A DNA stretch of 64,000 nucleotides from Sycon ciliatum (lineage: Eukaryota > Porifera > Calcarea > Leucosolenida > Sycettidae): positions 9,601,554-9,665,553 of the forward strand of contig NC_088643.1 in assembly GCF_964019385.1 (NCBI RefSeq), in the 5' to 3' direction. Below, piece by piece: positions 1 through 64,000 of this stretch. The notes below the pieces were generated by a model. It saw only the letters and a program-made list of their open reading frames with translations, had not been told where the DNA came from and did no database searches. Each line of letters begins with the position of its first letter. Within the stretch, counting starts at the first letter, position 1. Made by a program: the position numbers and the translations under genes.

Positions 1-660
1 ATACATGTACAAACGTTCAAGCCTCTGGGCCTGGCACAAGCCACTGTCATTGGCACAGGCAAAAAACTGGACTAGCCCCTTGGGCCAGTGAGGGCATGAA
101 TAGTCATCGAACGGAGCGTATAAGCAACCAGTATCTGGGCGTCAGGCAAGAATCCCTTTCAGATCTGATTGTTTGTTCGACATCTGGCCGAAACCGATAC
201 TGGCACCGGGTAATTGTTGCTTGCAATGGGCACATAGTAGTAGTACATGTGGGTATTGGGTTATATAATACCATGTACATGTACATGTACATGCTAGTAC
301 ATACATGTAGGCATCATGTGGGTAGGTGGAGTACCAGTACTGGCTGGAACAAGCGCGTTGTTTAGGATACCGAGTGGACCTAGTTATACATGTACATTTG
401 TATGTACATGTACATGTACTATGATGTAGCCCCAATCAGCAGATGAATGCATTTTGGTGACCATGAAACTCTCAGCTCAGTGGAAATATTCAAATATTAA
501 TTACTGAATGTCGAAATAATGAGTGTCGCAATAACAGTACTAAAATAGATAGCTCCCTGCAGTGACTGTTTACGTGTAGTGTACACACACGATAATCATC
601 GCCCGGTGCATGCTGCTTCACTCTTCGCTGGGTGATGGATCCATCTGCATAATTATCTAG
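1..660. other. Intergenic, with ACATGT palindromic tracts
   Basis: No gene is seen. Short palindromic ACATGT-type tracts lie near 273-302 and 388-418. The open frames here run through these tracts (repeating Met-Tyr or Thr-Cys) and look like repeat translation. Confidence 0.6.
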
Positions 661-880
661 AAGACCCTTGACTAGTGGTTAGAGCGTGGGTGATTGCGGC
701 ACCTCTGCCAGTCTGCCTCCCCCTGCTCCTCCTACTTTGCGGTCTGTGGTGGTGAGGAGCAACCGTGGCAGGCGACTTATCACGCCGGAATCAGAGCCAG
801 CTCCAACATTGAAGCTACATGTACTTTCAAATTCAACGGAAGCATCAGCAGCCACGGGAACGACAACAACAACAACTAAT
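660..880 (+). mobile_element. Possible tRNA-derived SINE head
   Basis: TAGTGGTTAGAGCGTGGG at about 674 resembles a Pol III A box. No clear B box follows at tRNA spacing, so this is a weak call for a truncated SINE. Confidence 0.25.
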
Positions 881-1348
881 CAAGTTTTAGTCTTTCCAAA
901 TTCAGCCACTCCCTGTATTATCCTTGATGAGAAGGGAACGAAAACGTTCGATAACTTATGAGAAGTGCTTTGTAGACTGGATGTGTAAAATTGCGTGAAT
1001 GCTTGTGAACCTACATGTACCTTCATTTGGAAATTGTTATCAGCCTCCGACCTCCTTTTTCTTCTACATGGCTTTTGCACAACGGTAATTTTTGCCCGCA
1101 AAAGAGGCTTAAAAAAGCAATTCCCAAAGGGTTTTGTACGAAAACGTGTTCGAATCATAATGTATCCATGGTTCTTTCTTCCCAATGTATTTCTCCTTTC
1201 CTTTTAGATTGTTGTCGCATCGTCTTCATTGCTTGACATTGTTTTATAAAGTAATCAGAATGTCACTTCAGCTCGTCCTCCTTGTTGCAACAAATACAAT
1301 GCCCTTCATACAGCACTGTTTCGACCACTACGGTCTCATCAGTGTAGG
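880..1348 (-). mobile_element. PLE-type terminal repeat fragment
   Basis: About 1119-1290 matches 33412-33560 in the same order (ACGAAAAC-TTCGAATCAT, a pyrimidine-rich middle, then AGTAATC and TTCAGCTCGTCC). The end carries a minus-strand hammerhead ribozyme. Hammerheads in the terminal repeats of Penelope-like elements are established; assigning this fragment to a PLE is inference, because no PLE protein is adjacent. Confidence 0.5.
1303..1348 (-). ncRNA. Hammerhead ribozyme candidate 1 (type I)
   Basis: On the minus strand CTGATGA (1342-1336) is followed by stem II GACC/GGTC with loop GTAGT, then GAAA (1322-1319). Stem III is ACAG/CTGT with a 2-nt loop, followed by cleavage triplet GTA (expected cut between 1309 and 1308). 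Stem I pairs 5 of its 6 inner positions. All core bases of the hammerhead fold are present. A very short stem III is usual in PLE hammerheads. Confidence 0.75.
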
Positions 1349-1505
1349 TTGAGGATAACGAATAGCTAGAATAAATTTGAAAGCACAGTTTTACACATAG
1401 AATGAAAATGAAGAAGTGCGATCCCGCGCTTTGAGGTAATAGAGGTCGGCCAGAGTGCGCATGTGGTGGAGGTCGAATTGCTGCATTATTAATATTGCTA
1501 GTTTA

Positions 1506-1769
1506 CTATGAGCTTATGTGCACATAGTAAAAGACAGCTTTCTTTTGTCTGGCGCTGTGCGAATGGACATCGTTCTCCTCTGCTGACTGATGTATTCCTG
1601 CCTTTGGACAATCAGATGCGAGGTGGCCAATCCAACCTCCTAGGCTAAAGTTTCTCCGTCGCCGTTCAGCGATCGGTACCCACACAGTGAGCTTCAACGG
1701 TGTGGTCCTCTGGACCGCACTTCGCAATCCAGCTTCTCTGATGTACCAGCCATTATCTATCAGCATCAC
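1506..1769 (-). pseudogene. Possible LINE ORF1 remnant with broken zinc knuckle
   Basis: The minus strand reads open for about 88 codons and contains GWIGHLASDCPKAG, which resembles the second half of a CCHC zinc knuckle; the leading cysteines are missing. Retrotransposon ORF1/gag proteins often carry such knuckles. No start, neighbouring ORF2 or other motif supports an active gene. It could also be a chance open frame. Confidence 0.25.
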
Positions 1770-3100
1770 GTCTCATTTTTCCCCGAGATGTTTTGATGCA
1801 TAGTGATTATGACGCTCATCATTCGCTCCCTTGTCATTTTAGCGAATTCAAGTAAAGAAAACAACAACACAACAACATCATAATTATCTAGTATTATTGT
1901 CTCAATCGTCCTTGTCGTTGCATACTGTGCAGCCTGAACCATAACGGATGTTGTCATACATGTACTTCCTTTCGCCACGGCGGGCTTTTGTAGGTCTTGT
2001 ACATGTACTTCTGTTTGGTCATCTCCTCTTCGCTCGCTGCTCTACAGTGGTGCCATTGTCATCAGGCCATTTGCCTGTTCTGCTTGCCACCCTAAATAAA
2101 TACAAAATTAATACAATACAATAATAATGTGAATGCCAATCCCTCAAGACTCGGCACGTGAGGGCTAAAGCGCGCGCTGCGCGCAAAGAGTCAGTTGCAG
2201 GTACAAAATCATGGCACGAGAACAAACCCATTAATTATTTTCAATGGTGTGCAAATACTGTACTACTTGTGCCATTCATCTCGACGGTACTACAGTAGTC
2301 AGTAGTAATAATCAAGCACGGCCCTAGGCCAGGACCCGGTACCCAGGACTCCTGAATGCCCCGCCATCGAAGCGCCTTTCTGAAGGGATCGGATCACGTG
2401 CGCAATGATGGTCGCTGTAGATCGATGGTAGATAGGCTGGAGTGCGGCAATGACGTCCATACCAGAGCGAATCGCTCAGATGGCCCAGTAGTACAGAATG
2501 CCCGCGGACTCCGGAAACGCAGGCTAAGAGAACACCGGTGTGAATGTCGTCCTCCTTCGAGAGTCCTTGGCACGCCAACAAAAGCTGCATGCGAGTACGT
2601 GTACATACGTACATGCGTACATGTACGCAGCAGGCAACACACTGTAAAAATGACTACAAATAACAGTGGTGGTGATCCGTCTCCTTCAAAACGGCCCTGA
2701 TCACTTGGCGTCGAGTTCAAGTCAGAGTTCAAAGGTTCCCTGGCGCTTACCGAGCAGGCTATAGCGTTCGCTGCGTTGCAAGAACGGGGTCCGGGTTAGC
2801 GCTTCAATGCTGCCGGAGCAGATGGCTAATCTGAGCTGACCACCAAAGTAGCACTGTAGGGACGTCACGAAACCAACAAACAATTGAAAAGTACGTGAAA
2901 ACTGTCACATGCTGTATAATAGTGTTGGCTTGTCGAGTTCGATAAGTGATGGAAGCAAACACAAAACAGCGTCCTGTTCCTGCTTTGCCTACAATACATG
3001 AAGCTGAAGCCCGGAATTTAGGCTTTTAATTTTATCATTGAAAGTCTATAAAACTGTCGGGTGTGTTCTTTGCTTTTCATTCTCGTTCTACTCTCTTCAG
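1770..3100. other. Unassigned region upstream of the HMG exons
   Basis: Both strands stay open over 2324-2730, but no family is recognised. A short ATG frame at 2650 and another at 2949 could be first exons, but neither has a donor in the phase needed by the acceptor at 3100, so the 5' end of the HMG gene is unresolved. Confidence 0.4.
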
Positions 3101-3844
3101 GGTTCACCTCAGTTGGACGATAATCTGCTCATACTCGGGCAAGCATCGCATGCTGAGCTCTTCTCCACAGAGCGAACCATCGAGAAAAAAGAATTGGCCG
3201 CCAGCGCTGGCGACGACGCCACCCAGCGACAGAGGCAGCAGTCAGCCACTGCGGGAAAAGCTGTGGGTGACTTGGCCAAGGCAAAACACAGATCTAACGT
3301 AACGAGTTACTCCGACCAGTTCACCATGAAACCGGAAATGGAGACGCCTGACGATTGTCAATATGGGGTAGGCAGCGGCAGGGACATGTGTAGCGGAAGC
3401 AACGCTCGTCGTATCAAGCGCCCAATGAACTCGTTTCTGATGTGGGCCAAGGAAGCCAGGAAGCGAGTTAGCGACGAACACGCCGACTTGGACAACGCAG
3501 CAATCAGTGGCTTGCTTGGTCAGCTATGGAAGGAGCTGCCAGATAGCCAGAAAGAACCCTTCATACTCCGTGCTGATGACGTCCGACAGCAGCATCGTCA
3601 CGATCACCCCAGCTACTACCGGCATCGCCAACGCAAGAAGCCGCTCACCAAGGACAAGATCGTCAACGAGAAAATTCATCAAGTCGTCCAGGTCGTCCTG
3701 GACTCGAAAGAATTCCCACCGCTCATGCAGGTTGGAGCAGAAGCGATGGGCAGCAACACCGGTGAGGCTGGCGCTGGCGAAACCTGGGACAAGTCAGCGC
3801 AATCGGACAACGCCAGAGTGACCTGCCCTGCCAGTAGAAGGTGA
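3101..3844 (+). CDS. SOX-like HMG-box transcription factor exon A
   Basis: Encodes a SOX-type HMG box at 3407-3640 (about 78 residues). KRPMNSFLMWAKEARKR matches the SOX hallmark RPMNAFMVW, and WKELPDSQKEPF and HPSYYRHRQRKK match helices 2-3 and the basic tail. Such domains bind the minor groove and bend DNA in the nucleus. The frame is open from upstream without an ATG. A pyrimidine tract ending CTCTCTTCAG at 3100 is a good acceptor, so 3101 is the likely exon start; the first in-frame ATG is 3326. The frame stops at 3844, but AAG|GTGAGA at 3840/3841 is a near-consensus donor one codon earlier. Splicing there joins in frame to the HMG exon at 5156. SOX F/E-like by eye; subgroup not assigned. 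The upstream exon is not identified. Confidence 0.8.
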   Translation, partial: GSPQLDDNLLILGQASHAELFSTERTIEKKELAASAGDDATQRQRQQSATAGKAVGDLAKAKHRSNVTSYSDQFTMKPEMETPDDCQYGVGSGRDMCSGSNARRIKRPMNSFLMWAKEARKRVSDEHADLDNAAISGLLGQLWKELPDSQKEPFILRADDVRQQHRHDHPSYYRHRQRKKPLTKDKIVNEKIHQVVQVVLDSKEFPPLMQVGAEAMGSNTGEAGAGETWDKSAQSDNARVTCPASRR

Positions 3845-4520
3845 GAACTCTGCAATCGCTGTCACAACTGTCATGGTTTCCCTTTTCTCTCTAGCTCTTC
3901 TCTTGTACCTTCTTGCTATTATTCACTTAAACATGTAACTACTTGTCGATACTGTGCGTAGAGGCACCGACTCACTAAAATGTTTGGTACTTTGTCGGCT
4001 CATCATCTCAACACAGATTCTAAGGAGAACACAACTACTTATACGTACTAATGAGGAAGGAACTTAGAAAACATTATCCAAAGAGAGGTTTTGGTCACAA
4101 CTGTCATACTTTGAAGTGCATGTACCATTATTATCACTGAGTCTGTTGTTGAGAGTGCACCATCCGGCACCTGTGCGCACTTACAACCTACCTGCATTGG
4201 TCATTGATTCGTCAAATTAAGGCAATCCCATAAATAGAAGTGCACAGGCTCCAGTCTCCTGTGTTAAATACAAGCAGTCACAGTGAGCCACTAGCAGTCT
4301 GTATGCTACTTACATAATTAGAAGGGTAGCATGGTGCGTTGCAACTTGCAACTGACGTGGATGCTGCTGTTTATAATGCTCCCCCACCATCCACCCTCTC
4401 CCCTCACCAAGCTCCTAACTCATATTCATAAGACGTAGGATGAGGGTTCGGGCTACACTGTTTTCCCTGGTAACGCATTGACGGCTCTTCATGATGAATG
4501 TGTGTGAGAGGGAGAGAGAG

Positions 4521-4615
<95 letters not shown>

Positions 4616-5155
4616 GTGGAATGGCAGTATGACGTCAGAGCTACTGGGACAAACTCATGTACTTCAGAAGTACCATCAAGGTCTGGGGCACCAAACTATA
4701 TACCGGCACGTGGTCTAAATGTAGCATGTCTCTCCAGCACCTTCTGGAAAGCGTGGCTTTTTTTTGTCCTCCACGATGGTCTAGTATCATTTCAAAGTCA
4801 GGTGCATATGCCCAATATTGCCGAGTTTCTGAACGATTGGAGATATTTAATGGGCGCCAAACATTGAAAGCTCTCGGACGCACCACCGACAGTGAACTGT
4901 TCTTTTCTGGTTCAAAATTATAGAGCGGATACAAGTGAAACCTAGGCCCGCAATGTGTTGACAGAGCTGTACATGTATGAAAAGGTATATGGACATACGG
5001 GAACATGAATAGAGAAACCGGATAGATCAACCACTCAAATGTTGTGTTAAACTCGAAGCAACGGAAGAATTTGTACAGTGAAGGTTATACTGGCTACAGG
5101 CGACAATGTATTCTCAATCGTGCTTTGTCTCCATCGCTGTGTGTTATTTCTCCAG
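3841..5155 (+). other. Putative intron between HMG exons A and B
   Basis: Bounded by donor GTGAGA (3841) and acceptor TTATTTCTCCAG (5155). No other coding signal and no clear AATAAA poly(A) signal was seen inside, which fits an intron. It holds a compound microsatellite and AT-rich unique sequence. Confidence 0.5.
4505..4612 (+). repeat. Compound (GA)n-(TG)n-(GA)n microsatellite
   Basis: A GA run, then about 33 TG units (4525-4591), then GA again. The VCVCVC frames over it are repeat translation. Confidence 0.95.
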
Positions 5156-6236
5156 CAAGAAACTGGGTAGACGGCAGAAGAGCACAAGCGATAGTCGCGG
5201 CAGCAACAGTACAGCAAACAAGGGTGGCCGTAGAGGGAACAAGAACAAACGGCCCACAAACGCCTTCCTCCTCTGGGCGCAGTCCTCACGGCCGAAACTT
5301 GCCAAGAAGTTTGGCGAGCTGTCCAACTGGCAGATTAGCATGGTACTGGGGGAGCTGTGGAAGCAAGCACCGGTCGAGAGCAAATGCGGTTATCATAAAC
5401 TGGCCGAGCAGCTGAGAAACGAGCACCGCGCCAGCAACCCGGAACTGTACCGTCATCCAGAGCGGCTCGCTGTCTGCAAGCTGGAGTCCGCTAAAGCGGA
5501 GAGCTCCCCCGGCGAGGACAAGATGACTGCCTTTGCTCTGCGCGTAAGCACAGCGTCGTGCAATGGCTCCTCATTGCGCAGCTCTGAATCGATGTACCTT
5601 AATTCTACGCCATCGGTCGCTGAGCCGGCAACGCTAGCGTTGTCTGCAGGTTCATCCATGTCATCAGCGTGCAGCACTATGAACACGTTGGCTTCACCGG
5701 CTTCATCCTCCGCAACAGCACTAGACTACCAACGGCTGCTGAGCGCTGACCTGCTAACCGATAGTGAACTATCTCACTGCCTGACGGACATCAGCGCCAG
5801 TGCAGTCGGCTCTGCTTCCCCGCTGGACGCACTCTTGCAGGCCGAGGATGTCAGCCACTTCCTGCAAGGCCTGGGCTCAGCGAAGTCAGAGAGCTCTCTT
5901 TTCTCCAGCAGCTCTTCGCCGATTCGACCCAGCGGAGGTATCGACGACACCGCTGTGCTCCTACCCGAGCCGATATGGTCGGCAGCACAGCTGACAAGCA
6001 TAGCACCGTCTCTCTACGCCCAGTCCTACATGTGGCCAGACCTAGCCAACACACTGATGATGGACAGCTGGCATCCCAACACCAACCCGACCGCCCAGCA
6101 CCTATGGTCCGCGCCGGCGATCCCTCAGGACATCACCATGGCCAATGGACTGCACTCTCCGTATCTCGGCTTCATGCCAGGACTGGCAAACCCAAGCACA
6201 TTATCTACTGGCATGCAGCTACCCATTTTCAACTAA
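5106..6236 (+). CDS. Divergent HMG-box exon B with Ser/Ala-rich tail
   Basis: Contains a divergent SOX-like HMG box at 5241-5471: KRPTNAFLLWAQ aligns with RPMNAFMVW and LGELWKQAP with helix 2, but the conserved Met is Thr and helix 3 carries an unusual KCGYHKLAEQ. The box is followed by about 250 residues rich in Ser, Ala, Thr and Pro, typical of an activation region, ending at TAA 6234-6236. An ATG at 5106 opens the frame, but the 16 residues after it are hydrophobic and lie on a pyrimidine-rich acceptor (TTATTTCTCCAG, AG at 5154-5155). The real exon therefore probably starts at 5156, needing two bases from the previous exon. Exon A at 3840 supplies exactly two. Either B is the 3' exon of a two-box gene with A, or its own first exon is unrecognised. 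Confidence 0.75.
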   Translation: MYSQSCFVSIAVCYFSSKKLGRRQKSTSDSRGSNSTANKGGRRGNKNKRPTNAFLLWAQSSRPKLAKKFGELSNWQISMVLGELWKQAPVESKCGYHKLAEQLRNEHRASNPELYRHPERLAVCKLESAKAESSPGEDKMTAFALRVSTASCNGSSLRSSESMYLNSTPSVAEPATLALSAGSSMSSACSTMNTLASPASSSATALDYQRLLSADLLTDSELSHCLTDISASAVGSASPLDALLQAEDVSHFLQGLGSAKSESSLFSSSSSPIRPSGGIDDTAVLLPEPIWSAAQLTSIAPSLYAQSYMWPDLANTLMMDSWHPNTNPTAQHLWSAPAIPQDITMANGLHSPYLGFMPGLANPSTLSTGMQLPIFN

Positions 6237-6812
6237 AAATCTCTCAACTACAATCCAGCTACACGCACACATGTTTCGTACAGCAGCAGCAGAATGGACT
6301 GCAAGTCCTCAGCGGAATCAAGCCATAGCTGTGCACTGGCGTTGCGTGAGAATCACGGTCCCATGGATTCTCGGCACCATTCTGTCTACGCAACATGTGG
6401 GCCGGCCGTAAAATTCACAACTGAACCTCAATCGCAGAAGAACTACAGAACACCAAAAATACTGGACTGGACTCTTGATCTAGACTCACTAATAACTGTC
6501 AATGCCTCTCGAACAGGTCAAAACGACAAAACTTCAAAGTGGACTTTCTTAGCTTTTTAGCAGTTTTTTTTTAATGAATTGTTCCCCAACAGTTGTGAAA
6601 ATTCTTGCCGTGCATTCCACATTGTACTGTGCAGTTGAAACAGTTGACGTTGAATTTCCTTATGCATAACAACACTGCACTCGTTGTTGGCAGTCCAGCG
6701 TGTGCCACTATTTTCCTATCTAATTTCAGCCTGCCGACGATCGTACATGTACTGTGGAAGTCAACATAGCTTTTAACGGTTGTAATATTACTACTTTCTA
6801 GATCCCTGGTGT
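6237..6812 (+). other. 3' region of the HMG locus
   Basis: Probably 3' untranslated and intergenic sequence. No AATAAA close to the stop codon and no further gene are seen. Confidence 0.4.
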
Positions 6813-6973
6813 GGAGAGGGTGATTCCACAGCTTTGTCATGTGACTAAATCTGTGCAGAATGTGGACAGTGGCACCAACATGGCCGACATCATACGACCC
6901 ATAGATACAGGGCTGGGTGGAGTTGGACCCAACATGGTTGTCCCGTGTGGTCATGTGATAGATGTAAAACCAC
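6813..6973. mobile_element. MITE, degenerate copy (CATGTGAC family)
   Basis: Shares CTTTGTCATGTGACTAAAT, GTGGACAGTGG and ACCAACATGGCC in order with 16013-16188. Its terminal inverted repeats (TIRs) are decayed: GTGATTCC on the left, AAACCACTA on the right. Confidence 0.5.
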
Positions 6974-7079
6974 TACTAGCATATTAATATTGCCTCAATC
7001 CAAGGTGCTGAGCAAAACAAATGCAAGCTGGTGGTGCCTGAACCTGTACACATGGCCAGTTATTCACTTCCTTGTTATT

Positions 7080-7228
<149 letters not shown>

Positions 7229-8183
7229 GTGAAAAGGGGAAAGCGAAGGAAGGGTGCTCATGCCAGGTGAAGGGGCAGGGATACCAATGATAAAAAATAA
7301 CATATCAGAGTCAGGATTATGTCACACTGAACAATAAAAAAGGCATTGGGTAAATTTTCCACTGGTTTGAGGGAAAGACGCATTGGGTAAAACAAAAAAC
7401 TTGATAGCAACATTGCTAGTTGTACAGCGGGCGCGTCAAGAAGAGCAAACCAAAACCTCTGTGAAGAGGAGACTTTGAAATGTCACGAATGCCCATGTTG
7501 TAAGACGATGGCTGTGTATTGTTTTCCTGTGTGATGACATTCCCCAAACTGTCTCGTGTCATTGAGTGCCTCTGCACTATGAGCATGTGTGATTTGGCAG
7601 TCTTGAGTCTTGTCTTTTCAGTCTTCTTGTTTGGTTGCGGTCACTGCTTTTCGTCATGTCTTAGTTCGAGTCCCAACGTAGTATGTGAATGATAACAATG
7701 TGGGAAAGCAAACACATACTTAACCTTTGTGTTCCAGCATCAGGCGCACAGAACGACTGTGACTCTGTTATTGACTATATGAAATGCTGGTGTCCACATT
7801 CCTGTTATCCATTGAAGCTACACGACAAGGGAAAGTCCCAACTTGTACTAGTACGGTTCTGAATGATATGAGAGATGTCACGTTCTGGCCAGTGAATACG
7901 GCTGGACTTGCAGCCAGGCCGAAATGAGCCATTATAATTACTGGCGCAATGATGGTGATGACTGATGCGTTGGTCCAGGAGTCACCACACGATGATATGC
8001 ATCTGACCTTACCGATGGATCATGAGAGGAGCTAAGTCTAAGTCGCGTCCTGAGTTTCTCGCTGCACCTCCTGTCCAATCTGGCATACCCTTATCTCCTC
8101 CATATGTGGGTTGCTGGGACCATGCTCGTACAGAGCCAGTTGAAGAGATTCCACAGCGTGTGGGCATACAGCGTGAAACCATC
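7229..8183. other. Intergenic, nothing recognised
   Basis: No ORF with a recognisable family, RNA gene or clear repeat was found. Confidence 0.5.
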
Positions 8184-8187
8184 TTAA

Positions 8188-8802
8188 CCCTTTCAGTGCC
8201 ACGGGCGACTTTAGTCGCCCAAAATGAGTATGTGTGTACAAATAAATTCGTATCTCCACTTCTACACACAGGAGAGTTACAAACGACCACTCTACGTGTT
8301 CAGGAAGACCTTGGCTATCGACTCATCACATCGTTTTGTGTCCGTGAGGATAGATATCGCCAGGGCGAAGCTTGAAGCGTGCGCGCTCGGACAAACAAGT
8401 GTCGCCCGTAGAAAACATGACGTATGCGCGTCGCGGGTTTCTCTATTTCTTTCGCGGCAACCCATGCGTATTGGGTATCAAAACATCGAGATATTCAGCG
8501 GCTTTCAGGCCAACTTTGTCCGAATTCCGTGCGTTGAAAGTTGACTGCACTGCGATCGATCGCGCGCGTGAGAAAGTGCAGATGCTACGAAAATGCAGAA
8601 AACGGACTTCGCTCAGGCGCCCTCGCGAGGAAGACTATTTTCGCTGCATTTTCTCTTCACAGCTGTCTGCCTGGCCACGATATCTTTCCAGAGAGCCATC
8701 GCTTGTAAAGATCCGTGGATATACAGCTGAGCTATGAAAAATTTGAGTTCAGCTCAACTCAGAAAAATTTGAATTTTTCTGACCCCCTTGGCACTGAAAG
8801 GG
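8188..8802. mobile_element. piggyBac-type MITE (615 bp)
   Basis: Termini CCCTTTCAGTGCCA and TTGGCACTGAAAGGG are inverted repeats flanked by TTAA on both sides (8184-8187 and 8803-8806). The TTAA target site and CCCTTT ends are diagnostic of piggyBac elements. It has no transposase, so it would depend on one elsewhere. The open frames inside (8224-8737) show no DDD transposase motifs. Confidence 0.85.
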
Positions 8803-8806
8803 TTAA

Positions 8807-10186
8807 GCAGGTTCCCAGGCGGCTGTGAAACTCCTGCATTAAGCACCAACACTGACAGATGATGCACTGGCGGGTAGCTCAAGGAAACCCCACAGGATAT
8901 AACGAGCACATGAAGAACGCCATCCAGAGTCACGTGACAGCTGCTAGGCCACTGAAGCGAGCAACGAACTCCGCCAGGCCGTGTACAGTGCTACTGGCGA
9001 TCTTCTCAGCAGGTTCCATTGAGATGAACTGCTGGATGTTATTTACCTCGCCTAGTAAGCAGCGCAAACACAGGAGCAGACAGGCAGACACACACGTACA
9101 TACGTACGCACACACATACACACGTACACACACACACACAGGCTCGTGTGCTGACATTGATACACCATACTGTCACACAATGACAGCCCAGTTGACCGAA
9201 TGCCACAGCAAGGCACCAAGCTCCTAATTACCAGTGATTTTTAATGCTTACAAGCACAGTTGGCTTCAACAGGATACCTCTAGCTGTCAACGACGCAGTT
9301 GCAACTATCTTCCGAGCCCGCCGAGCCAAGGATCTGCCGCAGATGCAGTTGATCAATTGATCCATGCGCAGCAAGCAGTGGCTAAATAAGCCAAGGTGTA
9401 TAAGTGGCGAAAGACGCCATACAGACATCATGGTACCTCTGATTGCCGATACTGGCGGCTATAAATCCTCCACGATTGCTAAGAAATCTGAGGAATTTGC
9501 ACGCTTTTCGCCAAAAAAAAGTGTCCCCGTGAATGATATGGTCCTGGGAGATTACCCTCTGTCCGACCTGCCCATCTCTCAACCGATCACAACAACCTAC
9601 CCCGGCTTAGTGCGTTGATCCCCCATGATCACTCAGCATACAGGTCTCTAAACAACTAGGTGTCCTTTGGTGAGAGGTGTCCTTTGTTGTGAGGTGTCCA
9701 CTAAGAGAGGTTCCTCTGTGTACTTACAATCAGTTCTAATGGGTGCGTAGGACGGTGGAGGAGACATCCATCCACTGCCACTAGAAGTCTTGCTCCGCAT
9801 GTGGCTGCGGTCACTAGCAAACTCGGCTAGGTATGACGCAGCAGGAACAACCCGAAAGATCCTACAACAGTACACAGAAACGGCATCGTGTTGTCAAGCA
9901 AAGGGCATACGCCTATGTGGGACATGAAAAAGTCAGTGACACCAAATCCCGGTTCAGGATATGCCCTCTGCTTGGATCAGTTCAAATCCTGACCAGTGGT
10001 GTGTGTGTGAGTGTGTACGTGTGTGTGTGGACGCACACGTGCACATGCACAGGTGTGAGCATACACAGGCGTATGCAGATGAAAGATACGGTCCATGCAT
10101 CTGTCACCGTAGCAGTACCAATTATGCCCTGATAAACAAAATCCGATTTTTCCTTTCAATGCGTCGAACTACATTTTGTCGGCCTT
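8807..10186. other. Intergenic, short CA/TG tracts
   Basis: Contains impure CA/GT tracts near 9089-9140 and 10000-10030. No gene is recognised. Confidence 0.5.
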
Positions 10187-10203
10187 GGCACTGAAAGGGT
10201 TAA
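10187..10203. mobile_element. Solo piggyBac-type right end
   Basis: GGCACTGAAAGGG followed by TTAA is identical to the right end of the element at 8802. No matching left end was found, so this is a truncated copy. Confidence 0.6.
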
Positions 10204-10693
10204 ACATGTACCTGTACGGACGGATTCATAAGAGTTATTATTATTTTGCTTGTTCGCGTTGGCATCAACCTGCATAAAGCAGGTATATAGCCTTCGCTTA
10301 AGCTGCCATAAAAAAAGAAAGCTCATCCTAAGCGAGAGGGCTAGAGGGAAATATAACGATAACGAGATACAGAATACAAAGAAATCCAATGAGTTCAACA
10401 TACAATTCAAAACAAGAAAGAAAGGAAAGAAAAACAGAGCCGAATCTACCGATTGATCCATCAATCGACAAAGGGGACTAATCCGTTAATGTTGCAAAGT
10501 ATTGTAGTTGCAGATCCCCAGGCCAGGGCCAGCATATTGCCGATTCTGGATAGGTCTCTGCAGCATTTGATGTGGTAATTATCATAATTGTTGATAAAAT
10601 TGTTAGAGTATCTAGAGTATCTAGTGTGTTAGAGTATCTAGTGTAATTGTATCCGTTATTATTGTTAAGGGTATCTAGTGTAATTGTATAACT
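10204..10693. other. Unassigned, with LINE 3' tail repeats
   Basis: From about 10600 the sequence repeats GTATCTAGTGTAATTGTAT-like units just 3' of the minus-strand LINE, probably its tail repeats. The rest is unassigned. Confidence 0.4.
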
Positions 10694-11593
10694 TCAGCCA
10701 TTACACACAGCACACATTAGTTCCTTCCACTTTCGACGATCCTGGGCGAGCTGCCTCAGTGCAACTAGATCCTCGTGTGATGTGAGGGAGTTTGTGGATC
10801 TGGAATTTTTCAGGTCGTTGTTGATGGATCGCGGGAGGGTTGTTCTCGGGCGGCCTCGGAACCCTGAGCTTCCTGGCTGAAAGTATGCTGACATAGCCTG
10901 CTGGACCGGGGATGAGGTGTCTAGTCGAAGCATGTGGCCAAGCATTCTCCACCTAGCAGACTGGATGATTCTGCTGAGTGGCTTGGAGCCAGTGCGCCTG
11001 TACAGTGCTTCATTGCCTATTATACGGGGATATTTGACCTCTATGACTGCTCGTAACTGCTGGCGGTGGAACGAGTCAAGTTTCTTTTCTTGAGTCTCTG
11101 TCAGGCTCCATGTGCCGCAGTTATAAAGAAGTATTGAGAGAATAAAGCTGCTGTATAACCTAATCCGAAGGGGTTCACGGGCATGGTTACCTCTTAGCCA
11201 TATCACCCACAGCTGATGTAAGGCACATGTTGCTAGACGTTTTCTCCGACTGATATCTTCCTCCACTCCAAGCATCGATCCTAGTTTGACCGTGTTCCGC
11301 CATCGCTCGTCTACTCTGTCCTTTTCTCTTTTAATTGTAGTATATTCGGTTTTGGCTTCATTCATTTTTAAATTGTATTCCGCTAACGAGGATGATAGTA
11401 TGGGTTGATTGTCATGCAAATATTGTAGGCTGGTGCTGATGAAGTCTACGTCATCCGCATACGCTGTTTCATTGGGCAATTGAAGCTGAATATCCAATGC
11501 TGGTCGCGGTGAGAGTCGCTCTCGAATCAATCTCAATGCAGCCTCGAGGTAGACAGTAAACAGGACTGGCGATAGAGAATCACCTTGTGGGGT
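10694..11593 (-). pseudogene. 5'-truncated LINE reverse transcriptase (family 2)
   Basis: Encodes the palm, thumb and C-terminal region of a non-LTR retrotransposon RT. PQGDSLSPVLFTVYL (about 11593-11548) is RT motif B and AYADDVDFIS carries the catalytic YADD. Then come YNCGTWSLT, FHRRQLR-like FHRQQLRAV and ARWRMLGHMLRL, typical of the C-terminal region. The frame is intact to the stop at 10694 but starts inside the RT domain; homology ends abruptly near 11593, the usual 5' truncation of LINEs. Same family as the interrupted copy at 28394-31909. Clade not assigned. Not a host gene. Confidence 0.85.
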
Positions 11594-11880
11594 TCATAAG
11601 AGTACAGACAAAAAAAAGAGGTTCGCCTATATACCATAGTCTAGTTAATTTCTGACCAAGAGAGGCTGAATCAAAGGACAAACATTCGAGGAACGCAAAT
11701 CTCAAAGAAAATACGCTCAGCTTTCACCGGTTCCAAAATTCAAATCGGTGGTCGTTTGGTAAAGTGTTGTTGCCCTGACTTCCTGTACATACAACTCAGA
11801 AGTGTTTCGTAAGCTTGGCAGGAACATAACGCTAATGCCTGAAAGAAACACGGATCTTTAACTCTCCTAACGTGCCTTTG
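11594..11880. other. Unassigned
   Basis: Nothing recognised between the LINE truncation point and the SINE tail. Confidence 0.4.
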
Positions 11881-12005
11881 CTGGTGGGCTGATCTACTCA
11901 CCTCCCACCGCTTTAGGAGCTGCATCTGCGCCTTTGATCTTTGCATGGTGGTGGCGTTCCTACGGATGCTGAAAACTCACGTAACTGAGTCTCAAGCGAA
12001 CCATG
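11881..12005 (+). mobile_element. SINE tail fragment
   Basis: Closely matches 19813-19945. Shared landmarks are CTGATCTACTCACCTCCC, GGAGCTGCATCTGCGCC and GTGGCGTTCCTACGGATG. The tRNA-like head is absent here, so it is 5' truncated. Confidence 0.65.
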
Positions 12006-12237
12006 AATTTTTTTAACCGTAAACATCCAGTCCAAACACGTCTGATCAAAGATTACCTTACCTTCTGAACATCGGGTCAGCCACTTGCATGCCGAATGAG
12101 TCCCTCGCGTACCGCGCAAAGCCGCAGGGGAACGGCAAGCGTGTGTCCAGGTCGTACACAACGGCATGCTGGCCGGGCGGATGACATACGAACACGACAT
12201 GATAGTCCTGGATAGATTGCGAGAGTTATATGTGTCG

Positions 12238-12240
<3 letters not shown>

Positions 12241-12300
<60 letters not shown>

Positions 12301-12328
12301 TGCACATACACACACACACACACACACC
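12241..12328 (+). repeat. (CA)n microsatellite
   Basis: About 29 CA units, a short AATGCACATA break, then about 13 more. Frames over it in both directions (HTHTHT, VCVCVC) are artefacts. Confidence 0.95.
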
Positions 12329-12483
12329 GCCTTCGTCTTTGCCTGTTCCCGTCTGTCTCTGTTTTTCTGTGCCTGCTTCAGCAAAACATTGATCATCCAA
12401 ACAATGACATACTGGCACAAATCCAGCCAAAGGATTCAGAAAATACTAGGGCTGAAACGAACTCCTGCTATCCACTTCAAATA

Positions 12484-12650
12484 TGTGTTCGACGCGTGTT
12501 AACACATGCAGGCAAGTCTTCTCGACAAGAGATTTTCGTTGCCAATAACCTCCAGCAGGCTCTTCTAGGACGCCCTGCAATAGTCGCTTTGGATCTGCTG
12601 GATGTCAAGGCTGACATCTCCGAAGTCACGTCTTCATCGAGTGGTATTTG
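12484..12650 (+). pseudogene. Gypsy-type polyprotein scrap
   Basis: The translation includes a Q-E-I-F-V-x-x-x-L...LLGRPAI...L pattern, characteristic of the stretch between protease and RT in Gypsy-like LTR retrotransposons. Only about 50 residues are recognisable; no protease active site, RT or LTR is nearby. A relic. Confidence 0.5.
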
Positions 12651-12808
12651 CGACACCGCGACAGCACTGCAACTTGCTGCAGCAGCATCCGGCTGCCGAA
12701 ATTCCAGCAAACCCCAAGGCCAGCTGAGCCACGGGAGATTGAAGACCTGGTCCAGGCTGCCAGAGCGGCAGCTACATCCCCATCAACAACACCTGGTCCG
12801 GAGGAGCT

Positions 12809-13216
12809 GTGGCGAGGTGTGTGTGTGTGTGTGCTTCCCGCAGGAAAGTGGTTCTGCATGTTGGAGGGCTGTCACCAACAGTGACAGAAGAACGTTTCCG
12901 TGGCTACGTGACACAGAGTGCCAACAACCCAGGTGTCATTGTGCTCCACAAGTGTCACATGCAAGGTGCGAAACGTGAGAAGTCGACCGTGTTCGCTCGG
13001 CTCACTGTGAGCGCACCCACAGCTGCGGTGCTTCTTTCTCAGGGTTTCTGGCGAGGTCGCACATACTGTCGTCACTGGGTGTTTCATGCTGCAGAATCCA
13101 AGGCCTCACTGTCAGCCACAAGGGCAGGACGACGACTGACGACGCGTCCACAGACACTGAACACAGTTCCCAATGGTAGCGGCATTGGCCTGACGATCTC
13201 TTTATTATCATCATGA
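12809..13216 (+). pseudogene. LINE ORF1-like fragment (RRM-like)
   Basis: VVLHVGGLSPTVTEERFRGY followed about 35 residues later by STVFARLTVSAPTAAVLL and a WRGRTYCRHW segment has the strand-helix spacing of the RRM-like domain in LINE ORF1 proteins, which bind the element RNA. It lies just upstream of an endonuclease fragment in the same orientation, the expected ORF1-ORF2 order. Its 5' end runs into a short TG tract, so the true start is lost. Confidence 0.5.
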
Positions 13217-13242
13217 CTTCTCCCCACGTCAGCTAACCAGTC

Positions 13243-13640
13243 ATGTTCCTCACCTGCCCCAACAAGACTAAGAGTATTGTCTTTGGATTCCTTAACATCT
13301 GTAGTTTGCGCTACAAGGTCGACTTATTAAGTCCTCTGATCAGGGAACAAAACTGGGACATCATTGGAGCTGAAGAGACATGGCTAGATCCATCAGTTAC
13401 GAGTGGTGAGGTGAGCATTGGTGGCTACAGTTTGTTCAGAATGACCACCGGGGCCACAAAGGAGGTGGTGTTTGTCTGTATTTTCGCTCATCCTTGCCCA
13501 GTAAGCCGAGACCAGACCTGAGCCAAGTGGACCTGGAAGCAGTCTGGGTTGAGTTAAACGGAAAAGACCATCGCCACTTAATTGGATGTGTGTATCGATC
13601 CCCAGATAAGCCAGCCTCTTACTGGACTGTGCCTTTAAAT
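13243..13640 (+). pseudogene. LINE APE-type endonuclease fragment, frameshifted
   Basis: FLNICSLRYKVDLLSPLI...WDIIGAEETWLDPSV aligns with the first motifs of the apurinic-like endonuclease of LINE ORF2 (N-R-S-L, then T-E-T-W-L; here the catalytic region reads EETWL). A one-base shift near 13440 moves the frame. In the new frame the domain continues as EAVWVEL and [13 protein letters not shown]. The coding sequence ends at the pyrimidine microsatellite near 13658. It may be the 5' half of the same element type as 14320-15826. Confidence 0.7.
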
Positions 13641-13657
13641 ATAATTCAACAACTACC

Positions 13658-14035
<378 letters not shown>

Positions 14036-14183
14036 GTGAGTATAACCTTCTGTCGCCAGGGTAGTTACCGGTCATTAGCAAAGCATCGTGTGAATAACAC
14101 AGGAGTGGAGTAAGCATTAAAGCTAAATGACCATATTTCCTAGGAGTAAGTTATTGAGCACAGTATAACACAGGTAGTGAATG

Positions 14184-14319
14184 ATCCACCGTGCCATGCT
14201 CGAAGCACAAGCACTGCATCCACCGTGCCATGCTCGAAGCACAAGCACTGCATCCACCGTGCCATGCTCGAAGCACAAGCACGTCATCCACCGTGCCATG
14301 CTCGAAGCACACGCACTGC
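14184..14319 (+). repeat. 34-bp minisatellite, four copies
   Basis: Four head-to-tail copies of a 34-bp unit starting ATCCACCGTGCCATGCTCGA, differing at only a few positions. One or two degenerate units (ATCCACCGTGCCAGGTTCAA) reappear at 15826, after the LINE, so the array was split by the insertion. Confidence 0.9.
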
Positions 14320-15825
14320 GAGTAAAGCCTTTGACAAGGTGAAGCATGCCACCCTCATCCAGGACTTGTTCAGCATCGGTATATCCGGCACAGCCCTGAA
14401 ATGGTTTCGGGACCATCTGTCTGGGCGCCATCAACGCGTTCGTATGGGCTCCCGACTGGGCAGAACTGCACCGTGCACTTGTGGTGTGCCGCAGGGCTCT
14501 GTACTAGGACCCATGCTGTTCTCCATATACACCAGAGATGTCCCCTCTGAATCTGCGCCGGCATCATCACTGCAGTTTGCGGATGACATCGCCCTGACAT
14601 GTGCAAGACGGACAGCGCAAGCGGTGTCTGATGCGCTCAGCTTGGCGGTTACCTCCCTCTCAAGTTGGCTGGACGCTCGTGGTCTTGTATTAATTGCAAA
14701 GAAGAGCAATGTATTGGTTTTTACCAGCAGCAGTGGGCAGCAGCCGGATGTGGTTGTACGCTGTCGAAATGATGTCCATCCGCACACCACCAGCGCGAAA
14801 TACCTCGGCGTCTTAATCGATGAACGAATGGCCTGGCAACCGCAAGTTGATCGATGCATCTCACGCACTGCCATGAAGATCGGTAGTCTGTGGCGGGCGT
14901 GACGCTGCCTCACTCTAGCTAGTCGAAGCAAGTACTTCCTATCTGTCATCATGCCGGTTTGAGTATATGGATCGTCAGCATATGGCTCCGCTTGACCCAC
15001 AACCAGCTAAACCGCTTGCAAGTGGCCCAAAACCGCGCAGCAAGGGCGGTGTTCGGACGACCACGATTTACCAGGGCCAGTGACCTCTTGGAGAGGCTCT
15101 CTGTATATCGCGTGGACGAGGTATATCGCCAGAAACTGCTCGTGCTGGTATGGTGGTGCGTTCCTAACCGTGCCAGTCCTGCTCTGCAGGCACTGTTTGT
15201 TCGCAACTGCGGAGCAACTCGCCTTCAGCGCAGTCTGGGCCTACAACAACCAATAGCCAGAAGCCGAGCAGGCCAATGCCGACCGGCATCTCGCGGTTGC
15301 CTGTTATGGAACCATATACCTGACACGGTGCGAGCCATGGGCAACATCCCAGCATTCCGCCGAGCTGCTATTCCTTACACGTTGTAGATTGCTACACAGT
15401 TGGCCATACCATGGTATTCAGTACCCACGAACTTTGCAAAGCCGATAATGTGATAATGTACCGTGGTGCATGCACCGATGGTACCACCACTTCGTAGACT
15501 GTCTCCCGTTCATTTCTGTGCTCCTGTCTTTATTCTCTTGAGTTTGTGTACTCGTTTCGCTGTTTGTTTGGTTTATTTGAATTCGCACAGTACACGTGTA
15601 CTTCAGCTATTCTCTCCTCCCTCTTCTGAGTTTGACTCTCTGCTGGCCTTCTCTCCTCCCATCCCCGGCCTTACATCGTATTGGGCCTCGGCAGCCCCCC
15701 CCCCCCCCCCCACCACCACCACACGCACACACTACATTGTCATATAGCACAGCTCAACCATTCGCTACCCTGCTATTGAGCACTCCTGCTCGTTTGGTCT
15801 CGCGAATCCAAATAAAATCAAAAAA
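14320..15825 (+). pseudogene. 5'-truncated LINE (family 1), RT and C-terminus, decayed
   Basis: Starts inside RT motif A (SKAFDKVKHATL), then GVPQGSVLGPMLFSIYTRD (motif B), LQFADDIAL (catalytic FADD variant) and SAKYLGVLIDERMAW. An in-frame TGA at 14900 follows LWRA, a second TGA and a frameshift follow, and the C-terminal region resumes at 14959-15387 (LQVAQNRAARAVF ... WNHIPDTVRAMG). The 3' untranslated part ends with hairpin GAGC-ACTCCT-GCTC (15778-15791) and AAATAAAATC. Same family as 28705-30857. It sits within the 34-bp minisatellite. Confidence 0.85.
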
Positions 15826-16012
15826 ATCCACCGTGCCAGGTTCAATGCACACACACACACACACTGGATCCACAGTGCCAGCTCCAAATACCGAGTCCAC
15901 GCCATACTACGGATACCAATTGTATCGTGTCAAGTTTTTTTCTCTTCTGAAGACTGATTAGGACTATCTTGTGGTCCAAAATGTTGATCGGGGTAGAAGA
16001 CGTGTGCAGTAT
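15826..16012 (+). repeat. Residual minisatellite units and CA tract
   Basis: Degenerate copies of the 34-bp unit begin at 15826 and about 15867, with a short CA run between. Nothing else is recognised. Confidence 0.55.
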
Positions 16013-16188
16013 AGAGTGGTTTCAGATCTTTGTCATGTGACTAAATTTGTGTAGATAGTGATCATGTCATGTGGACAGTGGAACCAACATGGCCACCGAC
16101 ATCATGTGACCCGTACATGCAGGGGTTGAGTGAAGTTGGAACCAACATGGCTGCTGTGAATGGTCATGTGACAGATGGGAACCACTCT
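16013..16188. mobile_element. MITE with AGAGTGGTT TIRs (176 bp)
   Basis: Left end AGAGTGGTTTC and right end GGGAACCACTCT are inverted repeats, with TA at each junction. CATGTGAC occurs repeatedly inside. A degenerate relative is at 6813-6973. Superfamily is uncertain; the TA junctions fit Tc1/mariner-type MITEs. Confidence 0.65.
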
Positions 16189-16735
16189 ATTTACACCAAC
16201 AATCACGTTACTAGCTGAAGTGATAGGAGTCTAAGACCTTACCCATACAACTAGTCCATTACGATCCTTGCCGGCGCGCTGCTGGAAGAGCGGGATCTGT
16301 AGGCAAACAGAGACAACAAGCGTGTGAGCGAAGGTGACACCCTTCAGAATCCACTCCGATACGCACACCAACCAGGCACATGCACCAAGCCAATACATGA
16401 GCTTAATACAAGTACGACTCGACTTCTTTTTTATCGACCATGCACTCTAAGCGGAACAAAAATACATAGCAACTTGTGCTGGCAATACATCATTCGAACA
16501 GCTTGCAAGGCTGATGAATTGACCGCAACTACTTCTAGCCTGATCTACACCACGCAGCTGGTTGAAGTGGCTTTTTCTGGCCAGAAAATCCCTATTTTTC
16601 ATTTTTTTTATATAATTTGTTTACACACACACCACACCACATACTCTGGCGTACACTGCCTGTTGGTAACCACACAGGAGAACGAAAGAAGAGCTAGGAG
16701 AATAAGAAAGAGAAGAAAGATGTGTGCGACCATAA
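16189..16735. other. Unassigned
   Basis: Open frames here show no recognisable domain. No repeat family is identified. Confidence 0.4.
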
Positions 16736-16800
16736 TCGTCGGGAATTGAACCCGCAACCTCTCGATCGGAAATCAACTGCACATACCACTGCACCATACG
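16736..16800 (-). mobile_element. tRNA-like SINE head or tRNA pseudogene
   Basis: The minus strand has an A-box-like TGGTGCAGTGGT and B box GGTTCAATTCC at tRNA spacing. D, anticodon and T arms can be drawn, but the anticodon and T stems have mismatches and the acceptor stem does not close well. A SINE head or relic is more likely than a working tRNA. Confidence 0.5.
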
Positions 16801-16801
16801 G

Positions 16802-16823
16802 GACACACACACACGCACACACA

Positions 16824-16870
<47 letters not shown>
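16802..16870 (+). repeat. (CA)n microsatellite
   Basis: Impure, then pure, CA repeat next to the tRNA-like head. Confidence 0.95.
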
Positions 16871-16873
<3 letters not shown>

Positions 16874-18780
16874 GGCCCGTACCTTTCGAGCGGGATTGGA
16901 TATAAACACCGCATAGGAAGAGCTCAGCAGCTCTGATCCTTGTTCCTTCAGGGATTGGCACAGCTTCCACACGTTCTCCTCGCTAAACCCAGTTTCAGAA
17001 AAGCAAAACAAAATTCTTCAAACGTAAATACAATTCAAAACTGCCAGTGAGAGTATGCATTGGAAGAGCCTTGCTAGATGATTTTTTTAGCTGTGCAGGC
17101 CAGGCGGGACTTTTGGAGCTCCGTAGCTTTTTCGCCTTTTTCGCAGCCCCTGGCAGCCCAGCCGGCATCAGGCCGGTCTGGAGGCTCGCAGTAGGTAGAA
17201 TTAGGAGTAGTACTGCAGGATTTTTGATTTTGATTGATTTTATTTCACGCAGGAGGGGCAGGGCAGTGTAATGCTAGTGGGTCTTCCCGTCCTTTTTCAC
17301 TCATTTCCACCGGCCGTCGGCGAGGTGACAGATGAATCGCTCCAACTCCTGTGCAGCCTTCCTGGCATCGAGAAACACGTCGTCAGCCTGATGCAGACCC
17401 TCATTGGTCATGTGGGCGAGAGCCTGCCTAACGTTTTCTATTTTAACGACAGATTTCTCCTCGTTAATTCGTTAGAATAGGCACTTTGTTATATATACGG
17501 CTTTTACAGTATATGCGAGTTCGGTATAAGTTGAGTCGACTGTACACTTATTGCTTATTGGACAATATTAGTGTAACTGTGCATGACCAGCTCTTCTGGC
17601 AGCCACATGAGTCTCTGGTTCGTAAGGCCTCTGCTGCAGTTGAACAGTTGTGGTGTCATGGACAATCACTCACAATCAGTGCAAGACGTACCTTTTTGTG
17701 GTATGCTGGCAACATCCAGTCGAAGCCAGCCTATGCATCAACATGTTATATACATGCCTACAATTTATAGTTACAAGTGGATCATGCAATCCTGGTGTCT
17801 TCCACATTCACTAACGAACGACAACGTCACCGGCCAGTTTGCCTCTTCAGCATATTTACCGCCTGAAAGTCGTAGCCTGTTTTTTTGCTGACCAAACGAA
17901 TCTGCCAGTGTTTTTTTTGTTCTCTTTCAACAGTTATCCGTCCGTAAACGTGATGCCAATGTTCCGTCAGTACAGAGGATTATCGGCCCATCACCGGTGG
18001 CCCTTCCAAAAAAAGTACGCATAATTTTTTCTCCTACGACCATCCGGCCAACGTGTAATCCATTTCATGGCAGCTCTCTATGGAACTTTGTGCTTTCAGC
18101 CAATACCTGCATGCAGAGAATTATCAGCCTGAATGACTCAGTCTGCGGACGTCCTTACTCTACTGTGCGCATCAACAGAGCGCTTGTTTTCTTCACTCGG
18201 GCAACGATGAAGCATACGAGTAACCAGACCCGAACAACCCGTCCACCATTTCAACAACAACAAAAAAACACCCAGTCACAAGAGAACGACGTTAAAATCC
18301 GTTCATATTGTTCCTCTGTTGTCATGGTACAAGTGCACTCACTTTACTTCTCAGGGCAGCCGGAAGCACTTTTTGATTGGTCCAGTAGTTTCAGTGCCTT
18401 TCATACTTTGTGTATGGCCTCTCCATACTAGTAAATATAATTATGTCGGTGGCTAAAATGTTGGTCCGGTGATAACCTGACCAACCGGACCGGCTCCGGC
18501 GGCCCTGTTTCATCCTTCTTAATCATGCTCAATACTCCTCATGGTTGAAAGCGCACTCATACCACGAGAACAATGGAAATAATATGTTATGATTTGAACG
18601 TCGCTTTCTTGTCTCCTCGCCGACTTTTTAACTCCTCGTGGTTACTTGAAAGTTTTCATCGCTTTGAGAGAGCCAGCTCATGACTAGGGAGAAGGCGTCA
18701 TTGCCTGTTGGCTTGACGAAGTGAAACACAGAATGCCATACCATGCCATACTAGCCTTTAAGATCTGTATTCAATACAAT
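16871..18780. other. Unassigned intergenic region
   Basis: Several short open frames on the + strand (17047-18431) lack recognisable domains or codon bias. No gene is called. Confidence 0.4.
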
Positions 18781-19101
18781 CAAGAGTACATAACCCCCAG
18801 AGGGTGCAACTCGACTATGGGTGCTGTCCCGACAGAATTTCAAGCTGACGTCATTTTTATGATGCAATGCGCACTGTACACGGATTATCAGACGAATCCG
18901 GAACCTGTGGTTGACCAAAGCCGATCTGATCCTGTACAAATTATTGCAAAGAAAAACGTGTGATGCGTTGACACCCGTACACACGTTGTAAATCACTGGT
19001 GCAAGGAGCATTGCGTCATAAAATAATGACGTCAACTTGAAATGCTATCGGGACAGCAGGGTATGTGGGAGTTGCACACTCCGGGGTGTTATGTACTCTT
19101 G
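18781..19101. repeat. Foldback element with long inverted arms
   Basis: The left arm from CAAGAGTACATAAC pairs with the right arm ending GTTATGTACTCTTG, and pairing continues inward through GGGTGCAACTC, GCTGTCCCGA and TGACGTCATT. Arms are about 110-120 bp with scattered mismatches and a spacer of under 100 bp. No clear target duplication was seen. Confidence 0.75.
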
Positions 19102-19631
19102 CTCCAATCATAAGGGTCTGGATCACTTCTGACATACGTACATCACCGCAGTCAAACCTGTAACTGGTCATGATCTCTCTTACCAGTAGCATGCAGTATA
19201 CACGCATGACTCTCTGGGTAACAGGCAGCAAACATCATCACTCCGACCAGCATCAGCCATAATAGTGAACAAGTGTCACAACGTGTCGAGATTTTAACAT
19301 TACAAACGTGTAGTTGTAGGGACTCTGAGTTTCTTGATCGAAAAGCTGAGGCGGGCGAGAACAAGTGTCTCCGTCTCGACATACACGACAACAGACAGTA
19401 CAATGTACACAACGAACAAAACTGCTCAGCTTCCCATTCATTTACTTCGGGGATCGATATCCTGGCCTGCTGCCCAGCAGAAAGTCAACTAATGGAAAAA
19501 GTAATCCAAAGTTGTTTCTGAGCCTGACAGAAAAATAATAATTTTAAATTTGACTGTGCGAAGCCCTCAAGGCCGCGCGTCCGTTGCAGAAAATGATGAC
19601 GTCAAAATTATTGACTTTGCAAGGCGCTGCA

Positions 19632-19948
19632 GGCAGGCATAGTGGGATGGTCTAAGACCATGATTGAGAAACAGAGGGTACCAGGTTCAAGTCCTGCTTG
19701 GAAGCGGTAGGATTTTTCCAGCCGTGCTGCGACCCACAGTTAATTGGGAACTCGTGGCCTGGCACGAGGAAAATATGGATGCAGTGAATGGGATTTTCGG
19801 TCTTTGACCACTTGCTGGTGAGCTGATCTACTCACCTCCCACCGCTTTAGGAGCTGCATCTGCGCCTTGATCCTTGAAGGGTGGTGGCGTTCCTACGGAT
19901 GCGGAAAACCCGGCTTCCAGCCGAGTCTCACGCGAACCGTGAATATAT
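19632..19948 (+). mobile_element. tRNA-derived SINE, full-length-like copy
   Basis: The head has an A-box-like GGATGGTCTAAG and B box GGTTCAAGTCC (19684-19694). A body and the conserved tail shared with 11881-12005 follow, ending in an AT-rich run. The tail includes a 6-bp hairpin, GGTGAG...CTCACC. Probably transcribed by Pol III and mobilised by a LINE. Confidence 0.65.
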
Positions 19949-20039
19949 ATATAATATATTTTTTTTTAAGGCGCTGCTTGTAGGCCATACACATGCACAC
20001 ACTGTTTGAGAACGGGTTTATTTCAAGAGCACCCTAGGA

Positions 20040-20892
20040 CAGGTACGAGGTGGTTTGGCTTTTTTTAACATGGTTGTAAAATGACGTTTTTTCAGTCACT
20101 TCTAGACAAGCTACGTCCAAATGAATTGTTGCAAGTGGTAGTGCTATCCTTCATGCCCGTTGTGTCCAAAAATGGGAATGACCCCACTTTGGAAAGTGTC
20201 TTGAATCATGTCCTACTTTCACAGTGTTCTCAGGATTCAAATAATTGGGGTGTCATTTTTTAACAAATTTGTAAAATGGCATCACAAACTGGGATATTCG
20301 GTCATCAATGTTGTGAAGTTGATAGATATCACTTCAAGGATTGCTAGTGGATGAAAATTAATCTGTCAACAGAGGAGTGAACTGCATGCATGCTGCGAAA
20401 GCCGTGTTTTTGTATTTGTAACTAGTGGCTGTGTTATACGGTGGAATTGGATAGATAGCATAGCATCGCAGCGATGTTTTCGTTCTCACAGAGTGCATTC
20501 CGTGACCTACTGTTCTTTATTACTGTCTCTAGTGATGGCAAGACGACCTGAAGTCGTCCAAAGGCCCTGCGGAAGCAATTCACTGCCCTCCTCGTCCATT
20601 CAGGGGCTCATTTTACACATTTTACACAAAATGGCAAAGCACCCACCACTAGTTATACCAATCCATGAATTGAGAATAATAATAATAATAATAAAACGTG
20701 GCAGGGAGAATTAAATTATATGCACCAAATTTTCTGGTCAATATTGATCTACAATAAACTGGCTCCCATTTGCCACCACCCATGTTTCGATACAGCCATC
20801 CTGAGCAGAGAAACAGCCAGAAGAAAAGCAAATTTTACACATTTGTTAAAAAATGCCAAATGTTAAAAAAAGCCAAATCACCTCGTACCCTG
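20040..20892. mobile_element. TIR element starting CAGGTACGAGGTG (853 bp)
   Basis: Left CAGGTACGAGGTGGTTTGGC and right GCCAAATCACCTCGTACCCTG are inverted repeats extending about 30 bp, with further internal inverted pieces (TTTTTTAACAAATTTGTAAAATGGC-type). No transposase. CAGG-type ends would suit hAT, but no 8-bp target duplication is recognisable. Confidence 0.6.
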
Positions 20893-21007
20893 CCACTCCC
20901 GCCAGAGATTATTCTTGGTTGATTGGTTGGTTTTGATTTCACTTCGCACATTCAAACGGCAGGGGCGTAGCAGCCGCTAGCCGGTACGGTCCGGCCTATA
21001 ATTTGTT

Positions 21008-21468
21008 GGCATGGTAGTACTTTCCTGCCATAATTTCGACTTTCCTGCCATAATTTGAAAACAAAGGTTGGAATTTTTGAATTTTAACACAAAAAAATTT
21101 ACCATATACATGTATGTACATCTGCCTTCGTGCTGAGGCACGTAGCCGCACCTGCACAAGGTCTCAAGTCTCGCTTGGACTTGTACTGCCACGACTCCAC
21201 GAGCCTCCTCTCGATTTGGTTATTCCTCTCTTTCTTATTTAGCCGCTGACCGCTGGAACTCACGGTTCCGGCATCGGTCCGGCTTGCTGCTTCACCAAGT
21301 CAATTTCGTATCGCAACCCTAGATTGGCTAGCCTACCCCGTAAGGGCCATAGGTCTGTGGGGACTGCTCTAGAGAAATTTGAATAAATACTATACTACTA
21401 CACTACATAAAGTACATGTATGGCAGGAAAGTCATAAATTATGGCAGGAAAGTAGAAGTGGCATGGTA
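21008..21468. repeat. Inverted repeat with TTTCCTGCCATAATTT motifs
   Basis: Two copies of ACTTTCCTGCCATAATTT on the left (21019-21057) face two inverted copies on the right (21421-21452), with GGCATGGTA further out. This is probably a decayed TIR element. The middle carries a dispersed segment (about 21305-21375) also found inverted at 46622-46715. Confidence 0.55.
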
Positions 21469-22080
21469 TTTTAGTGCTCAGCGTGTATTACTCTGGTTTA
21501 CCGTTGGATTGAGAGGAGGTAGCTGCTATATTTCAAGCCCTGGATGGGCAGAGGTGAGTTTTCAATGTCAGTGTGCATGCCTAGAAGTGCCCTGCAATTG
21601 TCAAGGTACTAAGATAGCCAGTTTTCAATTCAAATTGTCCACCATTTTGAAAATATTACACATGCATATTCTGGCGAAGCACGGTCATTCTCACACAAGT
21701 TTGATAATTATAAAGTATGAATGCACACACGGATAGGAGTGTTTTAAAACAAACTGCATTCAATTTGGTCAACTAGAATTGAAGTTATGAGCAAGTGTAT
21801 TTTCACAAAGTTGTTGAGTATTTTCTGAAAACTTTGAAGTGAGATACGATAGTGTTAGCGGCAGGGTTTGCAATGAATCTTTGGGCATAATTAAAGGCAA
21901 TTTTTCTGCGTCGTTTAAAACAAACCGCAAGGTTCTAGGCCGTGTGGAACCGTCGTAGTGAGTGAAAGCAGTTTTGGGAAAACATGAAAAAAACTCTCAG
22001 AGAATCTTATGTACAAATAATCTACGTGGAGACGAGAGAGCTTGGAAGCTCAGGGCCCTACGCTATGCTTTTTTTGCCTT
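21469..22080. other. Unassigned
   Basis: AT-rich sequence with no recognised feature. Confidence 0.4.
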
Positions 22081-22250
22081 GATGACCTAGACAAAAAAAG
22101 CATGGGGATGTTATAAATTCTTTAAAAAAATCCTTTTTTTAAGACATATCCTGGGATTCGAACCCGCACTATCGCGCGCCATGCATGCATCCCCCGATAC
22201 ACTTGGCATACATACTAATTCTTCCAAGTTGCTTCACGTTATTTATTATT
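22080..22250 (-). mobile_element. tRNA-like repeat, copy 1
   Basis: Shares GGGATGTTATAAAT, CATATCCTGGGAT..GAACCCGCACTATCG and CCAAGTTGCTTCACGTTAT with 22928-23095. The minus strand carries B box GGGTTCGAATCCC, pointing to a tRNA-derived SINE. Confidence 0.5.
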
Positions 22251-22320
22251 ATTTATTTATTTATTACAGCATCTCATAGCACAGTGAGAACACCAGCCAA
22301 TACAAAGAGAGAGGGTGTTA

Positions 22321-22744
22321 AGCGGGATTCACAGAAGCTTTTTTGCGATGCGACACGCGATGCGACAGACGCGAAACCGGGAAAACCCCAAATCGCAGCC
22401 ATGTCGCACCCCACGCAACTGCCGCAACTGGGCCATCGCAGGCCATCGCAGAAGTTGAGCTTAGCTCAACTTTTGCGATGCGATGCGATGCGACAATCGA
22501 TTTGGTGTACGATTTTGACCTTTTCTACAGCAAAGTTGTACAAAGGTGCAAGAGTTGCCTATAAATTTTTACAAGTTGTGTCAAACCGCGCGAATATCAT
22601 GGTGACGTACCCAAATCAGCAAAACTTTGTCGCATCGCTGACTTCTTCTGTGAATGGTATTTCGCGAGTTCGCATCGCACGCATCCATCGCAGATCGCGT
22701 CGCATCGCGTGTCGCATCGCAAAAAAGCTTCTGTGAATCCCGCT
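22321..22744. mobile_element. PIF/Harbinger-type MITE (424 bp)
   Basis: The TIRs are identical for about 46 bp: they start AGCGGGATTCACAGAAGCTT and end with the reverse complement. TTA flanks both sides (22318-22320, 22745-22747), the target duplication typical of PIF/Harbinger. GCGATGCGAC motifs are repeated under both termini, likely transposase-binding sites. Perfect TIRs suggest recent activity. No transposase inside. Confidence 0.85.
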
Positions 22745-22927
22745 TTAGCCAACCACGGCAAGGAAGGGAGAAGGGGAGGAAAAGAAAAAATGATCTTATG
22801 ATCTTGCATTTGAAAGCCCTATTTGAATATGCATTGTGGCCAGCCGTCTTTGATGGTACGGTCCGGGATAGGTACGGGACAGGTACGATCGAGGGTAATA
22901 CGACACCGTCTACCGCCTCAGTGATGA
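22745..22927. other. Spacer between Harbinger MITE and repeat copy 2
   Basis: Unassigned; contains GGTACGGTCCGGGA-like sequence resembling 23138-23170. Confidence 0.4.
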
Positions 22928-23095
22928 TGGCAAAAAAAGCATAGGGATGTTATAAATTTTTCAATTCTCCTATTTTTTTTTTCAGGCATATCCTGGGATC
23001 GAACCCGCACTATCGCCCTACGAAGTACATGCATTCCCCCATACACTTCGCATTCATACCCATTCTTCCAAGTTGCTTCACGTTATGATCTTGCG
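22928..23095 (-). mobile_element. tRNA-like repeat, copy 2
   Basis: Second copy of the repeat at 22080-22250, about 85 percent alike by eye. The two flank the Harbinger-type element. Confidence 0.5.
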
Positions 23096-23605
23096 TTTGA
23101 AAGCCCTATTTGAATATTACGGCCAGTTTGTGTTTGATGGTACGGTACGGTACGGGACAGATACGGGATAGCGCCAGGCGTGACACAAACAAACAAACAA
23201 ACAAACACACAAATACCAAATTAAAGCTGTGTGGACCCTGGCTAGCGCCAGACATTACTGAAGTAACGTCTTCTGCATAGCTACGGAATAAAAGTTTAAT
23301 AATAGCTATGAAAAGTATGAATGCCAAAAAACATCACCACGCAACATGACAATTTTGTTTAAGGTTTGGTTTTGTGTGTTTCCAAAATCGATTTTCAAGC
23401 TCCGATCATCAGTGGAAATACGGAACTAACGTGATCAAGGGAAAAACAAAAAGGGCATGAACGGTGCAGAAACAACTCATGCACACGGGGTGCAAACTCA
23501 CAAAAATAACCTAAGTGCTACAACATGTTCTTTTTGCTTACACAAATCGGGCTTATGCGTACGAATACAAACAGCTTCAAGGACCTGTATACTCACTGGA
23601 AGAGT
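23096..23605. other. Unassigned
   Basis: Contains a short (AAAC)n run at about 23184-23205. No gene is recognised. Confidence 0.4.
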
Positions 23606-24012
<407 letters not shown>

Positions 24013-24136
24013 AGAGGACAATTACAAGTCGACTTCAATACTGTACTGGTTAAGATGCAAGAGCAAATCATCAACTACAACGTTGTAAGCGTGTTATCTA
24101 CGGATGTTGAGCCAAAAAGTATTCATGTACATGTAC

Positions 24137-24666
24137 TAGGCACCGGCGGATAATGCTAGCATAATAACTAGCATAATGACCCATGTGGGGAAGACCGGCA
24201 CTGCCCTAGCATAAAGCCTCCGAATGTGACCTTGTCTAGCACAATCGATGTGTGAAACTAGCACTACGTCCAGATGAAAGTGTATGCTGGATGCCATCGT
24301 TGCCAGAAGCGTGTTTGGCACTGTTTGCTGCGTTTACGGAGTTGTTCAAACTGCACTGACTTGTACTTGGAGCTAAATATAGCATTGTGCACACTTTTTG
24401 CAAATTTGATTTCCAAATTTGCAATGCTTGTCTTGAAGTTCAATGTCAATTTTCTTTGTGTGAATATGTTTCCACCGTGTTTGCCCTGTGATACTGCCAT
24501 ATTCCGAGTGACTGCATAGGGAAGTCATTATTTCCCACCGCATGGATTGACATTTTTGTAGCACTATCGGCACTGCTAGCATTATAACTAGCATAATCGC
24601 TCCAAATAACTAGCAGTGCTAGTAGCACAATTTCCTCATATAACTAGCATTATCCGCCGGTGCCTA
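24137..24666. mobile_element. hAT-type MITE (530 bp)
   Basis: TIRs begin TAGGCACCGGCGGATAATGC and are perfect over at least 23 bp. The 8-bp duplication ACATGTAC flanks both sides (24129-24136, 24667-24674), as expected of hAT. ACTAGCAT-type motifs repeat near both ends. No transposase. Here the target site itself is a palindromic tract common in this genome. Confidence 0.88.
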
Positions 24667-24674
24667 ACATGTAC

Positions 24675-25505
24675 AGTAGGTATCGGTTATAGCGTGGGTG
24701 TTTGAAAAAATGACTTTCTATTCTTCTTTCCGATATTTCTTACACACGATAAATCAAGTGTGGCATATCACATGCATGTGCGCAGGGGCAGGAAGATCAT
24801 TCTTAGGACCGATATATTCTACTATGCGATAAAATTGCTTGAAAGAATAAAATGTGCACTTGAAATCCATGTTATGATTATGAAAACATGCGAGTTCATT
24901 CTTGTAGGCAGTATATTCTTTTACACGACCACGCTATAACCAATACGCACTGTACATGACTATGACTATGACTATGATGAGAAGTATAAGAGACAACTCG
25001 TTGCTTTTTGGTCCTTCCTCATGTACATCCTTACTTTTTGGTCCTTACATGTACATACATACTGTACGTTTGTTATTCTCAGGTATTCTTGGTGAAACAA
25101 AAACCCTTCCGGTTCCAATTCCCAAAGCAGGTCATGATGTTTGGGTACCGGTAACCGAAAACGCGGAGTTTCTACTTCACTTCTGTCACAGTGAATCCTC
25201 ATTCAGCCACTGGCAGCCAGTGTGTGCATGGACAGGAATTATGACCACCGTGACATTGTCTGGGCTCTAGATTCCAGCGAGGGCAGCTCAACATAGTTAC
25301 ATGCGATGCAGTTGGTTTTCGCTGAGCACGACCCTAGTTTGGATGGTACACAATCATGTTGTACATGTACATGTAGGTCGGCTAACGAGTTTTGTACACT
25401 TGAATACAGATCTACACAAGAGGATAAACAACTCGCATTGTGAGGCAATGGCGATCACGTAGTCGTTCCATTGATCTAATGAAACATGGCTACGTTTCAT
25501 ATTGG
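24675..25505. other. Unassigned
   Basis: Includes a short (GACTAT)n run (24957-24976) and ACATGT tracts (for example 25359-25376). No gene is seen. Confidence 0.45.
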
Positions 25506-25513
25506 CATCCGAT

Positions 25514-25718
25514 TAGGGTCCGGCGGATTCTGCCGGGAGAAAAATTGGCAGAATTCGGTCCTTTTTCTTGTAGGTTTCATGCATGTTTGGTATGTGGCTA
25601 AAGAAGTGGAGCAGAATTCGAGGAATTGCCCGCCATACGGTTTGTATGGTTCTGCCAATATCACTGCTTTTCGAGCAGAATCTGCCACCTTTTCGAGCAG
25701 AATCCGCCGGTCCCCCTA
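25514..25718. mobile_element. hAT-type MITE (205 bp), CTCGAAAAG family
   Basis: Left TAGGGTCCGGCGGATTCTGC and right GCAGAATCCGCCGGTCCCCC are inverted. The 8-bp duplication CATCCGAT is exact on both sides (25506-25513, 25719-25726). Inner sequence (GGAGCAGAATTCGAGGAATT, CATGCATGTTTGGTATGTGG) is shared with 35401-35608 and 55931-56109. Confidence 0.88.
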
Positions 25719-25726
25719 CATCCGAT

Positions 25727-26621
25727 GACTCTGAGTCAGAAAATAATGTACTCTACAACACGGTGTACAATTATTGCTTGGAGACCTACATGAACATGAT
25801 CAGAAGTATAGTTCTACGCCCCGTGTCGCAAAAGCAATGTGATTACATTGAGTGGAAAAGGTTGCGTGCAAGTAATTCGTTTGTGATGGTCTGGAACACC
25901 ACCCCTGGCAAGGGCAACAACGACTGGGGCGGGAATGGTACACCTGTGGACAACTTGTGTGGACAACTTCTCGCGAATCTCTGAAGAGGCGACCCACTAC
26001 AGGTACATGAATAGACTCATGACCACATTGTCTGCCGGGCGTGCATCTGTGAATTACTTGTGGTGTCACTGTGTTCTATTCTGCTGCCGGTTTCTTTTAG
26101 TCCAGGGCCGATGGCCACCAAGTCATAATGGACCACTCAATCTAGCAAGCAATAATTATATAATGGCACTAATAGCCTTGTATTGTTCAGTGTCTGTTGC
26201 TGTTGGACAAAGAGGCTTTGACACGCTCTACTCCAATGAAGAGCGATGATATGGCATGATGGGCATTGGTATTTCTGATGGTTCATTTTGCAGCTAGCCA
26301 ACCAGAGAGTCAGTAGCTATCTTTGTTCACATTCACATGCACAGTGTTCATGTCCGTAATTCAATTATTAATATTTCTTCATTAGTTCTTAGCCACGCCA
26401 GTGCCAGCGCTCTACTAGCTCTACTACTTGTAGCTATCAGTTTTAAGTACAGGACCAGCTCTCCCAGTTGTAGCTGAGTTCATGTGCATAATCCTCACCG
26501 AGGGAATGTTCATGTACATGTACATGATTGCACATGACGCATGATACCCTCTCCTCTGGAGGTAATAAAAATGAAGTCAGAATTTGGACTCGACTTCCGG
26601 ACGTCAGAGTGAAGACTGAAG
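25727..26621. other. Unassigned
   Basis: Open frames here are short and not recognised. One ACATGT tract occurs at about 26512-26527. Confidence 0.4.
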
Positions 26622-26673
26622 ACACAATATCATAGTGACGTACTACATGTCGTACGTCACTATGATATTGTGT
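26622..26673 (+). repeat. Perfect 22-bp hairpin
   Basis: Arms 26622-26643 and 26652-26673 are exact reverse complements around the 8-nt loop TACATGTC. Confidence 0.9.
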
Positions 26674-26683
26674 TAAAAATAAT

Positions 26684-27028
26684 GTGTTGAAGACCCGGCT
26701 GGACCATGTTGAGCACGTAACCATGGCATCGAAAGAGTATGCGCACTTCCGTATCAAAGACAACATCACACTTAAAACGAAGAATTGTCCACCTCAGATG
26801 CCGGAGATGAAGTCGTTTGAAGATGACCTGGAGAAGATGATCGAAACGCTGAAATTCCGGAAGGTGGCAGATGACTTTCAGGATAAGCTCAAAGAGGAGA
26901 TTCGGAAAATTAAGAGCTCCAAGAACGTAATCGTCAAGGTGGACAAAACAAGGAACCTGTACAAAGTCACGCAAGAGCAGTACCACAAGCGGCTGCACGA
27001 TAACGTCACCAGGACATACAAGACCGCA
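26684..27028 (+). pseudogene. Penelope-like element, N-terminal RT fragment
   Basis: VDKTRNLYKVTQEQYHKRLH followed by NVTRTYKTA is the conserved segment N-terminal to the RT domain of Neptune-type PLE proteins. A charged region lies upstream (FEDDLEKMIETLKFRKVADD). At about 27028 the homology stops and the frame runs on into an unrelated LINE C-terminus. Probably the same family as 32467-34230, which lacks this part. Family assignment is by recalled motif. Confidence 0.7.
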
Positions 27029-27410
27029 CCAGATGGTTTCTACGCTCCCGGGGCCATTTTATGGAACACCCTGCCATCCGACGTACGTGGTATTACCCAG
27101 TACCACCCGTTCAAACAAGCCTGCCTCCCGTTCTGTCTTGCTAGCAGTAGCACCCACTACTGAACACTACGGGAACCTTTGAACGTTTGCGGTACTCCAC
27201 AGTACCAGTCATGTGTTTACTGCCTCCCCGGTGTTGTATTCTAACGTTAACGTTATTCATTGACTGAGCGTTCTTTGCTTTGTACTACACCCTGCTATCA
27301 TGTTAGGCTATTTCCTACAATATTTTACAGTTTCCATTCGCTTCCATGTAATTGGGCGACACCGTCCGTTTGGTTCTGCGAATTCAAATAAAAATGTACC
27401 TACCTACCTA
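27029..27410 (+). pseudogene. LINE C-terminal fragment and 3' end
   Basis: APGAILWNTLPSDVRGITQY is the conserved C-terminal LINE motif, in frame with the PLE fragment by chance or rearrangement. The 3' region ends with hairpin GGGCG-ACAC-CGTCC (27354-27367, one G.T pair), GCGAATTCAAATAAAAA and a short TACC tail. Confidence 0.75.
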
Positions 27411-27779
27411 CGAAGAAATAAACAGCGAAGCCAAGCAACTAGCGTCGGCGCTGAAAATCGACGACCGAATGGTGGTGTTACCCAAGGCGAATGCCTTCAT
27501 CACATTGAAGGATCAGTCACAATGACCGGTTCGAGAACAACCTAACACCCTCCCCAGCGAAGTTCGCTTACTCAACCTTCCAGTGAATTCGCCGTAGCCG
27601 CACTGCCCTTCACGCTGGCAGGCTAGATCTGCAAACTCCCTTCTATGTTCGCAATCTCATACTCCTTGGAGTAGTCTGCACGGCGCTGCTGCTGCTGATG
27701 TTGTTGTCGTCGTCGTTGTCGTTGTTGCTGCTGCTGCTGCTACAGCAGCTACTGCCGTGGCTGTAGTTACAGTACACAC
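27411..27779. other. Unassigned, with impure GTT/GCT trinucleotides
   Basis: An interrupted GCT/GTT/GTC tract spans about 27679-27745. No gene is seen. Confidence 0.45.
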
Positions 27780-28393
27780 ATTCGAATTCGCTGTGGGAAT
27801 GCAGCCCTTGCAGTTGTGGAACAAGCGCGGTACCTGGGCGTAATGGTAGATGGGCAGCTCTCCTGGGAGCCTCAAGTCAATCACACAATCCAGCAGGTGC
27901 GGAAGTCAGTAGGTGCGCTGTGGCGGAGCCGCCGAAGCCTCACCCTGGCGTCAAAGATCCTGCTTCACAGGTCGATGATCCAGAGTAGGTTGTCGTACGC
28001 TTCCAACGCCTTTTATCCGTCACATCAAATTGGCAACATGGAGCCCCTCACACGTCTAACGAAGTACGCTATCCGCGGCTTCTTCGGTCTGCCACCGTGG
28101 TCGCGCACGAGCCCGATCTTTGAACAGCTCCGCCTCACCACCCTGGAGGACATGTTTAACATTAAGGTCCTCATCTTTGTCCGTCGTTGTCTGTTCTCCC
28201 GAGCTAGCTTCCTCTTCACCAGCTTCTTCGTGAGAGTTACTGGTGACCACACTCGGGGAGCAGCACATCACCTCGTTCGAGTACCATTTTGGCCCGGTCC
28301 TGCGGGTCGAGCGACCCTGCAGTTCATCGGCGCAGTCATGTGGAACCAGCTCCCGCCTGATCTCCGTTCGGAGCCTGGCCTGGCTGAAGTATG
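27780..28393 (+). pseudogene. LINE family 1, C-terminal half (outer layer of nest)
   Basis: IRCGNAALAVVEQARYLGVM then VDGQLSWEPQVNHTIQQV and VGALWRSRRSLTL align with the region after the catalytic FADD in 14320-15825. C-terminal motifs MWNQLPPDLRSEPGLAEV follow. The 5' end is truncated beside a trinucleotide tract. At 28393 it is interrupted by a family-2 LINE. The frame appears to resume at 31910 (CSHSVFALV and stop), with its 3' end near 32095. Confidence 0.8.
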
Positions 28394-28704
28394 GCGGAAA
28401 ACAAAAAAAAACTCGGATCACTCCTCGGCGACGAGGAAGATGTTGCACGAAGGAAACAATTAGCAACGGCAGCCTTCAGAGCGCTATCCACGGTATGGTG
28501 TCGTCGATCGATCATCAGCGAAAGTCTACGGCTAAGGCTTTACAACGCGTTTATCATCCCTGTGCTAACGTACAATGGAGGCACCTGGGGACTAACGGCT
28601 TCAGCATGGGAGCGTCTGGACACATTCCATCGAAGACAACTTCGGAGTCTCCTGGGTATCCGCTGGCCGCAGGTGATTCCAAACAAAGCCCTGTACGGCA
28701 GATG
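28394..28704 (+). pseudogene. LINE family 2, part 1 of 3
   Basis: LGSLLGDEEDVARRKQLATA, YNGGTWGLT and FHRRQLRSLLGIRWPQVIPN align with 10694-11593. It breaks after KALYGR at the 7-bp sequence GCAGATG, and the frame resumes after 30857. Confidence 0.8.
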
Positions 28705-30857
28705 TTGTTGTTTTTTATTTGAATTCGCAATACCAAACGGGCAATAAGCCCAATTACATGGAAGCGAATAAAAGAATGCTAAGAATGAGGCATTGGGGTG
28801 GATGTTATTTCAAGTGGAAAATACTGATCCCGGGAGGTACTACAAATAGGTACAATGAAAATCTGAAAAGGCCATGGTACTGTCGTTTACCATGCTGAAA
28901 GCAGCTACATGGAGAAGGAATAACAACAAGAAAGACGTTTATCTCATGTATTGGACAAACAGAGCTAACAGGAAAAGACCGTTCGTTATAATTATGCCTA
29001 TACATACTGTCCGTGTGTGTGGGGGGGGGGGGGGGTATGTCACTGTTTCTGTTCTTTTAAAAACGTTTATGGCCTGAGAGTGTACGGGTACACGGCTGCT
29101 GCGAAATCGGCCACGGCTTTGCAGGAACGTACACTGGCTGGCAGAGTGTTCCACAGCGCAGGTCCACGGAAGAACGGTCGGCGAGTGCCTGTATTCGTCC
29201 TGGCCAGCGGGAGAATGAGCCCGGCGTTGGCTTGATGTCGAGTTGGGGCCGTGGTTGCGGGCTTCAGCTGCTTTGAAAGCGCTGTACTACATTGGCCGTT
29301 CAGGCCGCGCCAGATGAGATCGAGGAGTCGGTGGTGTTGTGTCTCCTCGATTTTCCGGAGGGATATGCTCTCCCTTTGGTCGCTTACCGAAGATGTGGGT
29401 GGTAGGCTGAACACAGCGCGGATGGCACGGTTCTGAAGACGTTGGAGTTTCCCTAGAGCGAAAGCTGAGAGGGACGTGCTATAGGCCACACTTCCATATA
29501 ATAGGTCGGGCATCACAACGGATTTTAGGTATTGGACCCTGGCCTTCTGGGAAAGGGATCGCCGGGCTCGCCACAATGCTCCGACTTTCCTGTTCACCTT
29601 CGCTGTAACATCGTGGATATGATGGTCCCAGGTCAGTTGCTCGGTGATGGTTAAACCCAAGTACTTGGCCGCAGTACAAGCAGGTAAGCGGGTCTGATGG
29701 CAATTTACAGCGATACTGGTTTGCGCATCCCTCCAGTTGGACAGAACTTGACTTTTGCGTTCATTCAATATCAGGCCACGGTTTTCGAGCCAGTCGGCCA
29801 GCGCAGTGACGGATGACGAGAGTCCCAGTGAAATAGTTGCCGTGTTGGAACCACTTTGGTACAGTGCAATATCGTCAGCAAATTGTATGCTAGGGGTCGG
29901 GTGAGCTACTGCAGCTACCGCTCGGGTGTATATATTGAACAAGATGGGCCCCAATACAGATCCATGGGGTACTCCACTTGTGCATACTGTGATGTTGCTC
30001 AGTTCGCTACCGATGCGGACTTGTTGTGTCCGGTTTGTAAGGTAGCTAACGAGCCATTTCATCACCGTACCGCCAACTCCAATTTCAAAGCAGTCCTGGA
30101 TCATAATTGCATGCCGCACTTTGTCGAAGGCCTTCGACATGTCAAGGAAGCACACTCCAGAGGAGTCCTTCTTGTCGCGAGCCATTTGCAGCTGATCAAC
30201 CAGTAAGGCTAGTGCATCACCCGTCGAGTGCTGCCGGCGAAATGCAAACTGAGTTTCCGGGATAGCGTCGGTGTGGTCGAGGTGCCGTACAAGCTGCCGC
30301 TGGACCAGCTTTTCCAGCAACTTTGACAAAATCGGAAGTAGCGACACTGGCCTATAGTTTGTCGGCTGAGACGGATCCCCAGACTTGAACAGCGGGCTTA
30401 CAGCCGCCAACTTGAAACCGGCAGGCACTGCACCAGATTTCAGTGACAGGTTGAAGAGTGTGGTGACAGATGGTGTGAGGACCTCGGCACAGGACTTCAG
30501 GAGGAATCCTGGGACACCGTCGCTGCCCGTTGCTTTCGCAGGGTTGACTTGACTTAGTAGACGGTAGATTACGGAACAAGAGGCTGGCTGGAACGTGTGC
30601 AGGCTATCCGATGGAAGTGGGCCGACGGGAGAGGCTAGGCATGATGGGCGCTTTGGATCCGTCACAATGTCATGAAACACGTTGGCTACCTCTTCGATGT
30701 TGCAGGTTGGTTCGGTTTTCTGCTTCCCGCGTCCGGTGACGGTATTGATGACTTTCCAAATCTGGCGGGGGTTTCTGGAATGTTCTTGGCATTGACGTGC
30801 GAAGTACTCATTTCTACAACGGCGATACATGTTCGTTGCCTGAGTTCGAACCTTCCA
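28705..30857 (-). mobile_element. LINE family 1 insertion (2.15 kb)
   Basis: Minus-strand insertion in a family-2 LINE, flanked by GCAGATG (28698-28704 and 30858-30864). The 3' end has hairpin GGGC-TTATT-GCCC (28751-28739), GCGAATTCAAATAAAA and a short AAC tail. 5' truncated: no endonuclease. It also carries a G-run at about 29019-29034. Confidence 0.85.
29067..30830 (-). CDS. LINE reverse transcriptase, long intact frame
   Basis: An uninterrupted frame of about 587 codons covers the whole RT domain. Fingers: NPAKATGSDGVPGFLLKSCA and NYRPVSLLPILSKLLEKLV. Motif A: FLDMSKAFDKVRH. Motif B: GVPHGSVLGPILFNIYTR (His replaces the usual Gln). Catalytic box: IQFADDIALYQ. Then AKYLGLTITEQLTW, LQRLQNRAIRAVFS and the terminal WNTLPASVRSCKA. 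The first codon is not an obvious start and the endonuclease is missing, so this is a 5'-truncated copy rather than a complete ORF2. The absence of stops suggests a recent insertion. The RT would copy element RNA at a nicked target. Confidence 0.88.
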   Translation of the reverse strand: MYRRCRNEYFARQCQEHSRNPRQIWKVINTVTGRGKQKTEPTCNIEEVANVFHDIVTDPKRPSCLASPVGPLPSDSLHTFQPASCSVIYRLLSQVNPAKATGSDGVPGFLLKSCAEVLTPSVTTLFNLSLKSGAVPAGFKLAAVSPLFKSGDPSQPTNYRPVSLLPILSKLLEKLVQRQLVRHLDHTDAIPETQFAFRRQHSTGDALALLVDQLQMARDKKDSSGVCFLDMSKAFDKVRHAIMIQDCFEIGVGGTVMKWLVSYLTNRTQQVRIGSELSNITVCTSGVPHGSVLGPILFNIYTRAVAAVAHPTPSIQFADDIALYQSGSNTATISLGLSSSVTALADWLENRGLILNERKSQVLSNWRDAQTSIAVNCHQTRLPACTAAKYLGLTITEQLTWDHHIHDVTAKVNRKVGALWRARRSLSQKARVQYLKSVVMPDLLYGSVAYSTSLSAFALGKLQRLQNRAIRAVFSLPPTSSVSDQRESISLRKIEETQHHRLLDLIWRGLNGQCSTALSKQLKPATTAPTRHQANAGLILPLARTNTGTRRPFFRGPALWNTLPASVRSCKAVADFAAAVYPYTLRP

Positions 30858-30864
30858 GCAGATG

Positions 30865-31099
30865 CCACGCAGAGCCCATCAGTGCCCTCATGCGGCGATC
30901 CAGATGGGGCCTGTTTGGGCATATCCTCAGACTCCCTCAAGACACGCCTGCCGCCCTCGCTATGCAGAGTTACTTCACCTGTGGGGACAAGGTATGGCGA
31001 GGGCGGCCACGGACACCCATCGTGTCCACACTATCCGCGGACCTAGAATCAGTAGGACTGAGGAGTCTGAGGAACTTGGCAGACCTGGAGCACCTGCGG
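30865..31099 (+). pseudogene. LINE family 2, part 2 of 3
   Basis: Continues in frame from 28704: AEPISALMRRSRWGLFGHIL aligns with KPLSRIIQSARWRMLGHMLR of 10694-11593, followed by WRGRPRT and LRNLADLEHLR. Interrupted at 31099 by a hAT-type MITE. Confidence 0.8.
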
Positions 31100-31536
31100 T
31101 AGGCCCAGACAGATCCTGCCGGCAATTCTTTCGTCAAAATATCGAAGAATTGAAAGAGCGGAAATTGCCGGCAAATTCGGAGCAAAATATCGAGATGTTG
31201 GGTAAAATCGATGCCTGATACTTGGATTTCCTTGTTTCTTACACGTTGAGCAGGACACACTGCCCAGGACGAGATCATGTCACCGAAATATCACTGGGAT
31301 TCACTGTGGATCGACATGATTTTGGAAGAACTCAGGGACACGTGTGTGCAAATCTGTGTTGAGAAACCGACCCTGCAATTTTTATGAAACGTTGTACGGG
31401 AAGGGGATAAAATACACGTTTTTCCGGAGCAAAATATCGAGTTTCTTGTGCCAGGCTCGGCAAAATATCGAATATTTCGCAGCAACATTTTGCGGCAAAA
31501 TATCGAGGCGAGCGGAGCAGAATCTGTCTGGGCCTA
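31100..31536. mobile_element. hAT-type MITE (437 bp) with subterminal repeats
   Basis: Left TAGGCCCAGACAGATCCTGC and right GCAGAATCTGTCTGGGCCTA are inverted with one mismatch. The 8-bp duplication ACCTGCGG is exact (31092-31099, 31537-31544). The motif AAAATATCGA recurs about five times inside. Removing it plus one target copy restores the LINE reading frame. Confidence 0.9.
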
Positions 31537-31544
31537 ACCTGCGG

Positions 31545-31909
31545 GCCATCGCCGCTGACAGGCCTGCGTGGCGCGAGCTGTGCCAGGATGTACGCAGTAA
31601 CTAACGGATGGGACAGAGGCATTGTACAGATCCCGTGCATGTAGCACTTACCATCGACCATGAGTTACAAACCTATCGTCGTTGTCTGTTATTCTTGTTT
31701 TATTTTTTGATCTTTCGAATAGATCCCGTGCATTGAGCACCTATCATCGAACATGAGTTATGTGCCTATCGCCTGCTGTCTTACATTTATTTTTTACCTT
31801 TATTTTTTGTTTTCCTCTCTGCCCACTCTGCCTGTCTTCTGGCACATGCGAATACGTGGACTTACTGTTGACGTAAACGCGGACGTGCGTATAATAATAA
31901 TAATAATAA
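31545..31909 (+). pseudogene. LINE family 2, part 3 of 3 and 3' region
   Basis: AIAADRPAWRELCQDVRSN completes the C-terminus, with stop at 31604. The 3' region has two tandem copies of an 80-bp unit (from AGATCCCGTGCAT at about 31629 and 31723) and ends in (ATA)n. Confidence 0.75.
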
Positions 31910-32100
31910 TATGTTCCCATTCCGTTTTTGCTTTGGTGTAGCCCTGAGGTTGATTTGCTTATTTATTTCTACCCTTCCTCTCTCCGTACTTCTGCCCCCC
32001 CCCTCTCTCATTCCTTCTGTCGTCCACTTGCATCAAAGGAGCGAAATCGCCTGTTTGTGGTGCGACGTTAAATAAACTTCTACAACAACAACAACAACAA
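31910..32100 (+). mobile_element. LINE family 1, resumed 3' end
   Basis: TATG at 31910-31913 repeats TATG at 28390-28393. The frame continues CSHSVFALV to a stop. The 3' end has GCG-AAAT-CGC (32041-32050), GTGCGACGTTAAATAAAC and an AAC tail. Confidence 0.6.
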
Positions 32101-32466
32101 CAGTCCCTCTAGTTGTCAGGGAATGTTTGCTTATGCTACTCTTCATCCAGTTAAATTCTTTTCTTGAGCTCCAGTTTTCCCCCTTTATTAAAACCCAAGC
32201 ACAGTTTAGCGTATATTGGCTTGTGATTTCCTTTCTTCTGTTTGCTTTAGCATTTTATCGCTCCACAGGTACCCTCAGTCTCAGGTACATACTCTCATAT
32301 TTGTGCAATTGTTAATTTTGCTCCTGAATTGTCCTCCCTTTTGCTTTGCTACCGTCCTCCTCCTTCCTCCACCCTTTTTCTTGATTAACCTCATTATCAC
32401 ATTCGCTTCCATGTAATTGGGCTTGTAGCCCGTGTGTACTTGCGAATTCAAATAAAAACATACATA
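32101..32466 (+). mobile_element. LINE 3' untranslated fragment
   Basis: Ends with CGCTTCCATGTAATT, hairpin GGGCT-TGT-AGCCC (32419-32431), TGCGAATTCAAATAAAA and a CATA tail. No protein part remains. Confidence 0.7.
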
Positions 32467-33355
32467 CAACCTCCCTTGCAGACTAATCAACCCCACTAAA
32501 TCCGAAATGGAATCGTGAGTAAGAGAGCTCTGGACAAGACACTCCTGGCAATAAAACAAGCTACGAACGTGAACTTATGGAAAAACACACCGTCCGTCAT
32601 TGACTGGTTCGAAGCCTTTCCCGACAAACAGAGGCATACGTTCGTATGTTTCGACGTAGTAGAATTCTACCCTTCAAATACGGAAGATTTTCTGGATAAG
32701 GCCCTATCATTCGCCAAGCAGTTCTGCAGAGTGAGCCCCAATGAAGAAGAAGCCATCAAACACTCAATGAAGTCGCTTCTGTTCCACGACGGCAAGTAGT
32801 TGGTGAAACGGAACAAAGCAAACCGATTTGACGTTGCTTTGGGTTCCTTTGGCTTTGATGGGGCTGAGGTTTGCGAGCTGGTGGGTGCATTCCTTCTGAC
32901 AGAACTTTTTTAGGGAAGCATGTCTGCAGTGATTCAATCGGACTGTACAGGGCTGACGGCCTGGCTGTGCTGCGGAACACCTCGGGAAGTGATGCTGACA
33001 GACTGAAAAAGAGGATAACCCAAGAATTCCAGCGCCATGATCTGAAGATCGCAATCGCCGTCAACCTGCAGGTAGTGAACTTCCTAGACATCACCATGAA
33101 CCTACAGACTGGCCAGTACAAGCCGTACAGGAAACCGGGCGATACATCTTTGTACCTCAATGCCCTGTCCAATCCCAAAATCCATCGGAACATCCGAAGG
33201 AGGCTGTCCGACATATCATCCAGTCATGATGTATTCCAGGAGGCAGTACCGGTATACAGGAGCGCCCTAACTAATAGCGGTCATTCTGAAACGCTGGAGT
33301 GCACCGAAAAGGCAAAAAGAGGAAGAAGGAAGAAAAGAAGAAGGAAGATAATTTG
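32467..33355 (+). pseudogene. Penelope-like element reverse transcriptase, broken
   Basis: CRLINPTKSE opens the RT homology; a frameshift at about 32512 leads to VSKRALDKTLLAIKQATNVN, then FVCFDVVEFYPS (motif A). An in-frame TAG at about 32797 interrupts between FHDGK and LVKR. FDVALGSFGFDGAEVCELVG (motif B region) follows, then another shift before GLYRADGLAVLRN. Family members have YRDDG here, so one catalytic Asp is Ala. C-terminal landmarks are VNFLDITMNLQTGQYKPYRK and RRRLSDISSSHDVFQEAVPV. PLEs prime their RT at exposed DNA ends or nicks. This copy cannot encode an active enzyme. Confidence 0.85.
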
Positions 33356-33568
33356 AATATTCGACGAGGAGACAACAATTTTAATATGGCAATAAGTAGG
33401 ACGAGCTGAAGTGACGAAAACTTGTTCGAATCATCCTTTTTCCATTGCTTTTTCTTCTTACATGTATTTTTCCTTATCCTTTAGATTGTTTTTGCATCGT
33501 CTCCATCGCTTACATTGTTTAATAAAGTAATCCAAAGTCAGTTCAGCTCGTCCTACTTATTGCCATAT
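33356..33568. mobile_element. 213-bp insertion with 12-bp TSD and 27-bp inverted ends
   Basis: Flanked by exact GAAGATAATTTG (33344-33355, 33569-33580). A 27-bp inverted repeat (ATATGGCAATAAGTAGGACG...) lies 28 bp in from the left end and at the extreme right end. Its interior matches 1119-1290, beside hammerhead 1, so it may be a non-autonomous PLE derivative. A relative is at 49421-49531. Confidence 0.8.
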
Positions 33569-33580
33569 GAAGATAATTTG

Positions 33581-34230
33581 GTTTAACCGTCCGTTTAGCA
33601 GAAGTGTATCAACGAATGTGGCCAGGTCATTTCTGATCCTCGTGGCAAGGCACTTCCCTGTCTGGCATCAAGGCTTCACAAGATCTTCAACAAGAACTCG
33701 GTGAAGGTGACCTACAGCTGCTTACCGAATGTAGCCGCCATCATCCGTGGACACAACAACAAGCTACTCAGCCCACAACAGGAAGATCTGCCATGCAACT
33801 GCCGAGCGAAGCCTGAGTGTCCTATGAGAGGAAAGTGCCAGACACAGCAGCTGGTCTGCAATGCCGAAGTGACAAGCAGTAATGTTAACCCAGCACGTGT
33901 GTACTTCGGACGGATGGAGCCAACATTCAAGACCCTGTACGGAAACCACAAGTACTCATTCAAGCACGAGCAGAGAAGGAAGAGTACCGAGCTATCCAAT
34001 TATGTCTGGAAATTGAAGGAGAGACAGGAAGACTACTCTATCCAGTGGAGTATATCGGAACGAGCACGAGCCTACAGCAACATCAGCACGAGGTGCCAAC
34101 TTTGCCTCTCGGAGAATTTTCGATCATAACATCGGATAGAGCAACATGCCTCAACAAGAGAAGTGAGCTCATCTCGAAGTGCAGACATGCCAACAAATTC
34201 TCGCTCGCAAACTACACTGGGGTCACATGA
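33581..34230 (+). pseudogene. Penelope-like element GIY-YIG endonuclease
   Basis: Downstream part of the same PLE. LPCNCRAKPECPMRGKCQ is the Cys-rich linker typical of EN-bearing PLEs. RVYFGRMEPTFKTLYGNHKY is the GIY-YIG core (Y-F-G in place of Y-I-G), with FKHEQRRKSTELSNYVWKLK and CQLCLSEN after it. A frameshift near 34127 separates the last part (CLNKRSELISKCRHANKFSL). The GIY-YIG domain nicks target DNA for insertion. The 38309-38755 copy is more complete at the C-terminus. Confidence 0.85.
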
Positions 34231-34247
34231 TGGGATATGCGATGTTT

Positions 34248-34331
34248 TCACACACACACACATACACACACACGCACACACGCGCGCACAGACACAGACA
34301 CACACACACACACACTCTCTCTCTCTCTCTC
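34248..34331 (+). repeat. (CA)n-(CT)n microsatellite
   Basis: Impure CA tract running into a short CT run, just 3' of the PLE endonuclease. Confidence 0.9.
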
Positions 34332-35016
34332 ATGCACCCACATGTACACCCTCATTATTTCACACTCACACCAAACCGCATCCATGTATTGTGTCATTAT
34401 CCACACTGGTATCTGCTATGTAACACGTACTACCCAAACTTTTGGCCTGACGCAATTCTCACTGAAACCTACTTCCTGCACTGGTTTTACATGTTTCTCC
34501 CATCTTGGTTACCGGTATAGCATTTTTTTGCAAGGTACACATATTTTGCCAGGTACACATTTTTCCCTTGACTCCATGATCCATGCACGTGTGCGCGAAC
34601 ACACCCGTACGCCAAGCTACCGGCCGTATTCGTAGTTGCCATGCACATTTGCATTACGACTTGCGAAACCTGAATTCTGTTTTCAACGAAACGATTACGA
34701 GCCGAATCAAACTTTCGTTTCGCATTCGATTCGTAGCAAATGCGAAAGGTCCCTTATATCTCATCCATGATACTTGCACTCCTACTACTCACAGTGTAGT
34801 CTAGCGCTGGTGTTATCTCCTCAAGTTTCGTGGCTGTAGCACTGCCTTAGCCTACATTACAATTACCCTATATAACTAGCGGTTGATAAATATGGTGGTA
34901 AAGACACACCTGGCAATATGGCGGTAAATACACGCCTCATGCTCAACCATAAGTACAGCTGCAGTGGTGTCTTCAACTTCATCCTACTAGCGAATAGCAT
35001 TATTATGACTGTTTTA
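34332..35016. other. Probable PLE 3' flank, unassigned
   Basis: No gene. Lies between the endonuclease and a hammerhead candidate, the place where a PLE terminal repeat is expected. Confidence 0.35.
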
Positions 35017-35067
35017 TCGTCTGATGAAGTGATGAGCGTTTTTCGAACACGAAACTAGGAGTAACGA
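35017..35067 (+). ncRNA. Hammerhead ribozyme candidate 4
   Basis: CTGATGA (35021-35027) and GAAA (35051-35054) are present. Stem I is TCGT/ACGA (4 bp); stem III is ACT/AGT with loop AGG, followed by triplet GTA. Stem II is weaker: GTG/CAC with one unpaired A next to the core and a long loop. It lies about 800 bp 3' of the PLE endonuclease, on the same strand. Confidence 0.55.
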
Positions 35068-35400
35068 GAAAGCTTTTTGGTCTCTGTTGTTCTGCCTTGT
35101 GTCACAGACAACAGTATACAGTCAGCATTATCAGTACGAAATTGGCAGTGAGCCTGGATTCGATCGTGCATGGGTGCTGTCTTCATTCTTCAAAGCCGAG
35201 TACTGTCCCAAATAGAACACTACGACAGAGGGATGAGACTTGGAATGCAAGTAATGCTCGTTGAAACAGAATATTGACGTCACGGCACACGTGAAAATCG
35301 ACATCGATGCCGATGATATATTATCAAACGATAGTTGAGCGTACACGTACATGTACATCTACATTTATGAATGCACATACCGGTTATCATGCACCGTGAA
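35068..35400. other. Unassigned
   Basis: Nothing recognised except ACATGT-type sequence at about 35344-35358. Confidence 0.4.
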
Positions 35401-35608
35401 TAGGCATTGGCGGATCATGCTCGAAAAGGTGGCAGATTCTGCTCGAAAAGCAGTGAAATTGGCAGAACCATACAAACCTTATGGCGGGCAATTCCTCGAA
35501 TTCTGCTCCGTTTCTTTATCCACAAACCAAACACGCATGAAACTTACCAGAAAACGTACCGAATTCTGCCAATTTTTCTGCCGGCATTATCCACAAAGGC
35601 CTATCCTA
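35401..35608. mobile_element. hAT-type MITE (208 bp), CTCGAAAAG family
   Basis: Inverted relative of 25514-25718, sharing CAGATTCTGCTCGAAAAGCA and CGAATTCTGC on the opposite strand. Left end is TAGGCATTGGCGGATCATGC; the right end is decayed. Flanks ACCGTGAA and ACCGCGAA match at 7 of 8. Confidence 0.75.
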
Positions 35609-36238
35609 ACCGCGAATGGCTTTATCAGGTTATGTGCACTACAAAATGTCTCCAACAAACATACATGTAGTTATTACTTGACTTCAAGATATCCTGATCA
35701 CTTTGGCTTCTCTCCTACATGTACCAGTATAATCATGTACATGTACATGTGCATGCAGGAGAGCAAGGTTTTCACCCGAGGGTCGGCGCATGAAACTCAT
35801 GTAGCAGCTAAAACTAGTAAAAGTAAAACCTCGCAAAAAATGTTAGAAAGTCGTTCCCTGGGTAAAGGCAGTTGCTGCACTGTCTTTGCAGTGGACGTAT
35901 AATATTAACCTTTGGAATATCGACCCTCGATCGTGAATGAGAACAGTGACAGTGTCGTCATTCGGGAGTTGTTGTTATTCGTGAGGTTGCTGCTGTTCTT
36001 GCTGTTTTCTTTATTGTTATTCGCTAAAACCAAACGGACAGAACTGTCCAGTGACAAGGGAGCGAATGATGAGCGTGATAATCATTATGCATCAAAACAT
36101 CTCAGGGCAAAATGAGACAGACCATAAGGAGGGTTTGCACAACACTAGTACATAAAGGGGAGTACGAGAACAAAGGCACGGCAGAAGTCGTAGCAAGAAA
36201 GTAATCAACGCCAGAGATGTTTTTGTCCACCAAAAACA
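35609..36238. other. Unassigned
   Basis: Contains an ACATGT tract (about 35734-35750). No gene is recognised. Confidence 0.4.
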
Positions 36239-36515
<277 letters not shown>

Positions 36516-36728
36516 TTGTCAGAGAAACAGGGAGAAAGACGGGCAGGCAGGCCCACAGACAGGCATTATAATGAAAATATGGCGATAGTGATCCGTCTGA
36601 CCTCAAAGGTTGAAATAACACGCAGTCAATGAAGCGGTCACTATGGTTTTAGCTCTGAAGATTGTGAAGTGTTTTCGGTAGAAAAAGCGAGCACCTTCAT
36701 TTACATGTATTTTATCTTACGCCTGAAA
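36516..36728. other. Unassigned
   Basis: No feature recognised. Confidence 0.4.
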
Positions 36729-36731
36729 GGC

Positions 36732-36782
<51 letters not shown>
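36729..36782 (+). repeat. (AAC)n microsatellite
   Basis: About 18 AAC units, likely an old LINE tail as at 7126, although no hairpin precedes it. Confidence 0.9.
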
Positions 36783-36783
<1 letters not shown>

Positions 36784-36959
36784 GCAGGAACAGCAGAGGC
36801 ACTAGTGCATACACTGTTAATTGATGTGATGAGAGATGTCGGTAAACCTATCTTACGGGAAAGTCACACCTTTTAAGTTAAGTTCCTTCACAGGCCTCAG
36901 GTTTCATAACACCAAAATTGTACGTATTTAGAAAAAAATCACGGCTCACTTGAGGCTCG

Positions 36960-37000
36960 GTCAGACTGAGTTTATTCAGTATCCGTAGGAACGCTGCCAC
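36960..37000 (-). mobile_element. SINE tail scrap
   Basis: The minus strand carries AGGGTGGCAGCGTTCCTACG and GGAT, matching the tails at 11935 and 19880. Confidence 0.5.
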
Positions 37001-37100
37001 CCTGCAAAGACACTACATTTATAACATGACTGTTTGGGTTTAATACTTGGTTGCTATCTTCAATAGGTCCGTCATTTGACCCGACGAGACCACATGACGC

Positions 37101-37670
37101 TTGCAGATCACAGCAACGAACAGTTCACCAGCCCCACTTCAGACCATCCTGAAAATCTTCCAACGTCGTGTTAATCTGCTATGCTTCATGGGACGGCATC
37201 TTGCCCCCACAGCCTTTCTACTTCTATATAAATGTTTTGTCCGACCCGCCCTGGAACACGCCACCTCCGCCTGGTCCTATTCCATCACCAAAGCTGAGCT
37301 GAAGCGTACAAATATTTTACAAGCCAGAGTAGCTAGGAAGTATTTGCTACGTAAAAAAGTCAATGTAGATAGATGCGAAACGAAATCCCAGTTAAATGCC
37401 CTTTGTGACTTAGAATCCTTGCACTTTCGCAGACAAGTATCAGCTCTTGGTACTCTATTTAAACTTATACATATATCTCCAGAACACCTCCAACATTTTC
37501 ACCTTTCACTGTCTTCAAGTCCAAGAAGACCAAACAAACTTAACATCAATTATCACGGTGTGCGTTTCTCTTCCCTCTTTTCCAACAAAGCTGCAATGCT
37601 ATGGAATTGCCTACCGCCTTCTCTTACCTCTATAACCAGCCTCCCCGAATTCAAGCATTCTCTCTATTAG
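37101..37670 (+). pseudogene. LINE RT C-terminal fragment (CR1-like)
   Basis: RRVNLLCFMGRHLAPTAFLL and LYKCFVRPALEHATSAWS are the post-catalytic motifs of CR1/jockey-type LINEs. ILQARVARKYLL, then LWNCLPPSLTSITSLPEFKH follow to the stop. The RT core is absent through 5' truncation. The frame is intact for 190 codons. A different subfamily from the FADD copies by sequence. Confidence 0.8.
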
Positions 37671-37912
37671 CATTTTGGCCGATATATTCATTACACTGAC
37701 AGTATCCCAACTCCTTAATTATCAGGTTTTGTATGCCTCGATCTATTTCCTTAGCCTATCCTCGATTAACTGCTCCCTCTACATAAAGTTGTCATTTTCA
37801 TTCTTCTTGCAGGAGATCCCCTCGACAGGCCCAACGCCTTTGGGAAATCCCTTAATATAATAAAATACAAAAGAAATACAAAATACACACTCCACGAAAG
37901 CAAGTAGTAGTA
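37671..37912 (+). other. LINE 3' region
   Basis: Probable 3' untranslated sequence; ends in ATAAAATACAAAAGAAATAC near 37860-37880. Confidence 0.4.
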
Positions 37913-37967
37913 CTCCTGACAAGTCTTGTTTCGTTCCATAAAGATGACGGGGAACTCATCAGAGGAG
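37913..37967 (-). ncRNA. Hammerhead ribozyme candidate 2 (best)
   Basis: On the minus strand, stem I CTCCT/AGGAG (5 bp), CTGATGA (37962-37956), stem II GTTCC/GGAAC (5 bp, 13-nt loop), GAAA, stem III ACAA/TTGT with loop GAC, then cleavage triplet GTC (cut between 37918 and 37917). Every conserved core position is present and all three stems are perfect. It lies about 340 bp 3' of the PLE endonuclease at 38309-38755, same strand. Confidence 0.9.
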
Positions 37968-38308
37968 AAGCAATTATTGTTGAATGAATGTGATGTGCAC
38001 GGCATCTTCTCTTAAGAATACACACGGAAAGTTGGGTGTGGTCCTCGAAAGAGTGCTCAATGCACCGGGGTGCAGAGCTTCATACAAAAAGAATAGAATG
38101 GGATACGGAGCTTGGGTTGGCTGTGACTCAGAGTTTCACACCTGTGGCGATCATCAGATAGCCATGATTACAAAAACTCAATCAATGTTTTTGATATAGT
38201 GTGGTAAGGTGCTAGTGGAATCAGAGAATTTAAGCGCAAATAAGGTCAAGCAGTGATTCTATGCATGTACTTGCAAGATCAGCGCCAGACATCAGGTGTA
38301 ATCCTGGT
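37968..38308 (-). other. PLE 3' region
   Basis: Between the endonuclease stop and hammerhead 2. No ORF is recognised. Confidence 0.4.
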
Positions 38309-38755
38309 TTATGTAACTGGAGGTGTGAAGTTAGATAGGTAGAATTTGTTCTCATGTCTGCACTTGGCCACTAGCTCCGATCGCTTGTTGATGTTCACCC
38401 TTCTGTCAGCATGCAAGATCTCCAGCTTCTCACGCAGACAGAGAGGGCAGCGCTTCGTGGCATTGGAGTATGCTGGTGTTTGGGCGACAACTGACCAACT
38501 GATGCTGTACCCGGCGTTCTTGCGCTTCATGTCCCAGATGAGCTTCGACAACTCTGTACTCTTCTCCATTCGCTCATGCCTCATTGACGTCATGTGTCCG
38601 TCGTATTGCTTCTTGAACGTCATTTCCGTTAGGCCGAGGTACTCATTTCGTTCGTCTTTTCCGGTTTCTGTCACGCTGGCCTTGCATATGATTGACTGGA
38701 TCTGGCAGTTTCCATGCATGGGGCAGTTCACTTTATCCCTGCAGTTGCATCTTTT
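38309..38755 (-). pseudogene. Penelope-like element GIY-YIG endonuclease, second copy
   Basis: RCNCRDKVNCPMHGNCQ (Cys-rich linker), then NEYLGLTEMTFKKQYDGHMT (GIY-YIG core, Y-L-G), MRHERMEKSTELSKLIWDMK, CPLCLREKLEIL and NINKRSELVAKCRHENKFYL. The frame is intact over about 149 codons to TGA/TAA near 38309, but the RT is missing upstream. Immediately 5' an inverted terminal-repeat piece carries hammerhead 3. Clearly homologous to 33581-34230. Confidence 0.88.
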
Positions 38756-38805
38756 CTCTGTTCTCTGTTGATTATTCAGCTAAGCTCCATTCATTCAACA
38801 ACTGC

Positions 38806-38863
38806 TTCTCGTCTGATGAGTTCCCCGTCATCATTATGGAACGAAACAAGACTTGTCGGGAGT
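38806..38863 (+). ncRNA. Hammerhead ribozyme candidate 3
   Basis: CTGATGA (38813-38819), stem II GTTCC/GGAAC, GAAA, stem III ACAA/TTGT (loop GAC), cleavage triplet GTC (38855-38857). Stem I is weaker than in candidate 2: three pairs, one G.T wobble and a G-G mismatch. The surrounding 110 bp are an inverted copy of 37870-37995. Confidence 0.82.
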
Positions 38864-38954
38864 ACTACTACTTGCTTTCGTGGAGTGTGGCTGGTGGACT
38901 GCTCGTGCTGTGATCTGCGTCGTGGGGTCTCGTCGGGTCAAATGAAAAACCTAT

Positions 38955-39348
38955 TACCGTAAAGTCGCGGATAAAGGCCGGGTTTGCATACAAGCACATC
39001 GCGGATAGAAGCCTGAAAATCAAACGGGTCAATGCATATAAGCCTGTCGCGCGTAGAAGCCTGGCTTCTATGCAAGTGCGGATCGAGTAGGTCAAGAGTG
39101 CATGCGCTATGTACAGTGCATAGTAAAACTGCCGCCATACCGGTAGCCAGTGGTAAATCTACGCATGTCGCTCGTAGAAGCCTGGCTTCTATGCAAGCCC
39201 GGATCGGCCGATGTGCATACAAGCCTGGCAAAAATATCAGTGGTGCATATAAGCATGGTTTGCATACAAGCTTGGTTTGCATTGAAGCCTGATGCAGAAA
39301 GCGGCTTATGTGCTTATAAGCCCGGCTTTTATCCGCGACTTTACGGTA
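38955..39348. mobile_element. Tc1/mariner-type MITE (394 bp)
   Basis: Left TACCGTAAAGTCGCGGATAA and right TTATCCGCGACTTTACGGTA are inverted, with similarity extending to about 30 bp and TA at both junctions. The interior is built from about a dozen variants of TAGAAGCCTGGCTTCTATGC/ATAAGCCTG. No transposase. Confidence 0.85.
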
Positions 39349-41220
39349 CTACTGTTCAGTTTACTCAATATCCGGACAGCTAGCTATTTCCACCTTGTTA
39401 GATCTCGTTGGCAGAGCTCAGAGTTACTGGCCGAACCGATCACAATCACGGAAGTTTAATGGATGACAAAGTGTTGAAAGCATCACCCTCAGCGTGCTCT
39501 AACTGAGATAAGCACAGCGAGATTTACCCACAAGGGCAGACAACTAACTTTGTCGCTAACTCGGCAGAAAGAGCTAGTGGCGCTCAACAAAGTCGAGCCG
39601 ACTCGATGGAGCGTAATACACTGACTGCTCAATATACAGTATTCTTCAGACCAGGGTAGTGCACGACTGCATTATCTACTTACTACTTCGTCATATCAAA
39701 AAAGTATCCGGATAGGCGAGGGAACCGGATAATCGAACACACATACTGTATGTATGCAAGGCATACATGTATGCTGTAAATCGGTAACCAACGATATTCT
39801 TGACTGTATCCAGCGGGAAATCTGGCGTCGAGTCCCGCGTAGCATGTGCCGAAGTAGATTACCTGAACTGGTCATTATAGTCCAGCACATCACCAAGCCT
39901 TTCGTTGCAATGCCTTCGCTCCAGTTTCCACCGACAATCCTGTGCTATGACGTAACATCCACATGTACACTGTAGCTTTGAGCCTTTGTCTCCGAACACA
40001 GGTTGTCTGGTTTGTACCGGTATTCTTGGCGTTTGTGCGACTCCCACTGCCCAGCCTATCAAGGTGGCTAGTGCAAGGCAAGATGATTGTGTGCCCAAGG
40101 GCACGTACATGGTTGCAAACACTAGTTGTAACTTGTTACCGTCAAATCCGCTGATCCCCTAGCTAGTTGATACAGACATATCATTGTGTTGTAACAAGGC
40201 TGAAAACAATCAAAGTAATTATTAGTTAGTTCGTCCCTAAAAACGTCTTGGACATCCACATGTACACGTCGAAACGTTGCGCATTCGGAGGTGCAGCGCG
40301 CAGGGCAAGGACGGGTTTCTGCGGCATCTCTTTCCTGACTACCTGCTCTGTCGTCGACATAATTCATAGCGAATTCCCACCTGTGTTAATTTAGCACTGG
40401 TCGCACTTTGTTGATAGGAACGCAGTAGGCAAAGGCAGGAACACAGCAGGCAGGTGTTGTGGTTCCTGTTTTCTGGAGGCTGCTTGCCTGCAAGCAGTTA
40501 TTCAAAGACTAGGCGACAGGTCTGAACCATACCTCTTAGATTAATACAATGTACTAGAAGTCTAGGTTTTTAGACTTATCTAGCAAGATTACGTGTACAA
40601 TCACTTCGTTTGTGCTACATGTAGTAGTGGACGTGGAAAGAAATACTCGACAACGGTATGTCGTCCTCAAGGCCATGGGTTCGTTCACTAGTTATCATAG
40701 TGGAGATTCGTTTCCGACTTTGGGAACTATACTGTTCGAGTTGTAATTCGAAAAAGCCTGAGAACGGTGAATCACTTTCCTCTTCACCCACCATAATGTT
40801 CTAAGCACCCAACACACTGACTCTGAGTCTCACAGCAAAGGTCAAGCACGGCATTCGATACGGCCGGTGATCTATTCTTATTCAGGCCCCCAGACAGCTG
40901 TATTCGACCATCATAGGTCGCTTTTAGTCCGATCGAGAAAGCATAGCTAGTAGTAAGACAAAGCGGTTCTTCTGCTTGGGATTTCAACCAGCTCTTCAAC
41001 TTTACCCATCGCCGAAAACTGCAACGGCAGCGGCTTAATTCAAGCCGTCCTGACGTCCATTACGAAACACATTACAAAATAATTATTGAACACAGTCTGG
41101 TGGTGACAGCCAATTTCGTCTTCAGACTTTTCCGCTTGCATCTTTCCCTCAAACCAATGACTACAGTCATGTAACGTTTTAGTTACTGGCTTGTACTTGT
41201 AGTCATCTGGGATCAAGAGC
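39349..41220. other. Unassigned intergenic region
   Basis: No recognisable gene, RNA or repeat. Open frames are short and overlap on both strands. Confidence 0.45.
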
Positions 41221-41295
41221 CACAATTTGCTTCCATATAATTGGGCACCATTGCCCGTTTGGCCTTGCGAAGTAAAAATAAAAATCAACAACACA
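41221..41295 (+). mobile_element. LINE 3' end with hairpin
   Basis: TTGCTTCCATATAATT, hairpin GGGC-ACCATT-GCCC (41243-41256), GTTTGGCCTTGCGAAGTAAA and AATAAAAATCAACAACAC tail. Confidence 0.75.
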
Positions 41296-42338
41296 CAACT
41301 CCGTTCACTACCACCCCAAAACCCATGGTAAGGAGAAGGGGTAAATGTACCTCTGGTTTTCGAAGAATTTCTTTAGTAGTACCACAATACGTGCACGATG
41401 TGAACTCAACAGTCATTCCGTCTTTTCAATTACAACGTTGAAACACCCAAGCATTGGCCATTCGATGTCCGATGATTCTAGTCCAATCACTACAATACCC
41501 AGCACTCCAAATTTCTTACCGGTATGCCATGTTATTCTAGTTCGATTCCAGCCCAGCTTTTCGCAAAGTCTACACCAAACCAATGTGGCAAAAACAACCA
41601 CAGGTGTGAAGCTCCACGCATAGTCTGAAAAGATATTGTTTCCTTGAGCCCAACAGGATATTCGTGCGGTGCACTCATCTCTAGAGGAAACCTGCGTTTC
41701 ATCATTTGCAGGGCAACATAAACAGTTCCGGCAGATTACTGTGGACTACCTTACATAATGCTACAGGCTGGGGTAAACTTCCTGTATGTCAAAACACCTC
41801 AGGCGACGGTCAGCAAAAAGCATGTTCAAGGTTGCAGGGACATTAGCCGACAAGTCATCTATCATCAGCATCGACATTCGCTTGTCTTTTAAAAGAAAGT
41901 AATGAAAACCTTGGACAAATCTCAACCCAGCAAAACAGGTCATCACGCAGGCTAGTGCTTCAATAAAGCATGTTAAATTAGCAAAGAACAACAATTGGTT
42001 GGCACGGTCAAGCTTAGAATTATAAATTGTTTCTGGTTGGCTTAGATACAACCAATAAGAAATTTACAAGGCTCCAAGTTCCAGCACACGCACTTGCTAT
42101 GATGCTGAGGTCCTGGCGGCATAATGCGCAAGTAATTTAGCATTGGATGCATGCTACCAAAGCCTGCTTCAGGTGCTACTGTCGGTGTTAAGGTTCGAAA
42201 TTGTCCTTACCACATGCTAGGAGAGCTTGAATCAATAAACAGTGAAGCATGATGAACACGTTTGAGATGTTTATAAATAGTTACAAGAGGTTTCCGATTC
42301 CGAGCGTAGAGGCATCGATAGGGAACTACTAGCACAGC
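41296..42338. other. Unassigned, 3' of the minus-strand SOX-like gene
   Basis: Contains its likely 3' untranslated region (towards lower coordinates from 42339). No other gene is seen. Confidence 0.4.
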
Positions 42339-43737
42339 CTAAAGCAGATCACCAAACCAGCTCGGGAACTGGAGGCTGGGAGCGTATGTACCGTTTTGCT
42401 GTAGAAGTGCACCGACAGGCATGGAGCCATTCTGTTGCAGTCCATGCGACGATATGTTTCCAGCTGAGAGACTTACGGGTGGGGACACTGCAGGCGGCAT
42501 GCTATTCACAGGCTTCATTGGATGTTGTGAGGATGGCGCTGTCGACTGCTGCGCCTTGCCGGGCCTGGACATAGCCGAGCCTTCCCGTGTCGATGACGCG
42601 ATTGCCACGTTCTGCGGTGGCATCAGCTGTGCCGAAGACACCACATCCGGAACGTGGACATGTACGTGCACACATGACGACGGGTCGACTGGGGAGCCGG
42701 ATAGGTGCGAGTTAGCATGCACGGGCGGTTCGTCGGCGAGAAAGACCGGGTGGTTCGGGCCGGCGCTTAGTGGTGTCGCGGGCAACATGCGCTGGATCAT
42801 GCCAGGTAGGAAGGCCGCCGAACTACTCGCCATGGCTGGCGGGGCAGTGGAGGAAAACGCTCCGGATATGCTGGGCGTCGGTGGCGCCGTGGAGACCTGC
42901 AGCGCGGTATTGTAGGCCGCAATGTCCGCCATGTACGGGAACTGTGCCGTCAGCTGCGGGGACCAGGCCGCTTCCATGGGCAGCTGCATTCTCGCAACGT
43001 CGGCAGCATCCACCTCTAGCTGCAGCAGATGGTCGTGCAGCGAATCATCTGAAGAAGTAGATCGGCAATACGTGCGTGATGTGCTGCTGTACAACGACAG
43101 GCCCGTACAAGTGGATGTTGGGCTGTAGTCATAGTGAGAGGAGCAAGCCATCGAGTCCTGCGTTGAAACAGCGGCAAGAGGCAGTGTGCCATTGGGCGCA
43201 GGCGCAATTGATGCAGTCTCTTTTGGCGCCTCGTCAAACTGCATCAGCCTGACCATTGTATCCTCCGTGATGCTGCTCTTCGTCGTGGCCTTGAGTGGCA
43301 CGGCACCTTGGGCGCGAGGCTGTCGGCGTCGGCGTTTCGGATTGGCTTCGCGATATTCGTCGCAAGCTTTGGCGGCCTGCTCGTGGTACGGAGCCTTCAG
43401 TGCCTCGGGCATGATGCGCCATTTCTGACCGAGCAGCTTGCTGATTTCGCTGTTCGGCATTTTCTGTGGGACGATGTTGTGGAGACGACGGCGCTCAGTT
43501 CGGGCCCAGATCAGGAAGGCGCTCATTGGCCGTTTCAGCTTCTTTGGCTCTTCTTCCTCCTCCTCATCTTTGGCTGTGCCCGCTGGTGGTGTTGCGGCAG
43601 TTGCCTTGTGAACGGGCGGGGATGCTTTGCCGGCGGCTGAGACAGAGTTTACCAAGCTGTGCGAACAGTTGGTGCACACCACGCCTGCTGGTTCTGGCGA
43701 ACTGTCCGGTCTCTTCTCAGGGGACGACGGGCACGAT
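42339..43737 (-). CDS. SOX-like HMG-box transcription factor, exon 2
   Basis: Acceptor CCTTTCCCACAG ends at 43738, so the exon starts at 43737 and needs two bases from exon 1. Pro/Ser-rich residues, a DEEEEEEP acidic run, then the HMG box at 43544-43308: KKLKRPMSAFLIWARTERRR (SOX hallmark), NSEISKLLGQKWRIMP (helix 2) and ANPKRRRRQPR (basic tail). About 310 residues follow, rich in Ser, Pro, Thr and Ala, with HVHVHV near the middle and a final LQFPSWFGDLL, ending in TAG at 42339. Probably a nuclear DNA-bending regulator with an activation tail. There is no in-frame ATG in this exon before the box, so an upstream exon is required. Confidence 0.88.
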
Positions 43738-44700
43738 CTGTGGGAAAGGTGTCCATAAAACAGTTGGAAAGAACAGCCGGATTAGTCATGGTGCGGACGA
43801 TGGCAATAGCTAGTAGTGTTTCTAATTTCTTAGCTGGAGATCATTGAGGATTGCATCATAAGACACTGTTCTCAGTATCTATTAGTGTCGTACCGCGGCA
43901 CACTGCTCTACCCTGCTGTTATCTGTACAAATGATTGACAATTGCAGATCTAACACACTCGGACATTCGGTGTTTGTCAGTACACAACACTGGCTTTTCA
44001 AATATAGCGAGGCAGCTTGAATGTCTACTCTCTGTATCAGGGTAAAGATGGGGCCCCAGGCCCCATGCAGCGAGGCTAAAACTTACACACATGTGCCTGA
44101 TAAGACGTAACAGCATACGGACCAGTTAGGTTTGAGGATCCGCTTCCCAACTGCTTCTTTTCTGATCCCTTCGTGGAATGGCACAGATTTGACCAGCCGG
44201 CTTGATTTATGAAGCTCCTCCGAAGCAGCTCAATATCGTAAATGAGATAGGCTGCATTCTCGCTACGACTGCTGCGGCGGCCAACATAGCTTTGTACAAG
44301 CATGGGTTCAGGCTAACAAACCTATCTAGTCTAGCTAGTGGCTTCAGGACCCGAGATATGTTTTGTTTCGGGCTCTGAATGGCTTTGTCGCACTATCAGC
44401 GGTGCCGGCATACCCAGACGAGGCGACGATTCGCAGTATCGGCATTGATTCTTTCGATAGATTCTATCGGTGGCTCTCTGGAATAAGGACTTACGCCAAC
44501 TGACGTGGTTCTTCTGCAGCACATCCCATCCCTTCCAATCAAGTCTCTACTGGCATGGTGAACCCTAGTTCAAACCGGATATCTAGATAATCCATACCAC
44601 GGCCGTTCAACTGACCAAATTCATCTGTGGGCATTCTTTACCTATCTGATTTTGTCTATTCGAACTCAGCATGCAATATTATTGTTACTGCTCAACTCAC
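43738..44700 (-). other. Intron of the minus-strand SOX-like gene
   Basis: Donor CAG|GTGAGT at 44701/44700 and acceptor CCCACAG at 43738. Splicing keeps the frame (AG|A, Arg). 963 bp, nothing else recognised. Confidence 0.65.
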
Positions 44701-44840
44701 CTGCCCTGATCCGAGCCCGAGTAGACGCTACAGGCCGAAGGAATTCCGTACGATGATCTCGGTGAGTTGGACTTCGAGCTCCAATTTCCCGGCGAACCCT
44801 CCGCAAGATCCGGAAATTGTCCTTGTCTCATGCTGGCCAT
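44701..44840 (-). CDS. SOX-like gene, exon 1
   Basis: The first in-frame ATG is 44840 (MASMRQGQFPD...). 46 codons plus two bases lead to GGGCAG|GTGAGT. The residues are low-complexity Ser/Gly/Asn (SSKSNSPRSSYG), usual for a SOX N-terminus. The frame stays open upstream to 44972 (NNNNYWNSTNQIGLFGTF), with an acceptor-like CCATCTGCAG at about 44937, so the true first exon may lie further out and 44840 may be internal. Joined to exon 2 it gives about 512 residues. Confidence 0.6.
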
Positions 44841-44972
44841 CGTGGTCGTGGTTGCTGAGACTGAGTAGCGACGTGCAGTGAAGGTGCCGAACAACCCGAT
44901 TTGGTTGGTGGAATTCCAATAATTATTATTATTCTGCTGCAGATGGAGCGAGCAAAATGATGCCGTCCCAAG

Positions 44973-46621
44973 TCAGTTCGTTCGTTTTATGCGATCTGGT
45001 TGGCGCCCGATGTCGGCTCATGCCATTCTGATCATAATGATACTTTTTCACTTTCTTGTGACGTTCCGCTATGCACGTGCAGCGGTTCGAATATCGAGGG
45101 GGGGGGGGGGGCAAGTGCTCGAGGAGAGATTGCAGATGGAAGGTACTCAATTTTTTCGTCCTCGCGCCAGAGCTCCCGGGGGAATATTTGTGGGTGGCCA
45201 GCTATTCTTCTCCGAGTCTCCAGTCTAGTCATGTTCGTCAAACGTTTTTCGTTATCTCTGGCAGCCTACTCGGTTTCAACTACTTACATGGTCGTTCCCT
45301 GGGTTGTGAGGTGTTTTACGCCTGTCACATAGGAACGAGGCTAGGCCGTTTGAAAGCTCTTGATCTCCACACCTTGCAGTTGTCCAGTTTTCATGTGTCA
45401 ACATGCATACGCGTGATAAGCTCACGCGACCAAGGTCCTGCACCTTTTTGATACATCGCAGTACGCGATACGAGCCCGCGACCCGATAATTATGACAAGC
45501 TCGGTCAGCTCAGCAGTCAGATATGCGGCACTTGTACATCAACCCTGCCTGACTTGAGAACATGTCCAGTCTTCGCAAAACAAGAGAGAACGTCGTTTCA
45601 TCAAGCGCGTGCCCCCACATTTTCGACGTAAATACCGGAACGCGGTGCAAGTCAGTCTGCATTACTTATTCTGGTCCACAAGAGGGCCGCGGCCGGGCTG
45701 CGAGCTGCATGACAATGTCAATGTACCACGATGTACAGGGACTAGGTAGCTCTGGGCCTGGCACTCCTGATCTGAGTGGGGAATAACACGTGTCTCACCT
45801 TTCCCGGATCCGGACCTCCGAATGCGTGGGATAGGGATTTGGGGCCGGAGCGCGAGTACAGTACTAGTAATAATTATTACTTGCGAAAATGGGTTGTCTT
45901 TTTGCTTTGACTCTTACGTCATGCTGTTGGGAATAAAACCGTTCTCAAGTACATGTAGTAGTAATTACTTGCGGGAGCTTATCGAAGAGGTGTTGTCCGC
46001 TACATCTCACTGAGACGGAAGTCAACCATAGCGGTTTCTTATGCACCCATGTGATAACGGTCGCTCTACGTTGTGCCACTCCCAACTACATATTGTACTA
46101 GTAGTACAATGTAGGTTCAGCGGGCTTTAAAAATAATTATTAAATCACGTCAACTGTCCGAGAAACGACGCCCAATATTCAGCCAGTCACAGCTGTTTTA
46201 TTTTATACTACGGTAGTAGGGGTTGACACGAACCTCATGGCAAGGCACTACCAGTACCTACATGTACATGTACCTGTGAATATCTTTCTACATTTCATTG
46301 AAGTGGAAAATCCTACTTCGAAGTAGCAAGTTGAAGAAGAACACTAGGACGAAACCTCAGAATGTAGCCGTGCCGATGGGGAAGCCCTCTTCAAGCCCAT
46401 GCTTGGGTGACGGACCATACGGCATTCACTGCTTGGCTTTGTATATTGATTTATCTGTACATAGTCCTGGAGAACAAACTTCGCAATGCGAAGAAAGTGT
46501 TTGCGCAGCGTTCCTGAGAGACTTGAGCCGTGCAGCGAGATGAGTACGAAGTCAAAATCTGTAAGCTCCATGAGATGCTTGGATAGTATAGTATAATACT
46601 TGAAGTAGTAATTATTCATAT
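44973..46621. other. Upstream flank of the SOX-like gene
   Basis: A 13-G run lies near 45098-45110. Apart from the tRNA-like repeat at 45467 nothing is recognised. Confidence 0.4.
45467..45527 (-). mobile_element. tRNA-like SINE head
   Basis: The minus strand has A-box-like CTGCTGAGCTGACCGAGC and B box GGGCTCGTATC at tRNA spacing, without a well-paired cloverleaf. Confidence 0.4.
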
Positions 46622-46715
46622 TTCTCTAGGGCAGTCCCCACAGACCATACATGTACATGTATACATGTATGGTCTCCTTACGGGGTAGATCTACCCTAGC
46701 CAATCTAGGAAAAAA
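46622..46715 (+). repeat. Dispersed repeat split by an ACATGT tract
   Basis: CTAGGGCAGTCCCCACAGACC and TTACGGGGTAG...CTAGCCAATCTAGG match, inverted, 21305-21375. Here about 20 bp of ACATGTACATGTAT lie in the middle; the other copy has only TATGG. Confidence 0.7.
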
Positions 46716-46853
46716 TAATGCCGAAACCCTGGATGCCCGAATGCCTTCCCCTGTTGTCCCAGATATTTACGTAGGATTAGCATGACATTAGCAACGGCAC
46801 ACCTACATTGTACATTGTTCATTGTACATGTAACTTTTGTATCTACTCATTAG

Positions 46854-46879
46854 TACATGTACATGTACATGTACATGTA
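46854..46879. repeat. (ACATGT)n palindromic tract
   Basis: About four units of a self-complementary hexamer. Others: 50149-50173, 51752-51772, 52985-53010, 54537-54560, 55733-55750, 59026-59053. Confidence 0.9.
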
Positions 46880-48600
46880 GGTGTGAATGCTTGTTTATAG
46901 TGAGTGCTGTTGTTAGAATTAGAAGAAGAATCCTCGCTTTCCTCTTCTGCATGTACATTGTATGCTCTCGACAGTCCATTGCTGCTGCAGATGGTCAGCA
47001 GCCTGGATCGTATTATCATGATACAGTATAGTATTGGAAATGCGTTGGTGGGGTTGGAACGCACTGTCACTGCATGAACAATCGCTGGGCATGGCCCCAT
47101 TTGGCGATGGGTCCAGGTGCCGATGTAAAACATGTCAAATACCGCATCCAGACATGTCCAAAACTTGACAACCGCTCAGCATTGGGAAGGCACTTTCTGT
47201 CGCCAAATCCACTGCCAGATTGAAGACAACAAGCACAGGCTGTCAAGCTTTTACAAATGCACACACACAGTGCCTGCATGCGCCAGTCTCACAAAACCTG
47301 CCAAAGCATTCCAAGAAGTGCTACAAGAATCGTCCCACTGCAGTGCTGCTTCTCCGCTATCACAAGTTTCCAACGCTAGCCTCCTAACAGCTCCATCCAG
47401 AGATACATGTCACGTGATCAAATTTTCTGCATGCACATAATTATGTAGATATTGAACACAATATCAAATTCCTGCGTGCTCCTCCTTCCAGAGATACATG
47501 TCACATGATTTGTTCATGTAGGTATTGGGCACAATATCAAATTCCTGCCCGCTCCTCCTTCCCTGCAGTAACATCGACTGGCCCCACTAATGAATAATTG
47601 TCCAGCCATACGCAGATGAAAGGGTCAATTCCAGTAAATTCAAATTCTTTCGAACTATGAAAGTCAAGTTTGTTGATAGCAGTGGAGAGACGTTTGGCTT
47701 GGTGGAGAGTTATCAGTAATGTCCAAATGGGGTTGGCATCACGTAGACAGTACGTTGAGAGAACACTACGGGCACCACTGCTTAATTCACTTAACTCAGA
47801 GTCTTCAGGCCGGCAATGATCAGCATGCTTGCACGAGACCGCGCCGCAATCTGTCTGACGCAACATTCTATCCGCTGTGTTTAAAATACAGGCCCTGATA
47901 TTTCCACAAGCGTAAGCTTGTACTAAGTAAGTCTTAACTTTCACACCTAAACTAGCTGGTTAGGGTAAACAACGATCGTTGGTGATCATTCCGTGTGCCG
48001 ATAGAATTGTTGATTGGGTTGAGTAGGAGCTTTGGTGTGAAAAACTGTGTAACAAGAGACACCTCGCTCCAATCTGCCCACGCCACAATGTGGCAGCGGA
48101 TCATAACATTTACTCTAGGTACATTGTCGCAGTCATGTCTCATGTGGCATATGGGCCACAATGGCATTCCGGTACATTGTTAGTTGTTCATGCATCGGGA
48201 CATTGACAGTTATTATGAATCGATGGCAATAGATTACCTCAAACGTTGTCCCCAACGACTCCACATAAAAACGTCTTCAATAATGCCCTGTCTGGGTGAG
48301 TAGACGTGGACTCGACAGGCCTACTGTTGCACTGAGTAAGGATGGCACACGCATCACAAAATAATCTCACCATGAAAGAGTTTAGTGCCAGGGAGATGAA
48401 TAACCTTCGGAATCGGTGACACCTGCGCTTCTACCAGTAAAATTAGTTTGCTGAGACATGACATGCTGACAGCAATCAGATCATGACAGGCAGGACCAAA
48501 CATGTCACCCATTGTGACACGTGGGTGAAATTAAGTTAAGTTATGTACTGGATGTGTGATACATCACCTGCGTGGAGCCGCTAGCCGGCACAAATAGGCG

Positions 48601-49155
48601 TTGGGGCGGAGACAAACTGGAGCAAGGAAGAATCACAACCCTGTATTGATATCAGACATTACATACCTCGAGAAACGTGCAAGTTCTATTGTTGGCTTCC
48701 TCTCCTCTCACTTATCTCATTTCCCCCGTTATTGCCATTTAATACTGTATAAATGCTATGTTCTGCCTGTATTTGACTACTGTTCCTCCATTTGGGCTAG
48801 CATCAGCACATCGCTCACGAATCGTCTCGAAGTCACACACCGTCGCTTAATTCGCGCTGTCTTTGCTATTCCTCGTTTGACGCCCTCTCATACTGTCGAT
48901 GCTATCGCATCCAGCTGCCCTCTCTCTAACAGGCTTTCTTCATGTAAACTAATTCATAAAATTCGTCTTGGTCTTGCCCCACCTCATGTTTTATCCCAGC
49001 TTAACTGGTTCCATCAGTCCTCAGCTACCCGAAACTCTCGCACAGCCACTCTTCTGAAGTCCCCTATATTTTTGGCATATACACATTGGTCGTTGCTGTC
49101 ACAGGACCTCAAGACTTGCCAAAGACTTTCCACTTTTGCTACTTTACTTCGCTAG
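48601..49155 (+). pseudogene. LINE RT C-terminal fragment
   Basis: VLISDITYLEKRASSIVGFL, then LYKCYVLPVFDYCSSIWAS and LEVTHRRLIRAVFAIPRL are the post-catalytic motifs of CR1/jockey-type LINEs. RT core missing, 185 codons open. Lies in the block present only in copy 1 of the duplication, so it may postdate the duplication. Confidence 0.75.
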
Positions 49156-49420
49156 GTATTCATTTGTTCTGGGCCACTGTGTAATTCGTATCTCTTGAGT
49201 TATCTTCTTTCTTTTGAGTTACTAGTATCTTCTTTCTTTCTTCTTTCTTATACATGTATGTCTACTACTTTTCTTTCGTTGATTTGGCCATGGTTGGCTA
49301 TCACCCCTCTCTCATTCAATATTGGCATTGCTTGCCACGAGATGATGATGATGCAGATTACGATGTGGTTCGATAACACTCCTTCAATCATGTACTCCAA
49401 TTGTGATCCAATCTCGTAGT

Positions 49421-49531
49421 TTGAACAGGCGGCGAGGTGACAACAATTTTAAGATGGCAATGAACCACTTTACATTTCAATAACACCTTTGTAACATGTC
49501 GCTTCAGCTGATTCTGTTCATTGCCATCTTA
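49421..49531. mobile_element. 111-bp inverted-end element with 12-bp TSD
   Basis: Exact CAATCTCGTAGT on both sides (49409-49420, 49532-49543). Starts TTGAACAGGCGGCGAGGTGA; AAGATGGCAATGAAC is inverted at the right end. The leader GACAACAATTTTAA is shared with 33356-33568. Confidence 0.8.
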
Positions 49532-50304
49532 CAATCTCGTAGTCGTAAAACATACATGTCCATGTACAGTGTACGTGCAAAGCTGCATACCCATGTTCCC
49601 TCCCAACTGCTTGAGAACGGGTGAATTCACAAAGCTGTGAAACTTTAAAAATTGGCAATACATGTAAATAGAACACTCCATCGGAGTTAAAGATTGAACA
49701 CAAAAGCATGAAAAGAAACTGTTACCCAAATACACGTACAATCATGTAGCTTACTGTGACAAGGCGAAGGCACGCCTCCACACCACTTACTAGTGCACCG
49801 ACATGTACATAATGTTGACATGTACACGTACATTATGTACATTGTTTGCTGAATATAGTGTAAGTCCTACTTCCGTCATACACAACAAGTGTTGGGGCGG
49901 AGGAAAACTTGACCACGCAGCACGACGCCGAACAAAGGTAACCGCCTCCTCCCCTAGTTCTTGATTCAACCGGTCTATCCCTGTCAGCAACGCCACATTT
50001 AACGTGCCTTCATGAATTACATTGTATATCCGGCGGATACTGCTGTTGAATTTCATAAGTGCCGATCAATACCAAAAATGTGAACAGATACTATAGTATG
50101 TATGTCATACATGTACATGTGTATTGTTTGCTCCTCTGGGGCCCCTTAAAAATGTACATGTACATGTACATTATACGTGAATTAAATCACAATAGAGCAG
50201 TCATGTCCATGTACACGACATCAATGACATGGTACTCAGAGTGGATGGACGGAGGCGGGGGGGGGGGGGGGGGGGGGTCTCTTGATCTAACAAAATACGT
50301 TATT

Positions 50305-52345
50305 AGACTTGGTCCAGTGTGATATCGAGCTATGTCGTAGCGGGATCCAATTCACCGACGTACAATGCCTTCTTGTCCTGCGAGTTCCACTTACATGTAC
50401 TAGTATTAGTATTTACAAGTGATAATAAAATTATTATGAATGACAAGTACCCCCTCATATACATAACTTAGAGCCCCAAGTTGGAAGGTTGTTGGAGCGC
50501 GCATCCAAGATACAGCATACATTGCCGTTTGCCCACTTGGCAAGAGCGCATTTGCCATCTACATGACTGCACATTGTCATTGTACGCTTTTAGAAGTGGA
50601 TGATTGATTGTGTACCAATCTGAGTAGTGGTAGTTCCAAGCACGCACTTTCCCCTACTGCTTCCAAAGTGCAGGCAACCAGTGTCGCGCTGCATGCATCT
50701 TCTGTGCGAATCCTTTATGCATGCACGTGTATGTACGACATTTTATACAACATCATAGCCCCGCATAGGTGTGGAGTAACGTTTTCCCTGGATCTTGGCC
50801 CTTTCCGGAACAATGTGCAACTGGAGCCTTGCCTTGTTGTTGAGAGAGCGAGGGGTATTCTGCACCTTCACCTGCGAAAAAAGGTCAATTGGCAGCAGTT
50901 TCTAGTTCCAACATGCTTCTAGTAAAAGATGGGACTTCCATGAACGTTACGATGTCCACAGTCGCCGTCTTATACAAACAGAAGAAATGCCGAGTAGAGT
51001 TGTATCTACCATTTCTTGGGAAGTCTACACCATAGAGTACATGCCTGATTGTATACTAGTACACACCCTCGCTGCTCATACATATTACCCAGCCAGTGCG
51101 AAGCGAAAACTTGCCGAAAGGGAAGGACCAGTGACCAGGGCAATGCGAGTCAACGTCTCAGCTCTTCAGTGCATCAATCTTAGAGGAGAAGCTCATGTCA
51201 GCTCTTCCCCCGCCCCCTCGGAGTCTGAGTCAGACAGACTCACTTGCTTCCTTTGCCACCACACTAAAGCTACATGCATGCACAAGTAAGAGTTAAAAAT
51301 CATGGAGTAGCATGCACCACACCTTCACATACTTCAGCGTCACCCACTTTACAAATGATTCTTAAATTAACTCATTAGAAAGAGTTTCCACCACGCAGGC
51401 CGGGGCGGCGTAGTATCGTGGGTGCTATACATTGGTGTACATGAATAGCTACCGGCCTGAGTGCACATTCAACAGAGAGAAGTTGTGGAGTACTCATTGA
51501 GGAATGGCTAGAGTAGAAGCGGAGAGGAGAGGATGTACCGCAGGACTGGCAGGAGTCAAGACACATCAGAACTACATGTACATGTACACGTACATGCATG
51601 GCGCACGCGCAGTATGGTGTAGAGAGGATTTTCCTAAGTTTTTCCACGCGTAGGAAATGCTGATTCCACCAGCATTCTGCTGGTGCATGACAATGTAATG
51701 ATAAGTGATTTGAAGGTCTTTTAATGTTGGGTGACATCTGACATCAGCACATACATGTACATGTACATGTACACACAATTGTACATGTGTGTCTGTCAAT
51801 GTAGGTCCGCGTGTATGTCGGGGAGGGGGTGGAAGATGTTCCAAGGAGAGGCGATACAGCTTACTTTCCTAGAAAATGTAGTGCTGTCTGGTAAAGGCGT
51901 TGACCCAGGTCACATGCGCTAGTGAAACGACCTGATATACATGAACATGAACATGTATTATGATTCATTGAATGGGTGTATAATGGACATCATGAATGAA
52001 CAAGAGAATGACAATATCCAATGTCAAGTACATGTCATTGTATCTAGCATGTCATGCTCTGACTCACACATTCCTGGTTGTTTTCTAATTCAATTGGGAA
52101 CAGTGGAGCCGGGTCTAGTACGTGGTTGAGAAACAACGTCAAATGCTACCCGACACATTGATTCCGCTAGTCGTACATGCACTAGCAAGACAACATCCAG
52201 GTGCATCAGTCATGGTACTGCCTAGCATTTACATTGTAGTTCCTTTCATCCGTTGTCTGTGTGGGCGGTAGCATGGGGATATCTGGGCTGGTCCGGGTGA
52301 GGCTTTCAGGAACTTGCTACTCAGGATTCCTGAAAATAAAAGAGA
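50305..52345. other. Unassigned intergenic region
   Basis: ACATGT tracts at about 51574 and 51752. Open frames (50608-50922, 50987-51289) show no recognised domain. Confidence 0.4.
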
Positions 52346-52440
52346 AAATGTAGAAAGGAAAAGGAAATATAGATACGAGTTGAGAGTAACCAGAGAGTAC
52401 TCTCAACTCGTATCTATATTTCCTTTTCCTTTCTACATTT
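52346..52440 (+). repeat. Perfect 43-bp hairpin
   Basis: Arms 52346-52388 and 52398-52440 are exact reverse complements, with a 9-nt loop (ACCAGAGAG). The left arm is purine-rich, beginning AAATGTAGAAAGGAAAAGG. If transcribed it would form a 43-bp duplex, a possible Dicer substrate. Confidence 0.93.
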
Positions 52441-55118
52441 ATTATAGGCTCAACATCCGAGTTTCAAAAGAGAAAATCTTTCGATTTTCAATTCACCTCA
52501 AATATATGTACGTCTTTTGCGGTCCTTTCTTCACCCTAACAAAACAACGGGAATGTTTTCTCAGCTTGAGAGCCACGTTCTTGCTTCTTGCGGTGTTTGC
52601 ATCACGAAACACACAAAAGTCTGGTTCCCAAAATCATACATGTACATGTTCACGTGCAGGTATATCTCTTTGGCATAGATTGTCATATTGTCATATCAAA
52701 TCAAAACACTCCTGGTAAGCCCTGGCTGACTTTCTGTCATACATGTATTTCCTAAATGTTGACAGACATCCAGCTGTGCCATAACTGCGCGAGTCACTGA
52801 AGTCCACCATCGTAGAAGTACACGTGTACATCAGAAGTACAAGATAGACTTTCAAGACAATTGTACATACACGTAACTTGATCTGATAAGTTCGCCTATC
52901 TAAATTGTATGTTCCCAACTCTCCTCCTCCTCTTCTCACTGCGCTCCAGCCGACACGTTGCTACCCTTTATAGCCGTAACACATACATGTACATGTACAT
53001 GTACATGTACCAAATATTCCAAACAAAGAAGAGGCTACGGGTGCTTGCTGCTGATATTTTCCATTCTGACAGCTGTTTCGTCGACCAAAGGCTCGAAGGA
53101 GATTATACAATTATTTTTATAGATACATTTACTTGAAGTGCATGTACGTATGATTCTGTTTCTGTAAATTTATCCTGGCACCGTTTGTCCATGGAGTTGC
53201 CACAGAATCATAATCTCTATCGCAACGATTTGTTTTAAACACAATCGTATCAGTTACATGTACCAATGAAACTGCTGACACGCTCGCCCCATGACCTCAA
53301 CAAGATTACAACGTCACTGAAAGTTATACAATGTAATCCAGGGAAAATCCCCTTGTTAATTGACATCGCTATTCTGCTTTTCACCGTGTGTTGTTTTGTG
53401 CTCAATTCTATCGAGCTAGAGACCAGATTTTCCCCTGTTACCATGCCCTCTCAAGCAGCTGTTACCTCGGATAACGGACCAGAGGATTAATACGATCATA
53501 CATGTACATGTATATCAAGTTGAATACTACCGTAGGCAAACTTGCATGGTCAGCCTTTGCGGTGCATCAGTCATTAACGACTGATATTGTGTACGTACCG
53601 TAAAACTGTCGTAACTCCATCGATTTTAGTCCTGTTGCAAATATCGAAATATATAGATCAAAGAGGAAGCTCCAAGCTTTCCAATGGTGTAATCGCTTTT
53701 GCGATAGGAGAAACGATGATAAAGATATGGCGCTCGAAAGTTGGATCGCGGCACTAAATTGTTCAAACGTCTCAAAATCATTTTTTTGCCTCGTGCTTCG
53801 GGGATTTCCCGTGGATCACGTGGTGTGCAGCCAACTGATGACGTGTGGGTGTAATGACGTCGAAACTACTGATTGAGATGCAAAAAAATCCAGAGCTGTG
53901 CAAGAAACGACAGCGAAATGGCATTGGGATGAAATTTATAAGTATTTCTTTCAACACGAGGCCCGACCTATGGCGATTCCCTGCGCTCTGGAGCAGGCTT
54001 TGTGGCACCCACGGAGTTGAGCGTGGCCTCATTCTCTTGGCAGCGGAAAGAGCGTTTCAAAGAGCCCTAGACTGTCAAAATCAAGCAAACAGAACGTAAG
54101 TTATGGTGGAAATGGTGGAGTGAACTGCAATTGCGCATTTTCACGCGTTCAGTGGCACCTCAAAGGGTTTGGTTCTCCTTGTACTCCTCGCTCTATTGTG
54201 TCATTCATGCGTCAAGAGAACTACTTTTGAGAAAGGATTCATCCGCATACGCTGACTAGTGCTGGTGCCGAAATGCGGAACCAGCTTGCCCACATAATCC
54301 ACACTGATCAATTGGTACGATACCGAATCAGGACAGACATAAAGGCCCTCTTGGAGGCTTTCAAGTGGATTCAGATGGTCTTGAACTGAAGTGGCGTGTA
54401 CAGTACCTCACCACTCTCCTTTATTATGGAAACGTCGTTCACGTTCAAAACACAATACCATGCTAGTCGGTTATCATGATTTCGGTTGCGTTTGTGCTCT
54501 ATGCAGGGATTTTTCCGCCATACAGTCAGGTACATAATGTACATGTACATGTACATGTATATGTACATCGTATGCGCCATAGCAGGTTAAAGTATGCTTA
54601 TCTCGAAGTGATAACATCAATCGACTCAAGTAATATAAGCGATAACACCTACAATGTACATGTACAAGTACAAGTACTGGTAAGCCTGTGAAATTGGGTG
54701 ATAGCGCCAGTTTGGTGTGTTCGAATTCAAAGGCATGTAGCAACCCACCTACATGTACATGACTATTGACTGTACATGTACATAAGAATTTCAAAATTGT
54801 AGAAGAAATTCAAGTTTTTTTTCGAAAAGTACTAGATTACGTGACAACATCAACAACAAACAAGTTAGTTCTCAGTGGTGCTAGTGGGGGACAACCAACG
54901 TGTAGCCGGGGTGTTCCGATGTGGTGAAGGCCTACCCATGGCCATGTTGGGACATCACCAACCTCGTCTACAGAGAGAACCTTCTCACGACCGTGTCATG
55001 GTGGTGACAGTGACTGACTGTTGTCAGCTGACGAGCTGAGAGAGGGACGACATGGGCAGAAGTTGGAGTTAAAAAGAAAGAAAAACAATTCAATAACTTT
55101 CTTGGAGACAGGAAGCTT
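52441..55118. other. Unassigned intergenic region
   Basis: ACATGT tracts near 52985, 53498 and 54537. No gene is recognised. Confidence 0.4.
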
Positions 55119-55468
55119 ATCAGGGAAAGAAAACACACAAATGTCATGCTATTCTTCACCATCGTCATCAAGAAGAAAAGCCTCTTGTACGGGCAAAGCA
55201 AACGACGTCATCAATAAGGACTCCGAGATTCACGAACCAGTTTTCGGGCATTCTCTTGAAATGAATTAACTTATCACCTACATTGTACATTAGTTGTAAT
55301 GGTTACCACACGGGCCGTGTGATGCTACTTATCCCTATGTTTCATTGGTTCTGCTTGTTTGTATTTCATTTGAAGAGAATGCCCGCAAACATGTTCATGA
55401 ATTTCGGAGTCCGTATTGCTGATGATGGTGAAGAATAGCTTGAGATTCGTGTTTTTCTTTCCCTGAAA
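55119..55468. repeat. Long imperfect inverted repeat
   Basis: The left arm (from TCAGGGAAAGAAAA; GCTATTCTTCACCATC; GGACTCCGAGATTCA; GGGCATTCTCTTGAAATGAA) pairs with the right arm down to 55468. Arms are about 110-150 bp; the left has about 40 extra bases. Spacer about 90 bp. Confidence 0.75.
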
Positions 55469-55930
55469 AACAATTCTGGTTATAATAGCTACAAGTACTA
55501 TTTATTAAGAGTATCAAGAAGACATCCAGGAACGATCACCGAATACAAGACTGACGTTACGAGAAGTCTATAAATCTTCCCTGGAATAGAGAGGGTCAGA
55601 ACCGGGTCTAAGACCCATACGATTCAGATGGTCGCAACCGACCGGGGCTCTACCAACCGTGGATGGTTGTAGAAAGGTCACTGTTTCCGAACATGGTGTC
55701 CTCCACCTTGTTACATACGGTCACCCAACAACATGTACATGTACATGTACAATTTACATGTATCTACCTGCCTGACAAGAAACCTGGACGAGGGCCCTAA
55801 TTCATGGTCGGCAGCCGTAAGGTGTGAACCACGTCGGCGTATGGCAAACCAGGCTTGAAGTTTCGCAGATAGCATTTGTTGTCGTGATGGCATTTTGGGT
55901 GGTGTTTATGGGAAACTTGCCACTAGCAGC
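55469..55930. other. Unassigned
   Basis: An ACATGT tract at 55733-55750, otherwise nothing recognised. Confidence 0.4.
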
Positions 55931-56109
55931 TAGCCCTTGGCTGATGCAGTGATAGGCAGAATTTGGTAGTTTTGTGGTATGTTTATGCATGTTTGGTAGG
56001 TGGGTAAAGAAATGGAGTAGAACTCAATGAAAGTAAGTAGGTTTCTGCCAATTTCACTGCTATTCGAGCAGAAGCGGCCAATGTTCTGAGCATTATCCGC
56101 CAAGGCCTA
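55931..56109. mobile_element. hAT-type MITE (179 bp), CTCGAAAAG family
   Basis: Shares GTTTATGCATGTTTGGTAGG and TTTCTGCCAATTTCACTGCT with 25514-25718. Ends TAGCCCTTGGCTGATGC and GCATTATCCGCCAAGGCCTA. Flanks CTAGCAGC and CTAGCAAC match at 7 of 8. Confidence 0.78.
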
Positions 56110-56638
56110 CTAGCAACCCCTGCAGCCCTCCGGTGTGTGTGCATGATGCAACAAGCCATTAGACGTTAATGCCTTGATTCGATATAAGAATGCTTTGCTG
56201 TTCACCGAACTCTATCATAATCATTTCGGTCAGTTACTTGTACTCTGAGCTCCGCTGATGAAACAGCCATAGGATTAATTTAAGAAGGTCCAAGCAATAA
56301 GCTGTACCGTCCGAACATTGAGTACCCAGCCATTGCCCACCTCCACCTAGAAACTTTCTTTGGCTTTGCAGCTTTGCAACTTCAGAAATAAACCTGTTTG
56401 CACTAGTGCGCCCAAAGCCTGAGTCAAAAGTCCCACCTTCAGTTGATACTGCACGCCGTCTCCTACATGTACATCACGCGACTGTACAATGTACACGACT
56501 GACCCCATCGCCCCCCCCCCCCCCCTTTACACCTTCAACATAATTTTTTACATAACATAATTTATTATGTACATGTAATCCTGCCCGTTTCTGCGCCTTT
56601 CTTCTTTTTCCTCTTGTTCCGTGACTGTGGATACTGGA
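56110..56638. other. Unassigned
   Basis: C-run at about 56511-56525. No gene. Confidence 0.4.
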
Positions 56639-56795
56639 GTACCAAACCGGTGGCAACTGAAATCCGACCCCCTGAGCGGTGCGCTCACATCACAAAGACC
56701 CGGCATGGGATTGTAACACTACGAAATAGAGGCCGCTAGAAAGTGAACACATCGCTCAGGGGGTCGGATTTCAGTTGCCATCGGTTTAGTACCTC
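56639..56795. mobile_element. Short MITE with about 43-bp TIRs (157 bp)
   Basis: GTACCAAACCGGTGGCAACT through ATCCGACCCCCTGAGCG on the left is inverted on the right with about three mismatches. Superfamily not assigned. Confidence 0.75.
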
Positions 56796-56989
56796 GGCTA
56801 CTATGAGGCACTGCGATGAGGTACAGATTTAACGGTGCCTTCAGGTTCGTTATATGTGTACATGTACTGAGGTGTCACTCAACAGAACTACTTGTTGGTA
56901 TTGGTAACCCAAACGGGCACATCCAGACCCAAGGACGGTCAAGGGAAAAGTGACTGCGTCACGTGGTTGTACATGTACATGTACATGTA

Positions 56990-57235
56990 CCTCCAGCCAA
57001 CCCCCGCCCAGTGGGTGGTCGATCCACTAGGTTAGCCACGGAGACTGCCCACCGCCACCTGCTCCAGCTCAAGTCAACGTTGCCCTTGCGCACTCGTAGC
57101 AGTCTACAGGGTTCCTACCCAGACTGCATTATTCCCTTGTGGAACAGCCTACCAGCACGGCCGCAACCCAGACAGCTCCAGTCCTTCAACTCAAGGAAAA
57201 ATGCAACAAGTATCTGGTGCACCTGAACTGGCAAA
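56990..57235 (+). pseudogene. LINE C-terminal fragment
   Basis: SLQGSYPDCIIPLWNSLPAR, then LQSF and (after a shift) KCNKYLVHLNWQTAADAL to a stop near 57254. Only the last 80 residues remain. The 3' region may run to AAAAAATAAAATATTACTT near 57535. Confidence 0.6.
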
Positions 57236-60112
57236 CAGCCGCCGACGCCCTATGAACGGGTTAGACCAGCGCCTCACTAGCATCCTCCATCCCTCCTTAC
57301 CACAATGTGATGTTATCTTTTACTCTGCTTCTCTCACGACCATTTACCCATTGTTCTCCTTCCTCACTATTATTCATTTCCCCTCCTCCTCCCCTCCTCA
57401 TGGTTTTACTGCATGCATTATGGCGCGCTTTGTCTTCGTAGACGCGGAGATTTTTTGCAGCCTGGTCCAGCCACCACTTCTAGCACATATTCGAGAATAA
57501 GTGGACTTTCGTATAAAAAAATAAAATATTACTTGTAGCAATTCCTGAGGGGGAACGGTCCACTCAACACCCTGAGACCCGTGAGAATAATAAACAAATA
57601 AAGGAAGCAGGAGGGCCGGCGACACGGGGCGATCTGTACTTGATGAAAACACAATCTTGTAGTGACAGTCAGCATTTTCTTCAGACTTTCCCTTTTACAA
57701 CTCCTGAAACTAATAATAATTAGTACATGTATACAGATCAGGTTCAGATCAACAGTGGCGAAATGTGCCCTCTACTTCGCAAAGCGTGATGGACTAGTGG
57801 AGTATTGTGAAGCATGGTGGGAAGGCTGGTTGCTGATATTGGCATTGTGGCTTGAGACATCGTGCTACATGTTCATGTACTTGCGTTGTCATTTCACCAA
57901 CACGTGAACATAAAGTTACATAAAGTTTCATAAAGCCATTCTACTCTCACCTCATCATAGCAACACAGCGGATGTACTAGTGCCAGTGGTGAAATCATCC
58001 ATTGTTCCACATCACCATGGAGTCGAGTGTGAAAAGCAGCGATCACAAAATGCTTTACTCAAGTTAGTTTGAAATACCAGTCTGGGATAGGGATCAAAGT
58101 CGCTATCGATACAGTGTATCTTGTTGATGGAGCTCGTGCTCCCCGAGTCATGGACTGAGTGGTACTCCGACTGATTACGACACTGTATAACCAGTATCCT
58201 CTCCATGGGGGGGGGGGGGGGCATAGCCATTTACATGTACATGTACATCCAGAGCCGCTTGATGGCGAGGGTGCAATCGAAGGTGAATTTGCACCGTCCA
58301 TGCGCTTTCTGTGAGGACTTGAAAGTGTCAACTTGGTTATTAGAGATTTAGTACTGCAGCTTGTGCAGATGGGACCAACATAATCCGCCACGAACGACCA
58401 CAATTGGTAAGGCCAAAAAGGTCATTGCACTTAGTAGTTGAAAGTAGGTCTAGTATTTATCCTGTTGTCTTCCTTCCCTTCCCTCCTCGTCCAGCTGTTA
58501 GCTTCTCGAGGGTGAACTCAGTTTTTCTGACCAGCCCCACTTGTCGCATCTTGTAATGACACAAACCAAATACTCCAGTACATGATGTACCACCTTAGGA
58601 TGCAGCTTAGGATACGTACAGTCCATCTACAACATACACAAATCTGTGGACAACAACATGTGCCCGTGCATGTACATGTACAGTTATTTTCCGGTTTTGA
58701 CTGGCAGACTTCGTTCCTACTTCACCTCGCTAACCAACAAAAATCCGGAGATAGATGTAGCTAACTTTTTAATTGAGGTTAAAATGTCTGGCCTTACAGT
58801 TACAATGTACATGTACATTATATTCATGTACAGGTGCTTGGGTTCTGGCCCCTGGCCCTGCGCCCTCGGCTCCAGTACGACAAGAATACAGGTCTCAAGA
58901 GCACAATCACAAACTGCTTATGCAACCCTGGCCTGGTAACAATTATTATTAGTTTAATAGTTAGTTGTCACGCGTGCCCTAGTCTAAAACCTGTAACAAA
59001 TTGTTCCGGTCATGACACATACATATACATGTACATGTACATGTACATGTACGTGTACACGGCTACATCTTGTATACCATGCCCTTGTTACACAATCACG
59101 AAAAAGAGAATAATTCGAGCTGGGGTTTGGGGGCACTCACTTGACGTCCGGAGTGTACGATTCAATGACGTGCGAAGTACACTGAAGTAGACTTGAGTAC
59201 ACCACTGGCGCGTGGCGTTACCATGAAGAAACAGTTAGCAATCGAGTTCCATTCACTAGCAATTATTAATTTTCGGCAGTATTTTTCATTCACGATCGGT
59301 ACCCTGTGGTATGCCAGATAGGCGTGCGGATACAATGGCCTTCTTACCGGATACAATGGCCTTGTCAGGTGATTTTCGGAGAAGGCAATGGTCGATTTTA
59401 TCTTTCATTTTCTTCAATACGTCACCTGCAGTTGGAAGAGTGCTTTCCGATAATAATTCACCATGCGCAAACGTACACCGTTCTCATTCTCAGGAATGTG
59501 AAATACCAGGCATTGTGTAGACGAATTACATGTACATGTACAGTATAATTCTGTAGTCTGGTCTCTCGCCTGAAGGGTTTCCTAAGGAACATAACCGGTG
59601 CTGAAACAAATTACATCAGAGACTGGTAAACGAATGTACACGTACATGTTACATGTTACCTGTCCTGCTCCACTTAGACGTCTAACGAAACTGGGCCGTC
59701 ACTTTACCACCATTAGGGCTACAATGCAAACTTACAGGGGGCATTACAATACTAATTTGGTAATTATTATTATCATCAGTTCTACTATCGGTGGCCCCCA
59801 GTATACATGTACATGACATTGTATAGAGACTTTCGCAGACTGGCGGCCAGGAGGCTGAAGAGTGAAGTGTTGACTTGGTAATGTCAGATGGTGTACGTGT
59901 GTGGTCACGATCCCGCCAAGGAGGAACTGAGGCGACGTGTCGTTGGGTCTGTCTGACCGCCCTCCTTTCTTCGTCCAGATATCACCTTCTCGCCTCGGCG
60001 ACACTGCCAACCAGTGAACCAAGCTTCCCAGGGAATCAAAGAATCAAGAATCAGGAGCTCTACAAAAGACCAACAGCACGATTTAAACCGGCAAGTAGGT
60101 TTGTTCAGTAAC
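57236..60112. other. Unassigned intergenic region
   Basis: LINE 3' region at the left edge, G-run at about 58207-58220, ACATGT tracts near 58232, 58672 and 59026. No gene is recognised. Confidence 0.4.
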
Positions 60113-60470
60113 GGAATGATGAATTTTGCTCCAGCCGACATACTGGAATCTTCGTTTCTCTAATCCCGTTTACAAAGCAGTTGCCTCGTGAAGAGGCGCT
60201 TAGCCTTTCGTAAGTGTTGGAGTATTCTAACATCAGCAGGTAAAATGTTCTTAGAAAGACTGCATGGCACGAGGACAAGTGAAATAGGCTAGCGGAACGA
60301 TGTGCTAAGTACTTCGCTCCAGCCGACATCCTGGAATCGTCGTTTCTCTCCCCCTTGTGCAAACCAGTTGCAGCGTGAAGAGGCATCACGCCTTTAAAAT
60401 TGTTGACATATTCTGCCCGCTGCAGGTAAAATGTTCCCCAACAAACTGGCACGAAGGCAAGTGATATATT
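60113..60470. repeat. Tandem duplication, two units of about 180 bp
   Basis: Units share GCTCCAGCCGACAT.CTGGAAT, CGTTTCTCT, GTGAAGAGGC and CAGGTAAAATGTTC. The two are about 70 percent alike by eye and out of frame with each other on both strands. Confidence 0.75.
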
Positions 60471-61515
60471 GTGGCAATTGCCCTGTTTTCGGAACTGCAA
60501 TACAACATATCTCTAGCATCTCTCCCACCAGACGATCATCAGTCCGTCCACTCCAACCCGACAACAGCATCGCTATTGCCGGCTCATCTCATAAACAAAT
60601 AACACAGTTAAAATTTCACAGCTGATTCCAGTACACAGCTCTCATTAATCCTTGCGTGGGAGTTTCTTGCAATTTTGTCAATACCCATGTTCTAATACCT
60701 AGCGCTACAAGCAGTATGAAACAGCTGGCGGGGTGTGAATACGCAGCACAAGGGAGAAGCGATACGAATTGCACTCTCACTTGCTTGTAGAACGGCACAA
60801 GTAAGATCGTACTTCACAAATTGCTTTTTTTAAGGCAAAGGTCCAACCTGTTATCTCAATGTTGTTCCTGCACCTTCTCCTCTTTGCACAAAAGCGCCCA
60901 TGCCAGCGATTGACCATCTATCCTCTTGCAACGTGGCGATGTCCACTAATCCACAACAGCTGGATCCTTTCTCTGTTGTCTTTCCTACAAGACCAACACC
61001 ATCCACCTGCCTGTCTAGTCGCCCGGCTGCCTGGACTGTGGACGAGGCAATTTGGAATACCAGCAGAAACTAAGAGTCTGAAGGTACGTCTTGGACGATG
61101 CGTCCTGCCTCTGCTTCCCTGAAATGTCGGTCAAAACACGCTGAATATCACTCACTAAACTAGCATCTATATAATTCAAAACAATGTTCTGTCGCCGTGG
61201 ATCAGGCTACTTTACACTTTTCCTCTCGTCATCACCATCGAACTGATCGGATGATTGTCAGATGGAGGAGCCACTGCGATTCTGTCTATCGTGGAACAAC
61301 ATTTCGTGGAGGTTTGTTGTTGTTGTTTGGCTTTATTTACAGTGGAGTTCCTAAACAGGCCTAAACCTAATGACAATGGTCCCACTGATAATAAGAGGAA
61401 AGAACAAATATAAAAATATGCGGACAAGCAGAACAAAGAAGAAGATAAGTTAGATAACTAATATGAGCACGGCAGCAGGTAAAAAAATGGCACAAGCACG
61501 GCCAACCGGGAAGAA
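60471..61515. other. Unassigned
   Basis: TTTGTTGTTGTTGTTTGGCTTTATTTAC at about 61312-61340 could be an inverted LINE tail. Nothing else. Confidence 0.35.
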
Positions 61516-61690
<175 letters not shown>

Positions 61691-61856
61691 ACAAGACTTG
61701 GCTGCATGTTGTGTCATCAATCCATTCCAGTCGATCAACCTGAAGATTTCCGGTCAAGATTTCCTACAGAACCCATGAGCTAAGGGCGAAACTCATGTCA
61801 CCATCCAGCATGTCGTGGCTGTGTGTCAACGCCTTTGCGTCATACACGAACTGATG

Positions 61857-64000
61857 TCCCAGATATTTGCGTAGGATTAGCATGACATTAGCAACGGCAC
61901 ACCTACATTGTACATGTAACTTGTACATCTAATAGGTGTGAATGTTTGTTTATAGTGAGTGCTGTTGTTAGAATTAGAAGAAGAATCCTCACTTTCCTCT
62001 TCTGCATGTACATTGTATGCTGCCGACACCCCATTGCTGCTGCAGATGGTCAGCAGCCTGGATCGTATTATCATGATACAGTAAAGTATTGGAAGTGCGT
62101 TGGTGGGGTTGGAACGCACTGTCACTACATGAACAATCGCTTGGCATGACCCGATTTGGCGATGGGTCAAGGTGCCCATGTAAAACATGTCAAATAACGC
62201 ATCCAGACATGTCCAAAACTTGACAATCCAGCATTGGGGCAGGCACTTTGTGTCGCCAAATCCATTAACAGATTGAAGACAACAAGCACAGGCTGTCAAG
62301 CTATTACAAATGCACACACACAGTGCCTACATGCGCCAGTCCCACAAAACCTGCCAAAGCATTCCAAGAAGTGCTACAAGAATCATCCCACGGCAGTGCT
62401 GCTTCTCCCCTATCACAAGTTTCCAACGCTAGCCTCCTACCAGCTCCTACCAGAGATACATGTCACATGACTTGTGCATGTACATGTAGATATTGGGCAC
62501 AATATCAAATTCCTGCCCGCTCCTCCTTCCAGAGATACATGTCACATGACTTGTGCATATAGATATTGGGCACAATATCAAATTCCTGCGCGCTCCTCCT
62601 TCCCTGCAGTAACATCGACTGGCCCCACTAATTAATAATCGCCCAGCCATACGCAGATGAAAGGGTCAATTCCGGTAAATTAAATAAAGCCAAACAAACA
62701 AATAATTCTTTCGAATTATAAATGTCAAGTTACGTTGATCGCAATGGAGAGACCTTTGGCTTGGCGGAGAGATATCAGTAATGTGCACATGGGACTGGCA
62801 TTACGTAGAGAGTACGTTGAGAGAACACTACAGACACCACTGCACTATTCGCTCAACTCAGAGTCTTCAGGCCAGTAATGATCAGCATTCATGCACGAGA
62901 CCGCGCCGCAATCTGTCTGACGCAACATTCTATCCGCTGTGTTACAGGCCCTGATATTCCCACATGCATATAAGCTTTTTTCAATACTAAGTACTAGTAA
63001 CTCTTATCTTTCACATCTAAACTAGTTGGTTAGGGTCAATAGCCTGAATAGGGATCGTTGGTGTTCATTCCGCGTGCCGATAGAATTGTTGATTGGGTTG
63101 AGTAGGAGCTTTGGCGTGAACAAACTGTGTAACAAGAGACACCTCGCTCCAATCTGCCCACATCACAATGTGGCAGCGGATTATAAAATTTACTCTAGGT
63201 ACATTATTGCAGTCATGTCTCGTGTGGCAGATCGGCCACAATGGTATTCCGGTACATTGTTAGTTGTTCATGCATCGGTAGATTGACAGTTATTACGAGT
63301 CAAGGGCAATAGATCACCTCAAACTTTGAAAGTTGAATTTGAAACCAACGACTCCACAAAACACGTCTTCAATAATGCCCTGTCTGGGTGAGTGGACGTG
63401 GATTCGACAGGCCTACTGTTGCACTGAGTAAGGATGGCACACGCATCACAAAATAAGCTCGCCATGAAAGAGTTTAGTGCCAGGGAGATGAATAACCTTC
63501 GGAATCGGTGACACCTGCGCTTCAAACTGAAGTAACATTAGTTTGCTGAGACATGACATGATCAAGAGGGGTATGATGAGACATGACATGCTGACAGCAA
63601 TCAGATCATGACAGGCAGGACCAAACAAGTTATGTACTGAATGTGTGATGCATCTCCTGCGTGGAGCCGGTCAGCAACGCCACATTTAACGTGCCTTCAT
63701 GAATTATATCCGGCGGATACTGCTCCTGAATTTCATAAGTGCCGATCAATACCAAAATATGTGAACAGATACTGTAGTATGTATGTCATACATGTACACG
63801 TCCATGGTTTGCTCCTCTGGGGCCCCTTAAAAATGTACAATGTACATGTACATTATACGTGAATTAAATCACAATAGAGCAGTCATGTACATGTACATGT
63901 ACATGTACATGACATCAATGACATGGTACTCAGAGTGGATGGACGGAGGCGGGGGGGGGGAGTGGGGTCTCTTGATCTAACAAAAATACTTTATTATACA
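61857..64000. repeat. Segmental duplication, copy 2 (runs to window end)
   Basis: Direct copy of 46757-48577 plus 49979-50304, joined at GTGGAGCCGGTCAGCAACG (63660-63678) without the 1.4-kb block. It has a 24-bp AAATAAAGCCAAACAAAC piece at about 62680 that copy 1 lacks, and lacks a 36-bp piece at about 48505. Confidence 0.9.
63884..63911. repeat. (ACATGT)n palindromic tract
   Basis: Longer here than in the matching place of copy 1 (about 50200), which shows length change since duplication. Confidence 0.85.

What the first reader, a model, noticed from the sequence alone, without database searches (positions are those of the whole stretch)
3101..6236. Two HMG-box exons may splice into one double-box SOX-like protein
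Seen: exon A ends AAG|GTGAGA at 3840, leaving two bases of a codon. The HMG exon B has an acceptor at 5155 that needs exactly two bases. The join is in frame, gives 607 codons including stop, and no poly(A) signal was noticed between. Known: SOX proteins carry a single HMG box. Inference: this could be a two-box fusion gene, with box B diverged for a new role. Chance phase agreement is 1 in 3.
Basis: partly seen in the sequence, partly recalled or inferred. Interest (0 to 1): 0.85.

Follow-up and report, generated by a model that had tools for sequence, protein, structure and literature searches.

The report
Sox-like gene with two HMG boxes
Two neighbouring Sox-type DNA-binding domains in this animal genome very probably belong to one gene, an unusual layout that was hinted at in calcareous sponges in 2012.

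Summary
Exon A (3101-3840) carries an HMG box and ends in a strong phase-2 donor. Exon B (5156-6236) carries a second, more diverged HMG box behind a phase-2 acceptor. Joined, they are open for 607 codons including the stop. No RNA was available, but sequence evidence favours one two-box gene. A has a possible start but no stop of its own apart from one inside the donor; B has a stop and a tail but no good start. Codon usage turns coding at 3101 and 5156. Of 147 AGs offered to A's donor, the one before 5156 scores best. A scan for a separate first exon for B found nothing convincing, while the same scan found that of the neighbouring gene C as its top hit. The boxes pair in the tree (94/90, rough), so duplication then fusion is likely. 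The layout is not wholly new: Fortunato et al. 2012 (PMC3495037) list 12 HMG domains for 11 Sycon genes, with SoxL4a/b under one accession. I read that as a two-box gene; the text that I read does not say so. This locus is probably its orthologue; that could not be tested. By the tests used it is Sox-like, not a classical SOX.

The parts
3101..3840 (+). exon A of the two-box Sox-like gene; acceptor CTCTTCAG| at 3100 (phase 0), donor AAG|GTGAGA at 3840 (phase 2)
   Evidence: acceptor rank 7 of 4094 and donor rank 3 of 3955 in the window; codon score +0.21 to +0.26 per codon against -0.73 for 3008-3100
3326..3328 (+). first in-frame ATG of exon A (CACCATGA, good Kozak context by recall); gives a 531-residue protein if used; the true start may lie in an undetected upstream exon
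   Evidence: sequence; frame from this ATG listed; 3101-3325 also scores as coding; no convincing upstream exon in the 13 kb scanned
3413..3619 (+). HMG box A
   Evidence: Pfam PF00505 67.2 bits; best PDB match SOX18, 81 bits
3841..5155 (+). intron joining exon A to exon B (1315 bases)
   Evidence: 28 of 30 stop-free stretches of 16 or more codons, three frames, score as non-coding; the other two score 0.10 and 0.05; no alternative terminal exon for A with both a good acceptor and coding usage
3948..4097 (+). 150-base repeat inside the intron, 85-93% identical to copies on contigs C9, C5 and C11; a 14-base direct repeat (GTCACAACTGTCAT at 3861 and 4094) suggests an insertion with target-site duplication
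5156..6236 (+). exon B: linker end, HMG box B, C-terminal tail (18.6% Ser), stop TAA at 6234-6236
   Evidence: acceptor TTTCTCCAG|C; codon score goes from -0.55 (5107-5155) to +0.30 (5157-5240); best of 147 AGs for A's donor; tail make-up
5247..5444 (+). HMG box B (diverged)
   Evidence: Pfam PF00505 57.6 bits; AlphaFold model with three HMG helices (mean pLDDT 75); best PDB fold match SOX9 4s2q, E 9.8e-4, TM 0.83 by target and 0.60 by query
7114..7119 (+). first AATAAA downstream of the stop of exon B (ATTAAA at 7109)
42339..44840 (-). neighbouring single-box Sox-like gene C, used as control: exon 1 44840-44701 (ATG, 46 codons, AG|GTGAGT), exon 2 43737-42339; the intron before the box is also phase 2
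   Evidence: a predicted model, no RNA

Best explanation
The two exons form one gene for a Sox-like transcription factor with two HMG boxes. It probably arose when an ancestral Sox-like gene duplicated in tandem and the donor at the end of the upstream box exon came to splice into the box exon of the downstream copy. The protein would have at least 531 residues (counted by hand from the Pfam ranges): box A (residues 30-98 from ATG 3326), a linker of about 104 residues, box B (203-268), then a tail of 263 residues with 18.6% Ser. Inferred working: box A keeps most of the SOX-type core and a basic C-terminal extension (RHRQRKK), and does most of the sequence recognition and bending. Box B keeps the HMG fold and a hydrophobic wedge, but has changed residues where SOX boxes read DNA and lacks the basic tail. 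It would act as a second, less specific DNA-bending or protein-contact module, as second boxes do in tandem-box HMG proteins (recalled). Shown here: the open spliced frame, the signals, the coding switch, the predicted fold of box B. Inferred: transcription, splicing in vivo, DNA binding and role.
For: In-frame phase-2/phase-2 join, 607 codons. Donor 3rd of 3955 GTs; 2 of 234 long frames end on such a donor. A's donor tried with all 147 AGs in 3880-5900: exon start 5156 is best (acceptor 3.9, codon sum 92.5 over 359 codons); the next ones read the same frame of B with much poorer acceptors, and the strongest acceptor inside the intron (3895, 7.1) opens 21 non-coding codons (-13.6) after a 54-base intron. 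Codon usage trained on 2962 codons of 7 other Sox-like genes, A and B left out: +0.21 for 3101-3325, +0.26 for 3638-3838, +0.30 for 5157-5240, against -0.73 for 3008-3100 and -0.55 for 5107-5155. Of held-out stop-free non-coding stretches of the same length (overlapping, so not independent), 0 of 233, 0 of 339 and 0.2% of 1753 reach the three exon values. In the intron 28 of 30 stop-free stretches score below zero. B has no ATG between 5156 and helix 2 of its box (sequence). No convincing first exon for B: 7 ATG-donor candidates in 3842-5100 at a cut of 3, best donor 5.7 with two codons; the same scan on gene C has its first exon on top (12.5, 46 codons; next 8.3). The 10 single-box comparators in open frames (L001-L008, L010, L014) keep box and a tail of 240 to 491 residues in one frame; A breaks off at a donor 74 codons after its box. 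A and B pair in the tree at 94/90, and at 94/89 and 94/96 in two builds without TCF and SOX30. A gene SoxL4a/b with one accession per species is in print for Sycon and Leucosolenia.
Against: No transcript was available. Fortunato et al. [quoted passage not shown] The acceptor is only 76th of 4094. The splice matrices were recalled, not trained on this genome. The missing poly(A) signal is uninformative (0.56). Two intron stretches score weakly positive: 33 codons from 4330 at +0.10 and 21 from 4221 at +0.05. Exon A seems to be coding from 3101, yet no convincing upstream exon was found in the 13 kb scanned, so the 5' end is incomplete. The tree node A+B is under the 95 mark, the bootstrap had not settled and B's branch is long. 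Gene C has a phase-2 intron before its box, so B could have inherited a phase-2 acceptor from an independent gene.
Confidence: 0.85

Rival explanations
1. Two separate tandem genes: A ends in a small undetected 3' exon, and B starts from its own short first exon, as gene C does.
For: Gene C, in the same cluster, has a short first exon and a phase-2 acceptor in front of its box, so B's acceptor could be an old one of that kind. The 10 other Sox-like genes in open frames have one box each, and one search lists no second SOX-like box within 10 kb of any of them.
Against: Of 7 candidate first exons for B in 3842-5100 none has a donor above 5.7; two candidates in 700-3100 (donors 6.2 and 5.7) would have to skip A. 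No terminal exon for A inside the intron has both a good acceptor and coding usage.
Confidence: 0.09
2. A and B are two cistrons of one pre-mRNA, with 5155 used as a spliced-leader acceptor (operon-like).
For: Trans-spliced leaders are reported in a glass sponge, on 4% of long reads (PMC10282587, passages seen). 3100 is an acceptor without a found upstream exon.
Against: After 5156 there is no ATG before helix 2 of box B, so B could not start with its whole box unless the leader supplied one. A's strong donor would have no partner. One paper search joining spliced leader, trans-splicing and calcareous sponge found only the glass sponge paper.
Confidence: 0.03
3. B starts unspliced at ATG 5107 and A ends at its TGA 3842; two genes without an intron between or before them here.
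For: ATG 5107 is in frame with B and the frame is open.
Against: 5107-5155 scores -0.55 per codon; 89% of 2749 held-out non-coding stretches score as high or higher. It includes the pyrimidine-rich run of the acceptor. A's stop TGA is part of the donor AAG|GTGAGA.
Confidence: 0.03

Closest known systems
SoxL4a/b of the calcareous sponges Sycon ciliatum (JX171153) and Leucosolenia complicata (JX171159), Fortunato et al. 2012, PMC3495037
   Same: Apparently one gene with two HMG domains: 12 domains for 11 Sycon genes, one accession per species. Classed as Sox-like because the HMG domain departs at RPMNAF and/or the YK/R positions, as A (RPMNSF, YYR) and B (RPTNAF, LYR) do.
   Different: The sections that I read give no exon structure and do not discuss the double box.
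Classical SOX proteins (SOX9, SOX17, SOX18, SRY)
   Same: Box A is 49% identical to SOX18 and 44% to SOX9; box B 38% to SOX9; the predicted fold of B matches SOX9 best.
   Different: Two boxes instead of one; box B lacks the YKY and basic tail region; A and B are 36% and 33% identical to SRY.
Tandem-box HMG proteins (HMGB1, TFAM/Abf2, UBF)
   Same: Two or more HMG boxes in one chain (recalled).
   Different: Boxes here are SOX-like by score, are about 104 residues apart, and lead into a 263-residue tail.

Membership tests
SOX (classical) | HMG box with RPMNAFMVW-type motif (motif recalled) | tested here: not met
   A reads RPMNSFLMW, B reads RPTNAFLLW
SOX (classical) | about 50% or more identity to the SRY box (threshold recalled) | tested here: not met
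   A 36.0%, B 33.3% to SRY; best A 49.4% to SOX18, B 37.7% to SOX9 among four boxes compared
SOX (classical) | closest solved relatives are SOX/SRY boxes | tested here: met
   A: the first 27 of 60 rows are SOX or SRY chains, 4 of them SRY fusion constructs. B: the first 15 of 54 rows likewise, 2 of them fusions, the top one SRY/HMGB1. Fold search best hit SOX9
SOX (classical) | single HMG box | tested here: not met
   two boxes in one predicted spliced frame; no RNA proof
SoxL4a/b (calcareous sponge Sox-like) | two HMG domains in one gene | tested here: met
   in silico only
SoxL4a/b (calcareous sponge Sox-like) | divergent residues at RPMNAF and/or YK/R | tested here: met
   criterion; alignment
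SoxL4a/b (calcareous sponge Sox-like) | sequence orthology to JX171153 / JX171159 | not testable with these tools
   I had no access to these records or to the paper's supplements
SoxL4a/b (calcareous sponge Sox-like) | host is a calcareous sponge | tested here: inconclusive
   the Sox-like set of this genome resembles the Sycon list in size; species not identified
HMGB / TFAM tandem-box proteins | boxes closest to HMGB-type boxes | tested here: not met
   HMGB1-3 chains score 36.5 bits or less for A (best 81, SOX18) and 28.4 or less for B (48.8 for SOX9); TFAM and Abf2 32.9 or less for A, Abf2 24.1 for B

The most novel reading that the evidence does not exclude
A lineage-specific class of obligate two-box Sox factors: after duplication and fusion, box A kept sequence recognition while box B changed its DNA-reading residues (a tryptophan where the other SOX boxes aligned have Ser or Ala, loss of the YKY/basic tail), so that one protein places two different bends, or one bend and one protein contact, at fixed reach along the DNA.
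Probability: 0.3. Interest if true: 0.6.

Novelty: new member of a known kind. Interest (0 to 1): 0.45.

Why it matters
SOX factors are usually treated as one-box proteins that gain specificity by pairing with partners (recalled). A natural two-box Sox-like factor in an early animal lineage would be a built-in dimer and a direct test of how a second box changes specificity. The gene model given here (exons, intron phase, sister boxes, a 115 kb Sox-like cluster) makes the two-box gene listed in 2012 testable with one cDNA.

Tried and rejected
Looked for relatives: one scan of viral contigs with A and one of genome contigs with B found none; these collections are viral and prokaryotic, so that says little. 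Looked for a second copy of the locus in the genome, to compare exons with intron: 40 of 282 candidates were scored; one is the locus itself, 39 are the intronic repeat; a copy among the unscored ones is not excluded. Looked for RNA genes in the window: 0 Rfam matches at gathering score, 0 tRNAs; the intronic repeat does not fold better than shuffles (z 0.95 and 0.02). Tested B with C and D as one clade: log-likelihood 7.93 lower, p-AU 0.093, not rejected; all four cluster boxes: 2.64 lower, p-AU 0.372. The first codon check of the intron (15 overlapping windows, one frame, each stop counted as -3) was too crude and was replaced. Tried to identify the species through letters in papers: nothing usable (passages of PMC8058475, PMC5390275, PMC5064789). 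Literature searches: (10 of 10 used); 'SoxL4' occurs in one held paper. The library holds open-licence papers only, so this does not show that the double box is undescribed elsewhere.

Full report
What was checked. The window lies at C1:9601554-9665553 of a 538 Mb, 313-contig assembly; introns and SOX-like genes point to an animal. The claimed donor, acceptor, phases and length were recomputed and are right: 607 codons from 3101 to the stop, including it. Both exons carry an HMG box well above the Pfam cut-off (67.2 and 57.6 bits, cut-off 25.4).

Is the join real? There is no RNA here, so I asked whether the sequence behaves like one gene. (1) Signals: the donor at 3841 is 3rd of 3955 GTs of the + strand, the acceptors at 3100 and 5155 are 7th and 76th of 4094 AGs, under matrices recalled from memory. 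(2) Frame ends: of 234 stop-to-stop frames of at least 80 codons, two have a donor scoring 9 or more within their last 10 codons or stop: A, and the first exon of the next Sox-like gene, C. (3) Codon usage, trained on seven other Sox-like genes of this genome with A and B left out, is positive in 3101-3325, 3326-3838 and 5157-6233, and negative in 3008-3100, 5082-5156 and 5107-5156. Against held-out, stop-free non-coding stretches of the same length (overlapping), 0 of 233, 0 of 339 and 0.2% of 1753 reach the values of 3101-3325, 3638-3838 and 5157-5240; for 5107-5155 89% of 2749 do. In the intron, 28 of 30 stop-free stretches of 16 or more codons score below zero and two slightly above (0.10 over 33 codons, 0.05 over 21). 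(4) Partner choice: of 147 AGs in 3880-5900, that before 5156 gives the best sum of acceptor and codon score for A's donor; the runners-up read the same frame with much poorer acceptors. (5) Rival first exons for B: seven weak ATG-donor candidates in 3842-5100 at a cut of 3 (best donor 5.7, two codons), and two in 700-3100 at a cut of 5; the same scan on gene C has its first exon on top at 12.5.

Complementary halves. Ten single-box Sox-like genes with open box frames (L001-L008, L010, L014) keep the box and a tail of 240 to 491 residues in one frame ending in a stop. Exon A breaks off at a donor 74 codons after its box; exon B has a tail of 263 residues and the stop, but no ATG between its acceptor and helix 2. 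Each half looks incomplete; together they make a usual Sox-like layout with an extra box. I count twelve SOX-like boxes in single open frames (these ten, A and B) by eye among the 30 matches; most others look like HMGB, TCF or other boxes, and three (L020-L022) are SOX-like half boxes cut by an intron, which I did not follow.

Points against. The poly(A) argument is weak: 56% of simulated stretches of this length and composition lack the two signals. The acceptor is middling. The 5' end is unsolved: 3101-3325 looks coding, yet among phase-0 donors of 7 or more in the 13 kb upstream only five ATG candidates turned up, the best two or three codons long. TATAAA at 3047 leaves open that exon A is a first exon. 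Fortunato et al. could not amplify SciSoxL4a/b probes, so the published relative too may lack transcript proof.

Origin. The boxes A and B pair with support 94/90 (bootstrap not settled), and with 94/89 and 94/96 in two builds without TCF and SOX30. This misses the 95 mark, and B has a long end branch (4.12 against 0.72). C and D, 53% alike, pair at 97/97. Grouping B with C and D instead is not rejected (p-AU 0.093). All four boxes lie within 115 kb of a 98 Mb contig. Tandem duplication then fusion is the simplest account. Gene C's intron before its box is phase 2 like B's, so B's acceptor may be older than the fusion.

What the boxes may do. AlphaFold on box B, with A and C as the only other rows, gives three HMG helices (mean pLDDT 75, pTM 0.58; ten-residue blocks across the box 81-94) and a fold closest to SOX9 (E 9.8e-4, TM 0.83 by target, 0.60 by query, rmsd 4.7). 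By the alignment, both boxes keep the Asn and Phe of RPMNAF, have Leu in place of the Met wedge, and keep the Ser of the 'IS' pair. Box B has Trp where the other SOX boxes aligned have Ser or Ala; A ends YYRHRQRKK and B LYRHPERLA, where SOX2 has YKYRPRRK. The roles of these residues are recalled from SOX-DNA structures. Net charges are +6 and +7, so both could bind DNA.

What is known. PMC3495037 (abstract, results, methods, one discussion section, supplement list and passages read; [quoted passage not shown] I read this as a two-box gene; the sections that I read do not say so in words. A later ctenophore study (PMC4021642, passages) used seven Sycon genes; its table lists no SoxL gene. So the layout is probably known by name, and this locus is probably its orthologue, in Sycon or a relative; the species was not identified.

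Verdict. A two-box Sox-like gene model, probability about 0.85, of a kind that was listed before but that I found described nowhere in detail (searches in Tried and rejected). Interest is moderate.

Noticed in passing
window 3948-4097: A 150-base repeat in the intron matches, at 85-93%, 39 scored copies (of 282 candidates, 40 scored) on C9 (0.7-3.0 Mb), C5 (21.6-21.9 Mb) and C11 (28.1-28.8 Mb); array units compared on C9 share hundreds to thousands of bases. A 14-base direct repeat brackets the stretch here.
   Followed up: partly
L043 2448-2491 and L045 2404-2447: Type I hammerhead ribozyme matches just over the gathering score (35.4 against 34) in two of four array loci searched.
   Followed up: no
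window 42339-44840, minus strand, and C1:9719313 (L010): Two further Sox-like single-box genes, sisters in the tree, form a 115 kb Sox-like cluster with A/B; their boxes have insertions of 1 and 3 residues.
   Followed up: partly
C2:6098480, 6118343, 6136773 (L001-L003): Three nearly identical SoxB-like genes in tandem over about 38 kb.
   Followed up: no
L020, L021, L022: SOX-like half boxes that end near position 37-38 of the Pfam model, probably at an intron; L020 and L021 are near copies on C2 and a small contig.
   Followed up: no
window 10694-11593 (-), 14150-14899 (+), 29070-30878 (-): Reverse transcriptase frames of retroelements.
   Followed up: no
window 3047-3052: TATAAA about 50 bases upstream of 3101; exon A might be a first exon instead of following an acceptor at 3100.
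   Followed up: no
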